NCBI RefSeq assembly: GCF_000024565.1
Contig: NC_013515.1
Span: forward strand, 1,346,497-1,410,496
Direction of reading: 5' to 3'
DNA: 64,000 nt
Source: Streptobacillus moniliformis DSM 12112
Lineage (GTDB): Bacteria; Fusobacteriota; Fusobacteriia; Fusobacteriales; Leptotrichiaceae
The translations under genes and the position numbers were made by a program. Positions 1-64,000 of this stretch are shown one piece after another (positions within the stretch are counted from its first letter, which is position 1; each line of letters starts with the position of its first letter). The notes under the pieces are model-generated. The model did not search any database. It was not told the origin of the DNA and saw only the letters and a list, made by a program, of their open reading frames with translations.

Positions 1-517
1 GAAAAAATGATGCTGTTTGATCATATTCATTAAATACTTCTCTTATTAATTCATGATATTTATTCCTAGGTCCATCATCAAAAGTAAAAACTATGTGTTT
101 TTTAGACATGTCTACTTCTCTTTTTTTAGGAATTAATTCCTCTCCTTGATAAAGAGATGGAAGCCCTACATTTGATTTAAATATTGCTTTAAATTTTTCT
201 AAGTTAAGAACTAATTCTTCATTATCTCCAAAATATATATCAGTATCAGTTACCCTAAATTTCCTAACATTTACATTTTCAAAATCAATGTTTGGATCTA
301 TAGATTTTGCAATTTTTTTATAATGATACCTTAATATATCATCTGTTTTTATAATTTTTTCTTGTTGTTCTTCTTTTTTTTGAACTTCTTTTTCTTCTTC
401 AACTTTTTTTTCGATTTTTATATCTTCTACAACCTTTTCTTCATTTTTAGTATTCATACAACTTATTAAACTAAATGTAATAATAAATGCAGCAAATACC
501 TTAACTCTCCTTTTCAT
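1..517 (-). CDS. polysaccharide deacetylase lipoprotein (3' part outside the window)
   Basis: The first 172 codons read from ATG at 517 and run off the left edge. A lipoprotein signal peptide ends in the lipobox LISC, so the protein should be anchored to a membrane by an acylated Cys. A Lys/Glu-rich linker of about 40 residues follows. Near residue 150 there is TFDDGP, the NodB-type polysaccharide deacetylase signature; its two Asp residues provide the catalytic base and one metal ligand in this family. By family, it would remove acetyl groups from a cell-surface or peptidoglycan polysaccharide. The start overlaps the stop of the preceding Abi-like gene as TAATG, with AGGAG just upstream, so translation is probably coupled. 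The rest of the catalytic domain lies beyond the window. Confidence 0.85.
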   Translation of the reverse strand, partial: MKRRVKVFAAFIITFSLISCMNTKNEEKVVEDIKIEKKVEEEKEVQKKEEQQEKIIKTDDILRYHYKKIAKSIDPNIDFENVNVRKFRVTDTDIYFGDNEELVLNLEKFKAIFKSNVGLPSLYQGEELIPKKREVDMSKKHIVFTFDDGPRNKYHELIREVFNEYDQTASFF

Positions 518-1386
518 TACATACTCCTATCAATTAGTTCCTCTATATACTCCTTAGATATATTTTTAAACCAATATGTTTTTTCCTCTATTTCTAATAA
601 AATTTTTTTTATTTCGTTATAATCAACACATATATCTATACTTTTACAAAAAAATAGTATTATTTCTATAACATCAACAATATTACCAACACTATATGTT
701 TCTGTTAATACATCATTATTATGTGCTGCCATATTTCTAACATCTTTAATAATTTCTAACTTACTTAAAAATTCATCATATTCTGGATATATATTTATAT
801 AAATATTTTCAAACATTTTAGGGTAAGCAACATTTAATATTTCCTTTACTTCTCCTAAAGTTAATGTTTCCATTATTACCCATATAGGTAAAACTTCTTT
901 TTTGTATTTTTCTACATAAAGACTTACTACCTTTTTATCAAAATATTCCATATTTACTATTTTATTATTCTTTTTAAGTATTTTCTGATGTATTCTTTTA
1001 ACACTTTCAGGATCTGCTTTTCTATCTATCCACTTAGGAAAATCTAAATAAGTATATGCCCCTTTTTTACCAAATATGTTTACAAGTTTAGTTTTTAGAT
1101 ATATTTCAATATTTTCAATTAAAGATAATATTTCTAATCTTAATTTCTTATCAAGATAAAAATTATCAACAAAATTTTCAAAATATGTATTATCAAAATA
1201 CTTGCCGGTTTCATCTCTATAAATATATGAAAATTCCTTTAATTTAAAATATCCTAACTTAGATAGAGTTTCTTTTGCTCTTTCCTTATCTTTAAATTTA
1301 ACATTCTTTTTCTCTAAATGATTTATTAATTCATCTATTTCTAAAAGCATTTCCTGTTTTTCATTATTTTTTAAATCCTTGTTCAT
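517..1386 (-). CDS. Abi_2-family (AbiD/AbiF-like) HEPN protein, putative abortive infection
   Basis: 289 residues, mostly helical, no signal peptide. The N-terminal region (about 15-60), with LINHLEKKNVKF and LGYFKLKEFSYIYRD, matches the Abi_2 pattern known from lactococcal AbiD and AbiF. Near the C-terminus, RNMAAH (Arg217 to His222) fits the R-x4-H active site of HEPN RNases. By family it would be a phage-triggered RNase that halts growth; no target can be read from the sequence. Its first 23 nt overlap the nitroreductase gene upstream, and its stop overlaps the lipoprotein start, so it sits inside an otherwise metabolic operon. No partner toxin or antitoxin gene is adjacent. Confidence 0.75.
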   Translation of the reverse strand: MNKDLKNNEKQEMLLEIDELINHLEKKNVKFKDKERAKETLSKLGYFKLKEFSYIYRDETGKYFDNTYFENFVDNFYLDKKLRLEILSLIENIEIYLKTKLVNIFGKKGAYTYLDFPKWIDRKADPESVKRIHQKILKKNNKIVNMEYFDKKVVSLYVEKYKKEVLPIWVIMETLTLGEVKEILNVAYPKMFENIYINIYPEYDEFLSKLEIIKDVRNMAAHNNDVLTETYSVGNIVDVIEIILFFCKSIDICVDYNEIKKILLEIEEKTYWFKNISKEYIEELIDRSM

Positions 1387-2110
1387 TCATAAATCCTGTA
1401 AGAAATTCTGTATTTATTCCTTTTAAATATGATTTAACTACCTCTAAATGTGATGGTAAATTAACATTTATACTTTCCCAATATTTATTTAATTCCTCAT
1501 TATACTCTATTACACCTTCTATAGCTTTTTCTTTATCATATTCTTCAAAAAATACTACATTTTCAAATTTAGTTCTAGGTTTAAGAGGTGAGTTCTTAAC
1601 AAATTCTTCAGGAACACCTAAAGTAACTCCATAAATAGGGAAGGTATGTTTAGGTAAATTTAATAATTTAGCTATTTCTAAAGGAGCAACACTAAATACT
1701 CCTCCTATAATAGTTGAACCATAACCTAATGAATTTCCTAATATATCTATAGTAGCAGCTGCTATTCCAGCATCTCCAAACATATCAGAAATTATAGAAG
1801 TTGAAAATATATTTTCTTCTACTTCCTCTCCCTTATATTTTAACGAACCTATTAATTTACTATAGTCCCCTACTATGATAATAAATGCATCTGCTGTAGC
1901 AACTTGTTTTTGTTTTCCACAATATTCTGCAAGTTTTTCTATTTTTTCTTTATCTTGAACAACTACAAAAGATAACTTTTGTAAATTCCTAGAATTTGGC
2001 ATTCTAAGTAATGTTTTTAATATTAATTCTAAATCTTCCTTATTTACTTTATCTCCAGTAAAATTTCTTACTGATTTTCTATTACTAATTAATTTAATTA
2101 CTTCATTCAT
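1364..2110 (-). CDS. nitroreductase family FMN oxidoreductase (NfsA/Frp-like)
   Basis: 248 residues. The N-terminus, with NRKSVRNF, and RMPNSRNLQKLSFVVV near residue 37, is typical of the nitroreductase fold, which binds FMN and uses NAD(P)H to reduce nitroaromatics, quinones or flavins. A Gly-rich stretch near residues 115-135 (GDAGIAAATIDILGNSLGYGS) and a C-terminal region with LGVPEE and PRTKFENVVFFEEYD resemble the NfsA/Frp subgroup. The start at 2110 is preceded by GAGGTG. It is the first gene of an overlapping three-gene operon with the Abi-like protein and the deacetylase lipoprotein. The physiological substrate is unknown. Confidence 0.85.
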   Translation of the reverse strand: MNEVIKLISNRKSVRNFTGDKVNKEDLELILKTLLRMPNSRNLQKLSFVVVQDKEKIEKLAEYCGKQKQVATADAFIIIVGDYSKLIGSLKYKGEEVEENIFSTSIISDMFGDAGIAAATIDILGNSLGYGSTIIGGVFSVAPLEIAKLLNLPKHTFPIYGVTLGVPEEFVKNSPLKPRTKFENVVFFEEYDKEKAIEGVIEYNEELNKYWESINVNLPSHLEVVKSYLKGINTEFLTGFMNEQGFKK

Positions 2111-2120
2111 ATTAACACCT

Positions 2121-3107
2121 CTATTTAAATTTTCCTTTATTTACTAAATTTTTACAAATTGGATCTCTATCTTCCATATACCTTATTCTATCAACATCAT
2201 AATAAAGCATATCTAAATCAAAACTATCATCTTCATATATTTTAAATATTAGTTTTGAACCTATAGGATATTTTTCAAATTCATTACCTATATCATCACT
2301 ATCTATATCAAGAGCTGATAATATTGTTGCAATATTTGAATCATGACCAACTATTACTGATAAATCAACATCATTTTTAGCATGTTTTAGCATTAATTTA
2401 TATGCATTAGTTTCAGAATAATTAATATATTCTTTATCTGCAAATAAGAGATCAAGTAATGAATCTTTTACTTTAGACATTTCTTTAAGATCTTTTCTAA
2501 AATTATCACCTTTAAATATTTCATCATATTTAAATCCTTCATAATATTTTAAAATATACATATCTACTATATCTGTTCCATATTTAAAAGCACCATTTGA
2601 ATAGATTATTCCTCTATCATCTATAGTTATTTCAGATTTTAGATTATATATACTATCTTTTTTTAATCCTAGGCTTTTTTCTATTAAATTATATGAACTT
2701 CTTATTTTTTCATCATTTTTTTCTATTTTTTCTATATTAATAATATCTTTAGTTAAAGTTATATTATAATTTAAATCAAGCTTTTTCATATCCTTAAACA
2801 TGTATTCTATTTCTATATTTTCAAAAGGAAACATAGCTAATGCTAATAATTTTGAAGTTAAAATTGTTCTTTTCATAGAATTTGTATGAAATTCTTTAGT
2901 AGAAATGTTAAAATTTAATTTATCTAAATATTTTTTTAAATATTTTCCAAATTCATATTCTAATATTTCTCCTTTTTTAGTTAATATTCCATCTTCAAAA
3001 TCCCATTTAATCTTTTCAGGATCTACAATCTTACTTATTTCTTCTAAATTAAATAACGGATACCTTATTCCATGCCTACTATAAATTAAAATTTTTTTTA
3101 ATTTCAT
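2121..3107 (-). CDS. histidine phosphatase superfamily protein (histidine acid phosphatase type)
   Basis: 328 residues. RHGIRYP near the N-terminus is the R-H-G-x-R-x-P signature of histidine acid phosphatases (phytase, glucose-1-phosphatase). VGHDSN near residue 257 supplies the C-terminal HD proton donor. The usual members are periplasmic, but there is no signal peptide here, so a cytoplasmic phosphomonoesterase is more likely. I chose ATG at 3107 because GGGAG lies 6 nt upstream; an in-frame TTG at 3113 is too close to that site. A plausible promoter on the minus strand (TTGATT, 18 bp, TATAAT) lies just upstream of the gene. The substrate is not evident. Confidence 0.75.
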   Translation of the reverse strand: MKLKKILIYSRHGIRYPLFNLEEISKIVDPEKIKWDFEDGILTKKGEILEYEFGKYLKKYLDKLNFNISTKEFHTNSMKRTILTSKLLALAMFPFENIEIEYMFKDMKKLDLNYNITLTKDIINIEKIEKNDEKIRSSYNLIEKSLGLKKDSIYNLKSEITIDDRGIIYSNGAFKYGTDIVDMYILKYYEGFKYDEIFKGDNFRKDLKEMSKVKDSLLDLLFADKEYINYSETNAYKLMLKHAKNDVDLSVIVGHDSNIATILSALDIDSDDIGNEFEKYPIGSKLIFKIYEDDSFDLDMLYYDVDRIRYMEDRDPICKNLVNKGKFK

Positions 3108-3176
3108 AAACAACTCCCTTACTTATTATTATATATATTATATACCAATTCATATCTTAAAATCAATAAAGAAAAA

Positions 3177-3202
3177 GACTTCAAGAAAATTATCTTAAAG
3201 TC
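3177..3202 (-). terminator. intrinsic terminator after nrdG
   Basis: On the minus strand a GACTTTAAGA / TCTTGAAGTC stem is followed by TTTTTCTTT. The hairpin overlaps the nrdG stop codon. Confidence 0.7.
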
Positions 3203-3800
3203 CCATTTTATCTATTTTTATTAATTTATCCATTCTATCTGATATAGCATGCTTAGATCTAATGTATTTTGCACTATCTTCTATCTCTTCTAACCAAATA
3301 ATTTCACCCTTTTTTCTAGTTTTTTTCATATCAATTACTCTTTGATTACAAGAACCCCTAAATTTTAACTTTAGATCAAGTAATGATATTTCAAATTTTC
3401 CATCTACTAAAACATCAATTAATTCCAATATTTTTTCTAATTTTGGGAAATATGGAACCATTTCAGATACAATATATTCATAAGTAAAACCTGAATATAG
3501 CCATATATTTTTATTTGGAAATTTTTCTTTAACTTTTTTTAAAATAATATATACTCCCTCTTGGTTTCTTGGTTCTAATGGTTCTCCTCCTAAAAATGTT
3601 AATCCCTTAATATATTCCTTATCTAAATATGTATATAGCCTGTCAAGTATTGTTTCATCAAAACATTCCCCTTCTTCAAAAGACCATATTTCTTTATTAA
3701 AGCAACCCTTACAGGCATGTCTACAACCAGATACAAAAATACTAACCCTTATTCCAATACCATTAGAAACATCTGTAGGTTTAATTTTTGCTACTTTCAT
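3195..3800 (-). CDS. nrdG: anaerobic ribonucleotide reductase activase (radical SAM)
   Basis: 201 residues. CRHACKGC (Cys26, Cys30, Cys33) is the CxxxCxxC motif that binds the radical-SAM [4Fe-4S] cluster, and FLGGEPL is the GGE-type SAM-binding motif. NrdG generates the glycyl radical on NrdD, allowing dNTP synthesis without oxygen. The length is slightly above the usual 150-180 residues because of a C-terminal basic tail. The start overlaps the nrdD stop by 4 nt, so the two are translationally coupled and share the NrdR-controlled promoter upstream of nrdD. A terminator follows directly. Confidence 0.92.
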   Translation of the reverse strand: MKVAKIKPTDVSNGIGIRVSIFVSGCRHACKGCFNKEIWSFEEGECFDETILDRLYTYLDKEYIKGLTFLGGEPLEPRNQEGVYIILKKVKEKFPNKNIWLYSGFTYEYIVSEMVPYFPKLEKILELIDVLVDGKFEISLLDLKLKFRGSCNQRVIDMKKTRKKGEIIWLEEIEDSAKYIRSKHAISDRMDKLIKIDKMGL

Positions 3801-5911
3801 ATATGCAATACTCTTTTACTTATTTCCTTAGTTTTTCCTTCATTCCAAAAGTTTTCCCCTAAATATCCACAAGTTCTTCTTATTACATTCATCTTTGTTT
3901 TATCATTATTATGACATTGAGGACATTCCCAATTATTTTCATTATTTACTACCATTTCTTCATCAAATCCACAAACATGACAGTAATCTGTTTTAGTATT
4001 AAATTCTGCATATTGTATGTTATCATAAATATATTTAACCATTTCCTCTAATGCATCTATATTTTTACTCATATTAGGTATTTCAGCATAAGATATTGCT
4101 CCACCACTAGATATTTTTTGAAATTCTGATTCAAAATTAAACTTATCAAATACAGAAATATTTTCTCTTACATCTACATGATATGAATTAGTGTAATAAC
4201 CTTTATCAGTTATATCTTCAATTATTCCAAATTTTTCTTTATCTATTCTTGCAAATCTATAACATAGGCTCTCAGCTGGAGTTCCGTAAAGACCAAAGCC
4301 TATTCCTGTTTCTTTTTTCCATTTTATAGTTGCATCTTCTAATTTATTCATTAATTTTAATGCAAATTCTGTTCCCTCTTTAGTAGTATGTGATTTACCT
4401 GTAATAAGTTTTGTAGTTTCATAAATACCTATATATCCAAGAGATATAGTTGAGTATCCATTCATTAGATATTCATCTATTTTTTCACCTTTTTTAAGTC
4501 TTGCTATAGCTCCATATTGCCAATGTATAGGCGAAATATCAGATGTTGTTCCTTTTAGTTTATTATGTCTTAACATTAATGCTTCATAACACAATTTTAA
4601 TCTATCCTCTAATAATTCAAAATATTTTTCTTCTGTTTTAGCAACTAAAGCTATTTGTACTAAATTTAAACTTACTACACCTTGATTAAATCTTCCCTCA
4701 AACTTATATTCTCCATTATTATCCTTATATGGCGAAAGAAAAGATCTACATCCCATAGGTGAAAATACATTACCTTCATAATTTTTTTTCATTATTTTAG
4801 CACTTATATAATCAGGATACATTCTCTTAGATGTACATTCTACAGCCAATCTAGTTAAATAATCATATTTTCCACCTTTTAATGCATTATTTTCATCTAG
4901 TACATATACTAATTTAGGAAAGGCTGATGTTACATAAACTCCTTGATCATTTTTTATACCCTGTATTCTTTGATTTAATATTTCCTCTATTATATCTGCT
5001 ACTTCTTCTTTATACTCATCATCATCTCTTAAATAAAGAAATAGGGTTACAAAAGGTGATTGTCCATTAGTTGTCATTAATGTATTGATTTGATATTGTA
5101 TCGTTTGTACTCCACTTTTTAATTCATCTCTAATTCTATCTTCTACTAATGAACTTAAAGTTTTTTCATCTAAATTTTTATACTTTTCTCTATACTTATT
5201 CATATACTTATCTCTACTTACACGCAAATATTTACCCAAATGTCTAATATCTATACTTTGACCACCATATTGTCCACTTGCAACTGCTGCAATTATTTGA
5301 GTTAAAACTGTACATGCAACCTGAAAACTTTTAGGAGATTCTACAAGTTTTGCATTCATAACTGTTCCATTTTCTAACATATCTTTAATATTTACTAGAC
5401 AGCAATTAAAAATATTTTGAATAAAATAATCAGCATCATGGAAATGTAAAATACCCTCATCATGAGCTTTACTAATATGTTCTGGTAATATTATTCTTCT
5501 TGTTAAATCTTTACTTACCTCTCCTGCAATTAAATCTCTTTGAGTAGATGCAACAACTGAATTTTTATTTGAGTTCTCTTCTTGAACATCTTTATTAGAA
5601 TTTTGTATTAATGCTAATATAGATTCATCTGTTGTATTAGCTTTTCTAACAAGAGATCTTGTATATCTATAAACAATATAGTTCTTAGCTAATTTATATA
5701 ATCCCTCAGATACTAAAGATTTTTCTATAAAATCTTGAATTTCTTCAACAGTAGATATTTTTTCATTCTCTATATGTTGTATTATCTCTTCTATTTTTTT
5801 ATTACATATTCTCTCTTTTAACTCCACAGTTTCATTCGCTTTATTTATGGCATCTCTAATTTTATTTGAATCATATTTTTCTTCTCTACCATCTCTCTTT
5901 AGTATATTCAT
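3797..5911 (-). CDS. nrdD: anaerobic ribonucleoside-triphosphate reductase
   Basis: 704 residues from the ATG at 5911. An N-terminal ATP-cone (NILKRDGREEKYD onward) gives allosteric control. A large catalytic domain follows, then two Cys pairs near the C-terminus (CHVCGF and CPQC) that bind structural zinc, and RRTCGYLG, whose Gly carries the radical. It converts ribonucleoside triphosphates to dNTPs under anaerobic conditions. I moved the start inward from an in-frame upstream codon at 5944, because AAAGGAAAG sits just before 5911 and the longer form would begin inside the first NrdR-like box. nrdG overlaps its stop by 4 nt. Confidence 0.93.
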   Translation of the reverse strand: MNILKRDGREEKYDSNKIRDAINKANETVELKERICNKKIEEIIQHIENEKISTVEEIQDFIEKSLVSEGLYKLAKNYIVYRYTRSLVRKANTTDESILALIQNSNKDVQEENSNKNSVVASTQRDLIAGEVSKDLTRRIILPEHISKAHDEGILHFHDADYFIQNIFNCCLVNIKDMLENGTVMNAKLVESPKSFQVACTVLTQIIAAVASGQYGGQSIDIRHLGKYLRVSRDKYMNKYREKYKNLDEKTLSSLVEDRIRDELKSGVQTIQYQINTLMTTNGQSPFVTLFLYLRDDDEYKEEVADIIEEILNQRIQGIKNDQGVYVTSAFPKLVYVLDENNALKGGKYDYLTRLAVECTSKRMYPDYISAKIMKKNYEGNVFSPMGCRSFLSPYKDNNGEYKFEGRFNQGVVSLNLVQIALVAKTEEKYFELLEDRLKLCYEALMLRHNKLKGTTSDISPIHWQYGAIARLKKGEKIDEYLMNGYSTISLGYIGIYETTKLITGKSHTTKEGTEFALKLMNKLEDATIKWKKETGIGFGLYGTPAESLCYRFARIDKEKFGIIEDITDKGYYTNSYHVDVRENISVFDKFNFESEFQKISSGGAISYAEIPNMSKNIDALEEMVKYIYDNIQYAEFNTKTDYCHVCGFDEEMVVNNENNWECPQCHNNDKTKMNVIRRTCGYLGENFWNEGKTKEISKRVLHI

Positions 5912-5938
5912 AGGCTTTCCTTTCAACTTCTGTCTAAA

Positions 5939-5987
5939 ACACAATATATAGTATAAGTTATTTATATTTAAACTCTATATATAGTAT
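5939..5987 (-). promoter_or_regulatory. tandem NrdR-box-like repeats upstream of nrdD
   Basis: Two 16-bp near-palindromes, ACACAATATATAGTAT (5939-5954) and ACTCTATATATAGTAT (5972-5987), lie 33 bp apart. NrdR is known to bind paired boxes of the type ACACWATATATWGTGT about three helical turns apart in front of ribonucleotide reductase genes. Both are close but imperfect matches. A possible -10 (TATACT) overlaps the first box. NrdR itself is not in the window. Confidence 0.72.
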
Positions 5988-6038
5988 TTAAGTTAAGTAT
6001 AGCACAATAATTATAAAAAGAAAAGAGTAAATAAAAAA

Positions 6039-6077
6039 AGGTGATTAAGAATTTCAAAAAAAATTCTTGAATCACCT
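6039..6077. repeat. long imperfect hairpin at the 5' flank of the transposase
   Basis: AGGTGATTAAGAATTT pairs with AAATTCTTGAATCACCT, a 16-bp stem with one bulged base and a 6-nt A-rich loop. It lies between nrdD and the transposase gene, 57 bp before the transposase start. It may be a structured end of the IS element, as HUH transposons often carry subterminal hairpins, or a transcription barrier. No run of T follows directly on either strand. Confidence 0.5.
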
Positions 6078-6133
6078 CTTCTTTTTCTGTATAATTTAAT
6101 CGCCAAACCAAATAACAGAAAGGAGTCAATATA

Positions 6134-7357
6134 ATGTATAATTCTAATAAAATTAAATCTATCTTCTCCAAATATATTTTAACAAATTCTATTAATTCTA
6201 TCAAGCCATATTTTGATAAAAAACATATTGAACATATCAACCATTCCATTCATAATTTTCTTAACTGTGGTAATCTCTCTAAAGGCTTTATCTCTTATCG
6301 TTGTTCCTCTTGTAATTTTCAACATAAAATGAAACTTACTTGTAAATCTAGACTTTGTCCATCTTGTGGTTATAACTATTCTGTTAATTGGACTAATTCT
6401 ATCTTAAAACAATTTATTAACATCCCTCATAGGCATGTCCTTTTTACTGTCCCTAAAGAATTTAGAAAATTTATTGCTTATGATAGATCTATTCTTTCTA
6501 AAATGTCTAAAGCTATTAATGATATTTTTAAATATCAATTCCATAATATCAAAGATAAAGTTAAAAGAAAAATATATATCCCTAAATCTAATCCTAATTA
6601 CTTTACTAATTCTGATATTATTAACTACGGACTTATTACTGTTATTCATACTTTTGGTAGAAACCTTAAGTTTAATCCTCATATTCATGCCATCATCTCT
6701 CTTGGAGGTTTTAATAAAAAATTTCAATATAAAGAACTTAAATACTTTCATGTCCCCTCTATTGCTAATCAATGGAAGTTTTCTCTTTGTAAATTAATTA
6801 GTAATGCTAATTATCCTAATGATATTATTAAAATACAAGCTAAAAAAGCTGTATCTAATGTTTATGATAATGATGTTAGGTTATTTTTTAATGTAGCTGG
6901 TAATGATATTAATAATCCTAAATACATTATTAAATATCTTGGTAGATATTTATCAAGAGTTCCTATTGCTGAATATAAGATTGTTAATATTGATTTTAAT
7001 AAAAATTCTCTTACATTTAAATTTGAAGATTTAAGTAATAATAAAGAAGTTACTTATTCTACTTTATCTTTTAAAGATTTTGTTGCTAAAGTGCTTTTTC
7101 ATCTACCTTTAAAGTATTTTAAAATGATTAATAGATATGGTTTCTATGCTAGAAGAATTTCTTCTAAAGTTAAAATGTCTCTATTTTATCTTAAAGCTCA
7201 GGTTAATAAAAAGTCTCTTTCTTTATTTAGGAAAAACTTTAAAGAACTTTGGGACTTTGACCCTTTTATGTGTCCTCATTGTAATATTTATCTTAAACGT
7301 TATGAACTATTTATTGATAATGGTCTTTCTCCTCCTATTCATAAGTTCTATAATTAA
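6134..7357 (+). mobile_element. IS91-like HUH (Y2) transposase
   Basis: 407 residues, apparently intact. The N-terminal zinc-binding domain has CSSC and CPSC plus Cys70 (Cys57, 60, 70, 75, 78). NPHIHAI (His183 and His185) is the HUH metal site that nicks single-stranded DNA. YLGRYLSR and the Tyr-rich YGFYARR follow, as in the IS91/IS801 Y2 transposase family. Such elements move by rolling-circle replication and lack terminal inverted repeats or target duplications, which fits the absence of obvious repeats here. GAAAGGAG precedes the ATG. The element lies between the convergently oriented sodA and the nrdD promoter; exact ends cannot be fixed from this copy alone. Confidence 0.82.
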
Positions 7358-7364
7358 TATATTA

Positions 7365-7385
7365 TGCCTATTTTTATGATAGGTA
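7365..7385. repeat. small hairpin after the transposase gene, possible IS end
   Basis: TGCCTA and TAGGTA form a 6-bp stem with one G-T pair, 8 nt after the transposase stop. A T-rich stretch of about 110 bp follows with no gene in it. It could be the IS terminator or part of its right end. Confidence 0.35.
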
Positions 7386-7505
7386 GTTTTGTTGTTCTCT
7401 TATTTTTTATTCTATTAATTTTTCTTTTCTTTATCAATATTTTTTTACTATTTTCTTTTATTTTTTTATCTTGGATATTTTTTTAATTTCCTATAGAATA
7501 AAAAA

Positions 7506-7523
7506 TGTCCTTTTTCAAGGACA
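7506..7523 (-). terminator. intrinsic terminator after sodA
   Basis: TGTCCTT / AAGGACA 7-bp stem with a 4-nt loop, followed on the minus strand by TTTTTTATTC, 6 nt beyond the sodA stop. Confidence 0.8.
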
Positions 7524-7528
7524 AAATA

Positions 7529-8125
7529 TTAATATCTATCGCTTACAATATCCCAGTTTACTACATTAAACCATTCTTTTAGATAATCAGCTCTTCTATT
7601 TTGATAATTTAAATAATATGCATGTTCCCAAACATCATTACATAAAATTATTTTTTTACCATCAGATAATGGGCAATCTTGATTGCTTGTAGAATATACT
7701 TCTAAATTACCATCTTTATCACTAACTAACCATACCCAACCTGAACCAAATTGAGTTAATCCCTTAGAATTAAATAAATTTTTAAATTCTTCAAAAGAAC
7801 CAAAAGTTTTATCTATCGCTTCTTTTAATCTCCCCACTGGTTCTTTTGAGCCTCCTGGTATCATTGTTTCCCAGAATATATCATGATTATATGTTCCACC
7901 AGCATTATTTTTAATTCCATTTCTCTTTTCTTCAGGCATTTTATCTAGTGATGTTAATATTTCTTCTACAGTTGCATTTTCAAACTCTGTGCCTTTTATA
8001 AGGTTATTTAAATTTGTAACATATGTATTGTGATGTTTATCATGATGCAAATGCATAGTTTCTTTATCTATTACTGGCTCTAAAGCATCATAAGCATAAG
8101 GTAAATCCTTAAGTTTAATACTCAT
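7529..8125 (-). CDS. sodA: superoxide dismutase, Fe/Mn family, Mn-type features
   Basis: 198 residues. Metal ligands are visible as His in HLHHDKHHNTY, His in GGTYNHDIFW, and Asp and His in DVWEHAYY. The pair GG before TYNH and Gln in NQDCPL are the positions that in E. coli distinguish the Mn enzyme (SodA) from the Fe enzyme, so a Mn or cambialistic enzyme is likely. It converts superoxide to hydrogen peroxide and oxygen in the cytoplasm. A promoter of TTGTAT, 17 bp, TATACT lies upstream, and AGGAGG precedes the ATG. Single-gene unit with its own terminator. Confidence 0.93.
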   Translation of the reverse strand: MSIKLKDLPYAYDALEPVIDKETMHLHHDKHHNTYVTNLNNLIKGTEFENATVEEILTSLDKMPEEKRNGIKNNAGGTYNHDIFWETMIPGGSKEPVGRLKEAIDKTFGSFEEFKNLFNSKGLTQFGSGWVWLVSDKDGNLEVYSTSNQDCPLSDGKKIILCNDVWEHAYYLNYQNRRADYLKEWFNVVNWDIVSDRY

Positions 8126-8271
8126 TTTAATTCCTCCTGTCTAATATATTAGTTTCAATTAAAGTATACCATATAGATTAAGTCTATACAATTTTTTTGT
8201 AATATATTCTCTATATATCTATAAAGAGTTCAAAATTATAATACATACAGTCAGGTTTATTTCGTAATATG

Positions 8272-8296
8272 AAATAGGATGCAATGCATCCTATTT
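8272..8296 (-). terminator. intrinsic terminator after the helical-repeat protein gene
   Basis: AAATAGGATGCA / TGCATCCTATTT is a perfect inverted repeat that overlaps the stop codon of the gene ending at 8291. AT-rich sequence flanks both sides, so it may work in either direction. Confidence 0.65.
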
Positions 8297-9445
8297 TAAA
8301 TTCTCTAATATTTGTTTTTCTATTTCTGCTGCACCTTCAACTTTTTTAGAAACTGCTTCTCTAACATTTTTTAAAGCTTCTTCTTTTTTATTTAAGTTAG
8401 CATATATTACTGCAAGAACTAAATGTCCTTCAGGATTTTTATCTTCTGTTAAAGTTTTTTTAGCATATTTTTCTGCTAATTCATACATTTTATCTGAAAG
8501 GAATAATTTAGATAAAGTGTCATTTAAATACATATTTTGTTTTTCATCTAATGTAGCTCTAAATTCTTTAGTAGTGCTTTCTACTAATTCTTTTTTATTT
8601 AATACTTCTGCTAAAGAAATTAATTCAAAGTATACACTTTTATCTTTAGTTAGATTTTTTAATATTATTAATTTCTTTAAAGCTTTATCATTTTCCTTGT
8701 TTTCTATAGCTAATAGGTAAGCAAAGTTTTCTATATCAGCATCTAATTCTTTTGATAACTTACTTGCCATATCTGAATATTTTATTGAACTCTTAATATC
8801 TTTTTGTTCAAATTTACTTATAGCTGTATAGTAATTTGCTAATGCTTTTAATTCATTATTTTTGCTTGTAAAGTATGGTTTAATAATTTTATCAGCATTA
8901 GAAAATTGTTTTTGTGCTAATAAATCTTTAATTAAATTTATATCAAAAGATGTTTTAAGTTTATCATCTTTAGCTATTTTCTTTACATATTCTTTATATA
9001 GTCTGTCAAATTTAACATTATCTTTTTTTACAGATAATTCTTTTAACATTTCAACTTGTAAAGATAAATCTTTTGGATCTGAAGATATTAATTCAGATAA
9101 TATTTTCATTTTTTTATCATAATTTTCTTCAATAGAGTAAAGTAAAGTTTTAGCTATTTTTATACCATCTGCACTAACTAATTTATCAGCTAAAATTTCA
9201 TTTATATATTTTCTAGCCTCATCATTCTTTTTTTGCATAATCTTTATTTTTGCTAAATCAAATTTAGAACTTATTGTATAGTGATCTGTTTTCGCTTTTA
9301 CAATTTCTAATAAATCTTTTTCTAATTGTTCAACATTTTTAGTTGTTTCATAGTTTTTATAAGCCTTTTCAAAATCTTCTTTAGTTCCTGCAAAATTTAT
9401 TGTAGCAATAAGTAAAGTTGCAAGTATTAATAATTTCTTTTTCAT
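8291..9445 (-). CDS. secreted TPR-like repeat protein
   Basis: 384 residues with a clear signal peptide (MKKKLLILATLLIATINFAG) and no lipobox Cys, so probably periplasmic. The rest is Lys/Glu-rich and helical, with about 34-residue periodicity; the segment near residues 325-370 (AEKYAKKTLTEDKNPEGHL, then LNKKEEALKNVREAV) reads as TPR repeats. TPR proteins act as protein-binding scaffolds, often in envelope assembly, but the sequence names no partner. AGGAGAATGAT precedes the start. It is a single-gene unit with a terminator overlapping its stop. Function unknown. Confidence 0.7.
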   Translation of the reverse strand: MKKKLLILATLLIATINFAGTKEDFEKAYKNYETTKNVEQLEKDLLEIVKAKTDHYTISSKFDLAKIKIMQKKNDEARKYINEILADKLVSADGIKIAKTLLYSIEENYDKKMKILSELISSDPKDLSLQVEMLKELSVKKDNVKFDRLYKEYVKKIAKDDKLKTSFDINLIKDLLAQKQFSNADKIIKPYFTSKNNELKALANYYTAISKFEQKDIKSSIKYSDMASKLSKELDADIENFAYLLAIENKENDKALKKLIILKNLTKDKSVYFELISLAEVLNKKELVESTTKEFRATLDEKQNMYLNDTLSKLFLSDKMYELAEKYAKKTLTEDKNPEGHLVLAVIYANLNKKEEALKNVREAVSKKVEGAAEIEKQILENLK

Positions 9446-9564
9446 ATCATTCTCCTCTAATTTTTTTTGATATCCTAATTATACAACATTAATATACCTA
9501 TGTAAATATTTCTAATGCTTATCTAAGTTGTAAATAATATTAATTTAAAAAATACATATTACAA

Positions 9565-9717
9565 TTAATGTCGTAAAATAAACATTATTATTAAAAGAAT
9601 CCAAAAAATTGGATTAAAAATAAAGGTCATCACTAATGCTAATATCATTCCTAAAAACCCTAGTATGGCAGCAAGTATTCCTATTAGTAATAATAAAGCA
9701 ATTATTATTAAACACAT
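9565..9717 (-). CDS. 50-residue membrane protein, unknown function
   Basis: A 50-codon frame begins at ATG 9717 behind a strong GAGGTGAT Shine-Dalgarno. The product is almost wholly hydrophobic, with two short membrane segments (residues 2-32 and 37-48, separated by FNPIF) and a basic end (RH). The codons and SD look like those of genuine genes nearby. It lies between the helical-repeat gene and the divergent ttcA-like gene. It could be a small membrane peptide or a hydrophobic toxin-like peptide; nothing in the sequence decides this. Confidence 0.6.
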   Translation of the reverse strand: MCLIIIALLLLIGILAAILGFLGMILALVMTFIFNPIFWILLIIMFILRH

Positions 9718-9783
9718 AATATCACCTCTATATTAATTATACTATATTAATCATTAGTATACAATACATCAAATGTATTATAT

Positions 9784-9812
9784 TTGAATATTTTCTACTT
9801 TAATGATATAAT
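9784..9812 (+). promoter_or_regulatory. promoter of the ttcA-like gene
   Basis: TTGAAT at 9784-9789 and TATAAT at 9807-9812, with a 17-bp spacer, 28 bp before the ATG at 9841. Confidence 0.7.
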
Positions 9813-9840
9813 CATGTATATTTTATTTTAGGAGTTTAAT

Positions 9841-10692
9841 ATGGTTAATTTAAGTTGTAATGCTGTTATACCTGATGGTCCACTTAAGGCTGTTGAAGAA
9901 ATTGAAGAAAGTATTAGAACAACATTTAGAAAAGATATATATATCAAGTTTTTAGGATCAATACTTGAATACGGATTAGTAGAAGATGGTGATAAAATAG
10001 CTATAGCCGTTTCTGGTGGTAAAGATTCTTTATTATTAGTAAAGCTATTTCAAGAATTAAAAAAGGATAAAAGATTTAATTTTGAATTTAAAGCTCTAAG
10101 TCTAAATCCAGGATTTAGAGAAGAAGATTTAAAACATTTTAAATTTAATCTAAAAGAATTAAATATAGATTGCGATATAATTGACACAAATATATGGAAG
10201 GTTGCCAATGAAATGGCTAATGAATATCCTTGCTTTTTATGTGCAAAAATGAGAAGAGGGATACTTTATAAAAATATAGAAAAAATGGGGTATAATAAGT
10301 TAGCACTAGGTCATCATTTTGATGATGTTATTGAAACTACATTAATAAATCTTTTTTATGGAGGTACACTAAAAACTATGTTACCTAAGATGCCATCAAC
10401 ATCAGGTAATTTAACTTTAATAAGACCTATGGTAAATGTGCATGAAGAAGATATTATTAAATTTACTAAGAAAAATGGTATAAGAGCAATGAACTGTGGT
10501 TGTGTTATTGAAGCTGGAAAAACATCCAGTAAAAGAAAAGAAATTAAAGATATGCTAGAAACATTAGAAGCTAATAACCCAGGTTTAAAACAAAAAGTAT
10601 TCAAATCTATGGAAAATATTCATTTAGACTATGTTTATGGTTATAAGACAAAAAAAGAAAAATTTCATATAAAGGATAATAAAAAAAAGTGA
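9841..10692 (+). CDS. ttcA: TtcA-like PP-loop tRNA thiolation protein
   Basis: 283 residues. SGGKDS (58-63) is the PP-loop that adenylates the substrate base. PCFLC (Cys131, Cys134) together with the later CGC near residue 218 provides Cys residues for the iron-sulfur cluster and sulfur transfer seen in TtcA/TtuA enzymes. LGHHFDDVIETTL is a conserved family segment. TtcA makes 2-thiocytidine at tRNA position 32. The protein is slightly shorter than E. coli TtcA and could be another TtcA/TtuA-family member, so the symbol is provisional. It has its own promoter and terminator. Confidence 0.75.
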   Translation: MVNLSCNAVIPDGPLKAVEEIEESIRTTFRKDIYIKFLGSILEYGLVEDGDKIAIAVSGGKDSLLLVKLFQELKKDKRFNFEFKALSLNPGFREEDLKHFKFNLKELNIDCDIIDTNIWKVANEMANEYPCFLCAKMRRGILYKNIEKMGYNKLALGHHFDDVIETTLINLFYGGTLKTMLPKMPSTSGNLTLIRPMVNVHEEDIIKFTKKNGIRAMNCGCVIEAGKTSSKRKEIKDMLETLEANNPGLKQKVFKSMENIHLDYVYGYKTKKEKFHIKDNKKK

Positions 10693-10711
10693 ACTGACAC
10701 AGTCAGTTCAT
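10690..10711 (+). terminator. intrinsic terminator after the ttcA-like gene
   Basis: TGAACTGAC / GTCAGTTCA 9-bp stem with an ACA loop, then TTTTCTTTTT. It separates this gene from the convergent outer membrane protein gene. Confidence 0.85.
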
Positions 10712-10718
10712 TTTCTTT

Positions 10719-13700
10719 TTACCATTCAAATCCTGTCTTAATTTCAACTTTAAAGCCTATATAATCCTTATCTTCAAAATGTACTGGAACAGCTGCATTT
10801 AAGCTAAATTTTAAACTTTTAATTAAATTATATCCAATTTTAATTTCTGGGCTTATAGTATTTTTAAATAAGATATTTCTACTTCCAAATAATTCAACAT
10901 CATCTAGTACTATCTTACTTGCAGCTTCATAATCTGTAACTAGTTTATGTTTCATACCAAAAGAAAGTACTAAGTTACTTATAGGATTTAAACTATATCC
11001 TAAATACGTAGATAAATTTACATTAATTTTTTTAGTATGTAAAAACTTACTTTCTTTTATATTAACTTCCTCTTTTATTATACCAGGATAATCTAGTCTT
11101 TCCTTTAATAAATAATCTGTCATTTCCCTATGGTTTATAACCATCCATGGCTTATATGAATCATATATTACATCATTATGTGCATTCTTTTTCTTAACAA
11201 AATCTTTTAAAGACTGCAATACATTTCCATCTTTTATTTCAACTTGATTATCAGGATTATTTTTAATTTCATCTGTAAAGTTAGGATGATGTGAGCTTGT
11301 TGTAAGACTAACTATTTTTGAAGTATTTTCGATTCTTTTATCATCTCTACTCATTTCAACTAACTTATTTTCAGCATATTTTAAATCTAAATGTAAGCCA
11401 AAATTAATACCGTTATCCTGAATATATTCAGTATCAATTTCAAGATTATATTTTTTACTGTCTAAATCAATAATCTTTTGATTCATTTTAATTATCTTTT
11501 CTGTTTTAACCTCTTTAAAATAATTGTATTCTTTAGTCATGAATAATCTCCAGAACCAATTATCACTACTTTTTTGATAATTCCAAGCAAAATAATCACT
11601 AGTAGGCTTTTCTATAGTTTTTTCTTCTTTTGTTTTATCCTTTTCTATATGTGCAGAGGCTTTAAGACTATCTGCTTTAACACTTATTCTAAATTTACCT
11701 TCCTCTTTTTTAATTTCTATAAAAGGTGTAAGTGTATAATCTATTTTTTCGTTAAATGATATTCTTGTTAATGCATATCTAGCATTATTAAATTCATCTC
11801 CACCTGAACCCCTATTTTTTATTATATCTAATATATCTGGCTTTAATTCCTTTTCTAATATATCTCTTGTAGATTTAATTACTTTTTTAAATCCTACTAA
11901 GCTTGAAAATTCAGTTCCTTTTGAATACTCAAGTCCAAATTTTACAAAATTTTCTGTTTTTTCTTTAGAGATTATAAATCTAGGTTTTATAGGAAAATTA
12001 ACTATTAAAGGATTTAGTGATAAACTAAAGTCTACTCCTTTATCATTACCTTTTATATCTCCTCTTAAAAAACTTATATCTGCCATAGCCTTATATGATA
12101 AATATTTTTCAACACTTTTTCCTAATAATAATCCTGTTTCAAACTTTCCCATACTTCTAAATTTAATAAGATTTCCTTTAGTAAATATCTGTTCTTTAAA
12201 ACTATCATCTATTAAATATTTAATTTCTCCTGTATATATACTCTTAATACCAGCTGGCATAAACTTTTTAAAACTGATAGGTAGTTCTAAATGATTAGTA
12301 AAGACTACATTTTCATATGGTCTATATACCATAGTAATTCTTGGAGAAAATATGTTATAGGAATCATAGATTGATTTAACAGCATTACTTTCTATAGTTT
12401 CAATATAGTCTGATTGATGTATATTCCTTTTTAGTTTGTTCTTCCCCTCATTTTTTAATCTCTCATATTCTTTATCAACTAAAACCTTTTCAGTTGTTTC
12501 AGATGTTATTATAGAACTCCCATCTTTTCCTATAGGGTTGTTATCCTTATCTCTTTTAGCTATATTGGTCCACTTAACTTCTTTTCCATCCTTATCTATA
12601 ATAGATTTTGGATCTATCCAACCAAAATTTCCAATATGTCTAATTCCTAATAATAAATTAAATCTTTTAGTAGTTGGTATATTTAATCCTAGGTAAGTGT
12701 CTGTTTTTAAACTGATTGTATCGTATATGTATTTTTCTTGACTTTCTTTTTTAAGTAAATCATTTTTAGCTAAAGTTAATTCAGATTTATTACTAAATTC
12801 TAATAATCCCCTATACATCATTTCAACTGAAAAATGATTTGCTTTTTTAACATATTCATATTTATCAGAAGAAACTTCTATCTTATCATTTAATAATAAG
12901 GTAGTCCCTATTTTATAGTTTTGCCCTAAATGCCCTGCATCAATTTTTATCTTAATTGAATGTTTAGATTTATTATTCTTTAAATCTATATCTTTAAAAG
13001 ATTCTTTTAAATAATCCCCATATTTATCTACATTACTTTGTTTTTCACTTTTATGAGAATAAAATCCTCTTAGCATATCAAGTCCTTTAATTTCATAAGG
13101 ATTTCTAATTGCTTCTTGAAAATCTGGTAGAAGGTTTATAATATCATTTATTTTACCTTGTCTTTGAAAAAGATATGCAAAACTATCTTTAACTATATTC
13201 CAAGCACCAGATGGAAATTCACTAAATTTGTTTAATTTATATCCATTTGCTACACCATCTATAACATATCTTTGAAAATCAGAATCAAAATAATGTGTTC
13301 TTTCTTCACGGATATATTTTTCTGATACATCACCTTCTGAACTAGAGCTTTTAACACTACTTCTATTATACATAAATTCATAAGGTACTATAGTGTTTCT
13401 AATCCCATTATTATATAAATAATCTGGACTTAATTTATCAGGGTTTATATCTCTAAAATCAAAATATGGATAATAGCCTGGTAAAAGATTAACAAATTCA
13501 CTTGGAACTTGTGTCCAAAGACCTACACTAGAATATTCTCTATCAGCTTCTATTCCTATTTTTTTATAAAGATCTTTACCTAATTTGTTAATTATCTTAT
13601 TCATTTCTTCTTTATTTTTAATCTCTTCAGTTATATTAGGTAATCTTAGTGAATCCCATCTAAGAAAATCTAAAACTGTAATATATCCATCTTTTTCAAA

Positions 13701-14822
13701 TTTTTTTATTAAACTAGACAGTCCTCCAAATTTACCATTATCATATATTTCATTAAATAGATTTTTGGCAATATATCTAATTGGAGAATCTCCATAAAGA
13801 GAGCCAGAATAATATCCAAGTATCCTAGATGTTCCCTTAGTTCCTGAAACTTCTGCTTTTTCTAAATCTGCTCTTTCTTCCTCATATTCTTTTATATCAA
13901 GCATCTGTGGATTACTTTTATACTTATCTTTTAAAGTCCATCTTTTAAAATATTCAATTTTATCATAACCTGGTGCTATATGTTTAATCTTATCTAATTC
14001 ATCTGTTAAATCATAAGCTGATTTTATATTATTAAATAAAATAGACGTGTTAATATATGTTCCACCATTTCTGTATCTTAAAGTTGGTCCTATAGTTATT
14101 TCTTTATTTTGACCTGAAAAATCTAATGATAAAGAAACTTTTGAATCAGGAATAGGATTAACACTAAAAGTATAGTCAACTACCTTATTTTTTAATTCTT
14201 TTTCATTATCTATCTTATCTATATCTTTTTTCTTAGTACTTTCACTTTTAACATAGTAATTAATTTCTCCATTAATATATTTATTGTCAGATATTACTGA
14301 AATTTTTAATTTATCTATCTCATTATCATCTAAAAATTTAGAATGTGTAATCTTTTTTCCAAATATATCAACCTTTATTCCTAATCCTGAATAATTTTCT
14401 TTAAGTCTTACACTTAATTTTTTTCTAAGTTCTATATTTTTAGATAAGTATTTTGCAGTAAGTTCTAAATCTCTAGTTGTTCCACTATATTTAGGTTTAT
14501 ATGTATGATAATATGAAGGTTCATATCTTAACCTTTGAGGTTGAGCACTCAAATTTTGTGCACTTTCATATACATATGAACTAGGCATCAAAGCAGCATT
14601 TCTATATTTCACATTTTCATTAACATATGCTTTTTTATAATCTGCATATCTCATAGGTCTTATTGTGTCTACTAGTGGAGGAATAAATCCAATAACACTT
14701 TCTAATCCATCCACTCCAAAAGATGAATCAATACCAAAAGTTACTTCTCCTTCTATTTTACTTTCCATGGGATATAAAAAAGAATGTGCTAGTAATAAAA
14801 GCCACATCTTTTTTTGTTTCAT
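10719..14822 (-). CDS. giant outer membrane beta-barrel protein, paralog A
   Basis: 1367 residues with an N-terminal signal peptide (MKQKKMWLLLLAHSFLYPM). The mature N-terminus starts GEVTFGIDSSFGVDGLES and the last residues are KTGFEW, an aromatic end typical of outer membrane proteins. The body is alternating polar/hydrophobic strands broken by Lys/Asp-rich loops. It is collinear with the next gene upstream (14913-18959): shared segments include a VVDY.FSVNP strand, APGYDKIEYFKRWTLK, SGTKGTSRILGYYSGSLYGDSP, and DYIETIES. I do not recognise the family. Likely role: surface-exposed barrel or adhesin. The Shine-Dalgarno (AAGGAGG) is 18 nt from the ATG, which is long. Confidence 0.75.
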   Translation of the reverse strand: MKQKKMWLLLLAHSFLYPMESKIEGEVTFGIDSSFGVDGLESVIGFIPPLVDTIRPMRYADYKKAYVNENVKYRNAALMPSSYVYESAQNLSAQPQRLRYEPSYYHTYKPKYSGTTRDLELTAKYLSKNIELRKKLSVRLKENYSGLGIKVDIFGKKITHSKFLDDNEIDKLKISVISDNKYINGEINYYVKSESTKKKDIDKIDNEKELKNKVVDYTFSVNPIPDSKVSLSLDFSGQNKEITIGPTLRYRNGGTYINTSILFNNIKSAYDLTDELDKIKHIAPGYDKIEYFKRWTLKDKYKSNPQMLDIKEYEEERADLEKAEVSGTKGTSRILGYYSGSLYGDSPIRYIAKNLFNEIYDNGKFGGLSSLIKKFEKDGYITVLDFLRWDSLRLPNITEEIKNKEEMNKIINKLGKDLYKKIGIEADREYSSVGLWTQVPSEFVNLLPGYYPYFDFRDINPDKLSPDYLYNNGIRNTIVPYEFMYNRSSVKSSSSEGDVSEKYIREERTHYFDSDFQRYVIDGVANGYKLNKFSEFPSGAWNIVKDSFAYLFQRQGKINDIINLLPDFQEAIRNPYEIKGLDMLRGFYSHKSEKQSNVDKYGDYLKESFKDIDLKNNKSKHSIKIKIDAGHLGQNYKIGTTLLLNDKIEVSSDKYEYVKKANHFSVEMMYRGLLEFSNKSELTLAKNDLLKKESQEKYIYDTISLKTDTYLGLNIPTTKRFNLLLGIRHIGNFGWIDPKSIIDKDGKEVKWTNIAKRDKDNNPIGKDGSSIITSETTEKVLVDKEYERLKNEGKNKLKRNIHQSDYIETIESNAVKSIYDSYNIFSPRITMVYRPYENVVFTNHLELPISFKKFMPAGIKSIYTGEIKYLIDDSFKEQIFTKGNLIKFRSMGKFETGLLLGKSVEKYLSYKAMADISFLRGDIKGNDKGVDFSLSLNPLIVNFPIKPRFIISKEKTENFVKFGLEYSKGTEFSSLVGFKKVIKSTRDILEKELKPDILDIIKNRGSGGDEFNNARYALTRISFNEKIDYTLTPFIEIKKEEGKFRISVKADSLKASAHIEKDKTKEEKTIEKPTSDYFAWNYQKSSDNWFWRLFMTKEYNYFKEVKTEKIIKMNQKIIDLDSKKYNLEIDTEYIQDNGINFGLHLDLKYAENKLVEMSRDDKRIENTSKIVSLTTSSHHPNFTDEIKNNPDNQVEIKDGNVLQSLKDFVKKKNAHNDVIYDSYKPWMVINHREMTDYLLKERLDYPGIIKEEVNIKESKFLHTKKINVNLSTYLGYSLNPISNLVLSFGMKHKLVTDYEAASKIVLDDVELFGSRNILFKNTISPEIKIGYNLIKSLKFSLNAAVPVHFEDKDYIGFKVEIKTGFEW

Positions 14823-14873
14823 AATTAACTTTATAATAAACCTCCTTATATAAACTACTAATTTAACATGATT

Positions 14874-14902
14874 ATTATATATTAAAACAATTAATTTTAC
14901 AA
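14874..14902 (-). promoter_or_regulatory. promoter of OMP paralog A
   Basis: TTGTAA (14897-14902), 17 bp, TATAAT (14874-14879) on the minus strand. Nearly the same sequence precedes paralog B, so the promoter was duplicated with the gene. Confidence 0.75.
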
Positions 14903-14912
14903 TATTTTTTAA

Positions 14913-17900
14913 CTACCAATTATATTCAAATCCAGCTTTAATATTAAACTTAACTCCTTTAAATTCTATATTTTCAAAATTTATTGGTAAATCAAGACCT
15001 AAGTTTGTATTTAAATTATGAATTAAGTTATATTTCATTTTAACTTCTGGAGTTATAGTATTTTTAAACAAGATAGTTCTACTTCCAAACAACAATTCAT
15101 CATCTAAGATTACCTTATTAAGTGTTTCATAATTTATACCCAAATTATATTTCATTCCAAAGGCAACTTTAATCTTATCTGTTGGCTTAATATTATATCC
15201 TAAATACATATCTAAATTTGATATTATCTTCTTAGTACGTAAAAAAACTGTTTCTTTTATTGATTTTTCTTCTTTAATTCTTGATGGTATATCAAGTATA
15301 TTCTTTAATTTTTCCTCATCAATTTTTTGTTTAAGCAAAAATGTTGTTTCAGAATTATATATATCATTATATTCTGATTTTTCGCTGTTAGCATGTTCTT
15401 TAAGAGAATTAAGAATATTATCTTTATTAATATTTACTTCTTTATGCTCTTTTTTATCCATATATTCTTTAATTTTATTCTCATCTAATATTTGTTTTTT
15501 AGTTTTTATACTAATAACTCTTGATTTTGTTTCTGTTTTTTTAATTTTTTCAGTTATTTCAGATAATTTTGTTTCATTATACATAACACTTAGATCTAAA
15601 TTAAAATTAATCCCCTTATCTTGAGTGTATTCTGTGTCAATTTCAAAATTATATACTTCATTATCTAAATTTTTATTTCTCTTATCTATATCTGTTATTT
15701 TATCTGATTTAATATCTATAAAATAGTTATACTCAGTATTAATACTAAAAAAAATCAAATATGACTTGTATTTATGATAATTCCAAGCAAAATATGTAGT
15801 TGGTTTTCTTTCTTTAAATTCTCCTATATTAATAATCTCACTATATGAATGCCCTGAGGTTTTAATACTATCTGCCTTAACAGCTATTTTAAATTTACCT
15901 TCATCTTTTTTAATAGATATAAAAGGGGTTAATTCATGAGTTATCTTACCATTAAACTCTAATGCTTCTATTTTATCCTTAACCTTTTCATATTCTTTTT
16001 CTTTTCTAGTCTTTAATATTCTTATGACATCTGGTTTTAGTTCATCTTTAAAGATATCTTTATTTGATTTAATTACTTTTTTAAATCCTAATATACTTGA
16101 AAAGTTACTATCTTCTGAGTATTCAAGTCCAAATTTTACACCTGTTTCTTTTCCTTCTTTAGCAAGTAATATTCTTGGTTTAACAGGGAAATCTATTATT
16201 AATGGATTAAATGATACACTAATATCAAAATTTTTATTATTCCCTTTTATATCTCCTCTTAAAAATCCTATATCTACCATAGCCTTATATGAAAGATATC
16301 TTTCAATTTTACTTCCTAATAATAAACCAGCTTCAATATTACCTGTAGTTTTAAATTTAATAGGGAGCTGTTTTCTTAACACTATATCTGCAAAACTATC
16401 ATCTATTAAATATTTTATCTCTCCTGTATATACTCCTCTTATACCTGCTGGTGAACTATTTCTTATACTTATAGGGACTTCTAAATGACTTGAAACTATT
16501 AAATTTCTATATGCCCTATATCTCATAGTAACCCTAGGTGAAACTATATTATACATCTCATATTTTGAACTAATAGCATCACTTTCTATAGTTTCTATAA
16601 AATCTGATTGATGTATATCTCTTTTTAACTTGTTAAAGAGCTTTTTATTAGGTTGTGTATTTTTCTCATCATATTCTTTTTTTAATCTTTCATACTCTTT
16701 ATCAACTAATTCTTTTTCTGTACTTTGAGATGTTGTTATAGCTTCTCCATCTTTACCTATAGGATTGTTATTATCATATCTTTTAGCAATCTTATGCTTA
16801 ATTTCATTACCATTTTCATCTGTACTTCCTTTAGGATTAATAAAGCCGTAATTTCCAATATGCCTTATACCTAATCCTAAATTAAATCTATCATTTACAG
16901 GTATATCTAGTCCTAAATATGTATCTGTATTTAAACTAGTTGTGTCATATACATATTTAACCTTATTATCTTTTCTAAATAAATAGTTTTTATCTAAACT
17001 TAGCTCTATTTTATTATATAGCTCTAATAAAGACTTTTTATAGATAGCTTCAAAACCGATTTTTTTACTTCTTTTAACATAACCATATTTATCTGCATCT
17101 ACATGTATATTATCATTTAATAATATGTCAGTTCCTAATTTATAGTTTTTACCAACATGCCCTATATTTATCCTTATTTTATTTGAAAATCTTGCATTAT
17201 TATTCTTTAAATCAATTCCCTGAAATGATTTTTTTATTATCTCCTCATACTTTACTATATTTCTCTCTTTTTCACTTTGATGTAAATAAAGTCCTCTTAA
17301 CATGTCAAGACCTTTTACTTCATAAGGATTTTTAACTACTTCCTGTATTTTAGGTAAGATTTCTAATACTTGATTAATTTTTGTATCGTTTGAAAATATT
17401 CCTAAAAATCCATCAAATATTAATCCTGTAGTACTTGTATTAATAAGATTTTTGAATTTTTCTATTTCATATTCTCTAAATATCTCATCTTTCAAATATT
17501 TATCAACATCTGAACTAAAATAATGCAATCTTTCTTTTAATTCATACTTTTCATTTTTAGTATTTACTATACTTGCAGGCATCATAGCATTTTTAATTAT
17601 TGGCTTTTTAACCCCATTATTATACAAGTAATCTGCATCTAATTTATCACTCTTTATATTAGAATAATCAAAATTTTCATAATATCCAGCTAAAAGATAT
17701 TCAAAATCTTTTGGAATTTGTTTCCAAAGACCTACACTTGAATATTTTCTATCAAGTCCTATACCTAACCTTCTATATATTTTTGTTGCAATTTTTGAAG
17801 CTGCTTCATTAATATTCTTTTCATTACTTAATTCACTACTTAATGTAAGTGTTGAAAGCGAAATAAATGAAGACTTGGTAACTTTTTCTTCTTTTTCAAA

Positions 17901-18959
17901 AGTTTTTAATATGGATGATAAACTACTAAACTTAGAATTAGAATGTATTTCATCAAATAATGTTTTAGTAAAATATCTAAATGGAGAATCTCCATAAAGT
18001 GAACCAGAATAATTACCAAGTATTCTAGCTGTTCCTTTAGTTCCTGAAACCTCAGCTTTCATTAAGTCTGCATGCTTTTCATCATATTTATTTTTATCAA
18101 TTTCTTTTTCAAGAGTTTCATTTTTTAAGGTCCATTTTTTGAAATATTCAATTTTATCATAACCTGGTGCACTATGTTTTATCTTATCTATTTCATCTGT
18201 TAAATCATATGATGATATAATATTGTTAAATAAGATAGATATATTGGCATAAGTTCCACCATTTCTATATCTAATAGTAGGTCCTATATTTAAATTTCTA
18301 TTCATTCCTGAAAAGTCAAGAGAAATAGACCATTTATCATCAGGTCTAGGATTAACAGTAAAAGAATAATCAACAACTCTATTTTTTAGTTTCTTTTCTT
18401 CATCTATTTTATCTATATCTATTTTCTCTAAGCTTTCTCCTTTGATATAGTAATTAATTTCTCCATTAACATACTTATTATCTGAAGTTAATGATACTTT
18501 TAATTTATCTATATCATTATTACTTAAAAACTGAATATGAGGGATTTTCTTCCCAACTATATCAATTTTTAATCCTAATCCTATATATTCTTCTTTTAAC
18601 TTAACACCCAATCTTTTTCTAAATTCTGCATTTTTAGATAAATACTTTACTGCCAGTTCTAAATCCCTCATTGTCTTATTATACTTTGGAATGTACACAT
18701 CAGTAGCACTATCATCAAGTTCTAAATTTTCAATATTTTCATCTTTTTCATAATCACTATATTTTATCGGTTTATATAAGTCTATCATTGGAGGAAACAA
18801 TCTAACGATACTCTCTAATCCATCTGCTCCAAATGCAGCATCGACACCAAAAGTTATTTCTCCATTTACCTTACTTTTAATTTCTTTTGAATAAGAAAGT
18901 GAAGATAATAATAGTAGAAAAAACATTCGTTTCATAATATTCTTATTATAAAATATCAT
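14913..18959 (-). CDS. giant outer membrane beta-barrel protein, paralog B
   Basis: About 1348 residues from ATG 18959 (a longer frame opens at 18983, but the predicted transcription start is about 18984, so that codon would be leaderless). A signal peptide centred on MKRMFFLLLLSSLSYS follows. The mature part begins GEITFGVDAAFGADGLES and ends AGFEYNW. It is collinear with paralog A throughout; the loops differ most. An SD (GGGAGG) lies close before 18959; a start at 18935 (MKRMFF) is also possible. Family not recognised. Tandem arrangement and shared promoter indicate recent duplication and possibly antigenic divergence. Confidence 0.75.
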   Translation of the reverse strand: MIFYNKNIMKRMFFLLLLSSLSYSKEIKSKVNGEITFGVDAAFGADGLESIVRLFPPMIDLYKPIKYSDYEKDENIENLELDDSATDVYIPKYNKTMRDLELAVKYLSKNAEFRKRLGVKLKEEYIGLGLKIDIVGKKIPHIQFLSNNDIDKLKVSLTSDNKYVNGEINYYIKGESLEKIDIDKIDEEKKLKNRVVDYSFTVNPRPDDKWSISLDFSGMNRNLNIGPTIRYRNGGTYANISILFNNIISSYDLTDEIDKIKHSAPGYDKIEYFKKWTLKNETLEKEIDKNKYDEKHADLMKAEVSGTKGTARILGNYSGSLYGDSPFRYFTKTLFDEIHSNSKFSSLSSILKTFEKEEKVTKSSFISLSTLTLSSELSNEKNINEAASKIATKIYRRLGIGLDRKYSSVGLWKQIPKDFEYLLAGYYENFDYSNIKSDKLDADYLYNNGVKKPIIKNAMMPASIVNTKNEKYELKERLHYFSSDVDKYLKDEIFREYEIEKFKNLINTSTTGLIFDGFLGIFSNDTKINQVLEILPKIQEVVKNPYEVKGLDMLRGLYLHQSEKERNIVKYEEIIKKSFQGIDLKNNNARFSNKIRINIGHVGKNYKLGTDILLNDNIHVDADKYGYVKRSKKIGFEAIYKKSLLELYNKIELSLDKNYLFRKDNKVKYVYDTTSLNTDTYLGLDIPVNDRFNLGLGIRHIGNYGFINPKGSTDENGNEIKHKIAKRYDNNNPIGKDGEAITTSQSTEKELVDKEYERLKKEYDEKNTQPNKKLFNKLKRDIHQSDFIETIESDAISSKYEMYNIVSPRVTMRYRAYRNLIVSSHLEVPISIRNSSPAGIRGVYTGEIKYLIDDSFADIVLRKQLPIKFKTTGNIEAGLLLGSKIERYLSYKAMVDIGFLRGDIKGNNKNFDISVSFNPLIIDFPVKPRILLAKEGKETGVKFGLEYSEDSNFSSILGFKKVIKSNKDIFKDELKPDVIRILKTRKEKEYEKVKDKIEALEFNGKITHELTPFISIKKDEGKFKIAVKADSIKTSGHSYSEIINIGEFKERKPTTYFAWNYHKYKSYLIFFSINTEYNYFIDIKSDKITDIDKRNKNLDNEVYNFEIDTEYTQDKGINFNLDLSVMYNETKLSEITEKIKKTETKSRVISIKTKKQILDENKIKEYMDKKEHKEVNINKDNILNSLKEHANSEKSEYNDIYNSETTFLLKQKIDEEKLKNILDIPSRIKEEKSIKETVFLRTKKIISNLDMYLGYNIKPTDKIKVAFGMKYNLGINYETLNKVILDDELLFGSRTILFKNTITPEVKMKYNLIHNLNTNLGLDLPINFENIEFKGVKFNIKAGFEYNW

Positions 18960-18975
18960 AATCCTCCCTTTTATT

Positions 18976-20295
18976 TTAATCATATATGTTATTATATATT
19001 AAAAATATCAATTTTACAATTATATAAATTTTCGCTAAAACGAAGTCTTTGTTTTCATTGTTATTATTAGAAGCACCATTTGGTTTATTCTCCAAGTTAA
19101 ACTCTGCTCCTATCCATGGACTTACTTTTAATCTTCCTTCTACATAACTAAATTCTGTTGATATTTTTGGCTTCACTGTTAATGAATGTATTGCTTTTTC
19201 TAATTCTTCTTTTGTTGATAGTTTTCCTTTTGTTAAGTCTTTTATTTCTCCTTTTTTCTTTCTTAAACTATCTTGTTTACTTACATCATATTTCTCTGCA
19301 TATTTATGTATACTTTCCTTATAGCCTGTTGAATCTTTTATATAATCTACATATACTCCATATACTTCTTTATTTAAGCCATTTAAATTATACTCATTAT
19401 CTAATGATAAGATTACTTCTACATTCTCTCTTGCCTTATATCTACTCTTTCCTCCAAAGTCTATGCTTAGGGCTTGTTTTATTCCTTTATCACTTGGTTT
19501 AAAGTTTGCATCTAATCCATATTTAGCATCAATATTTATTTCATTTGTGTATCTTCCATTTACATTCTTATACCCTAACACTATATTTGCTAAGAATACA
19601 TCGTATAAGTCTTTACCATTAGTAGCTACTTTATGGTCTTTGTCTGTATGGAAATGTACTTGGTTGTATAAGTTTACTTTTCCTTCTATCTTGTTATTAT
19701 CATTTATTTCATAGCTTACCTTATTTTCTGTCCATACAAATCCTTGATGTCTTAGATCTTCTGGTTTTTGGTTTTCTTTATGTTTTGTGTCAAATAAGTA
19801 TCTTAAATCTATTGTTGATTCTATATTTACTTCTTCTATCTCTTTTTTTAATGATAGTCCTGCTCCTGTTAATAGGGCATGGTTGTATTCTTTATTTCCA
19901 TTAGTAGCTTTTAGATTAGCTCCTAGCTTGTATTCTGCTAATGTGTGTAAGTCTAATCCCTTTGTTACATTTAGCTTTATCTTATTTGATGTCTTAAAGT
20001 CATTATTAAGTTTACTTACTTCTTCATTAACTTTATGCTCTATTGTAACCTTATTTGAATTATCTGATATTAGAGATAGTTTTGTTGTTGGTTTTATTGT
20101 TGCTCCTAGCTTTACTTCTGGTTCATGAGTTAATGTTGTATTACCATTATCTTCTTTAATCTTTAATTTGTAATTAAGATCTCCTCTTAGATCAACTGTT
20201 TTTCCTTTATATTCTCCATTATTTAATAACTCTACTTTTGTTTCTCTTTTAGTTCCCTTTAATATGCTCTTTAACTCAAAATTAAAAAGCAACAC
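18976..20295 (-). pseudogene. outer membrane protein gene fragment, truncated at both ends
   Basis: A 439-codon open frame of beta-strand-rich sequence (repeated alternating strands such as KIEGKVNLYNQVHF and GRLKVSPWIGAEFNLE). It has no signal peptide, no Shine-Dalgarno and an in-frame stop (TAG) directly before its GTG. Its last residues (KIYIIVKLIFLIYNNIYD) are translation of the paralog B promoter, not a barrel end, so the original C-terminus is missing. I read it as an internal piece of a lost outer membrane protein left by recombination. It shows no clear alignment by eye to paralogs A and B. Expression is unlikely. Confidence 0.65.
18991..19019 (-). promoter_or_regulatory. promoter of OMP paralog B, inside the 3' end of an upstream OMP fragment
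   Basis: TTGTAA (19014-19019), 17 bp, TATAAT (18991-18996). This matches the paralog A promoter at nearly every base and lies inside the last 15 codons of the decayed frame upstream. Confidence 0.75.
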
Positions 20296-20381
20296 CTAAT
20301 TTCAGAATGGAAAAAATTCTGTTAAAATGGTATAATTTAATATATGAATAATTAATAAATAAAGGTGGTGAAATAACGCTT

Positions 20382-21784
20382 ATGAACATAGATGAAATAA
20401 AGATGTTAATTCAAAATGAAGAAAAAATAGATGTTGAATTTAAAGAATCTAAAAATGCTCTAAACAAAGATATTTTTGATACGGTATGTGCTTTCAACAA
20501 TAGAAATGGAGGACATATTTTACTTGGAATAAATGATAAAAAGGAAATTGTTGGAGTTAATAAAGATAAGGTAGATAAATTGATTAAAAAATTTACTACT
20601 GCAATAAATAATCCACAAAAAATGTATCCTCCACTTTATTTAATTCCAGAAGTCTTTGATCTTGAAGAAAAAAAGTAATTTATATCAGAGTACCTGAAGG
20701 TTATCAGGTATGCAGACATAATGGAAAAATTTGGGATAGATCTTATGAAGGAGATATAAATATTACAGATCATTCAGAACTGGTATATAAGATATATGCA
20801 AGAAAACAGGGAACTTATTTTGTAAATAAAGTATATCCAAATCTTGATATTGATTTTCTTGATTCTTCTCTTATTAAAAAAGCGAAGAATATAGCTACTG
20901 CTAGAAATAAGAATCATGCTTAGAAAAATATGAGTGATGAAGAACTTCTTAGAAGTGCTAACTTGATTTTGACAGATCCAGAAACAAAACGTGAAGGAAT
21001 TACATTAGCTGCCATTTTACTATTTGGAAAAGATAATTCTATTATGTCTGTCCTTCCACAACATAAAACTGATGCAATATTTAGAGTTGAAAATAAGGAT
21101 AGATATGATGATAGAGATGTGGTCATAACAAATCTGATTGACAGCTATGATAGATTAATAAAATTTGGACAAAAACATTTAAACGATTTATTTGTTTTAG
21201 ATGGAATCATCAATGTCAATGCAAGAGATAGAATACTTAGAGAAATTGTATCAAACACATTAGCTCACAGGGATTATTCAAGTGGTTTCCCTGCAAAAAT
21301 GATTATTGATGATGAAAAAATTACAATTGAAAATAGTAACTTAGCTCATGGAATGGGAGCTTTAGATTTACAAAAATTTGAACATTTCCCTAAAAATCCA
21401 TCTATATCTAAAGTTTTCAGAGAGATAGGTCTTGCAGATGAGCTTGGGTCAGGAATGAGAAATACTTACAAGTATACTCAGCTTTATTCTGGACAAAATC
21501 CAATATTTTAGGAAGGGGATATTTTTAGAACTATTATTCCTCTAAAAAAGATCGCAACTCAGAAGGTTGGTGGAGTGAATGTCGCTCAGGATGTCGTTCA
21601 GGATAATATAAATCTTGTAGATTTCATAAAAGAACAAATAAGAAAAAATCATAAAATCACAAGAAAAGCTATTGCAAATAAAGCTGGAGTTAGTATAAAA
21701 ACTATAGAAAGAACTATTAAAACAATAGATAATCTAAAGTATGTAGGTCATGGTAACAACAGACATTGGAAACTTAACGAATAA
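20382..21784 (+). pseudogene. broken AlbA_2/HATPase_c_4 DNA-binding regulator
   Basis: Three collinear pieces make one protein of about 467 residues. Piece 1 (20382-20678) is an AlbA_2 (Schlafen-like) domain with VEFKESKNAL and NRNGGHILLGI. A -1/+2 frameshift at the A7 run 20668-20674 is needed to join piece 2, which continues IYIRVPEGYQVCRHNGK. An in-frame TAG at 20921-20923 and another at 21509-21511 (after QNPIF) interrupt it. The middle has the ATP-binding-like region with SNTLAHRDYSSGF and ADELGSGMRN. The end (about 21614-21784) is a winged helix (TRKAIANKAGVSIKTIERTI). Intact relatives are putative ATP-dependent transcription regulators. Three lesions mean it is dead here. Confidence 0.85.
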
Positions 21785-21841
21785 AACAAGTTATGCCATA
21801 TATATTAAAGTAAATATTTTGAAATAAAAATTCTTAATACA

Positions 21842-21870
21842 AAAAAGCCTGCTCGAAAAAGCAGGTTTTT
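21842..21870 (+). terminator. intrinsic terminator after the broken regulator
   Basis: CCTGCT / AGCAGG stem (extended by A-T pairs) with a short loop, followed by TTTTTCTTAC. Confidence 0.75.
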
Positions 21871-22032
21871 CTTACTTTAAATAACCAAAACCATTATTTT
21901 TATTTAAAAATAAGCTATTTTCTATTTTTTAATAATTTCTTTTTTACTACCTCATTATTTATTACCTAGAGAATGTCCCTCGAAATGTCGCTCACGATTA
22001 AATTATTTTTTAGCGTTATTAAATTAAAAAAA

Positions 22033-22066
22033 ACAGGAGAGTTTCCACTTTTAGAAATCCTCCTGT
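22033..22066 (-). terminator. intrinsic terminator after the trimeric autotransporter gene
   Basis: ACAGGAG..TTTCTA / GGAAA..CTCCTGT stem on the minus strand, then a run of eight T, 36 bp past the stop. Confidence 0.75.
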
Positions 22067-22102
22067 ATTTTTATCCTTTTTCTTAATAACTCCTTGTTTT
22101 TG

Positions 22103-25100
22103 CTATCTTAATTCAATCTCTACCCTTCTATTAGAAGACCTTCCACTTGAACTCTTATTTGTTTCTACTATGTTATTATATCCTGATGAACTTACCTTCC
22201 TTATTGATATACTCATATCTAAGCCTAACTCTCTTAGTTTCTTTGCTACTACATTTGCTCTCTTTAAACCTAACTCAAGATTTAAATTCTCTCCTGATAC
22301 ATTATCTGTATACCCTGTTATATATATCTTCCTATTCTTATAGTTCTCATTTAACTCTCTTACTATATTCTTTAACATCTCTTCTTGGCTCTTTGTTAGC
22401 TCATGTATACCTAATCTATATCCATCTAGTGTGTATAAGTCATCTTCATTCATCTTAATATCTTCAAATTCTTTTAATTTCTTCTCAAGTTCATCTATTC
22501 TCTTATTTAATTTATTATTTAATTCATTTAGTTTTACTATTGAATTATTAACTTCATCATTATTTACTATTACTTCTTTTTCTATTATAACTTCTTTATC
22601 TTTCTTTATATTAACACTACTTCCAAACTGATATCCTATACCTGCTCCTAATGATACATGTCCTTTAGTATTAAGTGCTCCACTTACCTTATATACTACA
22701 TTTCCTACTTCATTTAAACCTGATAGTCCCAGTGCAAAGGCATGTTCTCCGTTATAGTAACCATATGAACCTGCTATGTTGTGTCTTCTATCATCTAATG
22801 TACTTATTTGTGGTAAGTTTGCCATTGCTACAGCATTAGCTACCCCACTATTTGCTGCTACTCCTTTTGCTATATCACTTTTTACTTTATCTGTTAGATC
22901 TACACTAACTTCATTTCCTTTTGCTTCTGTCTTAATATAATCTGTTCCTTTAATTGAAAACTTAAGTCCTCCATTTTTGTTTAGACTTTGTGTATCTGTA
23001 TTTCCTTTATCTGCTCCAAATGATAATGTATTATTTCCTAAAGTATTTATTGCTTTAGCTACATCTCCTGTTTTAGCTATTTTTTCATTATCAGATGATT
23101 TAGCTTCTATTTTATCATTACTTACCTCTGTAGTAATTGTACCTACATTAGCTTTTAATTTTCCATCTTTATCTTTTAGTATAGTCTTATTATCAGTCTT
23201 TACATCTAATGTATATGTATATTTATTCTTATCACCATCATAACTTGATTTTACATTTATTGCTGAATCATTTTCTGCCTTAACTTCCGTTCTACTATCT
23301 TTTAATTGTTTTAGATTAACTCCATCAGTATCTGCTTTTCCAGCTCCAACATTACTTATCTTATTTCCACCATTATTTAAACCATCTTTAGTTAAAGATA
23401 CTACTTTATCACCTTTATCAGAATTTATTTTTAATCCATCTCCTGTAATATTAGTAGTATTCCCACTATTATCTTTAAATTCTGAACTAGTTAAATCTTT
23501 AAGTTCTTTATTTAATGAATAAGTAAAATCTTTACCTTTTTGTTTAATAGATAAGTTATCTCCTGCATTAAGTTTTACTGTATCATCTTTTTTAACTTTT
23601 TCTGTTGTTATTCCTTCAGCATTACCTGTTCCAGTTTTTCCAGAAGTTATATTAAATCCTGATTCTTTTATTGTATCATTTACTTTTTTATCAAGTTCTT
23701 TTAATTGATCTTCTGTTGCTACCTGACCACTAGTAATATTATTTGAATCCCACTTCTTATTAGTTAAACCATTAATTGTTCCTTTACCATCTTTGTTTGT
23801 TATAACATTTCCTGCTTTAACTTCTCCTGTCTTACCATTTAATTCTACTTGTTTATCTCCAGAACCTAATGTTACCTTATCGTTTAATTTAACATCATAT
23901 TCTTTACTTCCATTAGCTCCATCTTTTTGTGTTACTACAATATTATTATCACTAGATTTTACAGTTGTTTTTGAAGCTTTTGATTCTTTATCTAATTTAT
24001 CTTCTAACTCCTTTTTAACCTTATCTAATTGTGATTTATTTACAGCATCTGTATCTTTTTCTCCTGCTGCTACATTAGTTATCTTATTTCCACCATTGTT
24101 TAATCCATCTTTAGTTACTGATACTGATTTACCACTATTTTTATCAGAATTTATACTCATACCACTTCCTGTGATATTAGTTTTATTTCCATCTTTATCT
24201 TTAAATTCTGAACTAGTTAAATCTTTAAGTTCCTTATTTAATGAATAAGTAAAATCTTTTCCACTCTGACTAATAGATAAATTATCTCCTGCACTTAATT
24301 TTAATGTATCTCCTTTTGACATCTTTTCTTTACTAGATGTTCCTAAGTTATTTCCTGTTCCACTTTTACCTGATATTACATAAAAATCATAACTATTTGT
24401 TGCCTGTCCTTTATTTAGACTATCACTTAATGCTTTTAATTGATCCTCTGTTGCTGCTCTTCCACTTGTAATATTAGTTGGATCCCAAGTCTTATTAGTT
24501 AATCCAGTTATTGTTCCAGAATTTCCATCTAAAATTAAATTTTTACTCCCTAAAGTTATCTTATCATTTAACTTAACATTGTATTTTCTATGTCCATCTT
24601 TATCATCTTTTGATGTTAATACAATATTTCCAGATGTTTTATTTGCTTGTTCTTCATTATTAGCAATAACTTCTGTTTTTGAAGCTTTTATTGCATCATG
24701 AATAGTATTTTTACCAGTATCACCAATATTAGTCATATTAAGTTTTCCATTTGTAGTTATAGCTGCATTTCCACCTAAAATACTCTTAGCTGAATCTACA
24801 AATGTTCCTAATACCATATTAGTTGCATAAAGTTGTGATCCATTTATTGCATCTGTTGATTCCTTACTTATTTGTCCTGCTGCTACATGTTGTAATTGTC
24901 TTTCTTTACCTTTACTTCCTATAGATATTACTGAAATAGGGGTTTTACCTGCAAATTCACCAAATGTCATTCCATTTATACTAAATTTATTTGTTGCAAC
25001 TTGTTTTGTTGTTTCACTTTCTGATCCAAGTGCTACTGATTTTTCTATAGTTGCTTTTGAATCTGCTCCTATAGCCGTAGAACTAACTTCTTCTGCTTTT

Positions 25101-26338
25101 GAACTAACTCCTATAGCTGTAGTTTTTTTATGATCAGCTTTTGAGAAAGCACCTATTGCTGTTGCTCCTGTAATTGCTAATTCTCCTCCACCTACTTTTG
25201 TTCCTTTACTTCCTGAACTAGCCATATATCCTATAGCAACATCTCCTACATACTCTGTTTTAGAATTATTTCCTATTGATATAGCGTGTATTTCTTTAGA
25301 ACCTGCCTCTTTTCCTATCGCTATTCCATGTTTTGTTTTTGTTGTTGCAGAAACTCCTATAGCAATTGAATCAGATTGCTCTGCTATTGCATTTTTACCT
25401 ATAGTTATTGAATCTTTTTCTTTTGATTTAGCTCCATTTCCTATAGATATACTATTTTCTCCTTCTGATAATGTTTCATTACCTATAGCTATTGCATTAT
25501 TTCTATTAGTTCTTGAAGTAGTTCCTAATGCAATAGCATTAGTTCCACTACTTTTTGAATTATTACCTATTGAAATTGAACTTTCTCCTCCAGCATAACC
25601 ATTATTTCCTATATTTATTGAATTTGCTGCCATTGCTTCAATTTTATTTCCTAAAGCTATGGCATTATTAGCATTAGTTTTTGAAGTATTACCTATAGCA
25701 ATAGCATTAGTTCCACTACTTTTCGTATTATTTCCTATTGAAACTGAACTTTTACCTCCAGCATAACCACCATTACCTATAGCTATTGAATCATCAGACA
25801 TTGCATCAATTTTATTTCCTAAAGCTAGACTATTTGCTCCACTTGATTTTGATCCTAAACCAAAAACTGAACTATTTTTACCTATTGCTTTAACATCATT
25901 TCCAAAAGCTACAGAATTTTCTCCTTTACTCCCAGCTTTTCTACCTACAGCAACAGAATCTTTTCCAATCGAATTTGATTCCATACCAATAGCTATAGAT
26001 GATGAACCTGATGCTTGATTCCATGCACCTAAAGCAACTGAATTACTTTCTCCAACAATATTCTTATATCCTATAGCTACTACATTAGAAGCACTCGCTT
26101 TATTTGCCTTATTTTTAGCACCTATTAATATTGATTTTTGAACACCATTTTCAAAAACATTTGATAATTCAGTTTTAGTTCCATCTGATTTAATGTCAGT
26201 TCCAATTATATAATTATCACTTCCATTTCCACGCTTATTTTCACCACTTACACTACCTCCATCTTCTGTATAAATAGAATCTGTATAAGAAATCGTCGAC
26301 AAGAATAATAAAATTGCAACCAAGTTTTTTTTATTCAT
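22103..26338 (-). CDS. trimeric autotransporter adhesin (YadA type) with C-terminal OmpA domain
   Basis: 1411 residues. Signal peptide MNKKNLVAILLFLSTISYTDS. Residues about 60-450 are Hep_Hag head repeats (…SIAIGNGG, AIALGN) of 14-16 residues. A neck and stalk follow with two long repeats of about 242 residues, each with LKDLTSSEFKD and GDNLSI. The YadA anchor is about 1154-1241 (AKGVAANSGVANAVAMANLP to GYQF). Unusually, it continues for 170 residues: a coiled coil (1245-1300) and an OmpA domain (1300-1411) with GYTDN (Asp1345) and SNRRVEIEL (Arg1404-1405), the peptidoglycan (DAP) contacts. Transcribed from a G-tract promoter and led by a hairpin-spaced SD, described separately. Likely role: surface adhesion. 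Confidence 0.9.
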   Translation of the reverse strand: MNKKNLVAILLFLSTISYTDSIYTEDGGSVSGENKRGNGSDNYIIGTDIKSDGTKTELSNVFENGVQKSILIGAKNKANKASASNVVAIGYKNIVGESNSVALGAWNQASGSSSIAIGMESNSIGKDSVAVGRKAGSKGENSVAFGNDVKAIGKNSSVFGLGSKSSGANSLALGNKIDAMSDDSIAIGNGGYAGGKSSVSIGNNTKSSGTNAIAIGNTSKTNANNAIALGNKIEAMAANSINIGNNGYAGGESSISIGNNSKSSGTNAIALGTTSRTNRNNAIAIGNETLSEGENSISIGNGAKSKEKDSITIGKNAIAEQSDSIAIGVSATTKTKHGIAIGKEAGSKEIHAISIGNNSKTEYVGDVAIGYMASSGSKGTKVGGGELAITGATAIGAFSKADHKKTTAIGVSSKAEEVSSTAIGADSKATIEKSVALGSESETTKQVATNKFSINGMTFGEFAGKTPISVISIGSKGKERQLQHVAAGQISKESTDAINGSQLYATNMVLGTFVDSAKSILGGNAAITTNGKLNMTNIGDTGKNTIHDAIKASKTEVIANNEEQANKTSGNIVLTSKDDKDGHRKYNVKLNDKITLGSKNLILDGNSGTITGLTNKTWDPTNITSGRAATEDQLKALSDSLNKGQATNSYDFYVISGKSGTGNNLGTSSKEKMSKGDTLKLSAGDNLSISQSGKDFTYSLNKELKDLTSSEFKDKDGNKTNITGSGMSINSDKNSGKSVSVTKDGLNNGGNKITNVAAGEKDTDAVNKSQLDKVKKELEDKLDKESKASKTTVKSSDNNIVVTQKDGANGSKEYDVKLNDKVTLGSGDKQVELNGKTGEVKAGNVITNKDGKGTINGLTNKKWDSNNITSGQVATEDQLKELDKKVNDTIKESGFNITSGKTGTGNAEGITTEKVKKDDTVKLNAGDNLSIKQKGKDFTYSLNKELKDLTSSEFKDNSGNTTNITGDGLKINSDKGDKVVSLTKDGLNNGGNKISNVGAGKADTDGVNLKQLKDSRTEVKAENDSAINVKSSYDGDKNKYTYTLDVKTDNKTILKDKDGKLKANVGTITTEVSNDKIEAKSSDNEKIAKTGDVAKAINTLGNNTLSFGADKGNTDTQSLNKNGGLKFSIKGTDYIKTEAKGNEVSVDLTDKVKSDIAKGVAANSGVANAVAMANLPQISTLDDRRHNIAGSYGYYNGEHAFALGLSGLNEVGNVVYKVSGALNTKGHVSLGAGIGYQFGSSVNIKKDKEVIIEKEVIVNNDEVNNSIVKLNELNNKLNKRIDELEKKLKEFEDIKMNEDDLYTLDGYRLGIHELTKSQEEMLKNIVRELNENYKNRKIYITGYTDNVSGENLNLELGLKRANVVAKKLRELGLDMSISIRKVSSSGYNNIVETNKSSSGRSSNRRVEIELR

Positions 26339-26344
26339 ATATAT

Positions 26345-26380
26345 AGGGATTTAGCTATTTGAGAAAATCCCTCTCCTCCT
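26345..26380 (-). promoter_or_regulatory. SD and leader hairpin of the trimeric autotransporter mRNA
   Basis: AGGAGG (26375-26380) is 36 nt from the ATG at 26338, too far for normal initiation. AGGGATTT (26365-26372 read on the minus strand) pairs with AAATCCCT (26345-26352) around a 12-nt loop. Folding this 28-nt hairpin leaves 2 + 6 = 8 nt between the SD and the start codon. Confidence 0.6.
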
Positions 26381-26400
26381 TTTAAAACCATATTAAGTAA

Positions 26401-26432
26401 AGTATACCCCCCCCCCCGTTCTTTTTTGTCAA
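26401..26432 (-). promoter_or_regulatory. G11-tract promoter of the trimeric autotransporter (putative phase-variable)
   Basis: Minus strand: TTGACA (26427-26432), nine bases AAAAAGAAC, then eleven G (26407-26417), then TATACT (26401-26406). The spacer is 20 bp; eight Gs would give the optimal 17. The same layout precedes the autotransporter at 60649. Confidence 0.8.
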
Positions 26433-26482
26433 CGATATTTGTGAAAAATAGTTACAAACGATGAAAATCATTTTCAAAACAA

Positions 26483-26514
26483 AAGAGAACCCCTAAATTT
26501 TAAGAGATTCTCTT
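26483..26514 (-). terminator. intrinsic terminator after the P-type ATPase
   Basis: AAGAGAA / TTCTCTT stem on the minus strand followed by TTGTTTTG and further Ts, 6 nt beyond the stop. Confidence 0.65.
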
Positions 26515-26519
26515 ACATT

Positions 26520-28874
26520 TTATAATTTAATATATCTCATTCTCATTGCATTTAAAACTGTAAGTATAGTAACACCCACATCAGCAAATACTGCAAACCA
26601 CATAGACATAAAGCTAAAAACTCCGAATGTGATTATTATTAATTTTATTGAAATAATGAATAATAAGTTTTGGAAAACTATAGCTTTCATTTTACTTGAG
26701 ATTTTTTTAAGTACTGATATTTTAGTTAAACTATCTGTATTTAAAACTATATCTGCTGTATTTATAGTAATGTCTTGCCCCATATTTCCCATTGCAACTC
26801 CTACATCAGCTGCTGCAATTACAGGGGCATCATTAATTCCATCTCCTACAAATAGGATATGCTTATTTTCTTTTTCTTTAATTAAAATGTTTAATTTATC
26901 TTGTGGTAATAGATTTGAATATATTCTATCTATGCCTAAAATATTTCCTACTTCTTTAGCTGCCTCTAAATTATCTCCAGTAAGCATTACCACTTCTTTA
27001 ATTTTAGTCTTTTTCATTAAAGCAATAGCTTCTTTTGTATCCTCTTTTATTTTATCTTTAATAACAAATAAGGAAACGAAAACATTATCTATAGCTACAT
27101 AAACTAAAGAAGAATTTTTATCATCTATAAAACTTATTTCAGGTATATATATATTTCTATCTTCTAATATTCTTTTATTACCTATCAATAATTCTCTATC
27201 TTCAAATTTAACATTTAACCCTAATCCAGCTATTTCATTAATTTCTAATATTTTTTTATTCTTAGAAAACTGTTTTTTTAAATATTTTCCATTATCTTTT
27301 ATTTTTTTAATATGATTTTTACATTCATCACCATAATAATGACCCTTAGGTTCATGTTCTGCTATTTTAATATCTTGTTTATTATAGTGTTCTGAATAAT
27401 CATGGCAACAACCACAATGTCCACATAAACTTATATATTCATAAAATCTTTCTTCATTTTCTACATTATCAACTAATCCAAATTTCTTATCTATGAAAGA
27501 AATTATTGATTTAGCTATAGGGTGGTTAGAATTTTCCTCAGCCTTATATATATATTCGTATACTTCTTTTAAATCTATATCTATTTTTTCTAAATCTTCA
27601 AAAACTGAATTAACCTTAAATTTTCCTTCTGTTATCGTTCCTGTTTTATCTAAAAATACACTATCTATCTTATCTATATTATCAAATATATCTGCACCTT
27701 TAATAAGTATACCCTCTTTTGCAGCTCTACCAATACCTGAGAAAAAGGTAAGTGGTATAGAAAGTACTAAAGCACATGGACAAGCTATAACTAAAAGTAC
27801 TATACCGTTATAAAGTGAATCCATAAAACTAATATTTCTAAAAAATATAGGTGGAACTATAGTTATAAATATGGCTAAGGTAAATATTATTGGAGTATAA
27901 TATCTTGAAAATTTAGTAACAAATTTTTCCATTTTAGATTTATTATGCCCAGAATTTTCTATCATTTCCACTATCTTATATATACTACTTTCATCAAAGC
28001 TTTTACTTGCTTCAATTGCTAAAGTTTTAGTTAAATTTATCATTCCTGCCAATACTTCATCATCTTTTTCAAAATGCCTAGGAAGAGATTCACCTGTTAT
28101 CATAGATGTATCAAGTTCTGCATTACCTATATATATTTTACCATCAAGTAATATTTTTTCTCCAGGTTTAACATAAAAGATATCACCAGGTTTAATTAAA
28201 TTAACATCTACATCTACAAATTCATTTTTATCTTCATCTAATTTATGTACTTTATTATCATTTAAATCTATTAAACTTCTAATACCTTTTCTTGATTTTA
28301 AAACTGAATATTCCTGAAAATATTCACCTAATGTATAAAATAGCATTACCCCCGTTGCTTCTTCATATTCTCTAATAAATATAGCTAATAATGAAGCTAC
28401 CATCATAAGTACTTTTTCATTAAAACAATCTCCATTTTTAATTGATTTAATAGCATCTTTAATAATAGGAAATGCAACTATAGCATAAGAGAATAAATAA
28501 AGAGGTATATAGTATAAGTAAAGTTCTGAATCATATCTTAAATACATATATAGATATTTATCTACAAATATTGCAAAGATAAATAAAGCAAGTGATATAA
28601 ACATATGGATTTTTTGATCTTTTAACTCTTCTATTTCTTCTAAAAATTGTATTTCAGACTTATTTTCTATTTTAATATCAAAAGATTTTTCTTTTTTTCT
28701 ACCATATTCTACTAACTCATCTATATTATTTTCACTTTCAACATTAAAGTCCACAGATAAGCTTTTAGTTGCAAAATTTATACTTAAATCCTTAACATTT
28801 TCATGATTTTTAAGATGTTCCTCTAACTTACTTGCACAACCTGCACAATCAATTCCACATATTAAATATTTCAT
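26520..28874 (-). CDS. heavy-metal P1B-type ATPase (Zn/Cd/Pb efflux type)
   Basis: 784 residues. An N-terminal HMA domain has CAGC (Cys10, Cys13). Membrane segments follow (about 90-165, 320-390, 720-780). CPC in ACPCALVLS is the transport site of P1B pumps, DKTGTIT holds the phosphorylated Asp, and NHPIAKS and GDGINDAPV are the ATP-binding and hinge motifs. Single CPC plus CAGC fits ZntA/CadA rather than a copper pump, but this is inference. The nucleotide domain contains an extra Cys/His-rich loop at about residues 480-525 (CGHCGCCH then HYYGDECKNH). A dyad operator overlaps its promoter. Start at 28874 behind GAGGTGAATTGT. Confidence 0.9.
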   Translation of the reverse strand: MKYLICGIDCAGCASKLEEHLKNHENVKDLSINFATKSLSVDFNVESENNIDELVEYGRKKEKSFDIKIENKSEIQFLEEIEELKDQKIHMFISLALFIFAIFVDKYLYMYLRYDSELYLYYIPLYLFSYAIVAFPIIKDAIKSIKNGDCFNEKVLMMVASLLAIFIREYEEATGVMLFYTLGEYFQEYSVLKSRKGIRSLIDLNDNKVHKLDEDKNEFVDVDVNLIKPGDIFYVKPGEKILLDGKIYIGNAELDTSMITGESLPRHFEKDDEVLAGMINLTKTLAIEASKSFDESSIYKIVEMIENSGHNKSKMEKFVTKFSRYYTPIIFTLAIFITIVPPIFFRNISFMDSLYNGIVLLVIACPCALVLSIPLTFFSGIGRAAKEGILIKGADIFDNIDKIDSVFLDKTGTITEGKFKVNSVFEDLEKIDIDLKEVYEYIYKAEENSNHPIAKSIISFIDKKFGLVDNVENEERFYEYISLCGHCGCCHDYSEHYNKQDIKIAEHEPKGHYYGDECKNHIKKIKDNGKYLKKQFSKNKKILEINEIAGLGLNVKFEDRELLIGNKRILEDRNIYIPEISFIDDKNSSLVYVAIDNVFVSLFVIKDKIKEDTKEAIALMKKTKIKEVVMLTGDNLEAAKEVGNILGIDRIYSNLLPQDKLNILIKEKENKHILFVGDGINDAPVIAAADVGVAMGNMGQDITINTADIVLNTDSLTKISVLKKISSKMKAIVFQNLLFIISIKLIIITFGVFSFMSMWFAVFADVGVTILTVLNAMRMRYIKL

Positions 28875-28893
28875 TACAATTCACCTCTTTTTC

Positions 28894-28924
28894 ATTATAT
28901 CATAGCTTAAAAATTATTGCTATG
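28894..28924 (-). promoter_or_regulatory. promoter with dyad operator upstream of the P-type ATPase
   Basis: The -10 TATAAT (28894-28899) has CATAGC (28919-28924 and 28901-28906) as an inverted repeat with a 12-bp centre that fills the -35/-10 spacer. This is a normal place for a repressor operator; a metal sensor is plausible for a metal pump. No regulator gene is nearby. Confidence 0.45.
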
Positions 28925-29048
28925 GTTTTTTAAGACTGAATTTATTTTTTTATAATTTTTATATTAAAAACATATATTTTAGGGTATAAGACTGAAAGTT
29001 GTAAGTTACTATATTCCTTACTCCAACGATGTATTTTTTGATATAAAA

Positions 29049-29074
29049 AAGGACCAACTCTAAAGTCAGTCCTT
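29049..29074 (-). terminator. intrinsic terminator overlapping the end of the cytosine methyltransferase
   Basis: AAGGAC / GTCCTT with inner pairs ACT/AGT, followed on the minus strand by TTTTTTAT. Confidence 0.7.
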
Positions 29075-30418
29075 GTTAATATTTTTTTCCTTAACTACAC
29101 TTGCTATACGGCTTGCTATGCTTTTAATTACAGGTATACAAACTGTGTTTCCAAGTAAATCTAAACTTTCTCTATATTTAAGAAAATCTAAACTATAGTC
29201 TTCAGGAAAACCAAATAATCTTAGTCCCTCTCTTATTGTAAGCTTTCTAATACCTTTGTTATCAATAACACCTAATTTTTCAACATCTGTTGCAACAAGC
29301 GTTGGTGCAACCCCATCTGGATTAAGTATTTTAGAAAACTCAAATGAAAGTTTTCCTGTTACAATATTATATCCTTTTTCTTTAGTAATGTCATATTCTC
29401 TTTTATTCCCTACTAACTTTTTAGGATATTCTAAAACTAAATATTTCTTTTGAACTAAATCATTTAACATTTCTTTTAAGGATTTATCATTAAAAAAAGT
29501 TGAAATTTGCTTTAATGTAAGTGGCATACCATCCATCCAATCTATTCCTATTTCTGCTGCCCATACCTTTTTTCTTCTTTCTTTTAGTAATGCTCCTAAT
29601 AATTCTTTTTGCTTATCTGTTACTTCACCTTTTAAACCAATGTCCCAAGAGTGAATATTATCAGATCCACCTCTTTTATCTTTAATTGATTTTCCATAAA
29701 GATCACAAGGATTATAATTAAGAAGTAACTTTCTTGTAAAATCAGTATTTAATGTTTCACAATTTTTCTCTTGAATATCTCTAAAACTACTATATTTCTT
29801 ATCAAAATTTTCTAAAGAAATTAATTTATCTTTAGTTCCTACAATATATATTCTTTTACGACTTTGAGCTAATCCAAACTCTATAGAATCTAATACTTTA
29901 TAATTTACCTTATATCCTAAACTATTTAATGAATTTAAAATAGTTTCTAATGTTTTCCCATTGTCGTGGTTTATAAGTCCCTCAACATTTTCAAGTAAAA
30001 AACCATACGGTTTTTTATTTTTCAATATTCTTTCTATTTCAAAAAACAGAGTTCCTCTAGTGTCATTAAACCCTAATCTATTGCCTGCTGAAGAAAAAGG
30101 TTGACATGGAAATCCTGCTAATAAAAAATCAAAATCAGGAATATCATCTACTGAAATTTCTTTAATATCACCATGTATTTTATAATCACCAAAATATTTC
30201 GTATATGATAAAATTGCATGTTTTTTTATTTCTGATGAAAATACACATTCTGTTGAAATTCCCAAAGTATTAAAAGCTTGTTCAAATCCTATTCTAATCC
30301 CACCTAGTCCAGCAAATAGATCTATAAATTTAATACTAGAATTTAGTTTGTTTTCATACTCATTTAAAGCATAATTTATCAAAAAGGAGCACTTGTTTGA
30401 AAAAGAGCCATCGCACAT
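29066..30418 (-). CDS. type II DNA (cytosine-5) methyltransferase, N-terminus frameshifted
   Basis: 450 residues as an open frame from an internal Met. All core motifs are present: FIDLFAGLGG (I, SAM binding), GFPCQPFS (IV, catalytic Cys), ENVEGL (VI), QSRKRIYIVG (VIII) and GNTVCIPVI (X), with a recognition domain holding WMDGMPLT. The real start is probably ATG at 30531, which has AGGAGG at proper spacing. Its reading frame is shifted at an A5 run (30495-30499), so this frame may start only weakly from 30418, where no good SD is seen. It stands divergent from a restriction endonuclease gene. Confidence 0.85.
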   Translation of the reverse strand: MCDGSFSNKCSFLINYALNEYENKLNSSIKFIDLFAGLGGIRIGFEQAFNTLGISTECVFSSEIKKHAILSYTKYFGDYKIHGDIKEISVDDIPDFDFLLAGFPCQPFSSAGNRLGFNDTRGTLFFEIERILKNKKPYGFLLENVEGLINHDNGKTLETILNSLNSLGYKVNYKVLDSIEFGLAQSRKRIYIVGTKDKLISLENFDKKYSSFRDIQEKNCETLNTDFTRKLLLNYNPCDLYGKSIKDKRGGSDNIHSWDIGLKGEVTDKQKELLGALLKERRKKVWAAEIGIDWMDGMPLTLKQISTFFNDKSLKEMLNDLVQKKYLVLEYPKKLVGNKREYDITKEKGYNIVTGKLSFEFSKILNPDGVAPTLVATDVEKLGVIDNKGIRKLTIREGLRLFGFPEDYSLDFLKYRESLDLLGNTVCIPVIKSIASRIASVVKEKNINKD

Positions 30419-30531
30419 TAAATTTTCAATCCGTAAAAGTTCTTCTTGATTTAAATATACAGTTACGCCTTTTTTTCTTAGTTCTTCTGGTAAATTTTTC
30501 TACCAGAATTTTCTCTTCTACCTCCTGACAT
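30419..30531 (-). pseudogene. displaced N-terminal segment of the cytosine methyltransferase
   Basis: ATG at 30531 with SD AGGAGG opens MSGGRRENSGRK and then meets a stop after 17 codons. One extra A in the A5 run would give GRKNLPEELRKKG, then VTVYLNQEELLRIENL, fusing in frame to the methyltransferase. The segment resembles a short DNA-binding or ribbon-helix-helix-like leader. Either a real frameshift or slippage. Confidence 0.7.
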
Positions 30532-30699
30532 ATTATCCTCCTATTCATTTTAAATGATATCATATTTCTTTTGATAAAACAATGTATTTATTCATTTTTT
30601 TATAAAACCGTCATTTAATATTAAAAATATTTAATTTTAAAAAATTAATCTTTATGATATAATATTATTATAGATATTATATAAAAAGGGGTGTTAATT

Positions 30700-31374
30700 T
30701 TGATTCTAACAGTAAACAAAATTTTTTTCAAATTAAAATCTATAGATTGGACAAAAGCAAAAGGTATAATTTCATTTAATTTAGCCGATATTAATGTTAC
30801 AATAAATACTAATGATACTGTAGGATTAATCTTACAGGCTTGGTTAAAAGAATATTTAAATAAAAATAATATATTGTTTAGAGAGCCTTCTAATACTCAA
30901 GAATTTCCTGATTTTTTACTATCACATAGCAATATTGAAAATTTACTTGAAATTAAATCATTTAATTTTTCAAAATCTCCAACATTTGATATAGCTAACT
31001 TTGATTCTTACTGCGATTCAATAAGAGAAAATCCTTACAGATTAGATGCAGACTATATAATATTTGGATATGATATGGAAAAAACAGGAATTATAACAAT
31101 TAAAGATATTTGGTTAAAGAAAATTTGGGAAATAGCAGGAACTTCTAAAAAATATCCTTTAAAAACTCAAGTAAAACGTAATATAATATACAATATTCGC
31201 CCTAATACAGCATTTAAAAACTATAATGCTTCTCCTTTTAAATCACGAGAGCAATTTATTCATGCAATCTATGAAACTTTACTAGTATATAAAGGCTCTA
31301 AATTTGTATATAATTGGTTAAATATATTTTCTATAAATTATAAAGCTTATTATAATGCTGAATTTAAAATATAA
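30700..31374 (+). CDS. type II restriction endonuclease, NgoBV/NlaIV-like
   Basis: 224 residues from a TTG at 30700, which has AAGGGG 9 nt upstream; a GTG at 30691 is too close to that site. PDFLLSHSN followed by NLLEIKSF is a PD-(D/E)xK nuclease active site (Asp, Glu and Lys in EIK). Conserved-looking blocks DADYIIFGYDM, IKDIWLKKIWEI and IYNIRPNT resemble the NgoBV (GGNNCC-type) family; the sequence specificity is inference only. It is the partner of the divergent cytosine methyltransferase. A shared terminator with nagA follows. Confidence 0.7.
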   Translation: MILTVNKIFFKLKSIDWTKAKGIISFNLADINVTINTNDTVGLILQAWLKEYLNKNNILFREPSNTQEFPDFLLSHSNIENLLEIKSFNFSKSPTFDIANFDSYCDSIRENPYRLDADYIIFGYDMEKTGIITIKDIWLKKIWEIAGTSKKYPLKTQVKRNIIYNIRPNTAFKNYNASPFKSREQFIHAIYETLLVYKGSKFVYNWLNIFSINYKAYYNAEFKI

Positions 31375-31380
31375 ATATAA

Positions 31381-31408
31381 AAAAATCTGCTTTAAAAAGC
31401 AGATTTTT
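31381..31408. terminator. bidirectional terminator between the restriction enzyme gene and nagA
   Basis: AAAAATCTGCT / AGCAGATTTTT stem with a 6-nt loop; A and T runs on both sides serve both convergent genes. Confidence 0.85.
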
Positions 31409-31419
31409 CTTTAATATCC

Positions 31420-32571
31420 TTAATATCTTTGTAATTTACCTTTTGAAATTGTTCCTTCTACTTTGTAATCTGAATTATAGAAAGTTAAATCTGCAATATA
31501 TCCTTCTTTAATATATCCATATCTATCATCAACTTGAACTGCTTTAGCTGGATATGAAGTTGCCATACGAAGTGCTTCTTCCTCACTAACTTTAACTTCT
31601 TTAATTAAATTCTTAACTCCTGTAATCATATCTAGTGCTGAACCACCTAATGAACCTGTTTTAGGGTCCCAACATTTACCATTTTCATGTCTAACTAAAT
31701 GACCTTCAAATATGAACTCTTTCATATCTGTTCCCATAGGAGATACTGCATCTGTAACTAAATATAGATTTGATCTCATAACTTCTTTTACTACTCTAAC
31801 TGATGGGAAACTTGCATGTAATCCATCTACTATAATTCCACATTGCACATTCTTCTTATCTAGCAGATAACCTACAGCTCCTGGTTCTCTTGAATCAAAA
31901 CCACGCATAGCATTAAAGAAATGTGTAGCATGAGTAAAGTATTCAGATTTTTCTTCTATTTGAGCATATGTAGCATTAGTATGCCCTAAAGCTATATTTA
32001 TTCCACTTTCTTTTAAAAGTTTTAGATGTTTAACTAAAGCATTTTCTGGAGCTACTGTTATTATTTTAACTCCATCATAACCTATCTTAGCTATCTCATC
32101 TATAACTTTATCATCTAATACTCTAATATAGTCTGGTCTATGGACACCTTTTTTCTCCACACTTATATATGGTCCTTCAATATGTAGTCCTAACACCCCT
32201 ATTTCTTCTTTAGTATCTTTAATTTCATTTATTAATTCTAAAGCTTTTAATATTTTTTCATCTGGAGATGTAATCAATGTAGGTAAAAAAGAAGTACAAC
32301 CATATTTTTTATTAGTTTCATTCATGATTTCTAATGTTTTTACAGTAATTTCATCATTAAACAGTACTCCTCCACAACCATTAATTTGTAAATCTATAAA
32401 TCCTGGGGAAAGAACTTTACCTTCTATATCTACTATTTCATGCTTAGACATTAATTCATCATTAAGTTCTGATACTGTCGTTATTTTTTCAATCCTATTT
32501 CCACTAAGTATTACCACATTTTCAGGAATAAATTTATCTCCATCAAATATTCTAGCATTTTTGATTATCAT
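31420..32571 (-). CDS. nagA: N-acetylglucosamine-6-phosphate deacetylase
   Basis: 383 residues, the usual length. FIDLQINGCGG opens the metal-dependent hydrolase barrel. HIEGPYIS (metal-binding Glu), LGHTNATY and THFFNAM (His ligands) and TDAVSPMG (catalytic Asp) are the family motifs. It removes acetate from GlcNAc-6-P, giving glucosamine-6-P for glycolysis or wall synthesis. The nagB partner is not adjacent. The gene is divergent from the metal-binding protein operon and shares a 186-bp control region carrying repeated dyads. AGGAGG precedes the ATG. Confidence 0.93.
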   Translation of the reverse strand: MIIKNARIFDGDKFIPENVVILSGNRIEKITTVSELNDELMSKHEIVDIEGKVLSPGFIDLQINGCGGVLFNDEITVKTLEIMNETNKKYGCTSFLPTLITSPDEKILKALELINEIKDTKEEIGVLGLHIEGPYISVEKKGVHRPDYIRVLDDKVIDEIAKIGYDGVKIITVAPENALVKHLKLLKESGINIALGHTNATYAQIEEKSEYFTHATHFFNAMRGFDSREPGAVGYLLDKKNVQCGIIVDGLHASFPSVRVVKEVMRSNLYLVTDAVSPMGTDMKEFIFEGHLVRHENGKCWDPKTGSLGGSALDMITGVKNLIKEVKVSEEEALRMATSYPAKAVQVDDRYGYIKEGYIADLTFYNSDYKVEGTISKGKLQRY

Positions 32572-32639
32572 ATGACTTCCTCCTGTTTTAATTCTATATT
32601 TATTTTAACTCTATTAATAAAAAAAATCAAGTAATATTG

Positions 32640-32685
32640 TGAAATTTTATTTCATTTATTAAATTTATTATGAAATTTTATTTCC
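32640..32685. promoter_or_regulatory. tandem TGAAAT-N3-ATTTCA dyads between nagA and the metal-binding protein operon
   Basis: A perfect dyad TGAAAT-TTT-ATTTCA lies at 32640-32654, and an almost identical copy (last base changed) at 32671-32685, 31 bp apart (three helical turns). A weaker third copy at 32710-32724 overlaps the -35 of the plus-strand promoter. RpiR/MurR-type sugar-phosphate regulators are known for TGAAA/TTTCA sites; a metal regulator is the alternative. Confidence 0.6.
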
Positions 32686-32708
32686 TATTTTCAACATTAT
32701 CTATTTTA

Positions 32709-32737
32709 TTGAAATAAATAAGAAATAATGATATAAT
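32709..32737 (+). promoter_or_regulatory. promoter of the metal-binding protein operon
   Basis: TTGAAA (32709-32714), 17 bp, TATAAT (32732-32737), 20 bp before the ATG at 32758. Confidence 0.7.
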
Positions 32738-32757
32738 TTAAATAAATTGGAGGTAAA

Positions 32758-33651
32758 ATGAAAAAAATAGTTTTTAAATTAATAATGTTTCTTTTATTAG
32801 TTACTAATATATCTCTATCAAAAATTAAAATAGGAGTTAGTATGTTACCTTACTATTCTTTTGCAAGTAATATAGTAGGGAACAGGGCAGATATAGTTCA
32901 AATTCTTCCAGCTGATGTAGATGTACATTCTTATCAACCTTCACCTGATGAAGTTAAAAAGATTTCTGGTTTAGATGTATTAATAATTAATGGTACAGGA
33001 ATAGATAATTATATGTATAGCTTAGTTAAGGCTTCAAATAATAAGAAACTTGTTATAATTAACGCAAATAAAAATGTTTCTTTATTACCTATAGCAGGTG
33101 AGCGTGGAAATACAAAATCTGTAAACACACATACATTTATAGCTATACAAGCAGCAATACAGCAAGTAAATACTATAGCAAAAGAACTATCTAAAATAGA
33201 TATTAAAAATGGCAGTTACTATTTAAAAAATGCAAGAAGTTACAATAAAAAATTATCAAATATTAAATCAAAGAAAATAAAAGAAATTTCTGAATTAAGA
33301 AAAGGAATTAATCTTACAGTAGCAACAACACATGGTGGTTATGATTATATCTTAGGCGAATTAGGTATAAAGGTAGGAGTTGTAATTGAACCTAAAAACC
33401 ACGGTAATCCTAGTGCAAGCGATTTAAGAACATCTATAGATTTAATAAAAGAAAACAAAATAGACATATTATTTGAATCAGATGGTAGTGCTTCTCCATA
33501 TACTAAAGCTCTACAAAAAGAAACAGGTGTTATCGTTGAAAAGTTACTACATATGACTAATGGTAAATACACTAAGGAAGCTTTTGAAAAAGATATCGAA
33601 AAGAATATTGATATAATAATTAACGCATTAAGAAAGGTGAAACAAAAATGA
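32758..33651 (+). CDS. ZnuA/TroA-type metal-binding ABC substrate-binding protein
   Basis: 297 residues with a signal peptide and no lipobox Cys, so periplasmic. Family features are VHSYQPSPDEV (first His ligand), the helix segment after NTHTFIAIQAA (second His), THGGYDYILGELGI (third His) and LFESDGSASPYTK near the end. It should bind Zn(II) or Mn(II) for an ABC importer, but no permease or ATPase gene is adjacent. Overlaps the next gene by 4 nt (ATGA), and a small outer membrane barrel follows, so the operon may bring metal from outside to the periplasm. Confidence 0.85.
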   Translation: MKKIVFKLIMFLLLVTNISLSKIKIGVSMLPYYSFASNIVGNRADIVQILPADVDVHSYQPSPDEVKKISGLDVLIINGTGIDNYMYSLVKASNNKKLVIINANKNVSLLPIAGERGNTKSVNTHTFIAIQAAIQQVNTIAKELSKIDIKNGSYYLKNARSYNKKLSNIKSKKIKEISELRKGINLTVATTHGGYDYILGELGIKVGVVIEPKNHGNPSASDLRTSIDLIKENKIDILFESDGSASPYTKALQKETGVIVEKLLHMTNGKYTKEAFEKDIEKNIDIIINALRKVKQK

Positions 33652-34037
33652 AAAAAACATTAATTTTTACGGCAGTTATTTTAGCCTTAACAAGTTGTTC
33701 TACTATTGTTAATGGTTCTTACCAACCATTAAATGTTAGATCTAATTCTGGAAAAGAAATCATAGTTAGAGATGAGTATGGAAACATCTTAAAACATGGT
33801 CAAGGTACTTTATTTATCAACTTAAAAAGAATGGATAATGAAGTTGGTGTGGGTGCAAAATACTTTATTACTTCAGGGGATAAAACTGTTGCATTATTAC
33901 CTAAAACAAATACTTTATCATATCTAATTGGAAATATTTTTGTTCCAGGAGGACATATCATAGATAAGTATACTGGTGCTATGTACGATCTTGTTGATGT
34001 TGATGGTAACAGATTAGATAGTATTGAATTTAAATAA
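33648..34037 (+). CDS. small lipoprotein of unknown function
   Basis: 129 residues. A short signal peptide ends in a lipobox (LALTSCSTIVNG). The CSTIVNG and later VRDEYGN and GGHIIDKYTGAMYDL segments resemble small conserved bacterial lipoproteins whose roles are not known. Start overlaps the metal-binding protein by 4 nt; an outer membrane barrel follows 14 bp downstream. Its operon position suggests a helper in surface metal capture, but this is only context. Confidence 0.7.
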   Translation: MKKTLIFTAVILALTSCSTIVNGSYQPLNVRSNSGKEIIVRDEYGNILKHGQGTLFINLKRMDNEVGVGAKYFITSGDKTVALLPKTNTLSYLIGNIFVPGGHIIDKYTGAMYDLVDVDGNRLDSIEFK

Positions 34038-34051
34038 AAGGTGTTGATGTT

Positions 34052-34612
34052 ATGAAGAAATATATAATTCTAGGTTTATTATCTAATATTATAGCTATTT
34101 CTAATACAGAAGTTACAATACTTGCCCAAGGTGGTTTAAGTGGATTTCAAGCTCATAACATTAATAGTAATTCCATTTTAAATGCTGGAATACATGTTTC
34201 ATTAGGAAAAGTTATGAAATTAAAAAAAGGTAAATTAAATGTTATTCTTGGTACAGGGCTTGAAGGTGGAATTAATAAAATGGTTATATTTAATAAAAAT
34301 AATACTAAAATGGCACAAACAAGTGATACTACTACTACAAAAGTAGATTATCAAAAAGAAATAATGAAATTTCATCCATATATTTCTCCCTTTATATTCG
34401 CAGAATTAGCTGGAGAAGTTAAAGAAAACATCAAATTATATACAGGAGCTTCTATAGGTACTTTCCACTATATTATAGGCAATGAATCTATTACTAAATT
34501 TTCTATAAAAGCAAAATTTGGGACTACATTTAAAGGCAATTTTACTAGTGAAATTTCTGTAGGATATCCTCAATATATAACTATGGGTTTAGGATCAAAA
34601 TTCAGTTTTTAA
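34052..34612 (+). CDS. small outer membrane beta-barrel protein
   Basis: 186 residues with a signal peptide ending near ISNTEV. The rest alternates hydrophobic and polar residues in eight or so strands and ends in GSKFSF, a C-terminal Phe as needed for BAM-dependent insertion. GTGLEGG and a GASIGTFHYIIGNES segment look like porin-type strands. It is the third gene of the operon with the metal-binding protein and the lipoprotein. Family not recognised; the size fits an OmpW/OmpX-like barrel. Confidence 0.65.
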   Translation: MKKYIILGLLSNIIAISNTEVTILAQGGLSGFQAHNINSNSILNAGIHVSLGKVMKLKKGKLNVILGTGLEGGINKMVIFNKNNTKMAQTSDTTTTKVDYQKEIMKFHPYISPFIFAELAGEVKENIKLYTGASIGTFHYIIGNESITKFSIKAKFGTTFKGNFTSEISVGYPQYITMGLGSKFSF

Positions 34613-34620
34613 TAATACTA

Positions 34621-34656
34621 AAAAAAGAATTTCCACATCGAGAAATTCTTTTTTTA
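34621..34656 (+). terminator. intrinsic terminator after the metal-binding protein operon
   Basis: AAGAATTTC / GAAATTCTT 9-bp stem with a CACATCGA loop, followed by a run of eight or more T. Confidence 0.85.
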
Positions 34657-34672
34657 TTATATCTAATTACTA

Positions 34673-34957
34673 TTAATATATCATCTTTTTATAAAAACAA
34701 AATTTATTTTTTTCATCTATTTTTGATAGTAACATTAAAATAAATTTCAATAATACTCCAAATATAAAACAAAGAGGTATAGCATATAAGTACCATCTTA
34801 AACCAGTAATACTTAAATTATTAAAAGTTTCTTTAAGAATAAGTTTATCAAAATGAAGATAAGAGAAAAACAAAGCAATGACATCTACTTTTGTTAATTT
34901 ATAGTTTTTCATATCTGTAAAAAGTTTAACCACACCATTTTTTATATATTTAAACAT
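34673..34957 (-). CDS. small membrane protein, unknown function
   Basis: 94 residues from ATG 34957, chosen because AGAAGGAG lies just upstream; a TTG at 34981 has no SD. It begins with a basic amphipathic stretch and has a long hydrophobic helix (about residues 62-82, ending LLKFILMLL), then a Lys-rich tail. No signal peptide and no known family by eye. It lies between the terminator of the metal operon and a degraded small secreted gene. Confidence 0.5.
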   Translation of the reverse strand: MFKYIKNGVVKLFTDMKNYKLTKVDVIALFFSYLHFDKLILKETFNNLSITGLRWYLYAIPLCFIFGVLLKFILMLLSKIDEKNKFCFYKKMIY

Positions 34958-34998
34958 TTTTAAAACTCCTTCTAAAATCAATTTTTTTTAGAATTATT

Positions 34999-35172
34999 CT
35001 AATTTTTTTTATTTAACTTTTCAATTTTATTTTCTAATCTTTCTAATTTTTCTTCTTTTTCATTTAAAAAGTTTAAATTGTTTGATGATGAAATCATAAT
35101 ATTGTTTGCAACTATAACATCATTTGTTTCTAAATTTTTTTCTTGTGCTAATCCTAATATAGGTACTACCAT
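34999..35172 (-). CDS. possible small exported coiled-coil peptide with a damaged start
   Basis: A frame of 57 codons from ATG 35172 gives MVVPILGLAQEKNLE followed by a coiled coil (EEKLERLENKIEKLN). Eight codons upstream the same frame reads VKFLLISL, which would complete a normal signal peptide, but no start codon in that frame has an SD; an ATG there is out of frame and followed by a stop. This looks like a gene with a lost start or a decayed copy. Confidence 0.4.
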   Translation of the reverse strand: MVVPILGLAQEKNLETNDVIVANNIMISSSNNLNFLNEKEEKLERLENKIEKLNKKN

Positions 35173-35283
35173 TAACGAAATAAGTAAAAATTTTACATTG
35201 ATGTATCTTTGGCAATAATATTATACTACATATTTTTTAAAAAAAAAGATTTTTTTACACTTATAAAAAGTTTTACATAAAAA

Positions 35284-35328
35284 AGGTAACAAAACTAGAA
35301 AATATCAACTTTCTAGCATTTGTTACCT
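35284..35328 (-). terminator. intrinsic terminator of the gyrB-thiN operon
   Basis: AGGTAACAAA..CTAGAAA pairs with TTTCTAG..TTTGTTACCT (16-17 bp), followed on the minus strand by TTTTTTATG. Confidence 0.85.
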
Positions 35329-35335
35329 CGACATA

Positions 35336-36004
35336 TTATATCTCTACTACTATTAACATATCACCTTTTTTAACATTAACTCTTGCAACATCATCTTTAA
35401 TAATATTACTTACAAGAGAAATATTTCTTGAAATATCTTTATCCTTTAAATTATATATAAACCCCTCAAGATTTAATTCTTCTAAATCAGAAAGTGGTAT
35501 CAAAGAAAATCTTTTATTAGCCTTACCTAATATTTCATCTTCTTTATCTACATAATACATTAATTCATTATTATGTGTAATATATTTCATATTCTTGTTA
35601 TTTGCTAATAATTTAGCATTAGCTATACTCATATCTATCCTACCACCAGTAGCACCAAATACTAGCACATCTTTATCTTGATAAAAATCAATTTCTTCTT
35701 TTTCAAATCTATTATTCATACATACATCTTCTATTTTACATATATGTATTAATGCTATAGAAAAATCTGTATAATCTTTATCACTTGAATAATCATATAT
35801 TTCAACATTTTTTGATTTATAGTAATCTAAAACTTCTAAATTAACTGAATCTAAATCCCCAACTATAGCATGAGGAATTATCCCATGTCTATATGCAAAA
35901 TTAGCTCCTCCATCTGCACAATATATTTTTCTGTCTTTTATTAATTCACAATGATAATCATTAAATTCAGGATATTCTCCATTTAGAAATACACAATATT
36001 TCAT
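35336..36004 (-). CDS. thiN: thiamine pyrophosphokinase
   Basis: 222 residues. CADGGANFAY, VGDLDSV and DYSSDKDYTDFSIAL are the TPK substrate- and Mg-binding motifs, with FGATGGRIDMSIAN in the centre. It transfers pyrophosphate from ATP to thiamine. A C-terminal beta-domain follows at about 155-222. The start overlaps the pheT stop as TAATG, so it is the last gene of a long co-oriented block beginning at gyrB, closed by a strong terminator. No thiamine-pyrophosphate riboswitch is seen. Confidence 0.9.
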   Translation of the reverse strand: MKYCVFLNGEYPEFNDYHCELIKDRKIYCADGGANFAYRHGIIPHAIVGDLDSVNLEVLDYYKSKNVEIYDYSSDKDYTDFSIALIHICKIEDVCMNNRFEKEEIDFYQDKDVLVFGATGGRIDMSIANAKLLANNKNMKYITHNNELMYYVDKEDEILGKANKRFSLIPLSDLEELNLEGFIYNLKDKDISRNISLVSNIIKDDVARVNVKKGDMLIVVEI

Positions 36005-38424
36005 TAGCCTCTTAAAACTGCTCCAAAGTCTTTATTTAACTTATTAATAATCTTAGTCATAATATCATTTATTTCTTTTTCTTCTAATGTCTTATTATCA
36101 TCTCTCATAATTATACTAATTGCAACAGACTTATATCCTTTTTCTATCCCAAGTCCTTGATATATATCAAATAGTTCTACTTTTTCTATTAAGTTGTCAA
36201 TTTTTTCTATAGTCTTTATCATATCTCCTACTAAAACATTTTCATTTACAACTAATGCAATGTCCCTAGGAACTGATTGATATTTGCTTAATCCTTTATA
36301 TTTCACATTGTTTGATATATATTTTTTAATTAAATCTAAGTATATTTCTGCATAAAGTATATTATTTTTTTCTACATCCATATTTTCTAATACATCTGGA
36401 TGTAATTCTCCATAACTTGCTATAAGTTCTTTTCCTACAAATACATCTACACTTCTTCCAGGGTGATATGCCTTATTTTCACTTCTTCTAATTTGATATT
36501 TAGTAAATTTAAGTTTTTCAAATATAGCCTCTACTACACCTTTTAAGTCATAAAAATCATAATTTTCTGGTTTTGCATTCCATATGTTTTTTATTTTACT
36601 TCCAGATAATATTAATGCTAAAGTTTCTTTCTCAAAAACCTGCATTTCATCTATTAAAACTGATTTTTCATTCACCTTATTTGTAGACTCTTTAGTAAAT
36701 CTTTTACTTACCTCAAAGAATCTAATATCAGTTGCTCCTCTATTAATATTATCTCTAACATTTTTAATAAGTGAATACATTAAAGTCGGTCTTAAAATAC
36801 TAAATTCTTCTACTATAGGATTTTTAATTTCTATAATATTATCACTATGTATTTCAAATAATATTTTTTCTAAAGAATTTTTAGGTATAAAGCTATAATT
36901 AATTACTTCTCTCATTCCTAAATTAGATACTATTTTTTTAATATCTGTTACAAACCTAGTTGTATCTTCAAGTCTTTCCTTAGTAAGATTTACTGAAGGC
37001 ATTACATTTTCTATACTATCAAATCCTACCATACGTATTACTTCTTCAAAATAGTCAAATTGATTGATTAAATCTTGTCTATGTGATGGAGCAGTAAGTA
37101 ATATCTCATCACCCTTATCTTCAATCTTAATTTCTAATTTTTCAAATATATCTAATATTTTATCTTTTTCTATTTCTTTACCTATAAATCTATATAATCT
37201 TGGAAGCGATAATGTACTAACTTTAATTTCTGGTTTAACTGGGTAATTATCATTAATATTACATACCTTTCCACCAGCTATCTCTTTTATTAAGCTTGTA
37301 ATTCTATTCATTACATATTCCATATTTTCTGTATTTACAGCTCTTTCAAACCTATATGCTGCCTCTGTTGAAAGTGCAAATTTTCTGTTAGTTTTTCTAA
37401 CCATGATATTATCAAAATGTGCAACTTCTATTAAAATATCAGTACTATTTTCATCAACTTCAACATCCATTCCACCCATAACACCTGCAAGTGCTACTGT
37501 TTTTTCACCATTCCCTATAACTATATCTTCATTATTAAGTATTCTTTCTTTTTGATCAAGAGTTACAAACTTTTCATCATCTTTAGCCTTAGTAATTGTT
37601 ACTTTTTTTGAATTAAATTTATTAAAATCAAAAATATGATTAGGTTGATTAGTTTCAAGCATTACATAATTTGATATATCAACTATATTATTAATACTTC
37701 TAATACCAACTGCTTCTAATCTATTTTTTAACCACTCAGGGCTTTTTTCTACCTTAACCCCTTTAATAACTCTAGCTAAATATCTATTAGATAATCCCTC
37801 TTCTATTGATATATCTATATCTTCTCTATCTTCAACATTTACATTTACTTCTGGTAATCTTAACTTCTTAGAGTAATATGCTGCAAGTTCTCTTGCTATT
37901 CCTATGTGAGATAAACAATCAGGTCTATTAGGTGTTATTTCAAGTTCAAATATTATGTCATCTAAACCTAGATATTCATTAAGTGGTATTCCCAGTTTTG
38001 TATCTTGTGGTAATATCATGATTCCATCATGATCTTTTCCTATTTTAAGTTCTGCTTCAGAACAAAGCATTCCATTAGATTCTTCACCTCTAATTTTAGC
38101 TTTTTTAATTACAAAACCTTCTTCAAGTTCAGCACCAATTTGAGCCATAGCAACTATATCTCCAACCTTATGATTAGGTGCTCCACATAATACTTGTTGA
38201 ACTTTTTCTCCATTATCAACCTGACATATACTAATATGATCAGAATTAGGATGTGGTATTTTCTCTAAAACTTTAGCTGTTAAAACTTTAGTTAAGTGTT
38301 CTCCTTGTTTTTCTATTTTTTCTACTTCTTGCCCTATCATAGTTAATGCATTTTCCAGCTCTTTTATATCTATATTCTTGTCAAGATCTATATATTCTCT
38401 TAACCAATTTAATGAAATTAACAT
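36004..38424 (-). CDS. pheT: phenylalanyl-tRNA synthetase beta subunit
   Basis: 806 residues, the normal bacterial length. The N-terminal EMAP-type tRNA-binding domain is visible (VLEKIPHPNSDHISICQVD, VLCGAPN), then B3/B4 (editing domain), B5 and the catalytic-like core, and a C-terminal ferredoxin-fold anticodon domain (KYKGLSKYQSVPRDIALV). Forms an alpha2-beta2 enzyme with PheS, encoded 11 bp upstream. It overlaps thiN by 1 nt. No T-box leader is visible because the pair is inside a larger operon. Confidence 0.95.
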   Translation of the reverse strand: MLISLNWLREYIDLDKNIDIKELENALTMIGQEVEKIEKQGEHLTKVLTAKVLEKIPHPNSDHISICQVDNGEKVQQVLCGAPNHKVGDIVAMAQIGAELEEGFVIKKAKIRGEESNGMLCSEAELKIGKDHDGIMILPQDTKLGIPLNEYLGLDDIIFELEITPNRPDCLSHIGIARELAAYYSKKLRLPEVNVNVEDREDIDISIEEGLSNRYLARVIKGVKVEKSPEWLKNRLEAVGIRSINNIVDISNYVMLETNQPNHIFDFNKFNSKKVTITKAKDDEKFVTLDQKERILNNEDIVIGNGEKTVALAGVMGGMDVEVDENSTDILIEVAHFDNIMVRKTNRKFALSTEAAYRFERAVNTENMEYVMNRITSLIKEIAGGKVCNINDNYPVKPEIKVSTLSLPRLYRFIGKEIEKDKILDIFEKLEIKIEDKGDEILLTAPSHRQDLINQFDYFEEVIRMVGFDSIENVMPSVNLTKERLEDTTRFVTDIKKIVSNLGMREVINYSFIPKNSLEKILFEIHSDNIIEIKNPIVEEFSILRPTLMYSLIKNVRDNINRGATDIRFFEVSKRFTKESTNKVNEKSVLIDEMQVFEKETLALILSGSKIKNIWNAKPENYDFYDLKGVVEAIFEKLKFTKYQIRRSENKAYHPGRSVDVFVGKELIASYGELHPDVLENMDVEKNNILYAEIYLDLIKKYISNNVKYKGLSKYQSVPRDIALVVNENVLVGDMIKTIEKIDNLIEKVELFDIYQGLGIEKGYKSVAISIIMRDDNKTLEEKEINDIMTKIINKLNKDFGAVLRG

Positions 38425-38435
38425 ATTTCCTCCAC

Positions 38436-39452
38436 CTAAAATTGTTCTAAAAATCTAATATCATTTTCAAAGAATGCTCTTAAGTCATCTATACCATATT
38501 TAAGCATTGTAATTCTTTCTACTCCAAGCCCAAATGCAAATCCTTGATAAATTTCTCCATCTATTCCTGCTGCTTCAAGAACTTTAATATTTACCATTCC
38601 TGAACCTAGTATTTCTAACCAACCTGTATTTTTACATAGTCTACATCCTTTTCCCCTACAAACTCCACATTCAACATCCATTTCTGCACTAGGCTCAGTG
38701 AAAGGGAAAAAGTGAGGTCTAAATCTTACATTTCTATCTGCACCAAATATTCTTTGTACTATACTTTCAAGTGTTGCCTTAAAATTAGAGAAGCTAACAT
38801 CTTCTCCTATCATAAGACCTTCTACTTGATGAAACATAGGTGTATGTGAAACATCATAATCTGGTCTATATACTTTACCTATAGAAATCATTTTAAATGG
38901 TGGTTTATGTTCTTTCATATATCTAATTTGTACTGGAGATGTTTGAGTTCTTAAAATTACATCATCTGTGATATAGAAAGTATCAGTTAATTCTCTTGAT
39001 GGGTGAGTTTTAGGTATATTTAAAGCATCAAAGTTTAAGTAAGTACTTTCAACTTCAGGCCCATCTACTATATCAAATCCCATTTCACTAACTATTTCTT
39101 TAATTTCAAATAATGTTTTAGTTAAAGGATGTAAACTAGATTTTTCTAAAGATTTCCCAGGTAATGAAATATCTAATATTTCAGATTCTAGTTTAATTTT
39201 TTTAGCTTCTTCTCTTAATTTTAATAATTTTTCATCAAATTTTTCTTGTAATTCAGTTTTAATTTCATTTGCAATTGCACCAAATTCTTTTCTCTTTTCA
39301 GCTACAATATTACCCATTTCCTTCATTATAGCTGTAAATTCCCCTTTTTTACCTAAATATCTTACTTTCATATCATTAAAATCTTGCATAGAATCTAATT
39401 TTTCTATATCTGATAATGCTCTTTCCTTTATCAGTTTTAATTTTTCTAACAT
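38436..39452 (-). CDS. pheS: phenylalanyl-tRNA synthetase alpha subunit
   Basis: 338 residues. N-terminal coiled coil (about 1-90) for tRNA binding, then the class II core. LLRTQTSPVQIRYM-type segment (motif 2 region) and the Cys-rich CGVCRGKGCRLCK insert typical of bacterial PheS, then GLGVERI near the end (motif 3). It charges tRNA-Phe with PheT. Gap to pheT is 11 bp; SD GGAGG before the ATG. Confidence 0.95.
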   Translation of the reverse strand: MLEKLKLIKERALSDIEKLDSMQDFNDMKVRYLGKKGEFTAIMKEMGNIVAEKRKEFGAIANEIKTELQEKFDEKLLKLREEAKKIKLESEILDISLPGKSLEKSSLHPLTKTLFEIKEIVSEMGFDIVDGPEVESTYLNFDALNIPKTHPSRELTDTFYITDDVILRTQTSPVQIRYMKEHKPPFKMISIGKVYRPDYDVSHTPMFHQVEGLMIGEDVSFSNFKATLESIVQRIFGADRNVRFRPHFFPFTEPSAEMDVECGVCRGKGCRLCKNTGWLEILGSGMVNIKVLEAAGIDGEIYQGFAFGLGVERITMLKYGIDDLRAFFENDIRFLEQF

Positions 39453-39463
39453 TTTTCCTCCAA

Positions 39464-40792
39464 CTAATTAACCTTTTCTATTTTACTTTCTTTTAAATTT
39501 TCCATTAATTTTTCTACATCTTTTATTAATTTTATTCCTTCTTTTAAGTTTAGACCTTCTAATCCAACTATTTCTTTTCCATCTCTATAAAGCACACCTA
39601 AATATATTAACTTATATATCTCATCATTTTCTTCAAATTTAGATATATCACTAAAACTTAATTCATCATATTTAATTTTTTGAATTAAGTAATATTCTGC
39701 ATTACCATCTATAGCTTTTCCTTGATATATTCCTGTCATTTCATCCTTAATGCTATATCTTGAATATCTTTCATCATATTTAGATAGATATTTAAATAAG
39801 CTTTTAACATTTATTTCATCTATAGATTTAACAATCTCAGGAACAGTTTTAATAGTTATTTTATCTTCTATTTCACCTGTTTTAAGATTTAAAAATTCTT
39901 TAATCTCTGCATTAAAACTAACTTTAATATTTCTAGTTTCACCTTTTTTTAGTTCTTCATTTCCTCTTTCAACCTCATAGTTTACTCCATTTAAGTAAAG
40001 AGATCTAAAGTTAGGGTCAATATTTTTTTCATTAACTTTTCTCATATTAACACTACCAAAAAGATATATTTTATCATTTTTATGTGTATAATTTTTAACC
40101 ATATATTCAAAAGGTTTAAATATCTTATTATCATATTCAATATATATATTCCATGATATTAAACCAGATATTAATAACATACATGAAACAAAGGTAGCTA
40201 TATTCAATTTTTTCCATATAGCCTTATCTTCTTTACCTACCAATGTTCTTACATTTAGAATTATAGCAAGAACTGTAGATACAAATATTATTATTGTTAA
40301 TGTATGTATAATGTATTTTACATCTAAAATATATTGTATTCTTCCCATTAAATAAAGTGCATAAGGTAATCCTTGCTCATATTGTTTTTCTGTTATACTT
40401 CTTAGTGCATAAAAAAAATCTTTAGTAATGTATACATAATATACAGATGCTGTAATTACTACCCATATCATTATAGTTGATTCTTTAAGTAATTTACCAA
40501 ATTGTTTATTTATAATTCTAAAAATTACAAAACATGCAAAAGTAATTAGTAGGAAAAGTAAAAATGTTCTATAAATAGTTGCAAACACTTCTAAAGCCTT
40601 TAAGTCTTCTGTCATAACAGATAATTTCTTAACTAAAGTTACAAAGTCAGTTTGATTTGTAATTTGCCCCTTTAATTTATAGAAAATATCTCCAACTTTT
40701 GCCATTAATAATAGTTTTATTAATAAACAAAAAGATAATAGCCATAACATTACTGTTTCAAATATTTTACGTGGTTTTACTATATTATTCAT
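39464..40792 (-). CDS. multi-pass membrane protein, unknown function
   Basis: 442 residues. Five or so membrane helices in the first 205 residues (near 15-32, 78-97, 104-122, 162-180, 195-211), then a soluble domain of about 230 residues. The soluble part contains EVERGNEELKKGETR and several acidic patches. The last 50 residues (VLYRDGKEIVGLEGLNLKEGIKLIKDVEKLME) resemble a helical tail. I do not recognise a family. It overlaps the phosphodiesterase gene by 4 nt and is 11 bp from pheS, so it belongs to the gyrB-thiN operon. Confidence 0.6.
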   Translation of the reverse strand: MNNIVKPRKIFETVMLWLLSFCLLIKLLLMAKVGDIFYKLKGQITNQTDFVTLVKKLSVMTEDLKALEVFATIYRTFLLFLLITFACFVIFRIINKQFGKLLKESTIMIWVVITASVYYVYITKDFFYALRSITEKQYEQGLPYALYLMGRIQYILDVKYIIHTLTIIIFVSTVLAIILNVRTLVGKEDKAIWKKLNIATFVSCMLLISGLISWNIYIEYDNKIFKPFEYMVKNYTHKNDKIYLFGSVNMRKVNEKNIDPNFRSLYLNGVNYEVERGNEELKKGETRNIKVSFNAEIKEFLNLKTGEIEDKITIKTVPEIVKSIDEINVKSLFKYLSKYDERYSRYSIKDEMTGIYQGKAIDGNAEYYLIQKIKYDELSFSDISKFEENDEIYKLIYLGVLYRDGKEIVGLEGLNLKEGIKLIKDVEKLMENLKESKIEKVN

Positions 40793-41241
40793 ATCATTGC
40801 TCCTTTAAACTCTAAAACACCATTTTCTATTATCGCATATTCATGATTGATTATAGCTCCTGGGTTTATAAAAAAAATATTTCTATATTCACTTTTATGT
40901 TGTCTATGAGTATGCCCAAAAATTACATAATTTGCATTTTTTTCCACCCCATAGTTATATATACTATTCATATTTAATTTAACATTAAATAAATGTCCAT
41001 GAGTAAGTATAACCTTACCCATAGACTCTATATCTAACTCTAATATTTCCTTAGTGCTATAATCATCATAATCACAATTACCTTTTACTATATAAAAAGG
41101 TATATCTACTGCATAAGACATTTCTATAGCATCCATGCTATGATCTCCTGCAAAAATTATCAGTTCAGGATTTTCTTTTTTTATTACTTCATAAAAATAG
41201 TTTAAATCTTTATGTGAATCAGAGCATAAAAGTATTTTCAT
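40789..41241 (-). CDS. YfcE/MJ0936-family metallophosphoesterase
   Basis: 150 residues from ATG 41241, chosen because GGGGTGATAG precedes it; the longer frame to 41280 is inside the neighbour. Motifs are SDSHKD (first metal site), FAGDHSMDA, KGNCD and LTHGH, then FGHTHRQ and INPGAI. This two-metal phosphodiesterase family hydrolyses phosphodiesters in vitro; the true substrate is unknown. It lies 4 bp after the Usp-like gene and overlaps the next gene by 4 nt. Confidence 0.85.
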   Translation of the reverse strand: MKILLCSDSHKDLNYFYEVIKKENPELIIFAGDHSMDAIEMSYAVDIPFYIVKGNCDYDDYSTKEILELDIESMGKVILTHGHLFNVKLNMNSIYNYGVEKNANYVIFGHTHRQHKSEYRNIFFINPGAIINHEYAIIENGVLEFKGAMI

Positions 41242-41245
41242 TCTA

Positions 41246-42010
41246 TCACCCCATGTATATAGGTACTTCAGTTTTTTCAAATACTTTTAGTCCAACCTGC
41301 CCTGTTAATCTTTCAAATATTATTGAATATTTTAATACTCCCATTAAGATTAGATCATATTTAGGTACTTCTGATAATATTATAGAAACTTCATCTCCAG
41401 TTTTATCTATAATATTACATTTAGAACCAAATCTTTCAGTTAATCTATTTCTATCTTCAACATTTACTCTTAAAACATCTATATCTTGTACACCAAATGT
41501 ACTAAAATAGTCATATACTGTTCTATTTACCATAAATCCACCATCATTTAACATCAATACATTATCAAATGAATATTCTCTATCTGTAATTGATAATATC
41601 AACATAGGTTTATAGTGTTGTTTAAGTAAAGAATGTAAATTATCACTTATAGTTCCATTTTCAGTTCTACAAACTACTAATAAATCATAGGCTTTTAATT
41701 CTTCCATAGCTACTTCAACTATTTCACCATCTAATGAATATATTTTTCTAAAGTTTCCTTTAGATATCTTTTCCTTATACTTGTCAAATACATCATCTTC
41801 AAGTTTTAAATAATCTTCTATTAATAAATTTGTATTAGCACTTACACCCATTCCTTGTATAGTTAATGGGAAGATATCATATTTTCTTATATCTTTAATG
41901 TACACTACATCTTTTTCTATATGTGGATATTTCTCATCTAAAGACTTAGATAATTTTAAAAATTCGTTAATCTCTGCCTCATTTGTCAGTAAAAACAAGA
42001 ATCTTTTCAT
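41246..42010 (-). CDS. universal stress protein-like tandem domain protein
   Basis: 254 residues from ATG 42010 (AGGAG upstream); a longer start at 42034 would fall within gyrA. Two alpha/beta units are seen: a first of about 1-115, and a second (about 120-254) with YDLLVVCRTENGT, SFDNVLMLNDGG and a C-terminal YDLILMGVLKYS then TEVPIYMG. The last pattern is like UspA proteins, whose end normally has G(S/T)V…PVL. Not a classical nucleotide-binding Usp, so no activity is assigned. It follows gyrA closely in the operon. Confidence 0.55.
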   Translation of the reverse strand: MKRFLFLLTNEAEINEFLKLSKSLDEKYPHIEKDVVYIKDIRKYDIFPLTIQGMGVSANTNLLIEDYLKLEDDVFDKYKEKISKGNFRKIYSLDGEIVEVAMEELKAYDLLVVCRTENGTISDNLHSLLKQHYKPMLILSITDREYSFDNVLMLNDGGFMVNRTVYDYFSTFGVQDIDVLRVNVEDRNRLTERFGSKCNIIDKTGDEVSIILSEVPKYDLILMGVLKYSIIFERLTGQVGLKVFEKTEVPIYMG

Positions 42011-42023
42011 AATTATACCACTC

Positions 42024-44636
42024 CTATTCTTCAACTATTTCCTCTTCCTCAGAATTTTCAGCAGCAACTCTATCAGCTGAAACTAAATATTCTTTGTATT
42101 TAAGAGATTGTATTTTAACACCTTTACTATTTCTTCCTACTACTGGAAGATCCTTAATTTTAATACGTATTACTGTTCCTGTAGTTGATATTGCAACAAG
42201 TTCCATATTTTCTGAATTTTCATCACTTGGATCTATTATAGTTGAATATACTACATAATGATGTTCGCTTTCTTCCTTACTTCTTCTTTCAAGATTGTAG
42301 TTTTTAACTCCTTTTCCCCCTCTTTTAATAATATTGTATTCTGAAAGCAATGTTTTTTTCCCTATACCAAGTGATGTAACACTTAATACACTCATTTCAT
42401 CTACATTATTATCTGTATATATTACATCTGCTGATACTACTTCATCATTAGAATTTAACTTAATAGCTCTTACTCCTGCTGCTGTTCTACCCATAGAACG
42501 TATATCTTCTTCTTTAAATCTTACAGCCATTCCACCTTTAGTTGATATAAATATCTCATCTTTTTCACTTCCAGATGTTATTCCAACAAATTTAACTTCA
42601 TCTTCATCATCTTTAAATGAAATTGCTATCTTACCGTTTCTATTTATTGTTTTAAATTCAGAGATCTTAGTCTTTTTAGCTATACCATTTCTTGTTATGA
42701 ATATTAAATCCCTATTGTCATTTTCTATTTCATCTACTGGTATTATTACTGAAATTTTTTCATTTTCATCAAGTTCTATAATATTTCCTATTAATTTACC
42801 TCTAGCCTGTTTACTTACCTCAGGTATTTCATAAACTTTAATAGAATATACCTTACCTTTATCACTAAATACCATTAAGGTATCTAAAGTTTTAGCTGTA
42901 AATAGATCTTTTAGCACATCATCTTCAATGGTTGTAGTGTTAGACACTCCTTTCCCACCTCTTTTTTGTGCCTTATAACTATCAAGTGACATACGCTTAG
43001 CATATCCTCTCTTAGTTATAGTTACTATTACATCTTCATTTTTAATTAAATCTTCTATATTAATTTCATATCTATCATTTTCTATAGAAGTTCTTCTAGC
43101 ATCTCCATATTTTTGTTTTAATTCTAATACTTCTTCTTTAATTATTGCATATTTTCTTTCATCTTTTGCAAGTATATCTTCAAGGTCTGTAATAAATAGC
43201 ATTAATTTATCATATTCTGTATCTATTTCTTCTCTTGCAAGTCCTGTTAATCTATGTAATCTCATATCTAAAATAGCATCTGTTTGTATTTCAGTAAATT
43301 CAAATTTTGCTATTAATGATTCTTTAGCTAAAGCCCTTGTTTTACTTCCTCTAATAATTGAGATTATTTCATCTATATGATCTAGTGCTTTTCTTAATCC
43401 TTCTAAGATATGAGCTCTATCTTTAGCTTTATTTAAATCAAATATTGTTTTTCTTGTAATAACATCATATCTATGTTCTAAATATTTTTCTAAAATTTCT
43501 TTTAAATTTAATATCTTAGGGGCATTATTAACAAGTGCAAGCATTATGATACCAAAAGTTGTTTGAAGATCAGTAAATTTAAGTAATTTATTAAGTACTA
43601 TTTCTGCTTCTTCTCCCTTTTTAATATCTATAACTATTCTTATACCCTCTAAGTTTGAAAGATCTGCTAAATCAGATATCCCAACTATTATCTTATCTTT
43701 AACAAGTTCACCTATTCTTTTAATTAAATTTGCCTTATTAACCTGATACGGAAGTTCTGTAATTACTATACTTTGTCTTCCTTTTTTATCAGTTATTATT
43801 TCTGTTTTAGCACTTACTCTTACCTTACCTCTACCTGTCTTGTATGCTGAATATATTCCAGATTTACCATATATTATACCCCCTGTTGGGAAATCAGGTC
43901 CTTTAATATGTGTAATTAATTCATCTATACTAATATCCCTATTATCTATTAATGCAATTATACCATCTGATAGTTCTCCTAAATTATGAGGTGGAATATT
44001 AGTTGCCATCCCTACAGCAATACCTGTAGTTCCATTTAAAAGTAAGTTAGGTAATCTTGCTGGAAGTACTGTTGGTTCATCTAAACTTTCATCAAAGTTT
44101 TTTCTCCAATCTATAGTGTCCTTATTAATATCTATTAACATCTCTTCAGCAATTTTAGACATTCTTGCCTCAGTATATCTCATAGCAGCTGCACTATCTC
44201 CATCTATAGAACCAAAGTTTCCATGACCATCTACTAACATATATCTAGTATTAAAATCTTGTGCCATTCTAACCATAGAGTTATATACTGCACTATCTCC
44301 ATGTGGGTGATATTTACCTAATACTTCCCCAACAAGTCTTGCAGACTTCTTATATGGACTATTATGGTTCATTTTTAACTCATCCATAGCATAAAGTATT
44401 CTTCTATGTACAGGTTTTAATCCATCTCTTACATCTGGCAAAGCCCTTGATACTATAACACTCATAGAATAATCTAAATATGATGCTTTAATTTCATCTT
44501 CTATATAGATTAATTCTTCATTAGACATTTCTGTTTTTTTCATAATTTCTTCTATAGCACTCTGGCTATCTTGATCTAGTGTTGAATCTATATCTTCTTC
44601 TTTCATTTCTTCTTCATTATCGAATAAATCTGACAT
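42024..44636 (-). CDS. gyrA: DNA gyrase subunit A
   Basis: 870 residues. An acidic N-terminal extension of about 45 residues precedes the conserved [31 protein letters not shown]. The catalytic Tyr is in AAMRYTEAR. The quinolone region reads [10 protein letters not shown]: Ser is at the E. coli Ser83 position but Asn at the Asp87 position. The C-terminal beta-pinwheel (about 540-840) wraps DNA; the GyrA box appears as QKRGGKG. It makes negative supercoils with GyrB. Start is 10 bp after gyrB. Confidence 0.96.
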
Positions 44637-44646
44637 AACAACCTCC

Positions 44647-46629
44647 CTATATATCTAAGTTTCTTACATAATTTGCATGTTCTTCAATAAATTCTCTTCT
44701 AGGTTCTACTTTATCCCCCATTAATATTGAGAACATTTTATCTGCATATTGTGCATCTTCTAGTGTAACTTTTAATAAAGTTCTAACATCTGGATCCATA
44801 GTTGTTTCTTTTAATTGATCAGGATTCATCTCTCCAAGCCCTTTATATCTTTGCACATTATATTTATTTTTTCCACTATTATCTACACCTAATTTTTCAT
44901 CAAGTACCCTAGTTATACTCTTTAATTGTTCATCAGAATATGCATATTTAACTTGTTCTTTTTTCCCACTCTTAGTTGTAACCTTATATAACGGTGGTTG
45001 AGCTATGTATATATGCCCATTATTAATTAATTCTCTTAAATATCTATAGAAGAATGTAAGCATAAGTGTTCTAATATGAGCTCCATCAACATCGGCATCT
45101 GTCATTATTATTATCTTATGATATCTTAATTTTTCTATATCAAATCTATCACCAAATCCAGCACCAAAAGCTGTAATCATAGCTTTAATTTCTGAATTTT
45201 CTAATATCTTATGTTCATTAGCTTTCTCAACATTAAGTATCTTACCACGTAATGGAAGTATTGCTTGATATTCCTTAAATCTACCTTGTTTTGCAGATCC
45301 ACCAGCTGAATCTCCCTCTACTATAAATATTTCAGATTCTTCAGGATTCTTTGATTGACAGTCTGCAAGTTTACCTGGAAGACCACCTAAACTAAATTCA
45401 TTTTTCTTAGTTACAAGATCTCTTGCTCTTTTTGCAGCTTCCCTTGCCTGTTTAGATATAGCTATTTTATCTATAATAGTTTTACAATCTTTAGGATGGT
45501 CTTCTAAATACATCTTAAGTTTACTTCCAAACACTCCTGAAACTATACTTGTTGCCTCAGATGAACCAAGTTTTGCCTTAGTTTGTGATTCAAATTGTGG
45601 TTCAGGGAATTTTAAACTTAATACATAAACAAGTCCTTCTCTTACATCTTCTCCCTTAAATTCATTTTTACTGCTAGCCTCTCTAGCTAGATCATTAATA
45701 GTTCTAGTTAAAGCTGTTCTAAGACCAGAAACATGTGTTCCACCATCTGATGTATTAATATTATTAACAAAAGAATATTCTATAGTAGATTGCGAGTTCT
45801 TGTATATCATAGCTATCTCTACCTCTGAATATTTATCAGGTATAGGATTTCCCTCATCATCTACTTCTCCTTCTGTAAGCATTACCCTATCTTTCATATA
45901 TATTACATCTTCAATAATTTTATCTTCTCCTACAAGTTCTGTAACAAAATCAACTATACCACCTTCAAAGTAAAACACTTCTTCTTTAACTTTTTCTGGT
46001 TTTCTTGCATCTATTAATATTATCTTTATACCTTGATTTAAATATGCAAGTTCTTTAAGTCTTCTTTGAAGAATATCATAATCAAATTGTATAGTTTCAA
46101 AAATATCTGCATCTGGTTTAAATTTAATTGTCGTACCATGAGCTTTAGCTGGTGCTTTCCCTATTTCTAAAGCCTCTGTAATTGCATTTCCTTTTGAAAA
46201 TATTTGTCTAACAACCCTACCATCTCTTGTAACTGTTGCTTCTAATTTTTCAGACAATGCATTAACTACTGAAATACCAACCCCATGAAGCCCTCCTGAG
46301 AATTGATAGTTTGAATTATCAAATTTTCCTCCAGCATGAAGTACTGTCATTACTACCTCAAGTGTTGATTTACCTGATTTATGCATATCAGTGGGTATAC
46401 CCCTACCATTATCTATTATTTCTATTTCTGAATCTGGAAGCATTTTAACTGTAATAGTATCACATACTCCAGCAAGAGCTTCATCTATACTATTATCTAC
46501 TATTTCCCATACTAAGTGATGTAATCCTCTTGAAGAAGTTGTCCCTATGTACATTCCTGGTCTAACCCTTACGGCATCTAATCCCTCTAATACCGTAATG
46601 CTTTCCCCACCATAATTTTTCTCTGACAT
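44647..46629 (-). CDS. gyrB: DNA gyrase subunit B
   Basis: 660 residues, standard for the short bacterial form. The GHKL ATPase shows [21 protein letters not shown]-type DNGRGIP and GGLHGVG. The TOPRIM domain has [14 protein letters not shown] and [10 protein letters not shown], with the QRYKGLGEM segment near the end. It provides the ATPase and Mg site for strand breakage with GyrA. It is the first gene of the eight-gene block. GGAGG precedes the ATG. Confidence 0.97.
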
Positions 46630-46790
46630 AATTCCTCCATTTTAATATATTTTTTATTACTTAATTATATCATATTTTATTGATTTTTCCTAGCTTTTTA
46701 ATGAATTTATACCTTAATTTAACATATATTTTGATACTTATTATTGAATAAAAAATATTAAAATGTTAAAATGAATAAAGAGGTGATATT

Positions 46791-47339
46791 TTGAATAATA
46801 AACTAAGATTTTTTTTATCAATTATTATACTTGTAGGTACAATACTTTTGTTTAATAGATATATCACAAGTAAGGAAAATAATAGTATTGCCATAGAAAA
46901 TGTAAATAAGAAAATATTTAAAAATATGTTGCTTGATAATATTATAGAAGATTTTAATAAAAAATTTGGACCAACTAAATATGATGTAAGTAAATTTGTA
47001 AATAGAGAACTAGATTCTAATATATATTTTTATTCACAAATTTTTGGATATACTGAATCATATTTCATAATACAATACAATGATTTTGGGGTTACTCAAT
47101 TAGTTTTTAATTTCTCAAATGTTAAAAAAGAAAATTTAGAAGATATTACAGAAATAATTTCTTTACTAATACAAATATCTGATGGTGATATAGAAGAAGT
47201 TGAAGCTAAAACAATTATAGTTAATATGTTTAAAGAATTTGAGAAAAATAAGGATACAGTAACACTTGTATATGATAATAAGCTAATATATACTTTAAAT
47301 ATATTTAATAATAATAGTATAAAATTTAGTGTAAGATAA
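46791..47339 (+). CDS. small membrane-anchored protein, unknown function
   Basis: 182 residues from a TTG start with GAGGTGAT 6 nt upstream. A single hydrophobic segment at residues 4-21 anchors it, and the remaining mixed alpha/beta domain (Asn- and Lys-rich) faces the periplasm. No family is recognised. It has one apparent promoter (TTGAATAAA…TTAAAA) in the gyrB-upstream gap and shares a terminator with the convergent S4 gene. Confidence 0.6.
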   Translation: MNNKLRFFLSIIILVGTILLFNRYITSKENNSIAIENVNKKIFKNMLLDNIIEDFNKKFGPTKYDVSKFVNRELDSNIYFYSQIFGYTESYFIIQYNDFGVTQLVFNFSNVKKENLEDITEIISLLIQISDGDIEEVEAKTIIVNMFKEFEKNKDTVTLVYDNKLIYTLNIFNNNSIKFSVR

Positions 47340-47340
47340 T

Positions 47341-47366
47341 AAAAACACGAGGTTTCTCGTGTTTTT
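47341..47366. terminator. bidirectional terminator between 46791-47339 and rqcP
   Basis: AAAAACACGAG / CTCGTGTTTTT 11-bp stem with a GTTT loop and T runs in both directions. Confidence 0.9.
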
Positions 47367-47616
47367 ATTTAATCTCTTCTATTTTAATATATTTTTCTAT
47401 ATCTTCTTTTTTTAATGATTCAGGTGGTAACTTTAATACATTAACCACAAAATTTCTATTATAGAACCTTATATCTATTCTATCTCCATCTTTAACAGAA
47501 TACAGAGCTTTTTTTATATCTCCATTAACAGATACATTTCCAGAGTCGCATAATTCATTTGCAATAGTTCTTCTTTTAACTACTCTTGTAATTTTCAAAA
47601 ATTTATCAAGCCTCAT
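47365..47616 (-). CDS. rqcP: RqcP-like S4-domain RNA-binding protein
   Basis: 83 residues. MRLDKFLKITRVVKRRTIANE and SGNVSVNGDIKKAL are the S4 (RNA-binding) motif. Small one-domain S4 proteins of this length are RqcP/YabO, which act at stalled 50S-nascent chain complexes, or HslR, a heat-shock variant. The former fits a low-GC diderm better. The start overlaps the lipoprotein stop by 1 nt (TAATG), so they are coupled. Confidence 0.75.
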   Translation of the reverse strand: MRLDKFLKITRVVKRRTIANELCDSGNVSVNGDIKKALYSVKDGDRIDIRFYNRNFVVNVLKLPPESLKKEDIEKYIKIEEIK

Positions 47617-48236
47617 TATTTCACTTCTCTTTCTATGCTATTCATAACTCTTGCAGCTGCAAGTATATATGAATTAACATTAGTTTTTTTAATATTATCA
47701 TAGGCTTTAGCTAAAAATTCTCTAGCAGAGTATTTATACCCTTTACTTTCTAATTTTTGTATACTCTCTATTGTTTTTTTCTTAATTTGTTCTTCATTTT
47801 CTACTACCTGTTCAGCAATAAATTTAACTATTTGAATATCTGTATCATCAAACTTTATTGTGCTTTCAACTGGCTCAGCTGGTGCAGGCTTTTTAACTTC
47901 TACTTCATTTTTAGTATTAACATCACTACTTGATTTAATAATACTTGATTTTATTTCTTTTTCACTTTTTGCTGGTGTAACTGTTGAATTTTTTGGAACT
48001 TCTTTAACTTCTTGTTTCTTTTCTTCAACTTTAGTTTCAATTTCTTTTATTTTAATTTGTATCTTTTTATTTTCCTCTTCTTTTACTTCTTCTTTTTTTT
48101 CTTTAAGTTCTACATATTTAATATGATCATTTTGCGTAATTAAATTTTTTTCTTTTAAGTACTCATCTAATGTAGTACAAGAAATTACAGCAAATGATAA
48201 AAAAATATAGCTAAGATATTTTATCATTTTAATCAC
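47616..48236 (-). CDS. lipoprotein with Lys/Glu-rich spacer
   Basis: 206 residues. Signal peptide and lipobox (FAVISC). Residues about 40-125 are strongly charged (VKEEENKK, KEVPKNSTVTPAKSEKE), a flexible spacer. The helical C-terminal part (about 130-206, with EQVVENEEQIKKKTIESIQKLES) reads as a short helical domain. No family is recognised. It precedes rqcP with a 1-nt overlap and is divergent from the ylmH-like gene. Confidence 0.6.
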   Translation of the reverse strand: MIKMIKYLSYIFLSFAVISCTTLDEYLKEKNLITQNDHIKYVELKEKKEEVKEEENKKIQIKIKEIETKVEEKKQEVKEVPKNSTVTPAKSEKEIKSSIIKSSSDVNTKNEVEVKKPAPAEPVESTIKFDDTDIQIVKFIAEQVVENEEQIKKKTIESIQKLESKGYKYSAREFLAKAYDNIKKTNVNSYILAAARVMNSIEREVK

Positions 48237-48319
48237 CTCTAATATATTCTAACATATTTTACTTTACTTTTCAAAGTTTCATGATATAATTTAGAGATTA
48301 TTATATAAGGAGAATGTTT

Positions 48320-49057
48320 GTGTTAAATAAAGAAGAATTTTTAAAAAATTTAGGTAATAATGAAATAGCTATAAAAATTTTTAATTCACTTTCCATAGCT
48401 TTAGAATATCAAATAGGTGTTTGCAGCGATATATTTATCACTCCTAATATTTACAAGAAATTAAATAATAAATATGGCAATATCTATACATATATGGAAG
48501 GTTATGATAGAAAGCAAATTTGTTTTACTCCATATATTCCAGAATTTGATTATTCTGTAATCGAAATTAAGATAAATAATAGGTTTATAACCTACACACA
48601 TAAAGATTTTCTTGGAGCTATTATGGGATTAAATATTAAAAGAGAAATGATAGGAGATATATTTGTAGAAGATAATATAGCTTATGTATTAATTTCTAAT
48701 AAAGTACTAGACTTTGTGATGAATAATCTTAAATCTATAGGTAAAAATGATGCTATTATACAAATAAGTAAAAAATCAAATTTTTCATATACTTTTCAAG
48801 ATATTAAAATTAATATATGCTCTAATAGATTAGATAATTTCATAAGTGCTATTACTAATTTATCAAGAAATAAGGCTAATCAATTAATAGAATCAGGATT
48901 AGTTCAAATAGATTATGAGATATGTAAAGAGAAAGATAGAAAAATTTATCAAAATGATATATTAAGCATAAGAAAATATGGCAAATATTTAATATCTGAA
49001 GAACTAGAATATAGTAAAAAGGGTAAAAAAAGATGGATAATAAAAAAATATGATTAA
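48320..49057 (+). CDS. YlmH-family S4-domain RNA-binding protein
   Basis: 245 residues from GTG 48320; AAGGAG leaves a 7-nt spacing there, whereas ATG at 48314 would be only 2 nt from it. The C-terminal S4 domain is LDNFISAITNLSRNKANQLIESGLVQID. The N-terminal region matches YlmH (KIFNSLSIALEY…, FLGAIMGLNIKREMIGDI). YlmH-type proteins bind the ribosome and are linked to rescue of stalled subunits, similar to RqcP. It converges on secY. Confidence 0.8.
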   Translation: MLNKEEFLKNLGNNEIAIKIFNSLSIALEYQIGVCSDIFITPNIYKKLNNKYGNIYTYMEGYDRKQICFTPYIPEFDYSVIEIKINNRFITYTHKDFLGAIMGLNIKREMIGDIFVEDNIAYVLISNKVLDFVMNNLKSIGKNDAIIQISKKSNFSYTFQDIKINICSNRLDNFISAITNLSRNKANQLIESGLVQIDYEICKEKDRKIYQNDILSIRKYGKYLISEELEYSKKGKKRWIIKKYD

Positions 49058-49060
49058 AAA

Positions 49061-49086
49061 AAGAAGAAGATTTTTATCTTCTTCTT
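49061..49086 (-). terminator. terminator of the ribosomal operon, overlapping the secY 3' end
   Basis: AAGAAGAAGAT / ATCTTCTTCTT, followed by TTTTTTTAATC on the minus strand. The upstream arm is the secY codons for the terminal Arg residues and the stop. Confidence 0.75.
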
Positions 49087-50387
49087 CTAATATTATTAAA
49101 CCCTTTATATTTTTGTGTTGCCATGTGAGAATCAATATTTTGTATCAATTCTACTGCCACTCCAACTAATATTAGTAAACTCGTTCCACCTAACATCACT
49201 GGAATGTTTAATACATATCCAAACCATATATTTGGTAATATACCAAGTATAGCTAAGAATATTGCTGTACCGAATGTAATTCTTGTTGCAACATATTCTA
49301 AGAAATCAGATGTTTCTTTTCCTGCTCTTTTTAATGGTATACTTCCTCCACTTTGTTTTAAGCTATCTGCAATTTTTTCTGGATCAAATACTATAGCAGT
49401 ATAAAAGAATGAAAATAATACAATTAACACTGCTGTTGATATTAAATATGCCCATCCTTTTGGTCCAAATAAATTAAGTAAATATGCTTGTTTTGATTGA
49501 TCTTTAATAAGTGGTATTATAGCTGATGGTACAGCCATAATCATTGATGCAAAGATTATTGGCATTACTCCTGCTGTATTAATTTTAATAGGAAGATATG
49601 TTTTTCTTCCCACAACAGTAGCTTGACTATTTCCAACACCTCTGCTTGATTTACCAACATATTGTATAGGTATTCTTCTTTCTCCAAGTTGTATAAACAC
49701 CATTATTATTATAATTAATATAAATAAAATTAATGAACTGTATCCAAGTATAGTCCCTTTATCTACTGTAGTTAATTGAGATATTGTACTTCTAACTACC
49801 TGAGGTAAGTTAGAAACTATACCTAAGAAAATTAACATTGAAGTTCCATTTCCTATACCTTTTATAGATATTCTTTCAGATAACCACATTAAAAATGCAG
49901 TTCCACCTGTTATTAACACAACTGATGTTAATATAAATGTAGTTCCAGGATCTCTAACTAAATTATTAGATTGTAATATTAAAGCAAGTCCAGTAGATTG
50001 GAACAATGTAATAGCTATAGTTAAATATCTAGTCCATTGTGTAACTTTCTCCGCTTCTTTTCCACCTTCTTTTTGCATTTCTTCTATTTTAGGCCATAAA
50101 ACTCCTAAAATTTGAAATACTATAGAAGCATTAATATATGGTGTTATTCCCAATGAGAATATTGAGGCTCTTTGAACAGCTCCACCTGTAAATAGGTTTA
50201 AAAATTGAGCTAAAGTGCTGCCACCAGTAAAATCTCTAAATAATTCCATATTAATTCCTGGAACTGGTATATGTACACCAATTCTAGCAACTAAAAAACA
50301 CCCTAAAGTAAACAATACTCTTTTTCTAAGCTCACGTGTTCTTACTATAGCTTGAAATCTACCTACTATTGCTTCTTTAAATGTCAA
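49074..50387 (-). CDS. secY: preprotein translocase subunit SecY
   Basis: 437 residues from TTG 50387, which has AGAGGTGA 6 nt upstream; a GTG at 50396 overlaps that SD. Ten membrane helices are seen. GVHIPVPGIN opens the first plug region, LGITPYINASIVFQ is helix 2, and RRIPIQYVG is a cytosolic loop that meets SecA and the ribosome. It forms the SecYEG channel. It is the last gene of the operon, with its terminator inside its 3' end; the adk/map/infA genes found after secY in many bacteria are absent. Confidence 0.95.
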   Translation of the reverse strand: MTFKEAIVGRFQAIVRTRELRKRVLFTLGCFLVARIGVHIPVPGINMELFRDFTGGSTLAQFLNLFTGGAVQRASIFSLGITPYINASIVFQILGVLWPKIEEMQKEGGKEAEKVTQWTRYLTIAITLFQSTGLALILQSNNLVRDPGTTFILTSVVLITGGTAFLMWLSERISIKGIGNGTSMLIFLGIVSNLPQVVRSTISQLTTVDKGTILGYSSLILFILIIIIMVFIQLGERRIPIQYVGKSSRGVGNSQATVVGRKTYLPIKINTAGVMPIIFASMIMAVPSAIIPLIKDQSKQAYLLNLFGPKGWAYLISTAVLIVLFSFFYTAIVFDPEKIADSLKQSGGSIPLKRAGKETSDFLEYVATRITFGTAIFLAILGILPNIWFGYVLNIPVMLGGTSLLILVGVAVELIQNIDSHMATQKYKGFNNIRRRR

Positions 50388-50441
50388 AGAAATCACCTCT
50401 ATTCTATATTTTTATGTAAACAGGAAAAAAGTAAGTTAAAC

Positions 50442-50978
50442 TTACTCTCCCTTAACTTCTTTAGCATTCCCTGCTACATTTGCAAATGATTTGATTTCTA
50501 ATAATTCAACTGTTCCATTAAATTTTTCAATTGCTTCTTTAGCACCTTTAGATACTTTATGTGCTTTAATTTTTAAAGCTTTTTCTAATTCATAATTTCC
50601 AATAACTTTTAATAATGAAATGTAAACTCTTTCTCCATTTTCTTTAGTAATGAAGTCAGCATTTTTTACTACTCTTCTTTCTAATAATGTTTCTAAAGTT
50701 ACTTCTTCACCATCATTAAATTTATCTACTATATCTTTTAAATTAACTACTATCATGTCCTTTTGGAATGCAGAATTTGAGAATCCTTTTTTAGGAACTC
50801 TTCTGATTAAAGGCATTTGCCCTCCTTCAAACGAAGCTGGTACATATGTACCTGATCTTTGTTTTTGTCCATTATGACCTTTACCAGCAGTTTTACCCCA
50901 ACCAGTTCCATGTCCTCTACCGATTCTCTTTCTATCTCTTTTTGATCCTTCGGCAGGTCTTAATTCATTAAGATTCAT
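50442..50978 (-). CDS. rplO: 50S ribosomal protein L15
   Basis: 178 residues, about 30 more than common. The basic N-terminal region GRGHGTGWGKTAGKGHNGQ and GGQMPLIRRVPKKGF are L15 signatures. The extra residues lie in a 20-25 residue C-terminal tail after the KVELLE-like end. L15 helps assemble the 50S and binds 23S rRNA. Its SD (GAGGAGG) is in the last codons of rpmD. Confidence 0.95.
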   Translation of the reverse strand: MNLNELRPAEGSKRDRKRIGRGHGTGWGKTAGKGHNGQKQRSGTYVPASFEGGQMPLIRRVPKKGFSNSAFQKDMIVVNLKDIVDKFNDGEEVTLETLLERRVVKNADFITKENGERVYISLLKVIGNYELEKALKIKAHKVSKGAKEAIEKFNGTVELLEIKSFANVAGNAKEVKGE

Positions 50979-50982
50979 TGAT

Positions 50983-51162
50983 TTAAACCTCCTCTACTTT
51001 AACTAAATAAGAAACTAATTTAATTTTACCTTCTATATCAGCAGTCAAATTGTGTTCAACAGTTTGACCAATTTTTCTTAAACCTAAAGATTTAATTGTT
51101 GCGATATGGTTAGGCTTTCTTCCATTAATTCCTTTTACAAGTGTTATATTTACTTTAGTCAT
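50983..51162 (-). CDS. rpmD: 50S ribosomal protein L30
   Basis: 59 residues, too short for many gene lists but clear: [33 protein letters not shown], then a short C-terminal tail. The pattern KxxxxIGxxxxxxxTLxxLGL of L30 is partly seen as [17 protein letters not shown]. It sits between rpsE and rplO as in most bacteria. Confidence 0.92.
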
Positions 51163-51180
51163 TAATCTATCCTCCTAGCC

Positions 51181-51678
51181 TTATCCTAAAATTTCCTCTA
51201 CAGTTTTTCCTCTAAGTTTAGCAACTTTTTCAATTGATCTTAATTTCTTTAAACCATCTAATGTAGCTCTTGCAACATTATCTTTGTTTTTAGATCCTCT
51301 AATTTTAGTTAGTACATCAGTAACACCTACTAATTCTAAAATTTCCCTAGTTGCTGACCCAGCTATAACCCCAGTCCCTTTTGATGCTGGTTTTAATAAA
51401 ACTGATGTAGCATTAAATTTACCAATTTGTTCATGTGGTAATGTTCCACCTTTTAATGAAACTGTTATCATGCTTTTTTTAGCACCTGCAATAGCTTTTC
51501 TAATTGCTTCAGGTACTCCATTTGCTTTTCCTAATCCTATTCCAACTTTTCCGTTTTCGTCTCCAACTGCTGCTAGTACTGAGAATGAAATTCTTCTTCC
51601 ACCTTTAACAGTTTTAGAAACTCTACTAATTCTTAAAAGTTTTTCTTTGTATTCGTTAGCTTTAACTTCTCTTGCCAA
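51181..51678 (-). CDS. rpsE: 30S ribosomal protein S5
   Basis: 165 residues. An N-terminal dsRNA-like domain ([32 protein letters not shown]), then [12 protein letters not shown]-type segment and the C-terminal RNA-binding fold. S5 shapes the decoding centre and mRNA entry tunnel. Start is GGAGG-led and 19 bp from rplR. Confidence 0.96.
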
Positions 51679-51697
51679 AATAAATCCTCCTATCTTA

Positions 51698-52060
51698 TTA
51701 GAATTCTAATCCTGCTTCTCTTGCAGCGTCTGCTAATGCTTTTACTCTTCCAGTATAGATGTATCCACTTCTATCAAATACTACTTTAGTAATTCCAGCA
51801 GCTTTAGCTTTTTCAGCTATTCTTTTTCCTATTAATTTTGCAGCTTCTACATTTGAACCATGTTCAACTTTGTTTCCTTTTTCAATTGTTGAAGCTGACA
51901 CTAATGTTCTTCCTGTTGTATCATCTATTAATTGTGCGAAGATGTTAGTTAAACTTCTAAAAACAGTAAGTCTAGGTCTTTCAGGTGTTCCACTGATTTT
52001 AGCTCTTATACTTTTATGTTTTCTAACTCTTGCTAAGTTTCTATCTACTTTTTTAATCAT
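51698..52060 (-). CDS. rplR: 50S ribosomal protein L18
   Basis: 120 residues. [19 protein letters not shown] and [24 protein letters not shown] are characteristic. L18 binds 5S rRNA together with L5 and L25. The gene follows rplF with a 12-bp gap. Confidence 0.96.
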
Positions 52061-52072
52061 TTAAACTACCTC

Positions 52073-52606
52073 CTATCCTTTCTTACCTTCTTTTCTTCTT
52101 ATCTTCTCATCAGCATATTTAACCCCTTTACCTTTATATGGTTCTGGTGCTCTCTTAGCTCTTATATCTGATGCAACTTGACCAACTAATTGTTTGTCAA
52201 TTCCTTCTACAGTTAATTTAGTATTACCTTCTACAGTAAAAGTAATACCTTCAATTGGAGCTATATCAACTGGATGTGAATATCCTAAAGCCATTGTAAT
52301 TCCTTTACCTGCCGCAGCTACTCTGTATCCAACCCCAACTAATTCTAACTTAATTTTGAACCCTTCACTAACTCCAACAACCATATTATTAACATTTGCT
52401 CTTGTAGTTCCATGTAATGCTCTAATATTAGGTAAGTCATTAGGTCTTTCAAAAGTTATTTCATTATTTTCAATTTTTACTTTGATTTCCGAAGATAATT
52501 CTCTACTTAAAGTTCCTTTAGGTCCTTTTACTGTATAAACATTACCTTCATTTGTAATTTCTACACCGTTTGGTATAGTAATAGGTTTTTTACCTACTCT
52601 TGACAT
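52073..52606 (-). CDS. rplF: 50S ribosomal protein L6
   Basis: 177 residues. Two related domains: an N-terminal copy from SRVGKKPITIPNG and a C-terminal copy with PEPYKGKGVKYADE, the L6 end signature. It sits at the base of the L7/L12 stalk near the GTPase centre. Good SD (AGGAGG). Confidence 0.96.
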   Translation of the reverse strand: MSRVGKKPITIPNGVEITNEGNVYTVKGPKGTLSRELSSEIKVKIENNEITFERPNDLPNIRALHGTTRANVNNMVVGVSEGFKIKLELVGVGYRVAAAGKGITMALGYSHPVDIAPIEGITFTVEGNTKLTVEGIDKQLVGQVASDIRAKRAPEPYKGKGVKYADEKIRRKEGKKG

Positions 52607-52653
52607 TTTTTTCCTCCTTATATGCGTAAATTTCCAGAAGTGTTTAGGCTATA

Positions 52654-53049
52654 TTACCAAATGTAACAAAGAACCTCTCCACCAACACTTTGCTTTCTGC
52701 ATTCTTTATCAGTTAAAACACCTTTAGGTGTAGTAACGATAGCTATTCCTAAACCACCTAATACTTTTGGTAAGCTTTCTACTGAAGAGTATACTCTTCT
52801 TCCAGGTTTAGAAATTCTTTTTAATCCTTTTATAACTTGTTCACCATCAACAGTTTTTAAAGTTACAACTATATCTTTTATACTTCCTTCTTCTTTAATT
52901 TCGTATTCTGATATATATCCTTCATTTCTTAATATATTTGCGATACTTTCTTTTATTTTAGAAAATGGTATTGCAACTTTATCATGTTTTGCAATATTTG
53001 CATTTCTAATTCTTGTTAACATATCTGCAATAGGATCTGTTAAATGCAT
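52654..53049 (-). CDS. rpsH: 30S ribosomal protein S8
   Basis: 131 residues. [14 protein letters not shown] at the start, and [21 protein letters not shown] and a Tyr-Trp end are S8 marks. S8 binds helix 21 of 16S rRNA early in assembly, and in many bacteria represses the spc operon. Confidence 0.96.
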
Positions 53050-53069
53050 GTTTGTCCTCCTCTCAAATA

Positions 53070-53357
53070 TTACCAGCTTGATTTTTTGATTCCAGGTATA
53101 GCACCCTCACCAGCTAATTGTCTAAACATTACTCTTGATATTCCAAATTCTCTCATAAACCCTCTTGGTCTACCATTTACTTGACATCTATTTCTATGTC
53201 TTGTAGGTGATGCGTTACGAGGTAATTTAGATAATTCAATTAGTGCTTCTCTATCACCTTGTTTAGCTCTTGCTTTTAATTCAGCTCTTTTAGCTGCATA
53301 TTTATCTATAGTTTTTTCAATTTTTAGATTTTTTTGAACCATTGCTTTTTTAGCCAT
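53070..53357 (-). CDS. rpsN: 30S ribosomal protein S14, zinc-independent type
   Basis: 95 residues. [21 protein letters not shown] is the typical C-terminal block. Only one Cys is left in the region where zinc-type S14 has CxxC pairs, so this is the longer C-minus form. It binds the 30S head. SD GGAGG; 21 bp before rpsH. Confidence 0.95.
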
Positions 53358-53378
53358 AAATTCTTTTGCACCTCCTTA

Positions 53379-53933
53379 TTATTTTGCAAATGGCATTCCA
53401 AATGCTCTTAATAATGCTCTTCCTTCTTCATCAGTTTTAGCAGTTGTTACGAATGTAATACCCATTCCTAACACTTTATCAACTTTATCAATTTCAATTT
53501 CTGGGAAGATAATTTGTTCTTTTAATCCTAAAGTATAATTACCTCTTCCATCAAATCCACGAGATGAAACTCCTTCAAAGTCTCTTACTCTTGGTAAAGT
53601 AACACTTACTAATCTATCTAAGAATTCATACATTTTTTCTTTTCTTAAAGTAACTTTTGCACCTATTAATTGACCTTCTCTTAATTTAAATCCAGCTTCA
53701 GATTTTCTAGCTTTTCTCGCAACTGGTTTTTGCCCTGTAATTTGTGCTAATTCTTTAATTGCTGTATCTATTAATTTAGGGTTATTTACTGCTTCTCCAA
53801 GACCCATATTAACTATTATTTTATCTAATTTAGGTACTTCCATAATGTTAGAAAGCCCTAATTCTTTCATTAATGCTGATACCATAGTTTCTTTGTATGC
53901 TTTTTGCAATCTAGGCATATATTTTGTAGACAT
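53379..53933 (-). CDS. rplE: 50S ribosomal protein L5
   Basis: 184 residues. [33 protein letters not shown] and [14 protein letters not shown] are family signatures. L5 binds 5S rRNA and contacts tRNA at the P site. SD AAGGAGG. Confidence 0.96.
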
Positions 53934-53950
53934 TTAGTATCCTCCTTCCC

Positions 53951-54334
53951 TTATATTTCTTGTCCTGATTTAACTGAAATTCTAACTTTTTTACCATCTT
54001 TAATTTCATATCTTACTCTTGTAGCACTTTTTACGCTCTCGTCCCATAACATTACTTTAGATGAGAAAATTGGTACTTCTCTTTCCACAATCTCACCTTG
54101 TGTGTTCATAGCATTAGGTTTTAAATGTTTTTTCTTAAGATTTACACCTTCAACTACTATTTTTCCAAGTTTAGGGAATACTTTTAAAACTTTTCCTATT
54201 TTACCTTTATCTCCCATTTGAGAAGATTTATTGCTTCTTTTGTCATTATTACTTCTTCCACTAATTACTACAACTGTATCTCCAGTTTTAACATGTAATT
54301 TTTTAGGAACTGATTTTATTTTAGATTTAATCAC
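53951..54334 (-). CDS. rplX: 50S ribosomal protein L24
   Basis: 127 residues from GTG 54334 with AAGGAGGAA 6 nt upstream. The longer frame to 54370 overlaps rplN and is rejected. KKLHVKTGDTVVVISG is the KOW-type start, and later GKVLKVFPKLGKIVVEGVNLKKKH is the L24 block. L24 initiates 50S folding near the 5' end of 23S rRNA. Confidence 0.93.
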   Translation of the reverse strand: MIKSKIKSVPKKLHVKTGDTVVVISGRSNNDKRSNKSSQMGDKGKIGKVLKVFPKLGKIVVEGVNLKKKHLKPNAMNTQGEIVEREVPIFSSKVMLWDESVKSATRVRYEIKDGKKVRISVKSGQEI

Positions 54335-54350
54335 AAAAAATTCCTCCTTC

Positions 54351-54719
54351 CTAAAGTACTTCTGGTGCAAGTGATACTATTTTCATAAAGTTTTTAGCTC
54401 TTAATTCTCTTGCAACAGGTCCAAAAATTCTTGTCCCTTTCATTTCCATTGATGCATTAAGGATAACTCCTGCATTATCATCAAATTTTATATATGAACC
54501 ATCTAATCTTTTAACTTCTTTTCTAGTTCTAACTATAACTGCTTTTACAACGTCCCCTTTTTTAACACTTCCATTAGGTATAGCTTCTTTAACAGATGCT
54601 ACAACAACGTCTCCTATTCTACCGAATCTTCTTCTTGATCCACCTAATACTCTAATAACCATGATTTTTTTAGCACCTGTATTATCAGCAACATTAAGTA
54701 TACTTTGTTGTTGAACCAT
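54351..54719 (-). CDS. rplN: 50S ribosomal protein L14
   Basis: 122 residues. [20 protein letters not shown] and the C-terminal [13 protein letters not shown] are the family pattern. It contacts L19 and the 30S in the subunit bridge. SD AGGAGG. The gene ends 17 bp before the corrected rplX start. Confidence 0.96.
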
Positions 54720-54760
54720 TTAATAGTTCCTCCTCCCATTTAATAATAATATATATTAAA

Positions 54761-55015
54761 TTATTTTGCCTTTTCTAAGATAGTAACAACTCTCCAGTTT
54801 TTATCTTTACTTAAAGGTCTAGTTTCCATTATTCTAACTTTATCTCCTACACGACATTCATTTAACTCATCATGAGCCTTATATCTTTTAGAAGTTTTTA
54901 CTCTCTTTTTATATAATTTGTGCAGTTTCATCGTATTTTCAACAACTACTACTGTTTTATCCATTTTATCAGAAACTACGATTCCTTCTCTGACTTTTCT
55001 TTCGTTTCTTTCCAC
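54761..55015 (-). CDS. rpsQ: 30S ribosomal protein S17
   Basis: 84 residues. [15 protein letters not shown] and [21 protein letters not shown] are the S17 (OB fold) motif. It binds the 5' domain of 16S rRNA early in assembly. SD AGGAGG. Confidence 0.96.
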
Positions 55016-55027
55016 GTGAGAATCCTC

Positions 55028-55219
55028 CTATTTTCCAGTTTTTTCTGTTAAGATTGTTTTCATTCTAGCTATATCTCTTTTTACTTTTCTAATTTGTGCT
55101 GTGTTTTGTAATTGTCCAAGAGTTTTTTGTAGCTTTAAATTAAACAATTCGTGTTTCAATTCTTTTACTTGTGATTCTAACTGATTTAAATCTAAATCTC
55201 TAACTTCTTTAACTGTCAT
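55028..55219 (-). CDS. rpmC: 50S ribosomal protein L29
   Basis: 63 residues. Two helices with ELKHELFNLKLQKTLGQL, then QIRKVKRDIARMKT, the L29 signature. It lies at the exit tunnel next to L23. Its first base overlaps the rplP stop. Confidence 0.94.
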   Translation of the reverse strand: MTVKEVRDLDLNQLESQVKELKHELFNLKLQKTLGQLQNTAQIRKVKRDIARMKTILTEKTGK

Positions 55220-55641
55220 TACTTATCACCACCTACTTCTTTTCTTACGAATTTAACTTTGATAGGTAGTTTGTGTCCAGCTTTTCTTAATGCTTCTTTG
55301 GCTTTCTCTTCAGATACTCCTCCAACTTCAAACATTACTTTACCAGTTTTAACAACTGCTACCCAACCTTCAGCGTTACCTTTACCTTTACCCATTCTTG
55401 TTCCTTCAGGTCTTTTTGTATAAGGTTTATCAGGGAAAATTCTTATCCAAATTTTTCCTTCTCTTTTAAATGTTCTATTTATTGTAATACGGCATGCTTC
55501 TATTTGTCTTGAAGTAATCCAACCAAATTCTTTTGCAGCTAATCCGAAATCTCCAAATGCTACATAATTACCTTTAGTTGCAATACCACCCATGCTTCCT
55601 CTAAATTGTTTTCTATATTTAGTTCTCTTAGGTATTAACAC
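55219..55641 (-). CDS. rplP: 50S ribosomal protein L16
   Basis: 140 residues from GTG 55641, which overlaps the rpsC stop as [17 protein letters not shown] and [17 protein letters not shown] with RMGKGKG are L16 signatures. L16 sits near the A-site tRNA elbow. Confidence 0.96.
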
Positions 55642-56300
55642 TATTTTGTTCCCCCTTCCTTCTTAGTAGGTAAAACTTCTCCATTAAAGATCCATACTTT
55701 AATCCCTAATGCTCCATATGTTGTATGAGCTGTTGCTGTTGCATAATCAACATCTGCTCTTAATGTATGTAATGGTACTCTACCTGATAAAGTCCATTCA
55801 CTTCTAGCTATTTCTGCTCCGTTTAATCTTCCTGAAGTCATTACTTTAATTCCTAATACTCCAGCTTTTTCAGCTCTTTGAATTGCTTGTTGTACTGCTC
55901 TTTTGTATGCCACACGTTTTTCAATAGCTGTTGCAATACTTTCTGCTACTAATTGTGCATCTCTATTAGGGTTTTTAATTTCTAAAGCTTTAACAAAAAC
56001 TTTTTTCCCTGTCATATTTTCTAGTTTTGCTCTTAATGCTGTGATTTCTGCACCTTTTCTACCAATTAATACTGCTGCTTTTCCAGTTGAAACTATTATA
56101 GTTATTTCATTTTCAGAAACTCTTTCAATAGCTATTGAAGAAATTCCAGCTTGGTAGTAGTTTTTCTTAATATATTCTCTTATTTTTAAATCTTCATGAA
56201 AATTATTTAAATATTCTTTTCCTTTTCTGGCAAACCATTTTGAATCCCACGTTTTAACGATACCGATTCTCATACCTCTAGGATCTACTTTTTGTCCCAC
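55641..56300 (-). CDS. rpsC: 30S ribosomal protein S3
   Basis: 219 residues. [14 protein letters not shown], the KH domain with [14 protein letters not shown] and GRKGAEI, and [20 protein letters not shown] are S3 hallmarks. It forms the mRNA entry site with S4 and S5. Confidence 0.96.
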
Positions 56301-56322
56301 AGACTTACCTCCTTATATACTC

Positions 56323-56655
56323 TTATTTTACATCCACTTCAACAGTTATATGTGCAAGTGGTTTTCTTATAATATCTGCTCTTCCCATTGCTCTTGGGTT
56401 CATTCTCTTTAGTACAGGCCCTTTATCTATTAACACTTTTGAAACTATTAAGTTTTCAGGGTTTAATCCTAAATTGTGTTCTGCATTTGCAATTGCAGAT
56501 CTTAATGTTTTTTCTATTAATGGAGCTGCTTTTTTATTTGTAAATCTTAAAATGTTTAATGCTTCTAATGCATCTTTTCCTCTGATTACATCAGCTACTA
56601 ATCTAGCTTTTTGAGGACTTAATCTTTGATAACGTAATTTAGCTATTGCTGGCAT
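56323..56655 (-). CDS. rplV: 50S ribosomal protein L22
   Basis: 110 residues. [17 protein letters not shown] and a tunnel-lining loop ending [19 protein letters not shown] are the L22 pattern. Its hairpin lines the exit tunnel; macrolide-related changes map to this tip. Confidence 0.95.
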
Positions 56656-56703
56656 GCGTTTTCTCCTTTCATATAAAGTTAACTAAAATATTTATGTTAA
56701 GTT

Positions 56704-56967
56704 TTATTTTTTCTTATCTTTACCATGTCCATGGTAAGTTCTTGTTGGAGCAAATTCTCCAAGTTTATGTCCAACCATTTCCTCAGTTACATACACAGGT
56801 ATATGTTTTTTACCGTTATAAACTGCAAATGTATATCCTATGAATTGTGGAAATATAGTTGATCTTCTTGACCATGTTTTAATAACCGCTTTATTTGATC
56901 CTTGTGCTTCTATTTTTTTGAATAAATATTGATCAGCAAAAGGTCCTTTTTTTAATGAACGAGCCAT
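56704..56967 (-). CDS. rpsS: 30S ribosomal protein S19
   Basis: 87 residues. [13 protein letters not shown] and [26 protein letters not shown] are family blocks. It forms the 30S head with S13 and S14. Gap to rplV is 48 bp. Confidence 0.95.
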
Positions 56968-56994
56968 TTTTCCTCCTTACTTTATAACATTAAT

Positions 56995-57822
56995 CTATTT
57001 TTTTCTCTTTCTTACGATGAATTTATCAGAGTTTTTCTTACCTCTAGTTTTCTTACCTAAAGCAGGTTTACCCCAAGGAGTAACTGGTGCTTTTCTTCCT
57101 ATAGGTGATCTTCCTTCTCCCCCTCCGTGTGGGTGATCTACTGGGTTCATTACTGATCCTCTTACATGTGGTTTTCTACCTAAGTGTCTATTTCTTCCAG
57201 CTTTTCCTAAAGAAACTAATAAGTGTTCAGAGTTTCCAATAACACCAACTGTTGCAAAACATTCTTTGTGAATTAATCTTAATTCTCCTGATGGTAATTC
57301 AACATGGCAGTAAGTTCCTTCTTTAGCAACTAGTCTTGCTGAAGTTCCTGCTGATCTTGCAAGTTGACCACCTTTACCTGGAATTAATTCAACATTGTGT
57401 ATTAATGTCCCTACTGGTAAATCTTTTAATTTTAGTGCATTCCCTGGTTTGATATCTGCATTTTCTCCTGAAACTACAATATCACCTTTTTTTAATCCAC
57501 TTGGAGCTAAAATATATCTTTTTTCTCCATCTACATAATGTAATAAAGCAATATTTGCTGTTCTGTTAGGATCATATTCTATACTTGCAACTTTTGCAGG
57601 TATTCCTAATTTGTTTCTTTTCCAATCGATTACTCTGTATAATCTCTTGTGTCCTTTGTGTCTGTTTCTTCCTGTTCTGTGTCCATAGTTGTCAATCCCA
57701 TAAGATGAGTTTAATGGTTCAACTAATGTTTTTTCAGGTCTAACTTTGTCTAACTCTGTATTTACTAATATAGACATATGCCGAGTCCCACTAGTAATCG
57801 GTTTTAATTTTTTAATAGGCAT
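56995..57822 (-). CDS. rplB: 50S ribosomal protein L2
   Basis: 275 residues, normal length. [12 protein letters not shown] and the C-terminal [19 protein letters not shown] surround the peptidyl-transferase-linked His. L2 is required for subunit association and peptide transfer. It opens the ribosomal operon here, with GGAGGG SD and an own promoter and leader. The usual S10, L3, L4 and L23 genes before it are missing from this locus. Confidence 0.96.
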
Positions 57823-57851
57823 ATCTTCCCTCCAATTTCTAATTTTTTTAT

Positions 57852-57902
57852 GTACACCTTTACCTCGTGTGCACCTTGTAAATGCATAAAAATAAGGCGT
57901 AC
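57852..57902 (-). promoter_or_regulatory. structured leader of the rplB operon
   Basis: The minus-strand transcript has GUACGCCUU (57894-57902) that can pair with AAGGUGUAC (57852-57860), a 9-bp stem with one G-U pair, enclosing 33 nt that include a UGCA/UGCA pair. It ends 29 nt before the ATG. It could be a ribosomal-protein autoregulatory site; no known leader was recognised. Confidence 0.5.
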
Positions 57903-57944
57903 TTCGACCTATAATTTATAGCAATTTATCTTGCTAACTTAGTT

Positions 57945-57973
57945 AGTATATCATATTCAGCATTAAAAATCTA
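57945..57973 (-). promoter_or_regulatory. putative promoter of the rplB operon
   Basis: TAGATT (57968-57973), 17 bp, TATACT (57945-57950), giving a leader of about 115 nt before rplB. The -35 is weak but this is the only good -10 between the upstream terminator and rplB. Confidence 0.5.
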
Positions 57974-57992
57974 GTATTTTTTTACAAAAAAA

Positions 57993-58022
57993 TGAGAATT
58001 TCATAAAGTTTAGAAATTCTCA
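57993..58022 (-). terminator. intrinsic terminator after the autotransporter gene
   Basis: TGAGAATTTC / GAAATTCTCA 10-bp stem with a 10-nt loop, then TTTTTTTG on the minus strand. It separates the autotransporter from the rplB promoter. Confidence 0.85.
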
Positions 58023-58036
58023 CTAATTTCAAAATA

Positions 58037-60649
58037 TTATCTTAATTTATATTGCACACCAAATTCTGCTCCATTTGCTCTGTAACCAGCCTCATTAAAT
58101 CTATGAACTATATTTACCCACATACTTAATCTATCATTAACATTCATCTCTCTTAATCCCCACTTTAATTCAAATGTGTTCTTGTTATTATTATATAAAT
58201 ACTCTTCCTTTTCTACTCTAACTCCTACCAACCTTGTATCATAAATCCAATTAAACTCTAAATATGGATTTATGTTTTTAAAATGAGTAAATAATGTAAG
58301 ATTAGTCCCCAGTCTTGATTTAATATTTGAATTACCAAAATATTTTACATCTTCATCATATTTAAGTCCTGTATTAAATATATGAGAATATATTAACTGC
58401 CAATAATGACTAGAATGTAATCTCATCTTACCTATATACATATCTCCTCTTGTCCCTATTTCTAAAGACGCTTTTAATGCATGATTTATATATCTTAACT
58501 CATTTTTTATAGCTATCCTATTTTTTAAATACATATAGTTTAACCAACTATCTACATACCAATTATTATTCTTAAATGTTCCATATATACCAAGTCCAAA
58601 TGCATTAGTTTTACCTAAATTATTTGCTTTATCGAAACCAACATTTCCAAATACACCATATTTATATGTTCTATCTTTAATATTACTTTCTACTAAATCA
58701 TAACCCATAAAGATATTACTCGTATTACTTTTTATAGGTAAATTAAATTTATTATCACCTGATAATATATTATTAGAATATATCTTAGATAGTTTAGTCC
58801 ATAGTTTTTTATTAGCTATACTTTCATTATGATCATTAAATGTTAAATTAAATTCATTTCTTGCATTATTAGTAGAATTTAATATTATTCCTATTATAGG
58901 CATATTATATGTCTGATTTAAATACCAATCATTACCTTCTAAATTTAACCCATATTTATATATACCGTATTCTGAATTTAATAAGGTAAAAGCATCTTTT
59001 GTTGAACTTTTAGTTTCTATTAATTTTAACTTATTTTTCATTCTCTTATCTAATGTGGAGTTAGGATTTGAAATCTCTACTCCTGTACTTCCATTTACTG
59101 AGCCATCTAGTTTAAGCTTATCTGATTTTAGTTCATCTATATATGTTCTCATTAGTAGTTTAGAGTTTTCTCCTATATAGTTTCCTTTAATACTGAGATT
59201 ACTCGTATTATCTTTACTATTTAAAAAGCTAATCAAACCTTTATTTACAAATTTATCTTCTACTTCTATATTTGAAGCTTCTAATACATTAATAGTTGAT
59301 CTTTCATTATTAGTGAACTTTTTAGTTTTTAACTTAGCTTTTCTAATAGATGGATTACTATTTTCAACTAATATTTCATTGTTCACTTTGTATTCTTCAT
59401 TAATAAACTCCCATTTAGAACTATCTAAATGTAATTTCTCAAATTCTTTAAATTTATTACTATCTGTTATTTTACCCTCACCTATTAATCTTAAAGTATC
59501 ATTATCTCCTTCAGTACTATCTAATTCTCCTGTTACATTATCCATTGATTTTATAGTAACTATAGTTTCCTTAAATCCTTTTCTTGATAAAAGTAAATTA
59601 CCCTCTAATACTCCATTTTGTAAATTAACTCTTAAAGGGGATATTTCTTCCTTTTTATCATCTATATTTGAAGAAGGATCTTCAATAATCATATTACCTT
59701 TAATTTTACCATTATTATCTATTTTTCCCCTTAGAGCATAAAGTTGAAAATCATTTTCCGTTTCTATAGTTCCAAAATTTTGAAAATTCATATTTAACAC
59801 AGACATCATATGAGCACTCGCATCCTTTATAACTCCAGTTTTTGTATTTAAAAAAATACTTTCTCTATCATCATTAATATCAAGATCTGTGTTTTGAATA
59901 TATAGTTCACCTTTTATTGTTCCAGAATTTACTATCCTTGAAACAGCTGTATTTACATCAACAAATAGCCCGTTGTTAATTGTTCCCTCATTTTTTAAAC
60001 TTAAATCCCCAGCACCAGCCATTTTAAAATTTTTTATTATACCATGTTTTCCATTTATTATACTTCCAGTATTTTGAGAAACAAAACTAAGAGTTTCTAT
60101 CATTCCATAATTATCTAAAAAAGCTAATTTCTCTGCTCCTATTCCAAGACTACCTTTTAGTACTGAATTTTCTGAATTAACATAATGGACATATGGGGCA
60201 TTTAAATCTAAAGCACTACCCTCTCCTTTTTGAGTTATTTCCTTATTATTTATTACATAAACTAATTTCCTATAATGAACCTCATCTATAACTTTGTCTT
60301 TTTGAAAAGTTTCTTTTCCACCTAAAATTATTTCTTTTGAACTCGAGATATTTGCATTATTCTCAAATATAAGACTATTAGCATTTGCATTTGAATTTAC
60401 AATAACTTCACTTGATGATATATCTTCATTTATTATTATATTACCATTTTTACCATCTTTTACACGAAAGGTATCTCCTGTTTTTTCTACTCCATCTTCA
60501 TCATATATTATCTGCTTTTCAATTTCCTCTATTTTTTCAAAATCTTTTTTTATCATTTCATCAACAATTTTTTCAGTAGATTGTTCAGAATTAGAAATAA
60601 TTGAAAATGATGTTAAAAAAATAAACAAAAATATACCTTTTCTATACAT
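58037..60649 (-). CDS. classical (type Va) autotransporter
   Basis: 870 residues. The signal peptide is in MYRKGIFLFIFLTSFSIISN. A passenger of about 30-580 with regular beta-helix-like turns (NEGTINNGLFVD, SGTIKGELYIQN) follows. The C-terminal barrel is about 600-870: GVFGNVGFDKAN, WYVDSWLNYMYLKNR and a terminal FGVQYKLR. The last residue is Arg, not Phe or Trp. It could be an adhesin or protease carrier; no catalytic motif was seen. SD AAGGAG; promoter with a G9 tract (separate entry). It is not cotranscribed with rplB because of a terminator. Confidence 0.82.
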   Translation of the reverse strand: MYRKGIFLFIFLTSFSIISNSEQSTEKIVDEMIKKDFEKIEEIEKQIIYDEDGVEKTGDTFRVKDGKNGNIIINEDISSSEVIVNSNANANSLIFENNANISSSKEIILGGKETFQKDKVIDEVHYRKLVYVINNKEITQKGEGSALDLNAPYVHYVNSENSVLKGSLGIGAEKLAFLDNYGMIETLSFVSQNTGSIINGKHGIIKNFKMAGAGDLSLKNEGTINNGLFVDVNTAVSRIVNSGTIKGELYIQNTDLDINDDRESIFLNTKTGVIKDASAHMMSVLNMNFQNFGTIETENDFQLYALRGKIDNNGKIKGNMIIEDPSSNIDDKKEEISPLRVNLQNGVLEGNLLLSRKGFKETIVTIKSMDNVTGELDSTEGDNDTLRLIGEGKITDSNKFKEFEKLHLDSSKWEFINEEYKVNNEILVENSNPSIRKAKLKTKKFTNNERSTINVLEASNIEVEDKFVNKGLISFLNSKDNTSNLSIKGNYIGENSKLLMRTYIDELKSDKLKLDGSVNGSTGVEISNPNSTLDKRMKNKLKLIETKSSTKDAFTLLNSEYGIYKYGLNLEGNDWYLNQTYNMPIIGIILNSTNNARNEFNLTFNDHNESIANKKLWTKLSKIYSNNILSGDNKFNLPIKSNTSNIFMGYDLVESNIKDRTYKYGVFGNVGFDKANNLGKTNAFGLGIYGTFKNNNWYVDSWLNYMYLKNRIAIKNELRYINHALKASLEIGTRGDMYIGKMRLHSSHYWQLIYSHIFNTGLKYDEDVKYFGNSNIKSRLGTNLTLFTHFKNINPYLEFNWIYDTRLVGVRVEKEEYLYNNNKNTFELKWGLREMNVNDRLSMWVNIVHRFNEAGYRANGAEFGVQYKLR

Positions 60650-60701
60650 TATTATCTCCTTTTTACCATTTTGTTATTTTTTTATCAATATTATTAATAA
60701 C

Positions 60702-60731
60702 AGTATACCCCCCCCCAGAACATTTTGTCAA
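60702..60731 (-). promoter_or_regulatory. G9-tract promoter of the autotransporter (putative phase-variable)
   Basis: Minus strand: TTGACA (60726-60731), nine bases AAATGTTCT, nine G (60708-60716), TATACT (60702-60707). The spacer is 18 bp; eight Gs would give 17. Same design as the promoter at 26401-26432. Confidence 0.8.
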
Positions 60732-60752
60732 CATCAAATACTAAATAAAAAA

Positions 60753-60780
60753 GACAACTAAGATTTCACTCTTAATTGCC
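60753..60780 (-). terminator. intrinsic terminator after the EIIC gene
   Basis: GGCAATTAAGA / TCTTAGTTGTC 11-bp stem with two G-U pairs and a 6-nt loop, followed by TTTTTTATTT on the minus strand. Confidence 0.7.
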
Positions 60781-60800
60781 TTTATTTACTTTTAAAAAAT

Positions 60801-61853
60801 TTAATTTTCAAACTTATATATCTCTGCCTTATATACCTTCAATACTTTTGTGTATACAATATGAGATATTAAAGCTACTCCGAATGGAACTACAAAGTAA
60901 GCTATAATTACAAAAGTTAAGGCTTTTAATCCAGTTATTCCATTTACTGCATAATCACTCATGGCTTTAATTGGTCCTACAAGTCCAACAAATCCAAATC
61001 CTGAACTTACTTTATCCCCTGTTATACCTAAAATTCTTACAACTAAACCTGATATAGAAGAAGTTGTTAAAATAGGTAAAATCATTATAGGGTTTTTAAC
61101 TATATTAGGCATCATCATTTTCATTCCACCCATACCAACTGCTATAGTAACTCCAGCCTTATTTACTGCCCATGATCCTATTACTAACACAGCTGCTGTT
61201 GCTGATACTCCAATATTTGCGGAACCACTTGCAAGACCTGAAAGTCCTATTGCAATACCTATAGCCACTGTAGAAATAGGCGATACTATTAGTATAGAAA
61301 ATGACATAGCAATTAAAATACACATTAATATTGGTTGTAATGTAGTAAATGAATTAATACCATAACCTATAGTAGTTGAAATATGTTTTACATAAGGCAA
61401 CATTAATAATCCTAAAAACCCTACTCCTACTCCAACTATTATTGGTTGTAAAACTATAGTTAATGATCCTAATTTTTCTCCTAAAAGCATAGTAACATAA
61501 GCTGCTATACCTGCAATAAGCATAACATTAATTAAATCTCCTAACCCTATTTTTAAAACTCCATCTACTCTAACTAAAGCACCTGAAGCTATCCAAGTAG
61601 CAGACATAATTATAGCTGATTTCATAGGATTAAATCCAAATTGTAAACCTACTAAAAATCCTATCATAGGAGCAACCAACCATTGAATGTCAACACAAAT
61701 TTGTCTTAAAATCCCAAAAACAGGATTAAATTGTTCTAAATAACCAAATAATCCCCCTAATACTGCATTAGGTATTAATCCAACTACTATACCTATAGCT
61801 GTACCATTTAATACTTTCATTATAAACTGTTTCATAGTCATATCTTTCATCAT
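60801..61853 (-). CDS. PTS_EIIC_2-family membrane transporter subunit
   Basis: 350 residues with nine or ten hydrophobic segments. Segments such as LIPNAVLGGLFGYL, APMIGFLVGLQFGFNPMKS and the Gly-rich VGMGGMKMMMPNIVKNP match the PTS_EIIC_2 type, an EIIC variant often found alone, without EIIA or EIIB. No PTS partner is here. It overlaps the reductase gene upstream by 1 nt, so the pair is probably one functional unit. Substrate unknown. Confidence 0.75.
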   Translation of the reverse strand: MMKDMTMKQFIMKVLNGTAIGIVVGLIPNAVLGGLFGYLEQFNPVFGILRQICVDIQWLVAPMIGFLVGLQFGFNPMKSAIIMSATWIASGALVRVDGVLKIGLGDLINVMLIAGIAAYVTMLLGEKLGSLTIVLQPIIVGVGVGFLGLLMLPYVKHISTTIGYGINSFTTLQPILMCILIAMSFSILIVSPISTVAIGIAIGLSGLASGSANIGVSATAAVLVIGSWAVNKAGVTIAVGMGGMKMMMPNIVKNPIMILPILTTSSISGLVVRILGITGDKVSSGFGFVGLVGPIKAMSDYAVNGITGLKALTFVIIAYFVVPFGVALISHIVYTKVLKVYKAEIYKFEN

Positions 61854-62788
61854 TATCCTCCAATTAATACACTTTCTCTTCCATGAACTAAAATAGTTAT
61901 TAAATCACAGAAACTTGTATCTAATCCATATTCTTTACCTTTTTTAGATACATATCCATTTAAATAATCTATTTCTGTAAGTCTTCTTTTTTGAATTAAA
62001 TCTTGATGCATAGATGGATAATGTTTTACCCCTTGAAACTCTTCTGTTGTAAACCAACAAACTAAATTTGTAATTTCTTCAACATCTAATGTAGTTCCTT
62101 CTTTTTTTGCAACTGCTGCAAATTCTTCTACAATTTTACCTAATAATTCTCTTGATTTTTCAATCTTTCCTAACTGTAACATATTACAATCAAGTAAAGC
62201 ACAACATGCATTCATAGTTCCATTAATACATGCTTTTCTCCAAATAGAAAATAAGATATCTTCAGAATATACTGTAGGTAATCCTGAATTATTAATACAT
62301 TCTACAACCTTAATTGCATTTTCTTTCCCTGCTTCTGAAATATTTTGAATTTCTGTTTTACCATAATTAGTTACTTCAAACATTCCAGCACCTTTCATAC
62401 CAGCTGTTAAAACTGTAACTCCCATTAAAATTTGTTCAGGTTTAACAAATTCTTTTAATGTGTCTATATGCCCTAATCCATTTAATAAACATAATACACT
62501 TGTTTTTTCACTAATTAAATGTTTAACATCATTTAACATTTGTTTTAATTGCATAGATTTAGTAAATACTACTATTAAATCTGCACTTTCTTTATAACCA
62601 GAAGGTAAATATGCTTCTGCTTTAATATTTTCTTCTACTCCAAGATTTTTAAAGTTGATTCCATTTTTATTAATAGCCTCAACATTTTCTTGCCATAAAT
62701 CTAAAAAAATTACTTCATTTCCTGATTTTTTTAACATAGATCCATAAGTTGCACCCATAGCTCCAGTTCCTGCTATAATTATTTTCAT
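61853..62788 (-). CDS. 2-dehydropantoate 2-reductase (PanE/ApbA family)
   Basis: 311 residues. GTGAMGATYG (residues 7-16) is the NADPH-binding motif, and FTKSMQL, LNGLGH and WRKACINGTMNACCALLDCN are family blocks with the catalytic Lys near residue 189. The family reduces ketopantoate to pantoate; some members act on other 2-oxo acids. It is the first gene of the pair with EIIC, and no other pantothenate genes are adjacent, so the substrate is not certain. Confidence 0.8.
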   Translation of the reverse strand: MKIIIAGTGAMGATYGSMLKKSGNEVIFLDLWQENVEAINKNGINFKNLGVEENIKAEAYLPSGYKESADLIVVFTKSMQLKQMLNDVKHLISEKTSVLCLLNGLGHIDTLKEFVKPEQILMGVTVLTAGMKGAGMFEVTNYGKTEIQNISEAGKENAIKVVECINNSGLPTVYSEDILFSIWRKACINGTMNACCALLDCNMLQLGKIEKSRELLGKIVEEFAAVAKKEGTTLDVEEITNLVCWFTTEEFQGVKHYPSMHQDLIQKRRLTEIDYLNGYVSKKGKEYGLDTSFCDLITILVHGRESVLIGG

Positions 62789-62914
62789 ACTTCAAATTTT
62801 TGTGATAAAAATCACATTCTCCTTTCAATTTTTATCTGTAACATGATTATATCATTAAAAAAAAGTATGTTGCAACAAAAAAATGAATATTAAATTCAAG
62901 ATTTTTCATAAATC

Positions 62915-63292
62915 TTAAAAAACACAATTATTAAATAATAAACTCTTATTAAAGCCTTCTAATTTTTTCATTACCTCTATATATTTTAAACCATATTCTA
63001 CTTTTAAATCCCCTATTTCCTTATGCAATGCCTTTTTGTATATTATAGCTTGTTTATGAACTCTAATATATGATAATTTGTTAAGATTTAATTTTGGATA
63101 TTTTTCAGGATCTATTTCTATATCATATTCTGGATTAAAATATTGTTTTTTAGTTATTGTTGAAACAGGTAATATTATACAATCATTATCATTAGTTTCT
63201 CCTATAACTAAAACTGGTCTTTCTTTAAGTCCTTTTCTTCTACTCCCTATATCAAAATACGGGAAAAGTGCAATAAATATTTTACCTATCAT
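62915..63292 (-). CDS. PemK/MazF-type toxin
   Basis: 125 residues from ATG 63292; GGGAG is 6 nt upstream and the frame opens further upstream only inside the partner gene. GKIFIALFPYFDIGSRRKGLKERPVLVIGE has the RPVLVI core of the MazF/PemK fold, and CIILPVSTITKK the second strand block. MazF-type toxins cleave mRNA or tRNA at short sites. The 60-residue tail after the fold is helical and may be for partner binding. Overlaps the Panacea gene by 11 nt, so a toxin-antitoxin pair. Confidence 0.75.
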   Translation of the reverse strand: MIGKIFIALFPYFDIGSRRKGLKERPVLVIGETNDNDCIILPVSTITKKQYFNPEYDIEIDPEKYPKLNLNKLSYIRVHKQAIIYKKALHKEIGDLKVEYGLKYIEVMKKLEGFNKSLLFNNCVF

Positions 63293-63776
63293 TTTCATCT
63301 CCCTTATGGTCATTAAATTCATCACAATACATATCCCAATAAGTATCATAAAGTCTTTCTTTTTCATCAAAAATTAAATTAACATCTATATTATTAACAC
63401 TCCTTTCATTTTCTAATAATCCTTTTCTTGCAAGTTTCCAAGCCCTTTCTTTATGTGTTAGATTTATAAGTTTACTCGAAGAATACAAACCATATTTTAT
63501 TATAACATTATTGATTATATATTTATTAAAGGTTTTTAAATTATAGTTTTGCTTATTCACACTCCTATTCCTATATCCATTTCTTACTTTAATTGATACT
63601 GGTCCCAATCTCCAAGCTTTCATTTTCTCAATAAACAATAAATTTCCTGTATAAAGTATTGATTCTTTTTGAGTGAAATATATAAGTTTTTGTAATTTTA
63701 TCTCATCTATATTTTCACTATACATCTCTTTATATCTTTTCACAATAAATCTAGCAACCTCAATAATTTTCTCCAC
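63282..63776 (-). CDS. Panacea-domain (SocA/DUF4065-like) antitoxin
   Basis: 164 residues from GTG 63776, with GGTGGTGAT placed correctly just upstream; an ATG at 63791 would put that SD inside the gene. KLQKLIYFTQKESILYTG and MKAWRLGPVS are the signatures of the Panacea domain (LxKLLYf…, W..GPV). Panacea proteins are known antitoxins that neutralise very different toxins. It precedes and overlaps the MazF-type toxin, the usual antitoxin-toxin order. Confidence 0.8.
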   Translation of the reverse strand: MEKIIEVARFIVKRYKEMYSENIDEIKLQKLIYFTQKESILYTGNLLFIEKMKAWRLGPVSIKVRNGYRNRSVNKQNYNLKTFNKYIINNVIIKYGLYSSSKLINLTHKERAWKLARKGLLENERSVNNIDVNLIFDEKERLYDTYWDMYCDEFNDHKGDENDR

Positions 63777-63867
63777 TGTATCACCACCCATTAATATTAT
63801 ATCTCATAAATTAAAAAATGCAAATACTTTTTAATGTTTTTTTATATATTTTTAATTAAAATAAAAA

Positions 63868-63887
63868 CATGCACAAAATTGTGCATG
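63868..63887 (-). terminator. intrinsic terminator after the aldo/keto reductase gene
   Basis: CATGCAC / GTGCATG 7-bp stem with a 6-nt loop, then TTTTTATTTTA on the minus strand. Confidence 0.8.
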
Positions 63888-63894
63888 CAATTAT

Positions 63895-64000
63895 CTATTT
63901 TTTATCATAAGGAAAATCATCTGGATCTAAACTAAATCTAACTCCTTCATCCATCATATCTATAGCCTTTAAATCTTCTTCATTTAAAATAAATGACTGA
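63895..64000 (-). CDS. aldo/keto reductase, C-terminal end (5' part outside the window)
   Basis: The last 34 codons: SFILNEEDLKAIDMMDEG, then RFSLDPDDFPY and a Lys-Lys end. The L(S/N)EEDL..ID.(L/M)D.G.R…DPD.F pattern is the C-terminus of NADPH-dependent aldo/keto reductases of the 2,5-diketogluconate reductase type. The catalytic Tyr/Lys residues lie outside the window. Confidence 0.65.
   Translation of the reverse strand, partial: QSFILNEEDLKAIDMMDEGVRFSLDPDDFPYDKK

Follow-up and report, generated by a model that had tools for sequence, protein, structure and literature searches.

In Streptobacillus moniliformis, poly-G tracts lying between the -35 and -10 hexamers of sigma-70-type promoters very probably (about 0.87 by our estimate) set the promoter spacing in a slippage-prone manner, giving spacer-length phase variation across the surface repertoire. 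Strand slippage at replication would gain or lose Gs and shift the spacing in 1-bp steps around a 17-bp optimum. Transcription of the adhesin gene would then go up or down in a reversible and heritable fashion. The cassette, consisting of TTGACAAAA, a few bases, Gn and TATAAT, stands before about 36 predicted surface-protein genes; if their tract lengths vary independently, each cell lineage would carry its own surface-protein mix. We infer both slippage within an isolate and its effect on transcription.

The promoter and leader of the 1411-aa autotransporter gene

The window, which is the whole 64,000-nucleotide stretch of DNA analysed, contains two promoters of this kind, together with their target genes:

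26401-26432, minus: promoter core, TTGACA-9 nt-G11-TATACT, spacer 20 bp
26427-26432, minus: -35 hexamer TTGACA, perfect consensus
26418-26426, minus: spacer sequence outside the repeat, AAAAAGAAC, 9 nt
26407-26417, minus: G11 tract, predicted slippage switch (C11 on the plus strand; G8 and G7 in sister-species relatives)
26401-26406, minus: -10 hexamer TATACT
26345-26379, minus: putative leader element, with GGAGG at 26379-26375 and an 8-bp hairpin at 26372-26345, followed by the ATG at 26338 (folding compared with shuffles)
22103-26338, minus: 1411-aa YadA-type trimeric autotransporter with a C-terminal OmpA domain (profile matches)
60702-60731, minus: second promoter, of the same kind, TTGACA-AAATGTTCT-G9-TATACT, spacer 18 bp, with G9 at 60716-60708
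58037-60649, minus: 870-aa classical (type Va) autotransporter, predicted to be driven by the G9 promoter (PF03797, PF18883 and PF03212 over cut-off)

The original prediction described TTGACA, nine bases, eleven Gs and TATACT on the minus strand with a 20-bp spacing, and the sequence agrees exactly. The tract begins 9 nt past TTGACA and ends directly before TATACT, and the ATG follows 62 nt past the -10 hexamer. The repeat therefore lies wholly inside the spacer and overlaps neither hexamer, unlike the opc and tprL type. It is at least 68 nt upstream of the start codon, outside the reading frame that translational phase variation uses. Three features of the porA and tp0126 type are present: a homopolymer wholly between -35 and -10, a target gene for a predicted surface-exposed protein, and a tract length, and thus a spacing, that differs between genomes at the same locus. 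Placement, target gene and between-species length change all fit the phase-variation promoter that had been proposed.

The 1411-aa protein matched PF05658, PF05662 and PF03895 (YadA head repeats, coiled stalk and anchor) over cut-off and carries an OmpA domain (PF00691) at its C-terminus, which places it among the YadA-type autotransporters. The OmpA domain, of the peptidoglycan-binding type, follows the YadA anchor in one polypeptide; TpgA, the closest named parallel found, is a separate protein.

In the leader, GGAGG is separated from the ATG by 36 nt, and the hairpin begins almost directly after it. Taken alone, this copy of the hairpin gave a better fold than its dinucleotide shuffles (P = 0.03). 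The leaders of 12 further genes, of the YadA-type and 180-aa families, show the same order of GGAGG, hairpin and start codon; their stems differ in sequence, and GGAGG-to-start-codon distances are 29-46 nt across the hairpin leaders. Each of the 12 beat its shuffles (P = 0.001-0.04), and the combined P value of 6e-17 overstates the significance, since these are related genes picked after inspection. The hairpin-leader loci are the window, L017, L027, L031, L034, L035, L090, L092, L113, L114, L122 and L125. A comparison of the leader with Rfam gave no credible match to a known RNA element. The hairpin's probable role is to draw the ribosome-binding site close to the start codon, or else to gate the two.

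Tract promoters across the S. moniliformis genome

The 9901T genome comprises a chromosome of 1,662,578 bp and a plasmid of 10,702 bp (PMC3035246). The assembly used here (G000) has 1,673,280 bases, including the 1,662,578-base chromosome, and was inspected in the stretches around the tracts. It contains 38 tracts of at least nine Gs (80 overlapping G9 words), 36 of which have TTGACA upstream and a TATAAT-like -10 hexamer downstream. The promoter pattern was TTGACA-N6-10-G9-13-N0-3-(TATAAT-like), and its reversed control gave no match in any genome searched with it. The G strand is the non-template strand and the tract adjoins the -10 hexamer in all 36 promoters. The number of such promoters rules out a switch unique to the 1411-aa gene. 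Tract lengths range from G9 to G13. The G11 tract of the window had been described as among the longest runs in the genome, which is fair, but it is not exceptional: nine tracts are G11, and two G12 tracts and one G13 tract are longer. Spacers measured 15 bp (1 promoter), 16 bp (2), 17 bp (2), 18 bp (8), 19 bp (15), 20 bp (5), 21 bp (2) and 22 bp (1), with the mode at 19 bp.

The genes downstream encode 14 YadA-type proteins (one, L013, split into several frames), four autotransporters like that at 60649, 11 members of a small "GPRYR" family, three members of a family of up to about 690 aa, three of a 180-aa family, and one 480-aa protein. They were grouped by N-terminal similarity by eye and by BLASTP; Pfam and NCBIfam matched only the YadA-type and autotransporter groups. 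All 36 promoters are thus predicted to feed surface-protein families, with the unnamed families assigned to the cell surface from their signal-peptide-like starts. Some copies are truncated, and L117 and L118 are short or have ambiguous starts.

The two remaining G9 tracts both fall inside genes of these families, within the reading frame:

L131: small outer-membrane-type protein with the G9 tract in its signal peptide
L132: G9 tract within the reading frame of a relative of the 480-aa family

Together with L041, these loci carry in-frame tracts of G8-G9. The tract of L041 is in the signal-peptide region and shifts the remaining coding sequence out of frame; translational switching may therefore coexist with the promoter type. 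At L260 (G000:C1:611499-611534), before a small GPRYR-family gene, a 24-bp promoter spacer is made up of GGT repeats and G6; the repeat type differs from the G tracts, and the position is the same. All 36 tract promoters are on the plus strand up to 629 kb and on the minus strand from 902 kb, apparently co-directional with replication; among the promoters without a tract, about 37 of 47 are (counted by hand, with an assumed terminus; Fisher P = 0.004).

Spacer lengths and divergence between species

We examined the spacing optimum on all 69 TTGACA-N13-24-TATAAT sites of the genome. Among the consensus promoters without a tract, 17 bp is the commonest spacing (23/47), and only 2/36 tract promoters share it (P = 1e-5). 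Three promoters with what look like tracts interrupted by substitutions (GGGGGAGG, GGGGGTGGG and GGAGGGTAGG) also have 17-bp spacing, and they drive two genes of the about-690-aa family and one YadA-type gene:

G000:C1 323675: interrupted-tract promoter L256, 17-bp spacing
G000:C1 1072954: interrupted-tract promoter L257, 17-bp spacing
G000:C1 1633413: interrupted-tract promoter L258, 17-bp spacing

Both results lend indirect support to the 17-bp optimum assumed in the original prediction. The simplest reading of the three cases would be that a tract unable to slip is kept only at a working length, and these promoters may be locked members of the tract-promoter set. For the 1411-aa gene, a 17-bp spacer (G8) should be strong, 16 or 18 bp intermediate and 20 bp weak. 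The sequenced G11 copy, with its 20-bp spacer, is therefore predicted to be low, and its spacing would put it in a low or off state. With a modal spacer of 19 and not 17 bp, most tract promoters of the sequenced clone would be expected to be weak. Among 124 tract promoters from diverse genomes (L137-L255), 20 had spacers of 16 bp, 8 of 17 bp, 26 of 18 bp and 33 of 19 bp; the dip at 17 bp may reflect sampling because several come from one genome.

Tract length differed in 11 of 13 conserved between-species comparisons, as against 5 of 31 A/T runs of at least 6 in the same alignments (Fisher P = 3e-5); the control runs were shorter than the G tracts, not length-matched, and three of the 13 comparisons share loci. 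L034 and L106 are 99.7% identical over 300 aligned bases and carry G9 and G11, the two gap columns corresponding to the size of the tract difference. L022, L099 and L081, at 97-99% identity, have G11, G10 and G10, respectively. The closest relative of the window gene in sister genome G003 (L113) has the promoter TTGACA-AAAAAGAGT-G8-TATAAT with a 17-bp spacer; at only 77% identity in this region, the pair carries less weight than the other comparisons. In G001, the closest relative (L134) has a G7 tract and a 16-bp spacer. The comparison with sister genomes that had been proposed as a check thus gave tract lengths of G11, G8 and G7 for this gene and its closest relatives, and the tract is not fixed at 11 in all relatives. 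Nor is G001 a sister species without tracts: a search for at least 8 Gs found one, yet its relative of the 1411-aa gene carries G7. Counts made with that pattern are therefore floors.

Matches to mutS1 and mutL were over cut-off in all four Streptobacillus species, which rules out loss of mismatch repair as the source of the long tracts, and nothing suggests a general mutator. Intact mismatch repair slows slippage without excluding it.

Alternative readings, precedents and distribution

The G tract might instead be a fixed regulatory element, either a regulator site or a G-quadruplex, that marks a surface-protein regulon and whose length is not a switch. Its uniform placement and strand in 36 promoters, with the Gs of the non-template strand adjoining the -10 hexamer, would suit such an element, as would the apparent co-direction with replication. 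The length, however, varies from 9 to 13 within the genome and differs between near-identical loci whose flanks are kept, and what the interrupted tracts preserve is the 17-bp spacing, not an unbroken run of Gs. We regard this reading as improbable.

Slightly less probable still is an action of tract length through DNA shape or a regulator, in the manner of tprL or opc, and not through -35/-10 spacing with an optimum at 17 bp. In its favor, tract spacers are most often 19 bp long, far from 17, and the poly-G tract of Treponema pallidum tprL overlaps the -10 hexamer and cannot act by spacing (PMC7864442). In the present promoters, in contrast, the spacer contains the whole tract and the interrupted tracts settle at 17 bp; stochastic switching is consistent with most copies being weak in a single clone.

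A chance G run, or tract lengths produced by sequencing or assembly error, can be dismissed almost entirely: 36 of the 38 tracts are in the same place, the reversed-pattern controls are empty, and the architecture recurs in sister species sequenced separately. Chance as the origin of the tracts is ruled out by those controls and by the excess of G8 words in the window (6 observed versus 0.22 expected from dinucleotide shuffles), all from the tracts at 26417-26407 and 60716-60708, both within promoters. Long homopolymers are error-prone in 454 data and draft assemblies; the 9901T reference combines Sanger reads at 11.5x with 454 reads at 24.9x and the sister genomes are drafts, so any one tract length may be wrong by one base and may conceal a mixture.

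Spacer-length phase variation has precedents. In Neisseria meningitidis porA, a poly-G tract lies between -35 and -10 with an optimum of 17 bp (PMC7864442; the 1995 porA promoter paper appears by its title in PMC5084427). As in Streptobacillus, a G tract sits in the promoter spacer of a surface-protein gene and its length sets the spacing. Neisseria has one or few such loci among many in-frame repeats, whereas in S. moniliformis about 36 promoters are built alike and just two or three tracts fall in reading frames. T. pallidum tp0126 likewise has poly-G between -35 and -10, with the best transcription at 17 bp (PMC7864442); it differs in belonging to an unrelated organism, in having an OmpW homologue as its target, and in that its spacing effect is experimental, while that of Streptobacillus is predicted from sequence. 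The opc, nadA and tprL systems also show transcriptional phase variation of surface proteins with a repeat at or near the promoter. The C run of opc overlaps -35, as the tprL repeat does -10 (PMC7864442), whereas the Streptobacillus tract stays within the spacer; nadA acts through a repressor and distal promoter spacing (PMC2791445). Among the Neisseria genes invoked in the original prediction, porA is a true match, as tp0126 is, but opc departs slightly from this arrangement through that overlap.

A search of open-access literature found no paper on Streptobacillus phase variation, and surface variation in this rat-bite fever agent appears to be undescribed in the literature searched. The principle is known from Neisseria and the syphilis bacterium; what is new is the scale, which appears to be unreported for S. 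moniliformis, the near-exclusive promoter placement, and the similar families in unrelated bacteria. Each cell probably retunes at random, through the 36 tracts, which surface proteins are made. We also lean toward the broader view of a promoter-level phasome, in which much of the adhesin and outer-membrane repertoire would be placed on one slippage-tuned cassette, broken tracts at 17 bp would be fixed in the on state, and comparable sets elsewhere would have independent origins. If slippage tunes these promoters, tract lengths read from sequence would predict the adhesins expressed by an isolate, single-adhesin serology would call for caution, and about 36 natural replicate promoters would be at hand for measuring the effect of spacing on transcription.

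The strict pattern occurred in 31, 21, 19 and 1 copies in the four Streptobacillus species. Among the 98 Fusobacteriota genomes searched it was abundant only in Streptobacillus, with 1-3 copies in each of seven others. Outside the phylum, we analysed 20 genomes from among the matches listed in a GTDB-wide pattern scan, which give no rates because they were chosen for having a match. A Candidatus Ancillula MAG had 27 copies and a rabbit-gut Bacilli MAG 20, ruling out a design confined to Streptobacillus. Each has its own cassette sequence, which points to independent origin. Such families suggest that promoter poly-G phasomes are commoner than the Neisseria examples imply. In two genomes of the same family (L068 and L069), a tract promoter precedes short peptides with a double-glycine-type leader (ELMTIDGG), which resemble bacteriocin precursors.

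Follow-up and report, generated by a model that had tools for sequence, protein, structure and literature searches.

Does the guanine run in the promoter at positions 60702–60731 reflect chance, or is it one copy of a genome-wide module for the independent switching of envelope genes? The promoter lies on the minus strand of the window, the whole 64,000-nucleotide stretch analysed here, which corresponds to bases 1,346,497–1,410,496 of the Streptobacillus moniliformis chromosome.

Two poly-G promoters precede unrelated autotransporters

Reading of the minus strand confirmed the design TTGACA-N9-G9-TATACT with a total spacer of 18 bp. The −35 box TTGACA (60726–60731) is followed by nine bases, AAATGTTCT (60717–60725), by a homopolymer of nine G (60708–60716), which is the proposed length switch, and by the −10 box TATACT (60702–60707). 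A ribosome-binding site, AAAAGGAG, can be read from the sequence at 60656–60663, and 52 bp separate the −10 box from the start of the downstream gene (58037–60649, minus strand). This gene encodes an 870-residue protein with an N-terminal signal sequence, a passenger end matching PF18883 (AC_1)/PF03212 (Pertactin) and a C-terminal PF03797 beta-domain (Autotransporter), all above cut-off. The combination of an autochaperone/pertactin passenger end with a beta-domain identifies it as a pertactin-type (classical) autotransporter.

A promoter of the same build, TTGACA-N9-G11-TATACT with a spacer of 20 bp, is located at 26401–26432 on the minus strand, upstream of a gene for a 1411-residue YadA-type trimeric autotransporter with a C-terminal OmpA domain (22103–26338, minus strand). 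Here the head, stalk and anchor domains of the YadA type are present (PF05658, PF05662 and PF03895, above cut-off), together with OmpA PF00691. The initial annotation had called the two autotransporters unrelated, and their assignment to the pertactin and YadA types bears this out. It had also considered a chance run unlikely, in agreement with two occurrences of the pattern in the window versus none in 100 dinucleotide shuffles.

The design recurs throughout the S. moniliformis genome

The genome of S. moniliformis 9901T is reported to comprise 1,673,280 bp in total, with a chromosome of 1,662,578 bp (PMC3035246). The strict pattern (six or more G) has 31 matches in it, versus none for a reversed control pattern. 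Our census started from every run of at least seven G, with no promoter presupposed, and took all 43 with their flanks. Thirty-six of them are flanked by an exact TTGACA on one side and by a TATAAT-like box (at least four of six matches to TATAAT) on the other, the porA-type arrangement of a homopolymer between −35 and −10 boxes; the other seven (L011, L024, L025, L032, L037, L041 and L045) fall outside the design. We refer to the 36 as switch promoters, a name given on strong inference. Their −10 box is TATAAT in 22 cases, TATACT in 9 and another sequence in 5, and AA directly follows TTGACA in 35. Their tracts hold 9–13 G: an uninterrupted run of 6–8 G is absent from the strict pattern, and all 36 tracts have at least nine. 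An i.i.d. estimate predicts 0.03 runs of nine or more G in the whole genome. Chance or low-complexity noise is ruled out by the shuffles, the reversed-pattern control and this estimate, and a module limited to the two window genes by the 36 genome sites. The nine-base left part of the spacer, noted in the initial annotation as identical in length at the two window sites, is indeed common to both but not to the genome, where this part spans 6 to 10 bases, with nine the commonest length (21/36).

Apart from the boxes, no shared motif was seen in the 60 bp before the 36 promoters or the 40 bp after them. Spread of one module with common flanks is ruled out, since no flank is conserved beyond the boxes; sub-families do share leaders. 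All 36 promoters point in the plus direction below 630 kb and in the minus direction above 900 kb, which would match the leading-strand direction if the origin lies near base 1. A site with five G at chromosome position 113896, upstream of a predicted regulator that is presumably of the DeoR type, was set aside as an ordinary promoter because its tract does not vary; it is identical between species, and a run of this length is not expected to slip.

Switch promoters precede predicted surface-protein genes

Trimeric autotransporters of the YadA type account for 17 of the downstream genes and pertactin-type autotransporters for 4; a further 11 encode small barrels, 3 encode large predicted barrels and 1 encodes another protein. 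All 36 are predicted outer-membrane or surface proteins by Pfam or by a signal sequence plus family features, 15 of the assignments resting on signal sequence, family resemblance or model and not on Pfam. Genome-wide, signal peptides are reported for 262 genes (16.73%) of S. moniliformis (PMC3035246). The initial annotation had proposed that a genome-wide list of such promoters whose downstream genes are limited to surface proteins would support the module, and that random positions unrelated to gene starts, or stable tract lengths, would speak against it. The list returned surface proteins at 36 of 36 promoters, and at 0 of 36 is the position unrelated to a gene start.

We also examined the protein families as a whole. 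The genome holds 24 YadA-anchor matches. Large adhesins account for 20 of them, and a switch promoter stands before 17 of these 20. Of the other three, the first is preceded by a promoter whose G run is broken (GGAGGGTAGG, spacer 17), the second by a TTGACA/TATACT promoter that is G-free (spacer 16), and the third has no TTGACA; the remaining four anchor matches, in OmpA-like ends or short frames, have no switch promoter. Three of the four PF03797 matches are behind a switch promoter, and the fourth, a 1062-residue frame with a lipoprotein-like start, is without one. One promoter design serves essentially all of the autotransporters and the paralogous barrels of the outer membrane.

At 3 of the 17 YadA-type loci (L013, L020 and L051), a small secreted protein of about 180 residues (...YYD.IINQRLSVITG...), with no Pfam match, is encoded between the promoter and the large trimeric autotransporter, of which it is a possible partner. 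At L038 (chromosome 1338487–1339006), upstream of a pertactin-type gene, extra TTGACA/TATAAT copies occur about 225 and 490 bp away, one of them with a similar leader, resembling a tandem duplication of the promoter region.

Most of the eleven small proteins, among which L023 was placed on its signal sequence alone, carry an ITGPRYR motif after the signal sequence. Those tested had no fitting Pfam or NCBIfam model, apart from one sub-threshold match to a chloroplast barrel, and no NCBIfam names were obtained for the classes without Pfam. A modelled member from S. notomytis comprises an N-terminal helix and eight strands (mean pLDDT 78, three sequences), and a Foldseek search with this model returned the OmpA, OmpX, Ail and NspA barrels with E-values of about 1e-5 to 1e-3 and TM-scores of 0.4–0.5. 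The three large predicted barrels form a family starting ...AEYYV; a C-terminal W is found in both members inspected and in the one remaining gene (L043).

Three switch-promoter genes are broken in the type strain, namely a YadA-type gene with an internal stop (L015) and genes with a frame shift internally (L029) or near the start (L030), and part of the repertoire would therefore be silent at any tract length. Three small-barrel genes (L024, L025 and L041; chromosome 402719, 404264 and 1437812) contain runs of 7, 8 and 9 G in the region coding for the signal peptide. The frame is broken at L025, with 8 G, and intact at L024 and L041. These runs suggest a second, translational switch in this family.

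Spacer lengths point to a possible optimum of 17 bp

The spacers of the 36 switch promoters are distributed as 15 bp (1), 16 (2), 17 (3), 18 (8), 19 (14), 20 (5), 21 (2) and 22 bp (1), so that 13 fall within 16–18 bp. Among 40 ordinary promoters with perfect consensus boxes and no long G run, 23 have a spacer of 17 bp, with 15 (3), 16 (6), 18 (6) and 20 bp (2) making up the rest. The median is 19 bp for the switch promoters versus 17 bp for the ordinary ones (Mann–Whitney p = 2.6e-7). Three interrupted G-rich spacers, at chromosome positions 323675, 1072954 and 1633413, precede relatives of switch genes (AEYYV relatives at the first two, the third being the broken-run promoter described above) and are all exactly 17 bp long; they apparently resemble frozen switches that lost the slippery run at a working length.

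Because 17 bp is both the mode of the G-free promoters and the length of all three interrupted spacers, it looks like the working optimum in this organism, as judged from these sequences. The same spacing is given as the best for tp0126 and porA (PMC7864442). If 17 bp is indeed best, the mode of 19 bp implies that most switch loci may have been weakly active or off in the culture that was sequenced. The four pertactin-type paralogues have spacers of 19, 15, 19 and 18 bp, the last belonging to the promoter at 60702–60731, which is the closest of the four to this putative optimum.

Tract length changes faster than its flanks

We compared S. moniliformis, S. notomytis AHL 370-1 (G031) and a third species (G032), with one genome per species. 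From 31 reciprocal pairs of promoters, 12 close orthologue pairs were picked by a flank identity of at least 0.95, with one 5-G pair excluded; mean flank identity per pair was 92–98%. The G tract changed length in 10 of the 12 pairs versus 4 of 25 A/T runs of at least seven (Fisher p = 0.00014), a comparison in which pairs share loci and are not all independent, the A/T runs are shorter and each assembly provides one consensus. In one of the 12 pairs the tract differs while the total spacer is unchanged, and both unchanged pairs are between G031 and G032. Of all 31 reciprocal pairs, 23 differ in tract length and 8, among them the 5-G pair, do not. Within the S. moniliformis genome, the duplicates L029 and L036, which are 96% identical over 207 bp, have 9 and 11 G. 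Tract lengths are therefore not stable, either between orthologues or between near-identical copies in one genome. As expected for porA-type switching, the tract changes faster than its flanks between related alleles, here between species only.

Conservation in Streptobacillus and occurrence beyond the phylum

The three other Streptobacillus genomes contain 4, 22 and 20 strict sites, and runs of at least seven G are such promoters in 22 of 32 cases in G031, 19 of 24 in G032 and 3 of 10 in G030. With one site without room, one whose near flanks are identical to those of an S. moniliformis site and the 5-G site left aside, 43 of the 44 sites with a readable downstream gene drive the same surface families, the exception being a 6-G site. 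The poly-G-spacer design is conserved across the genus. In a scan of the phylum, a site with at least eight G was present in 11 of 98 genomes, and more than three such sites occurred only in three of the four Streptobacillus genomes (31, 22 and 19; the fourth has 1), which rules out that the design is common to the family or phylum as a whole. In two genomes of the same family (G012 and G015, genus g6), small peptides whose leader is of the double-glycine type (LNE.ELMTIDGG; L181 and L182) are encoded behind a poly-G promoter of this design. We take these peptides to be bacteriocin-like, and a phase-variable bacteriocin is possible there.

A scan of species genomes yielded at least 120 stretches, of which 80 were listed, and counts derived from it are lower bounds. 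Among the 79 listed non-Streptobacillus loci, 47 downstream genes of at least 100 residues were judged, and a simple, crude rule assigned a signal sequence to 38 of these 47, compared with 88 of 392 further ORFs from these loci (p = 4e-15). Spacer lengths of the listed loci peak at 18–19 bp (41/80). Site counts were made in ten genomes behind the listed loci, picked by eye: Candidatus Ancillula (G098; Actinomycetota), which we take to be a symbiont of termite protists, has 23 sites, two Bacilli MAGs called rabbit-gut after their sample name (G100 and G102) have 20 and 13, and the other seven genomes have 1–7, with reversed controls at 0. In the three rich genomes, all of them MAGs (40 stretches of 56 sites; L055, L082 and L239–L258 for G098, L259–L278 for G100 and G102), most stretches with room contain signal-sequence proteins, many of them paralogous. 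Exceptions include L240, whose product was judged by eye to be UDP-sugar-dehydrogenase-like, stretches truncated at contig ends, and L260 and L261, where room is present and the rule used found no ORF.

The occurrence of poly-G promoters before secreted proteins in Ancillula and the two Bacilli MAGs suggests convergence. We lean towards a genome-scale surface-protein switch architecture that arose separately in Fusobacteriota, Actinomycetota and gut Bacilli, with 13–36 copies per genome. Its spacers of mostly 18–19 bp would then reflect either a default low or off state with rare switching on, or a shift of the optimum by the poly-G itself.

Proposed mechanism and alternatives

We consider it very likely that these are phase-variable sigma-70-type promoters in which transcription is switched by spacer length, one design operating at 36 loci. 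Their architecture, their number, their restriction to predicted surface proteins and the length differences between orthologues and duplicates are read directly from the genomes. In the proposed mechanism, the G run, which makes up half of a spacer flanked by perfect or near-perfect boxes, would gain or lose G's by slipped-strand mispairing during replication, shifting the spacer in 1-bp steps. This would alter the ability of RNA polymerase to engage both boxes, with expression peaking near 17 bp and dropping with shorter or longer spacers. With 36 loci under one design, a population would therefore be a mosaic of surface phenotypes. We infer that tracts slip within a clone, that transcription responds and that the benefit lies in immune or niche diversity. 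Some observations weigh against phase variation: the mode of 19 bp calls for explanation if 17 bp is optimal, 5 of the 36 −10 boxes are imperfect, and in the type strain several of the genes behind these promoters are disrupted. The tract differences between species could also stem from slow build-up rather than rapid switching.

If the G run instead had a fixed structural role in a strong promoter, for instance as A-like DNA or a stiff spacer, the genes would be a common regulatory class without switching. The strong conservation of the boxes and of the AA after TTGACA, together with the peak at a single spacer length, would fit this explanation. It is nonetheless very unlikely, given that spacers range from 15 to 22 bp within one genome and that the tract, and usually the total spacer too, differs between close orthologues despite nearly identical flanks; nor would a promoter-structure role predict coding poly-G in the barrel-family signal peptides, one of them out of frame. 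The paralogy of many downstream genes, several with common leaders, raises the further idea that an ancestral promoter was simply duplicated along with its genes, with no selection for a switch. We find this hardly credible: the design occurs in five protein classes without shared upstream sequence and before secreted proteins in unrelated phyla, and unselected G runs should decay, whereas all 36 tracts have kept at least nine G.

Switching could also be real but take a route other than spacing, with the G run influencing a regulator or DNA topology. In Treponema pallidum, tprL responds to a poly-G that leaves spacing unchanged, and at tprE, G and J the length of the poly-G works in concert with a CRP homologue; opc of N. 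meningitidis is a further such case (PMC7864442). In S. moniliformis, each of the 36 runs lies strictly between the boxes and the surrounding sequence offers no other shared motif, making this route improbable. Switching by spacer length is the reading we prefer.

Implications and comparison with known systems

Haemagglutination in Streptobacillus earlier led others to infer adhesins (PMC4529157). If our reading is correct, one DNA element lets this neglected zoonotic (rat-bite-fever) pathogen vary almost all of its autotransporters and small barrels. As the element is simple and readable, expression state would be predictable from sequence. Comparing strains or choosing antigens from a single genome would be unreliable, and Streptobacillus typing and vaccine work would have to count G's. 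Since unrelated bacteria also carry this design ahead of secreted proteins, one can search for it broadly and test switching by spacer length in general. Searches of the literature on phase variation in Streptobacillus and Fusobacteria and on poly-G promoters turned up no account of a Streptobacillus system or of a genome-wide set of this size.

The closest parallel is porA of Neisseria meningitidis, where a poly-G between the −35 and −10 boxes of an outer-membrane protein gene sets expression by its length, reported as 11G > 10G > 9G (PMC3639595). That system concerns one locus, whereas S. moniliformis has 36 promoter-spacer tracts; for poly-G tracts in all locations, a mean of 15.4 per N. 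meningitidis genome is reported (PMC5953494). In T. pallidum, the OmpW homologue tp0126 likewise has a poly-G between −35 and −10, with transcription best at 17 nt (PMC7864442), but few loci are involved and the phylum is different. The opc promoter of N. meningitidis, which serves a surface adhesin, likewise contains a homopolymer; it differs in that the tract is poly-C over the −35 region and is thought to act by another route (PMC7864442). Coding poly-G switches such as hmbR of Neisseria use the same homopolymer and presumably slippage, and at least three runs of this kind occur in S. moniliformis, but such switches shift the reading frame, while the promoters described here would change spacing. 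The mechanism is a known one; its scale and uniformity here are unusual, and it may have arisen convergently in unrelated bacteria.
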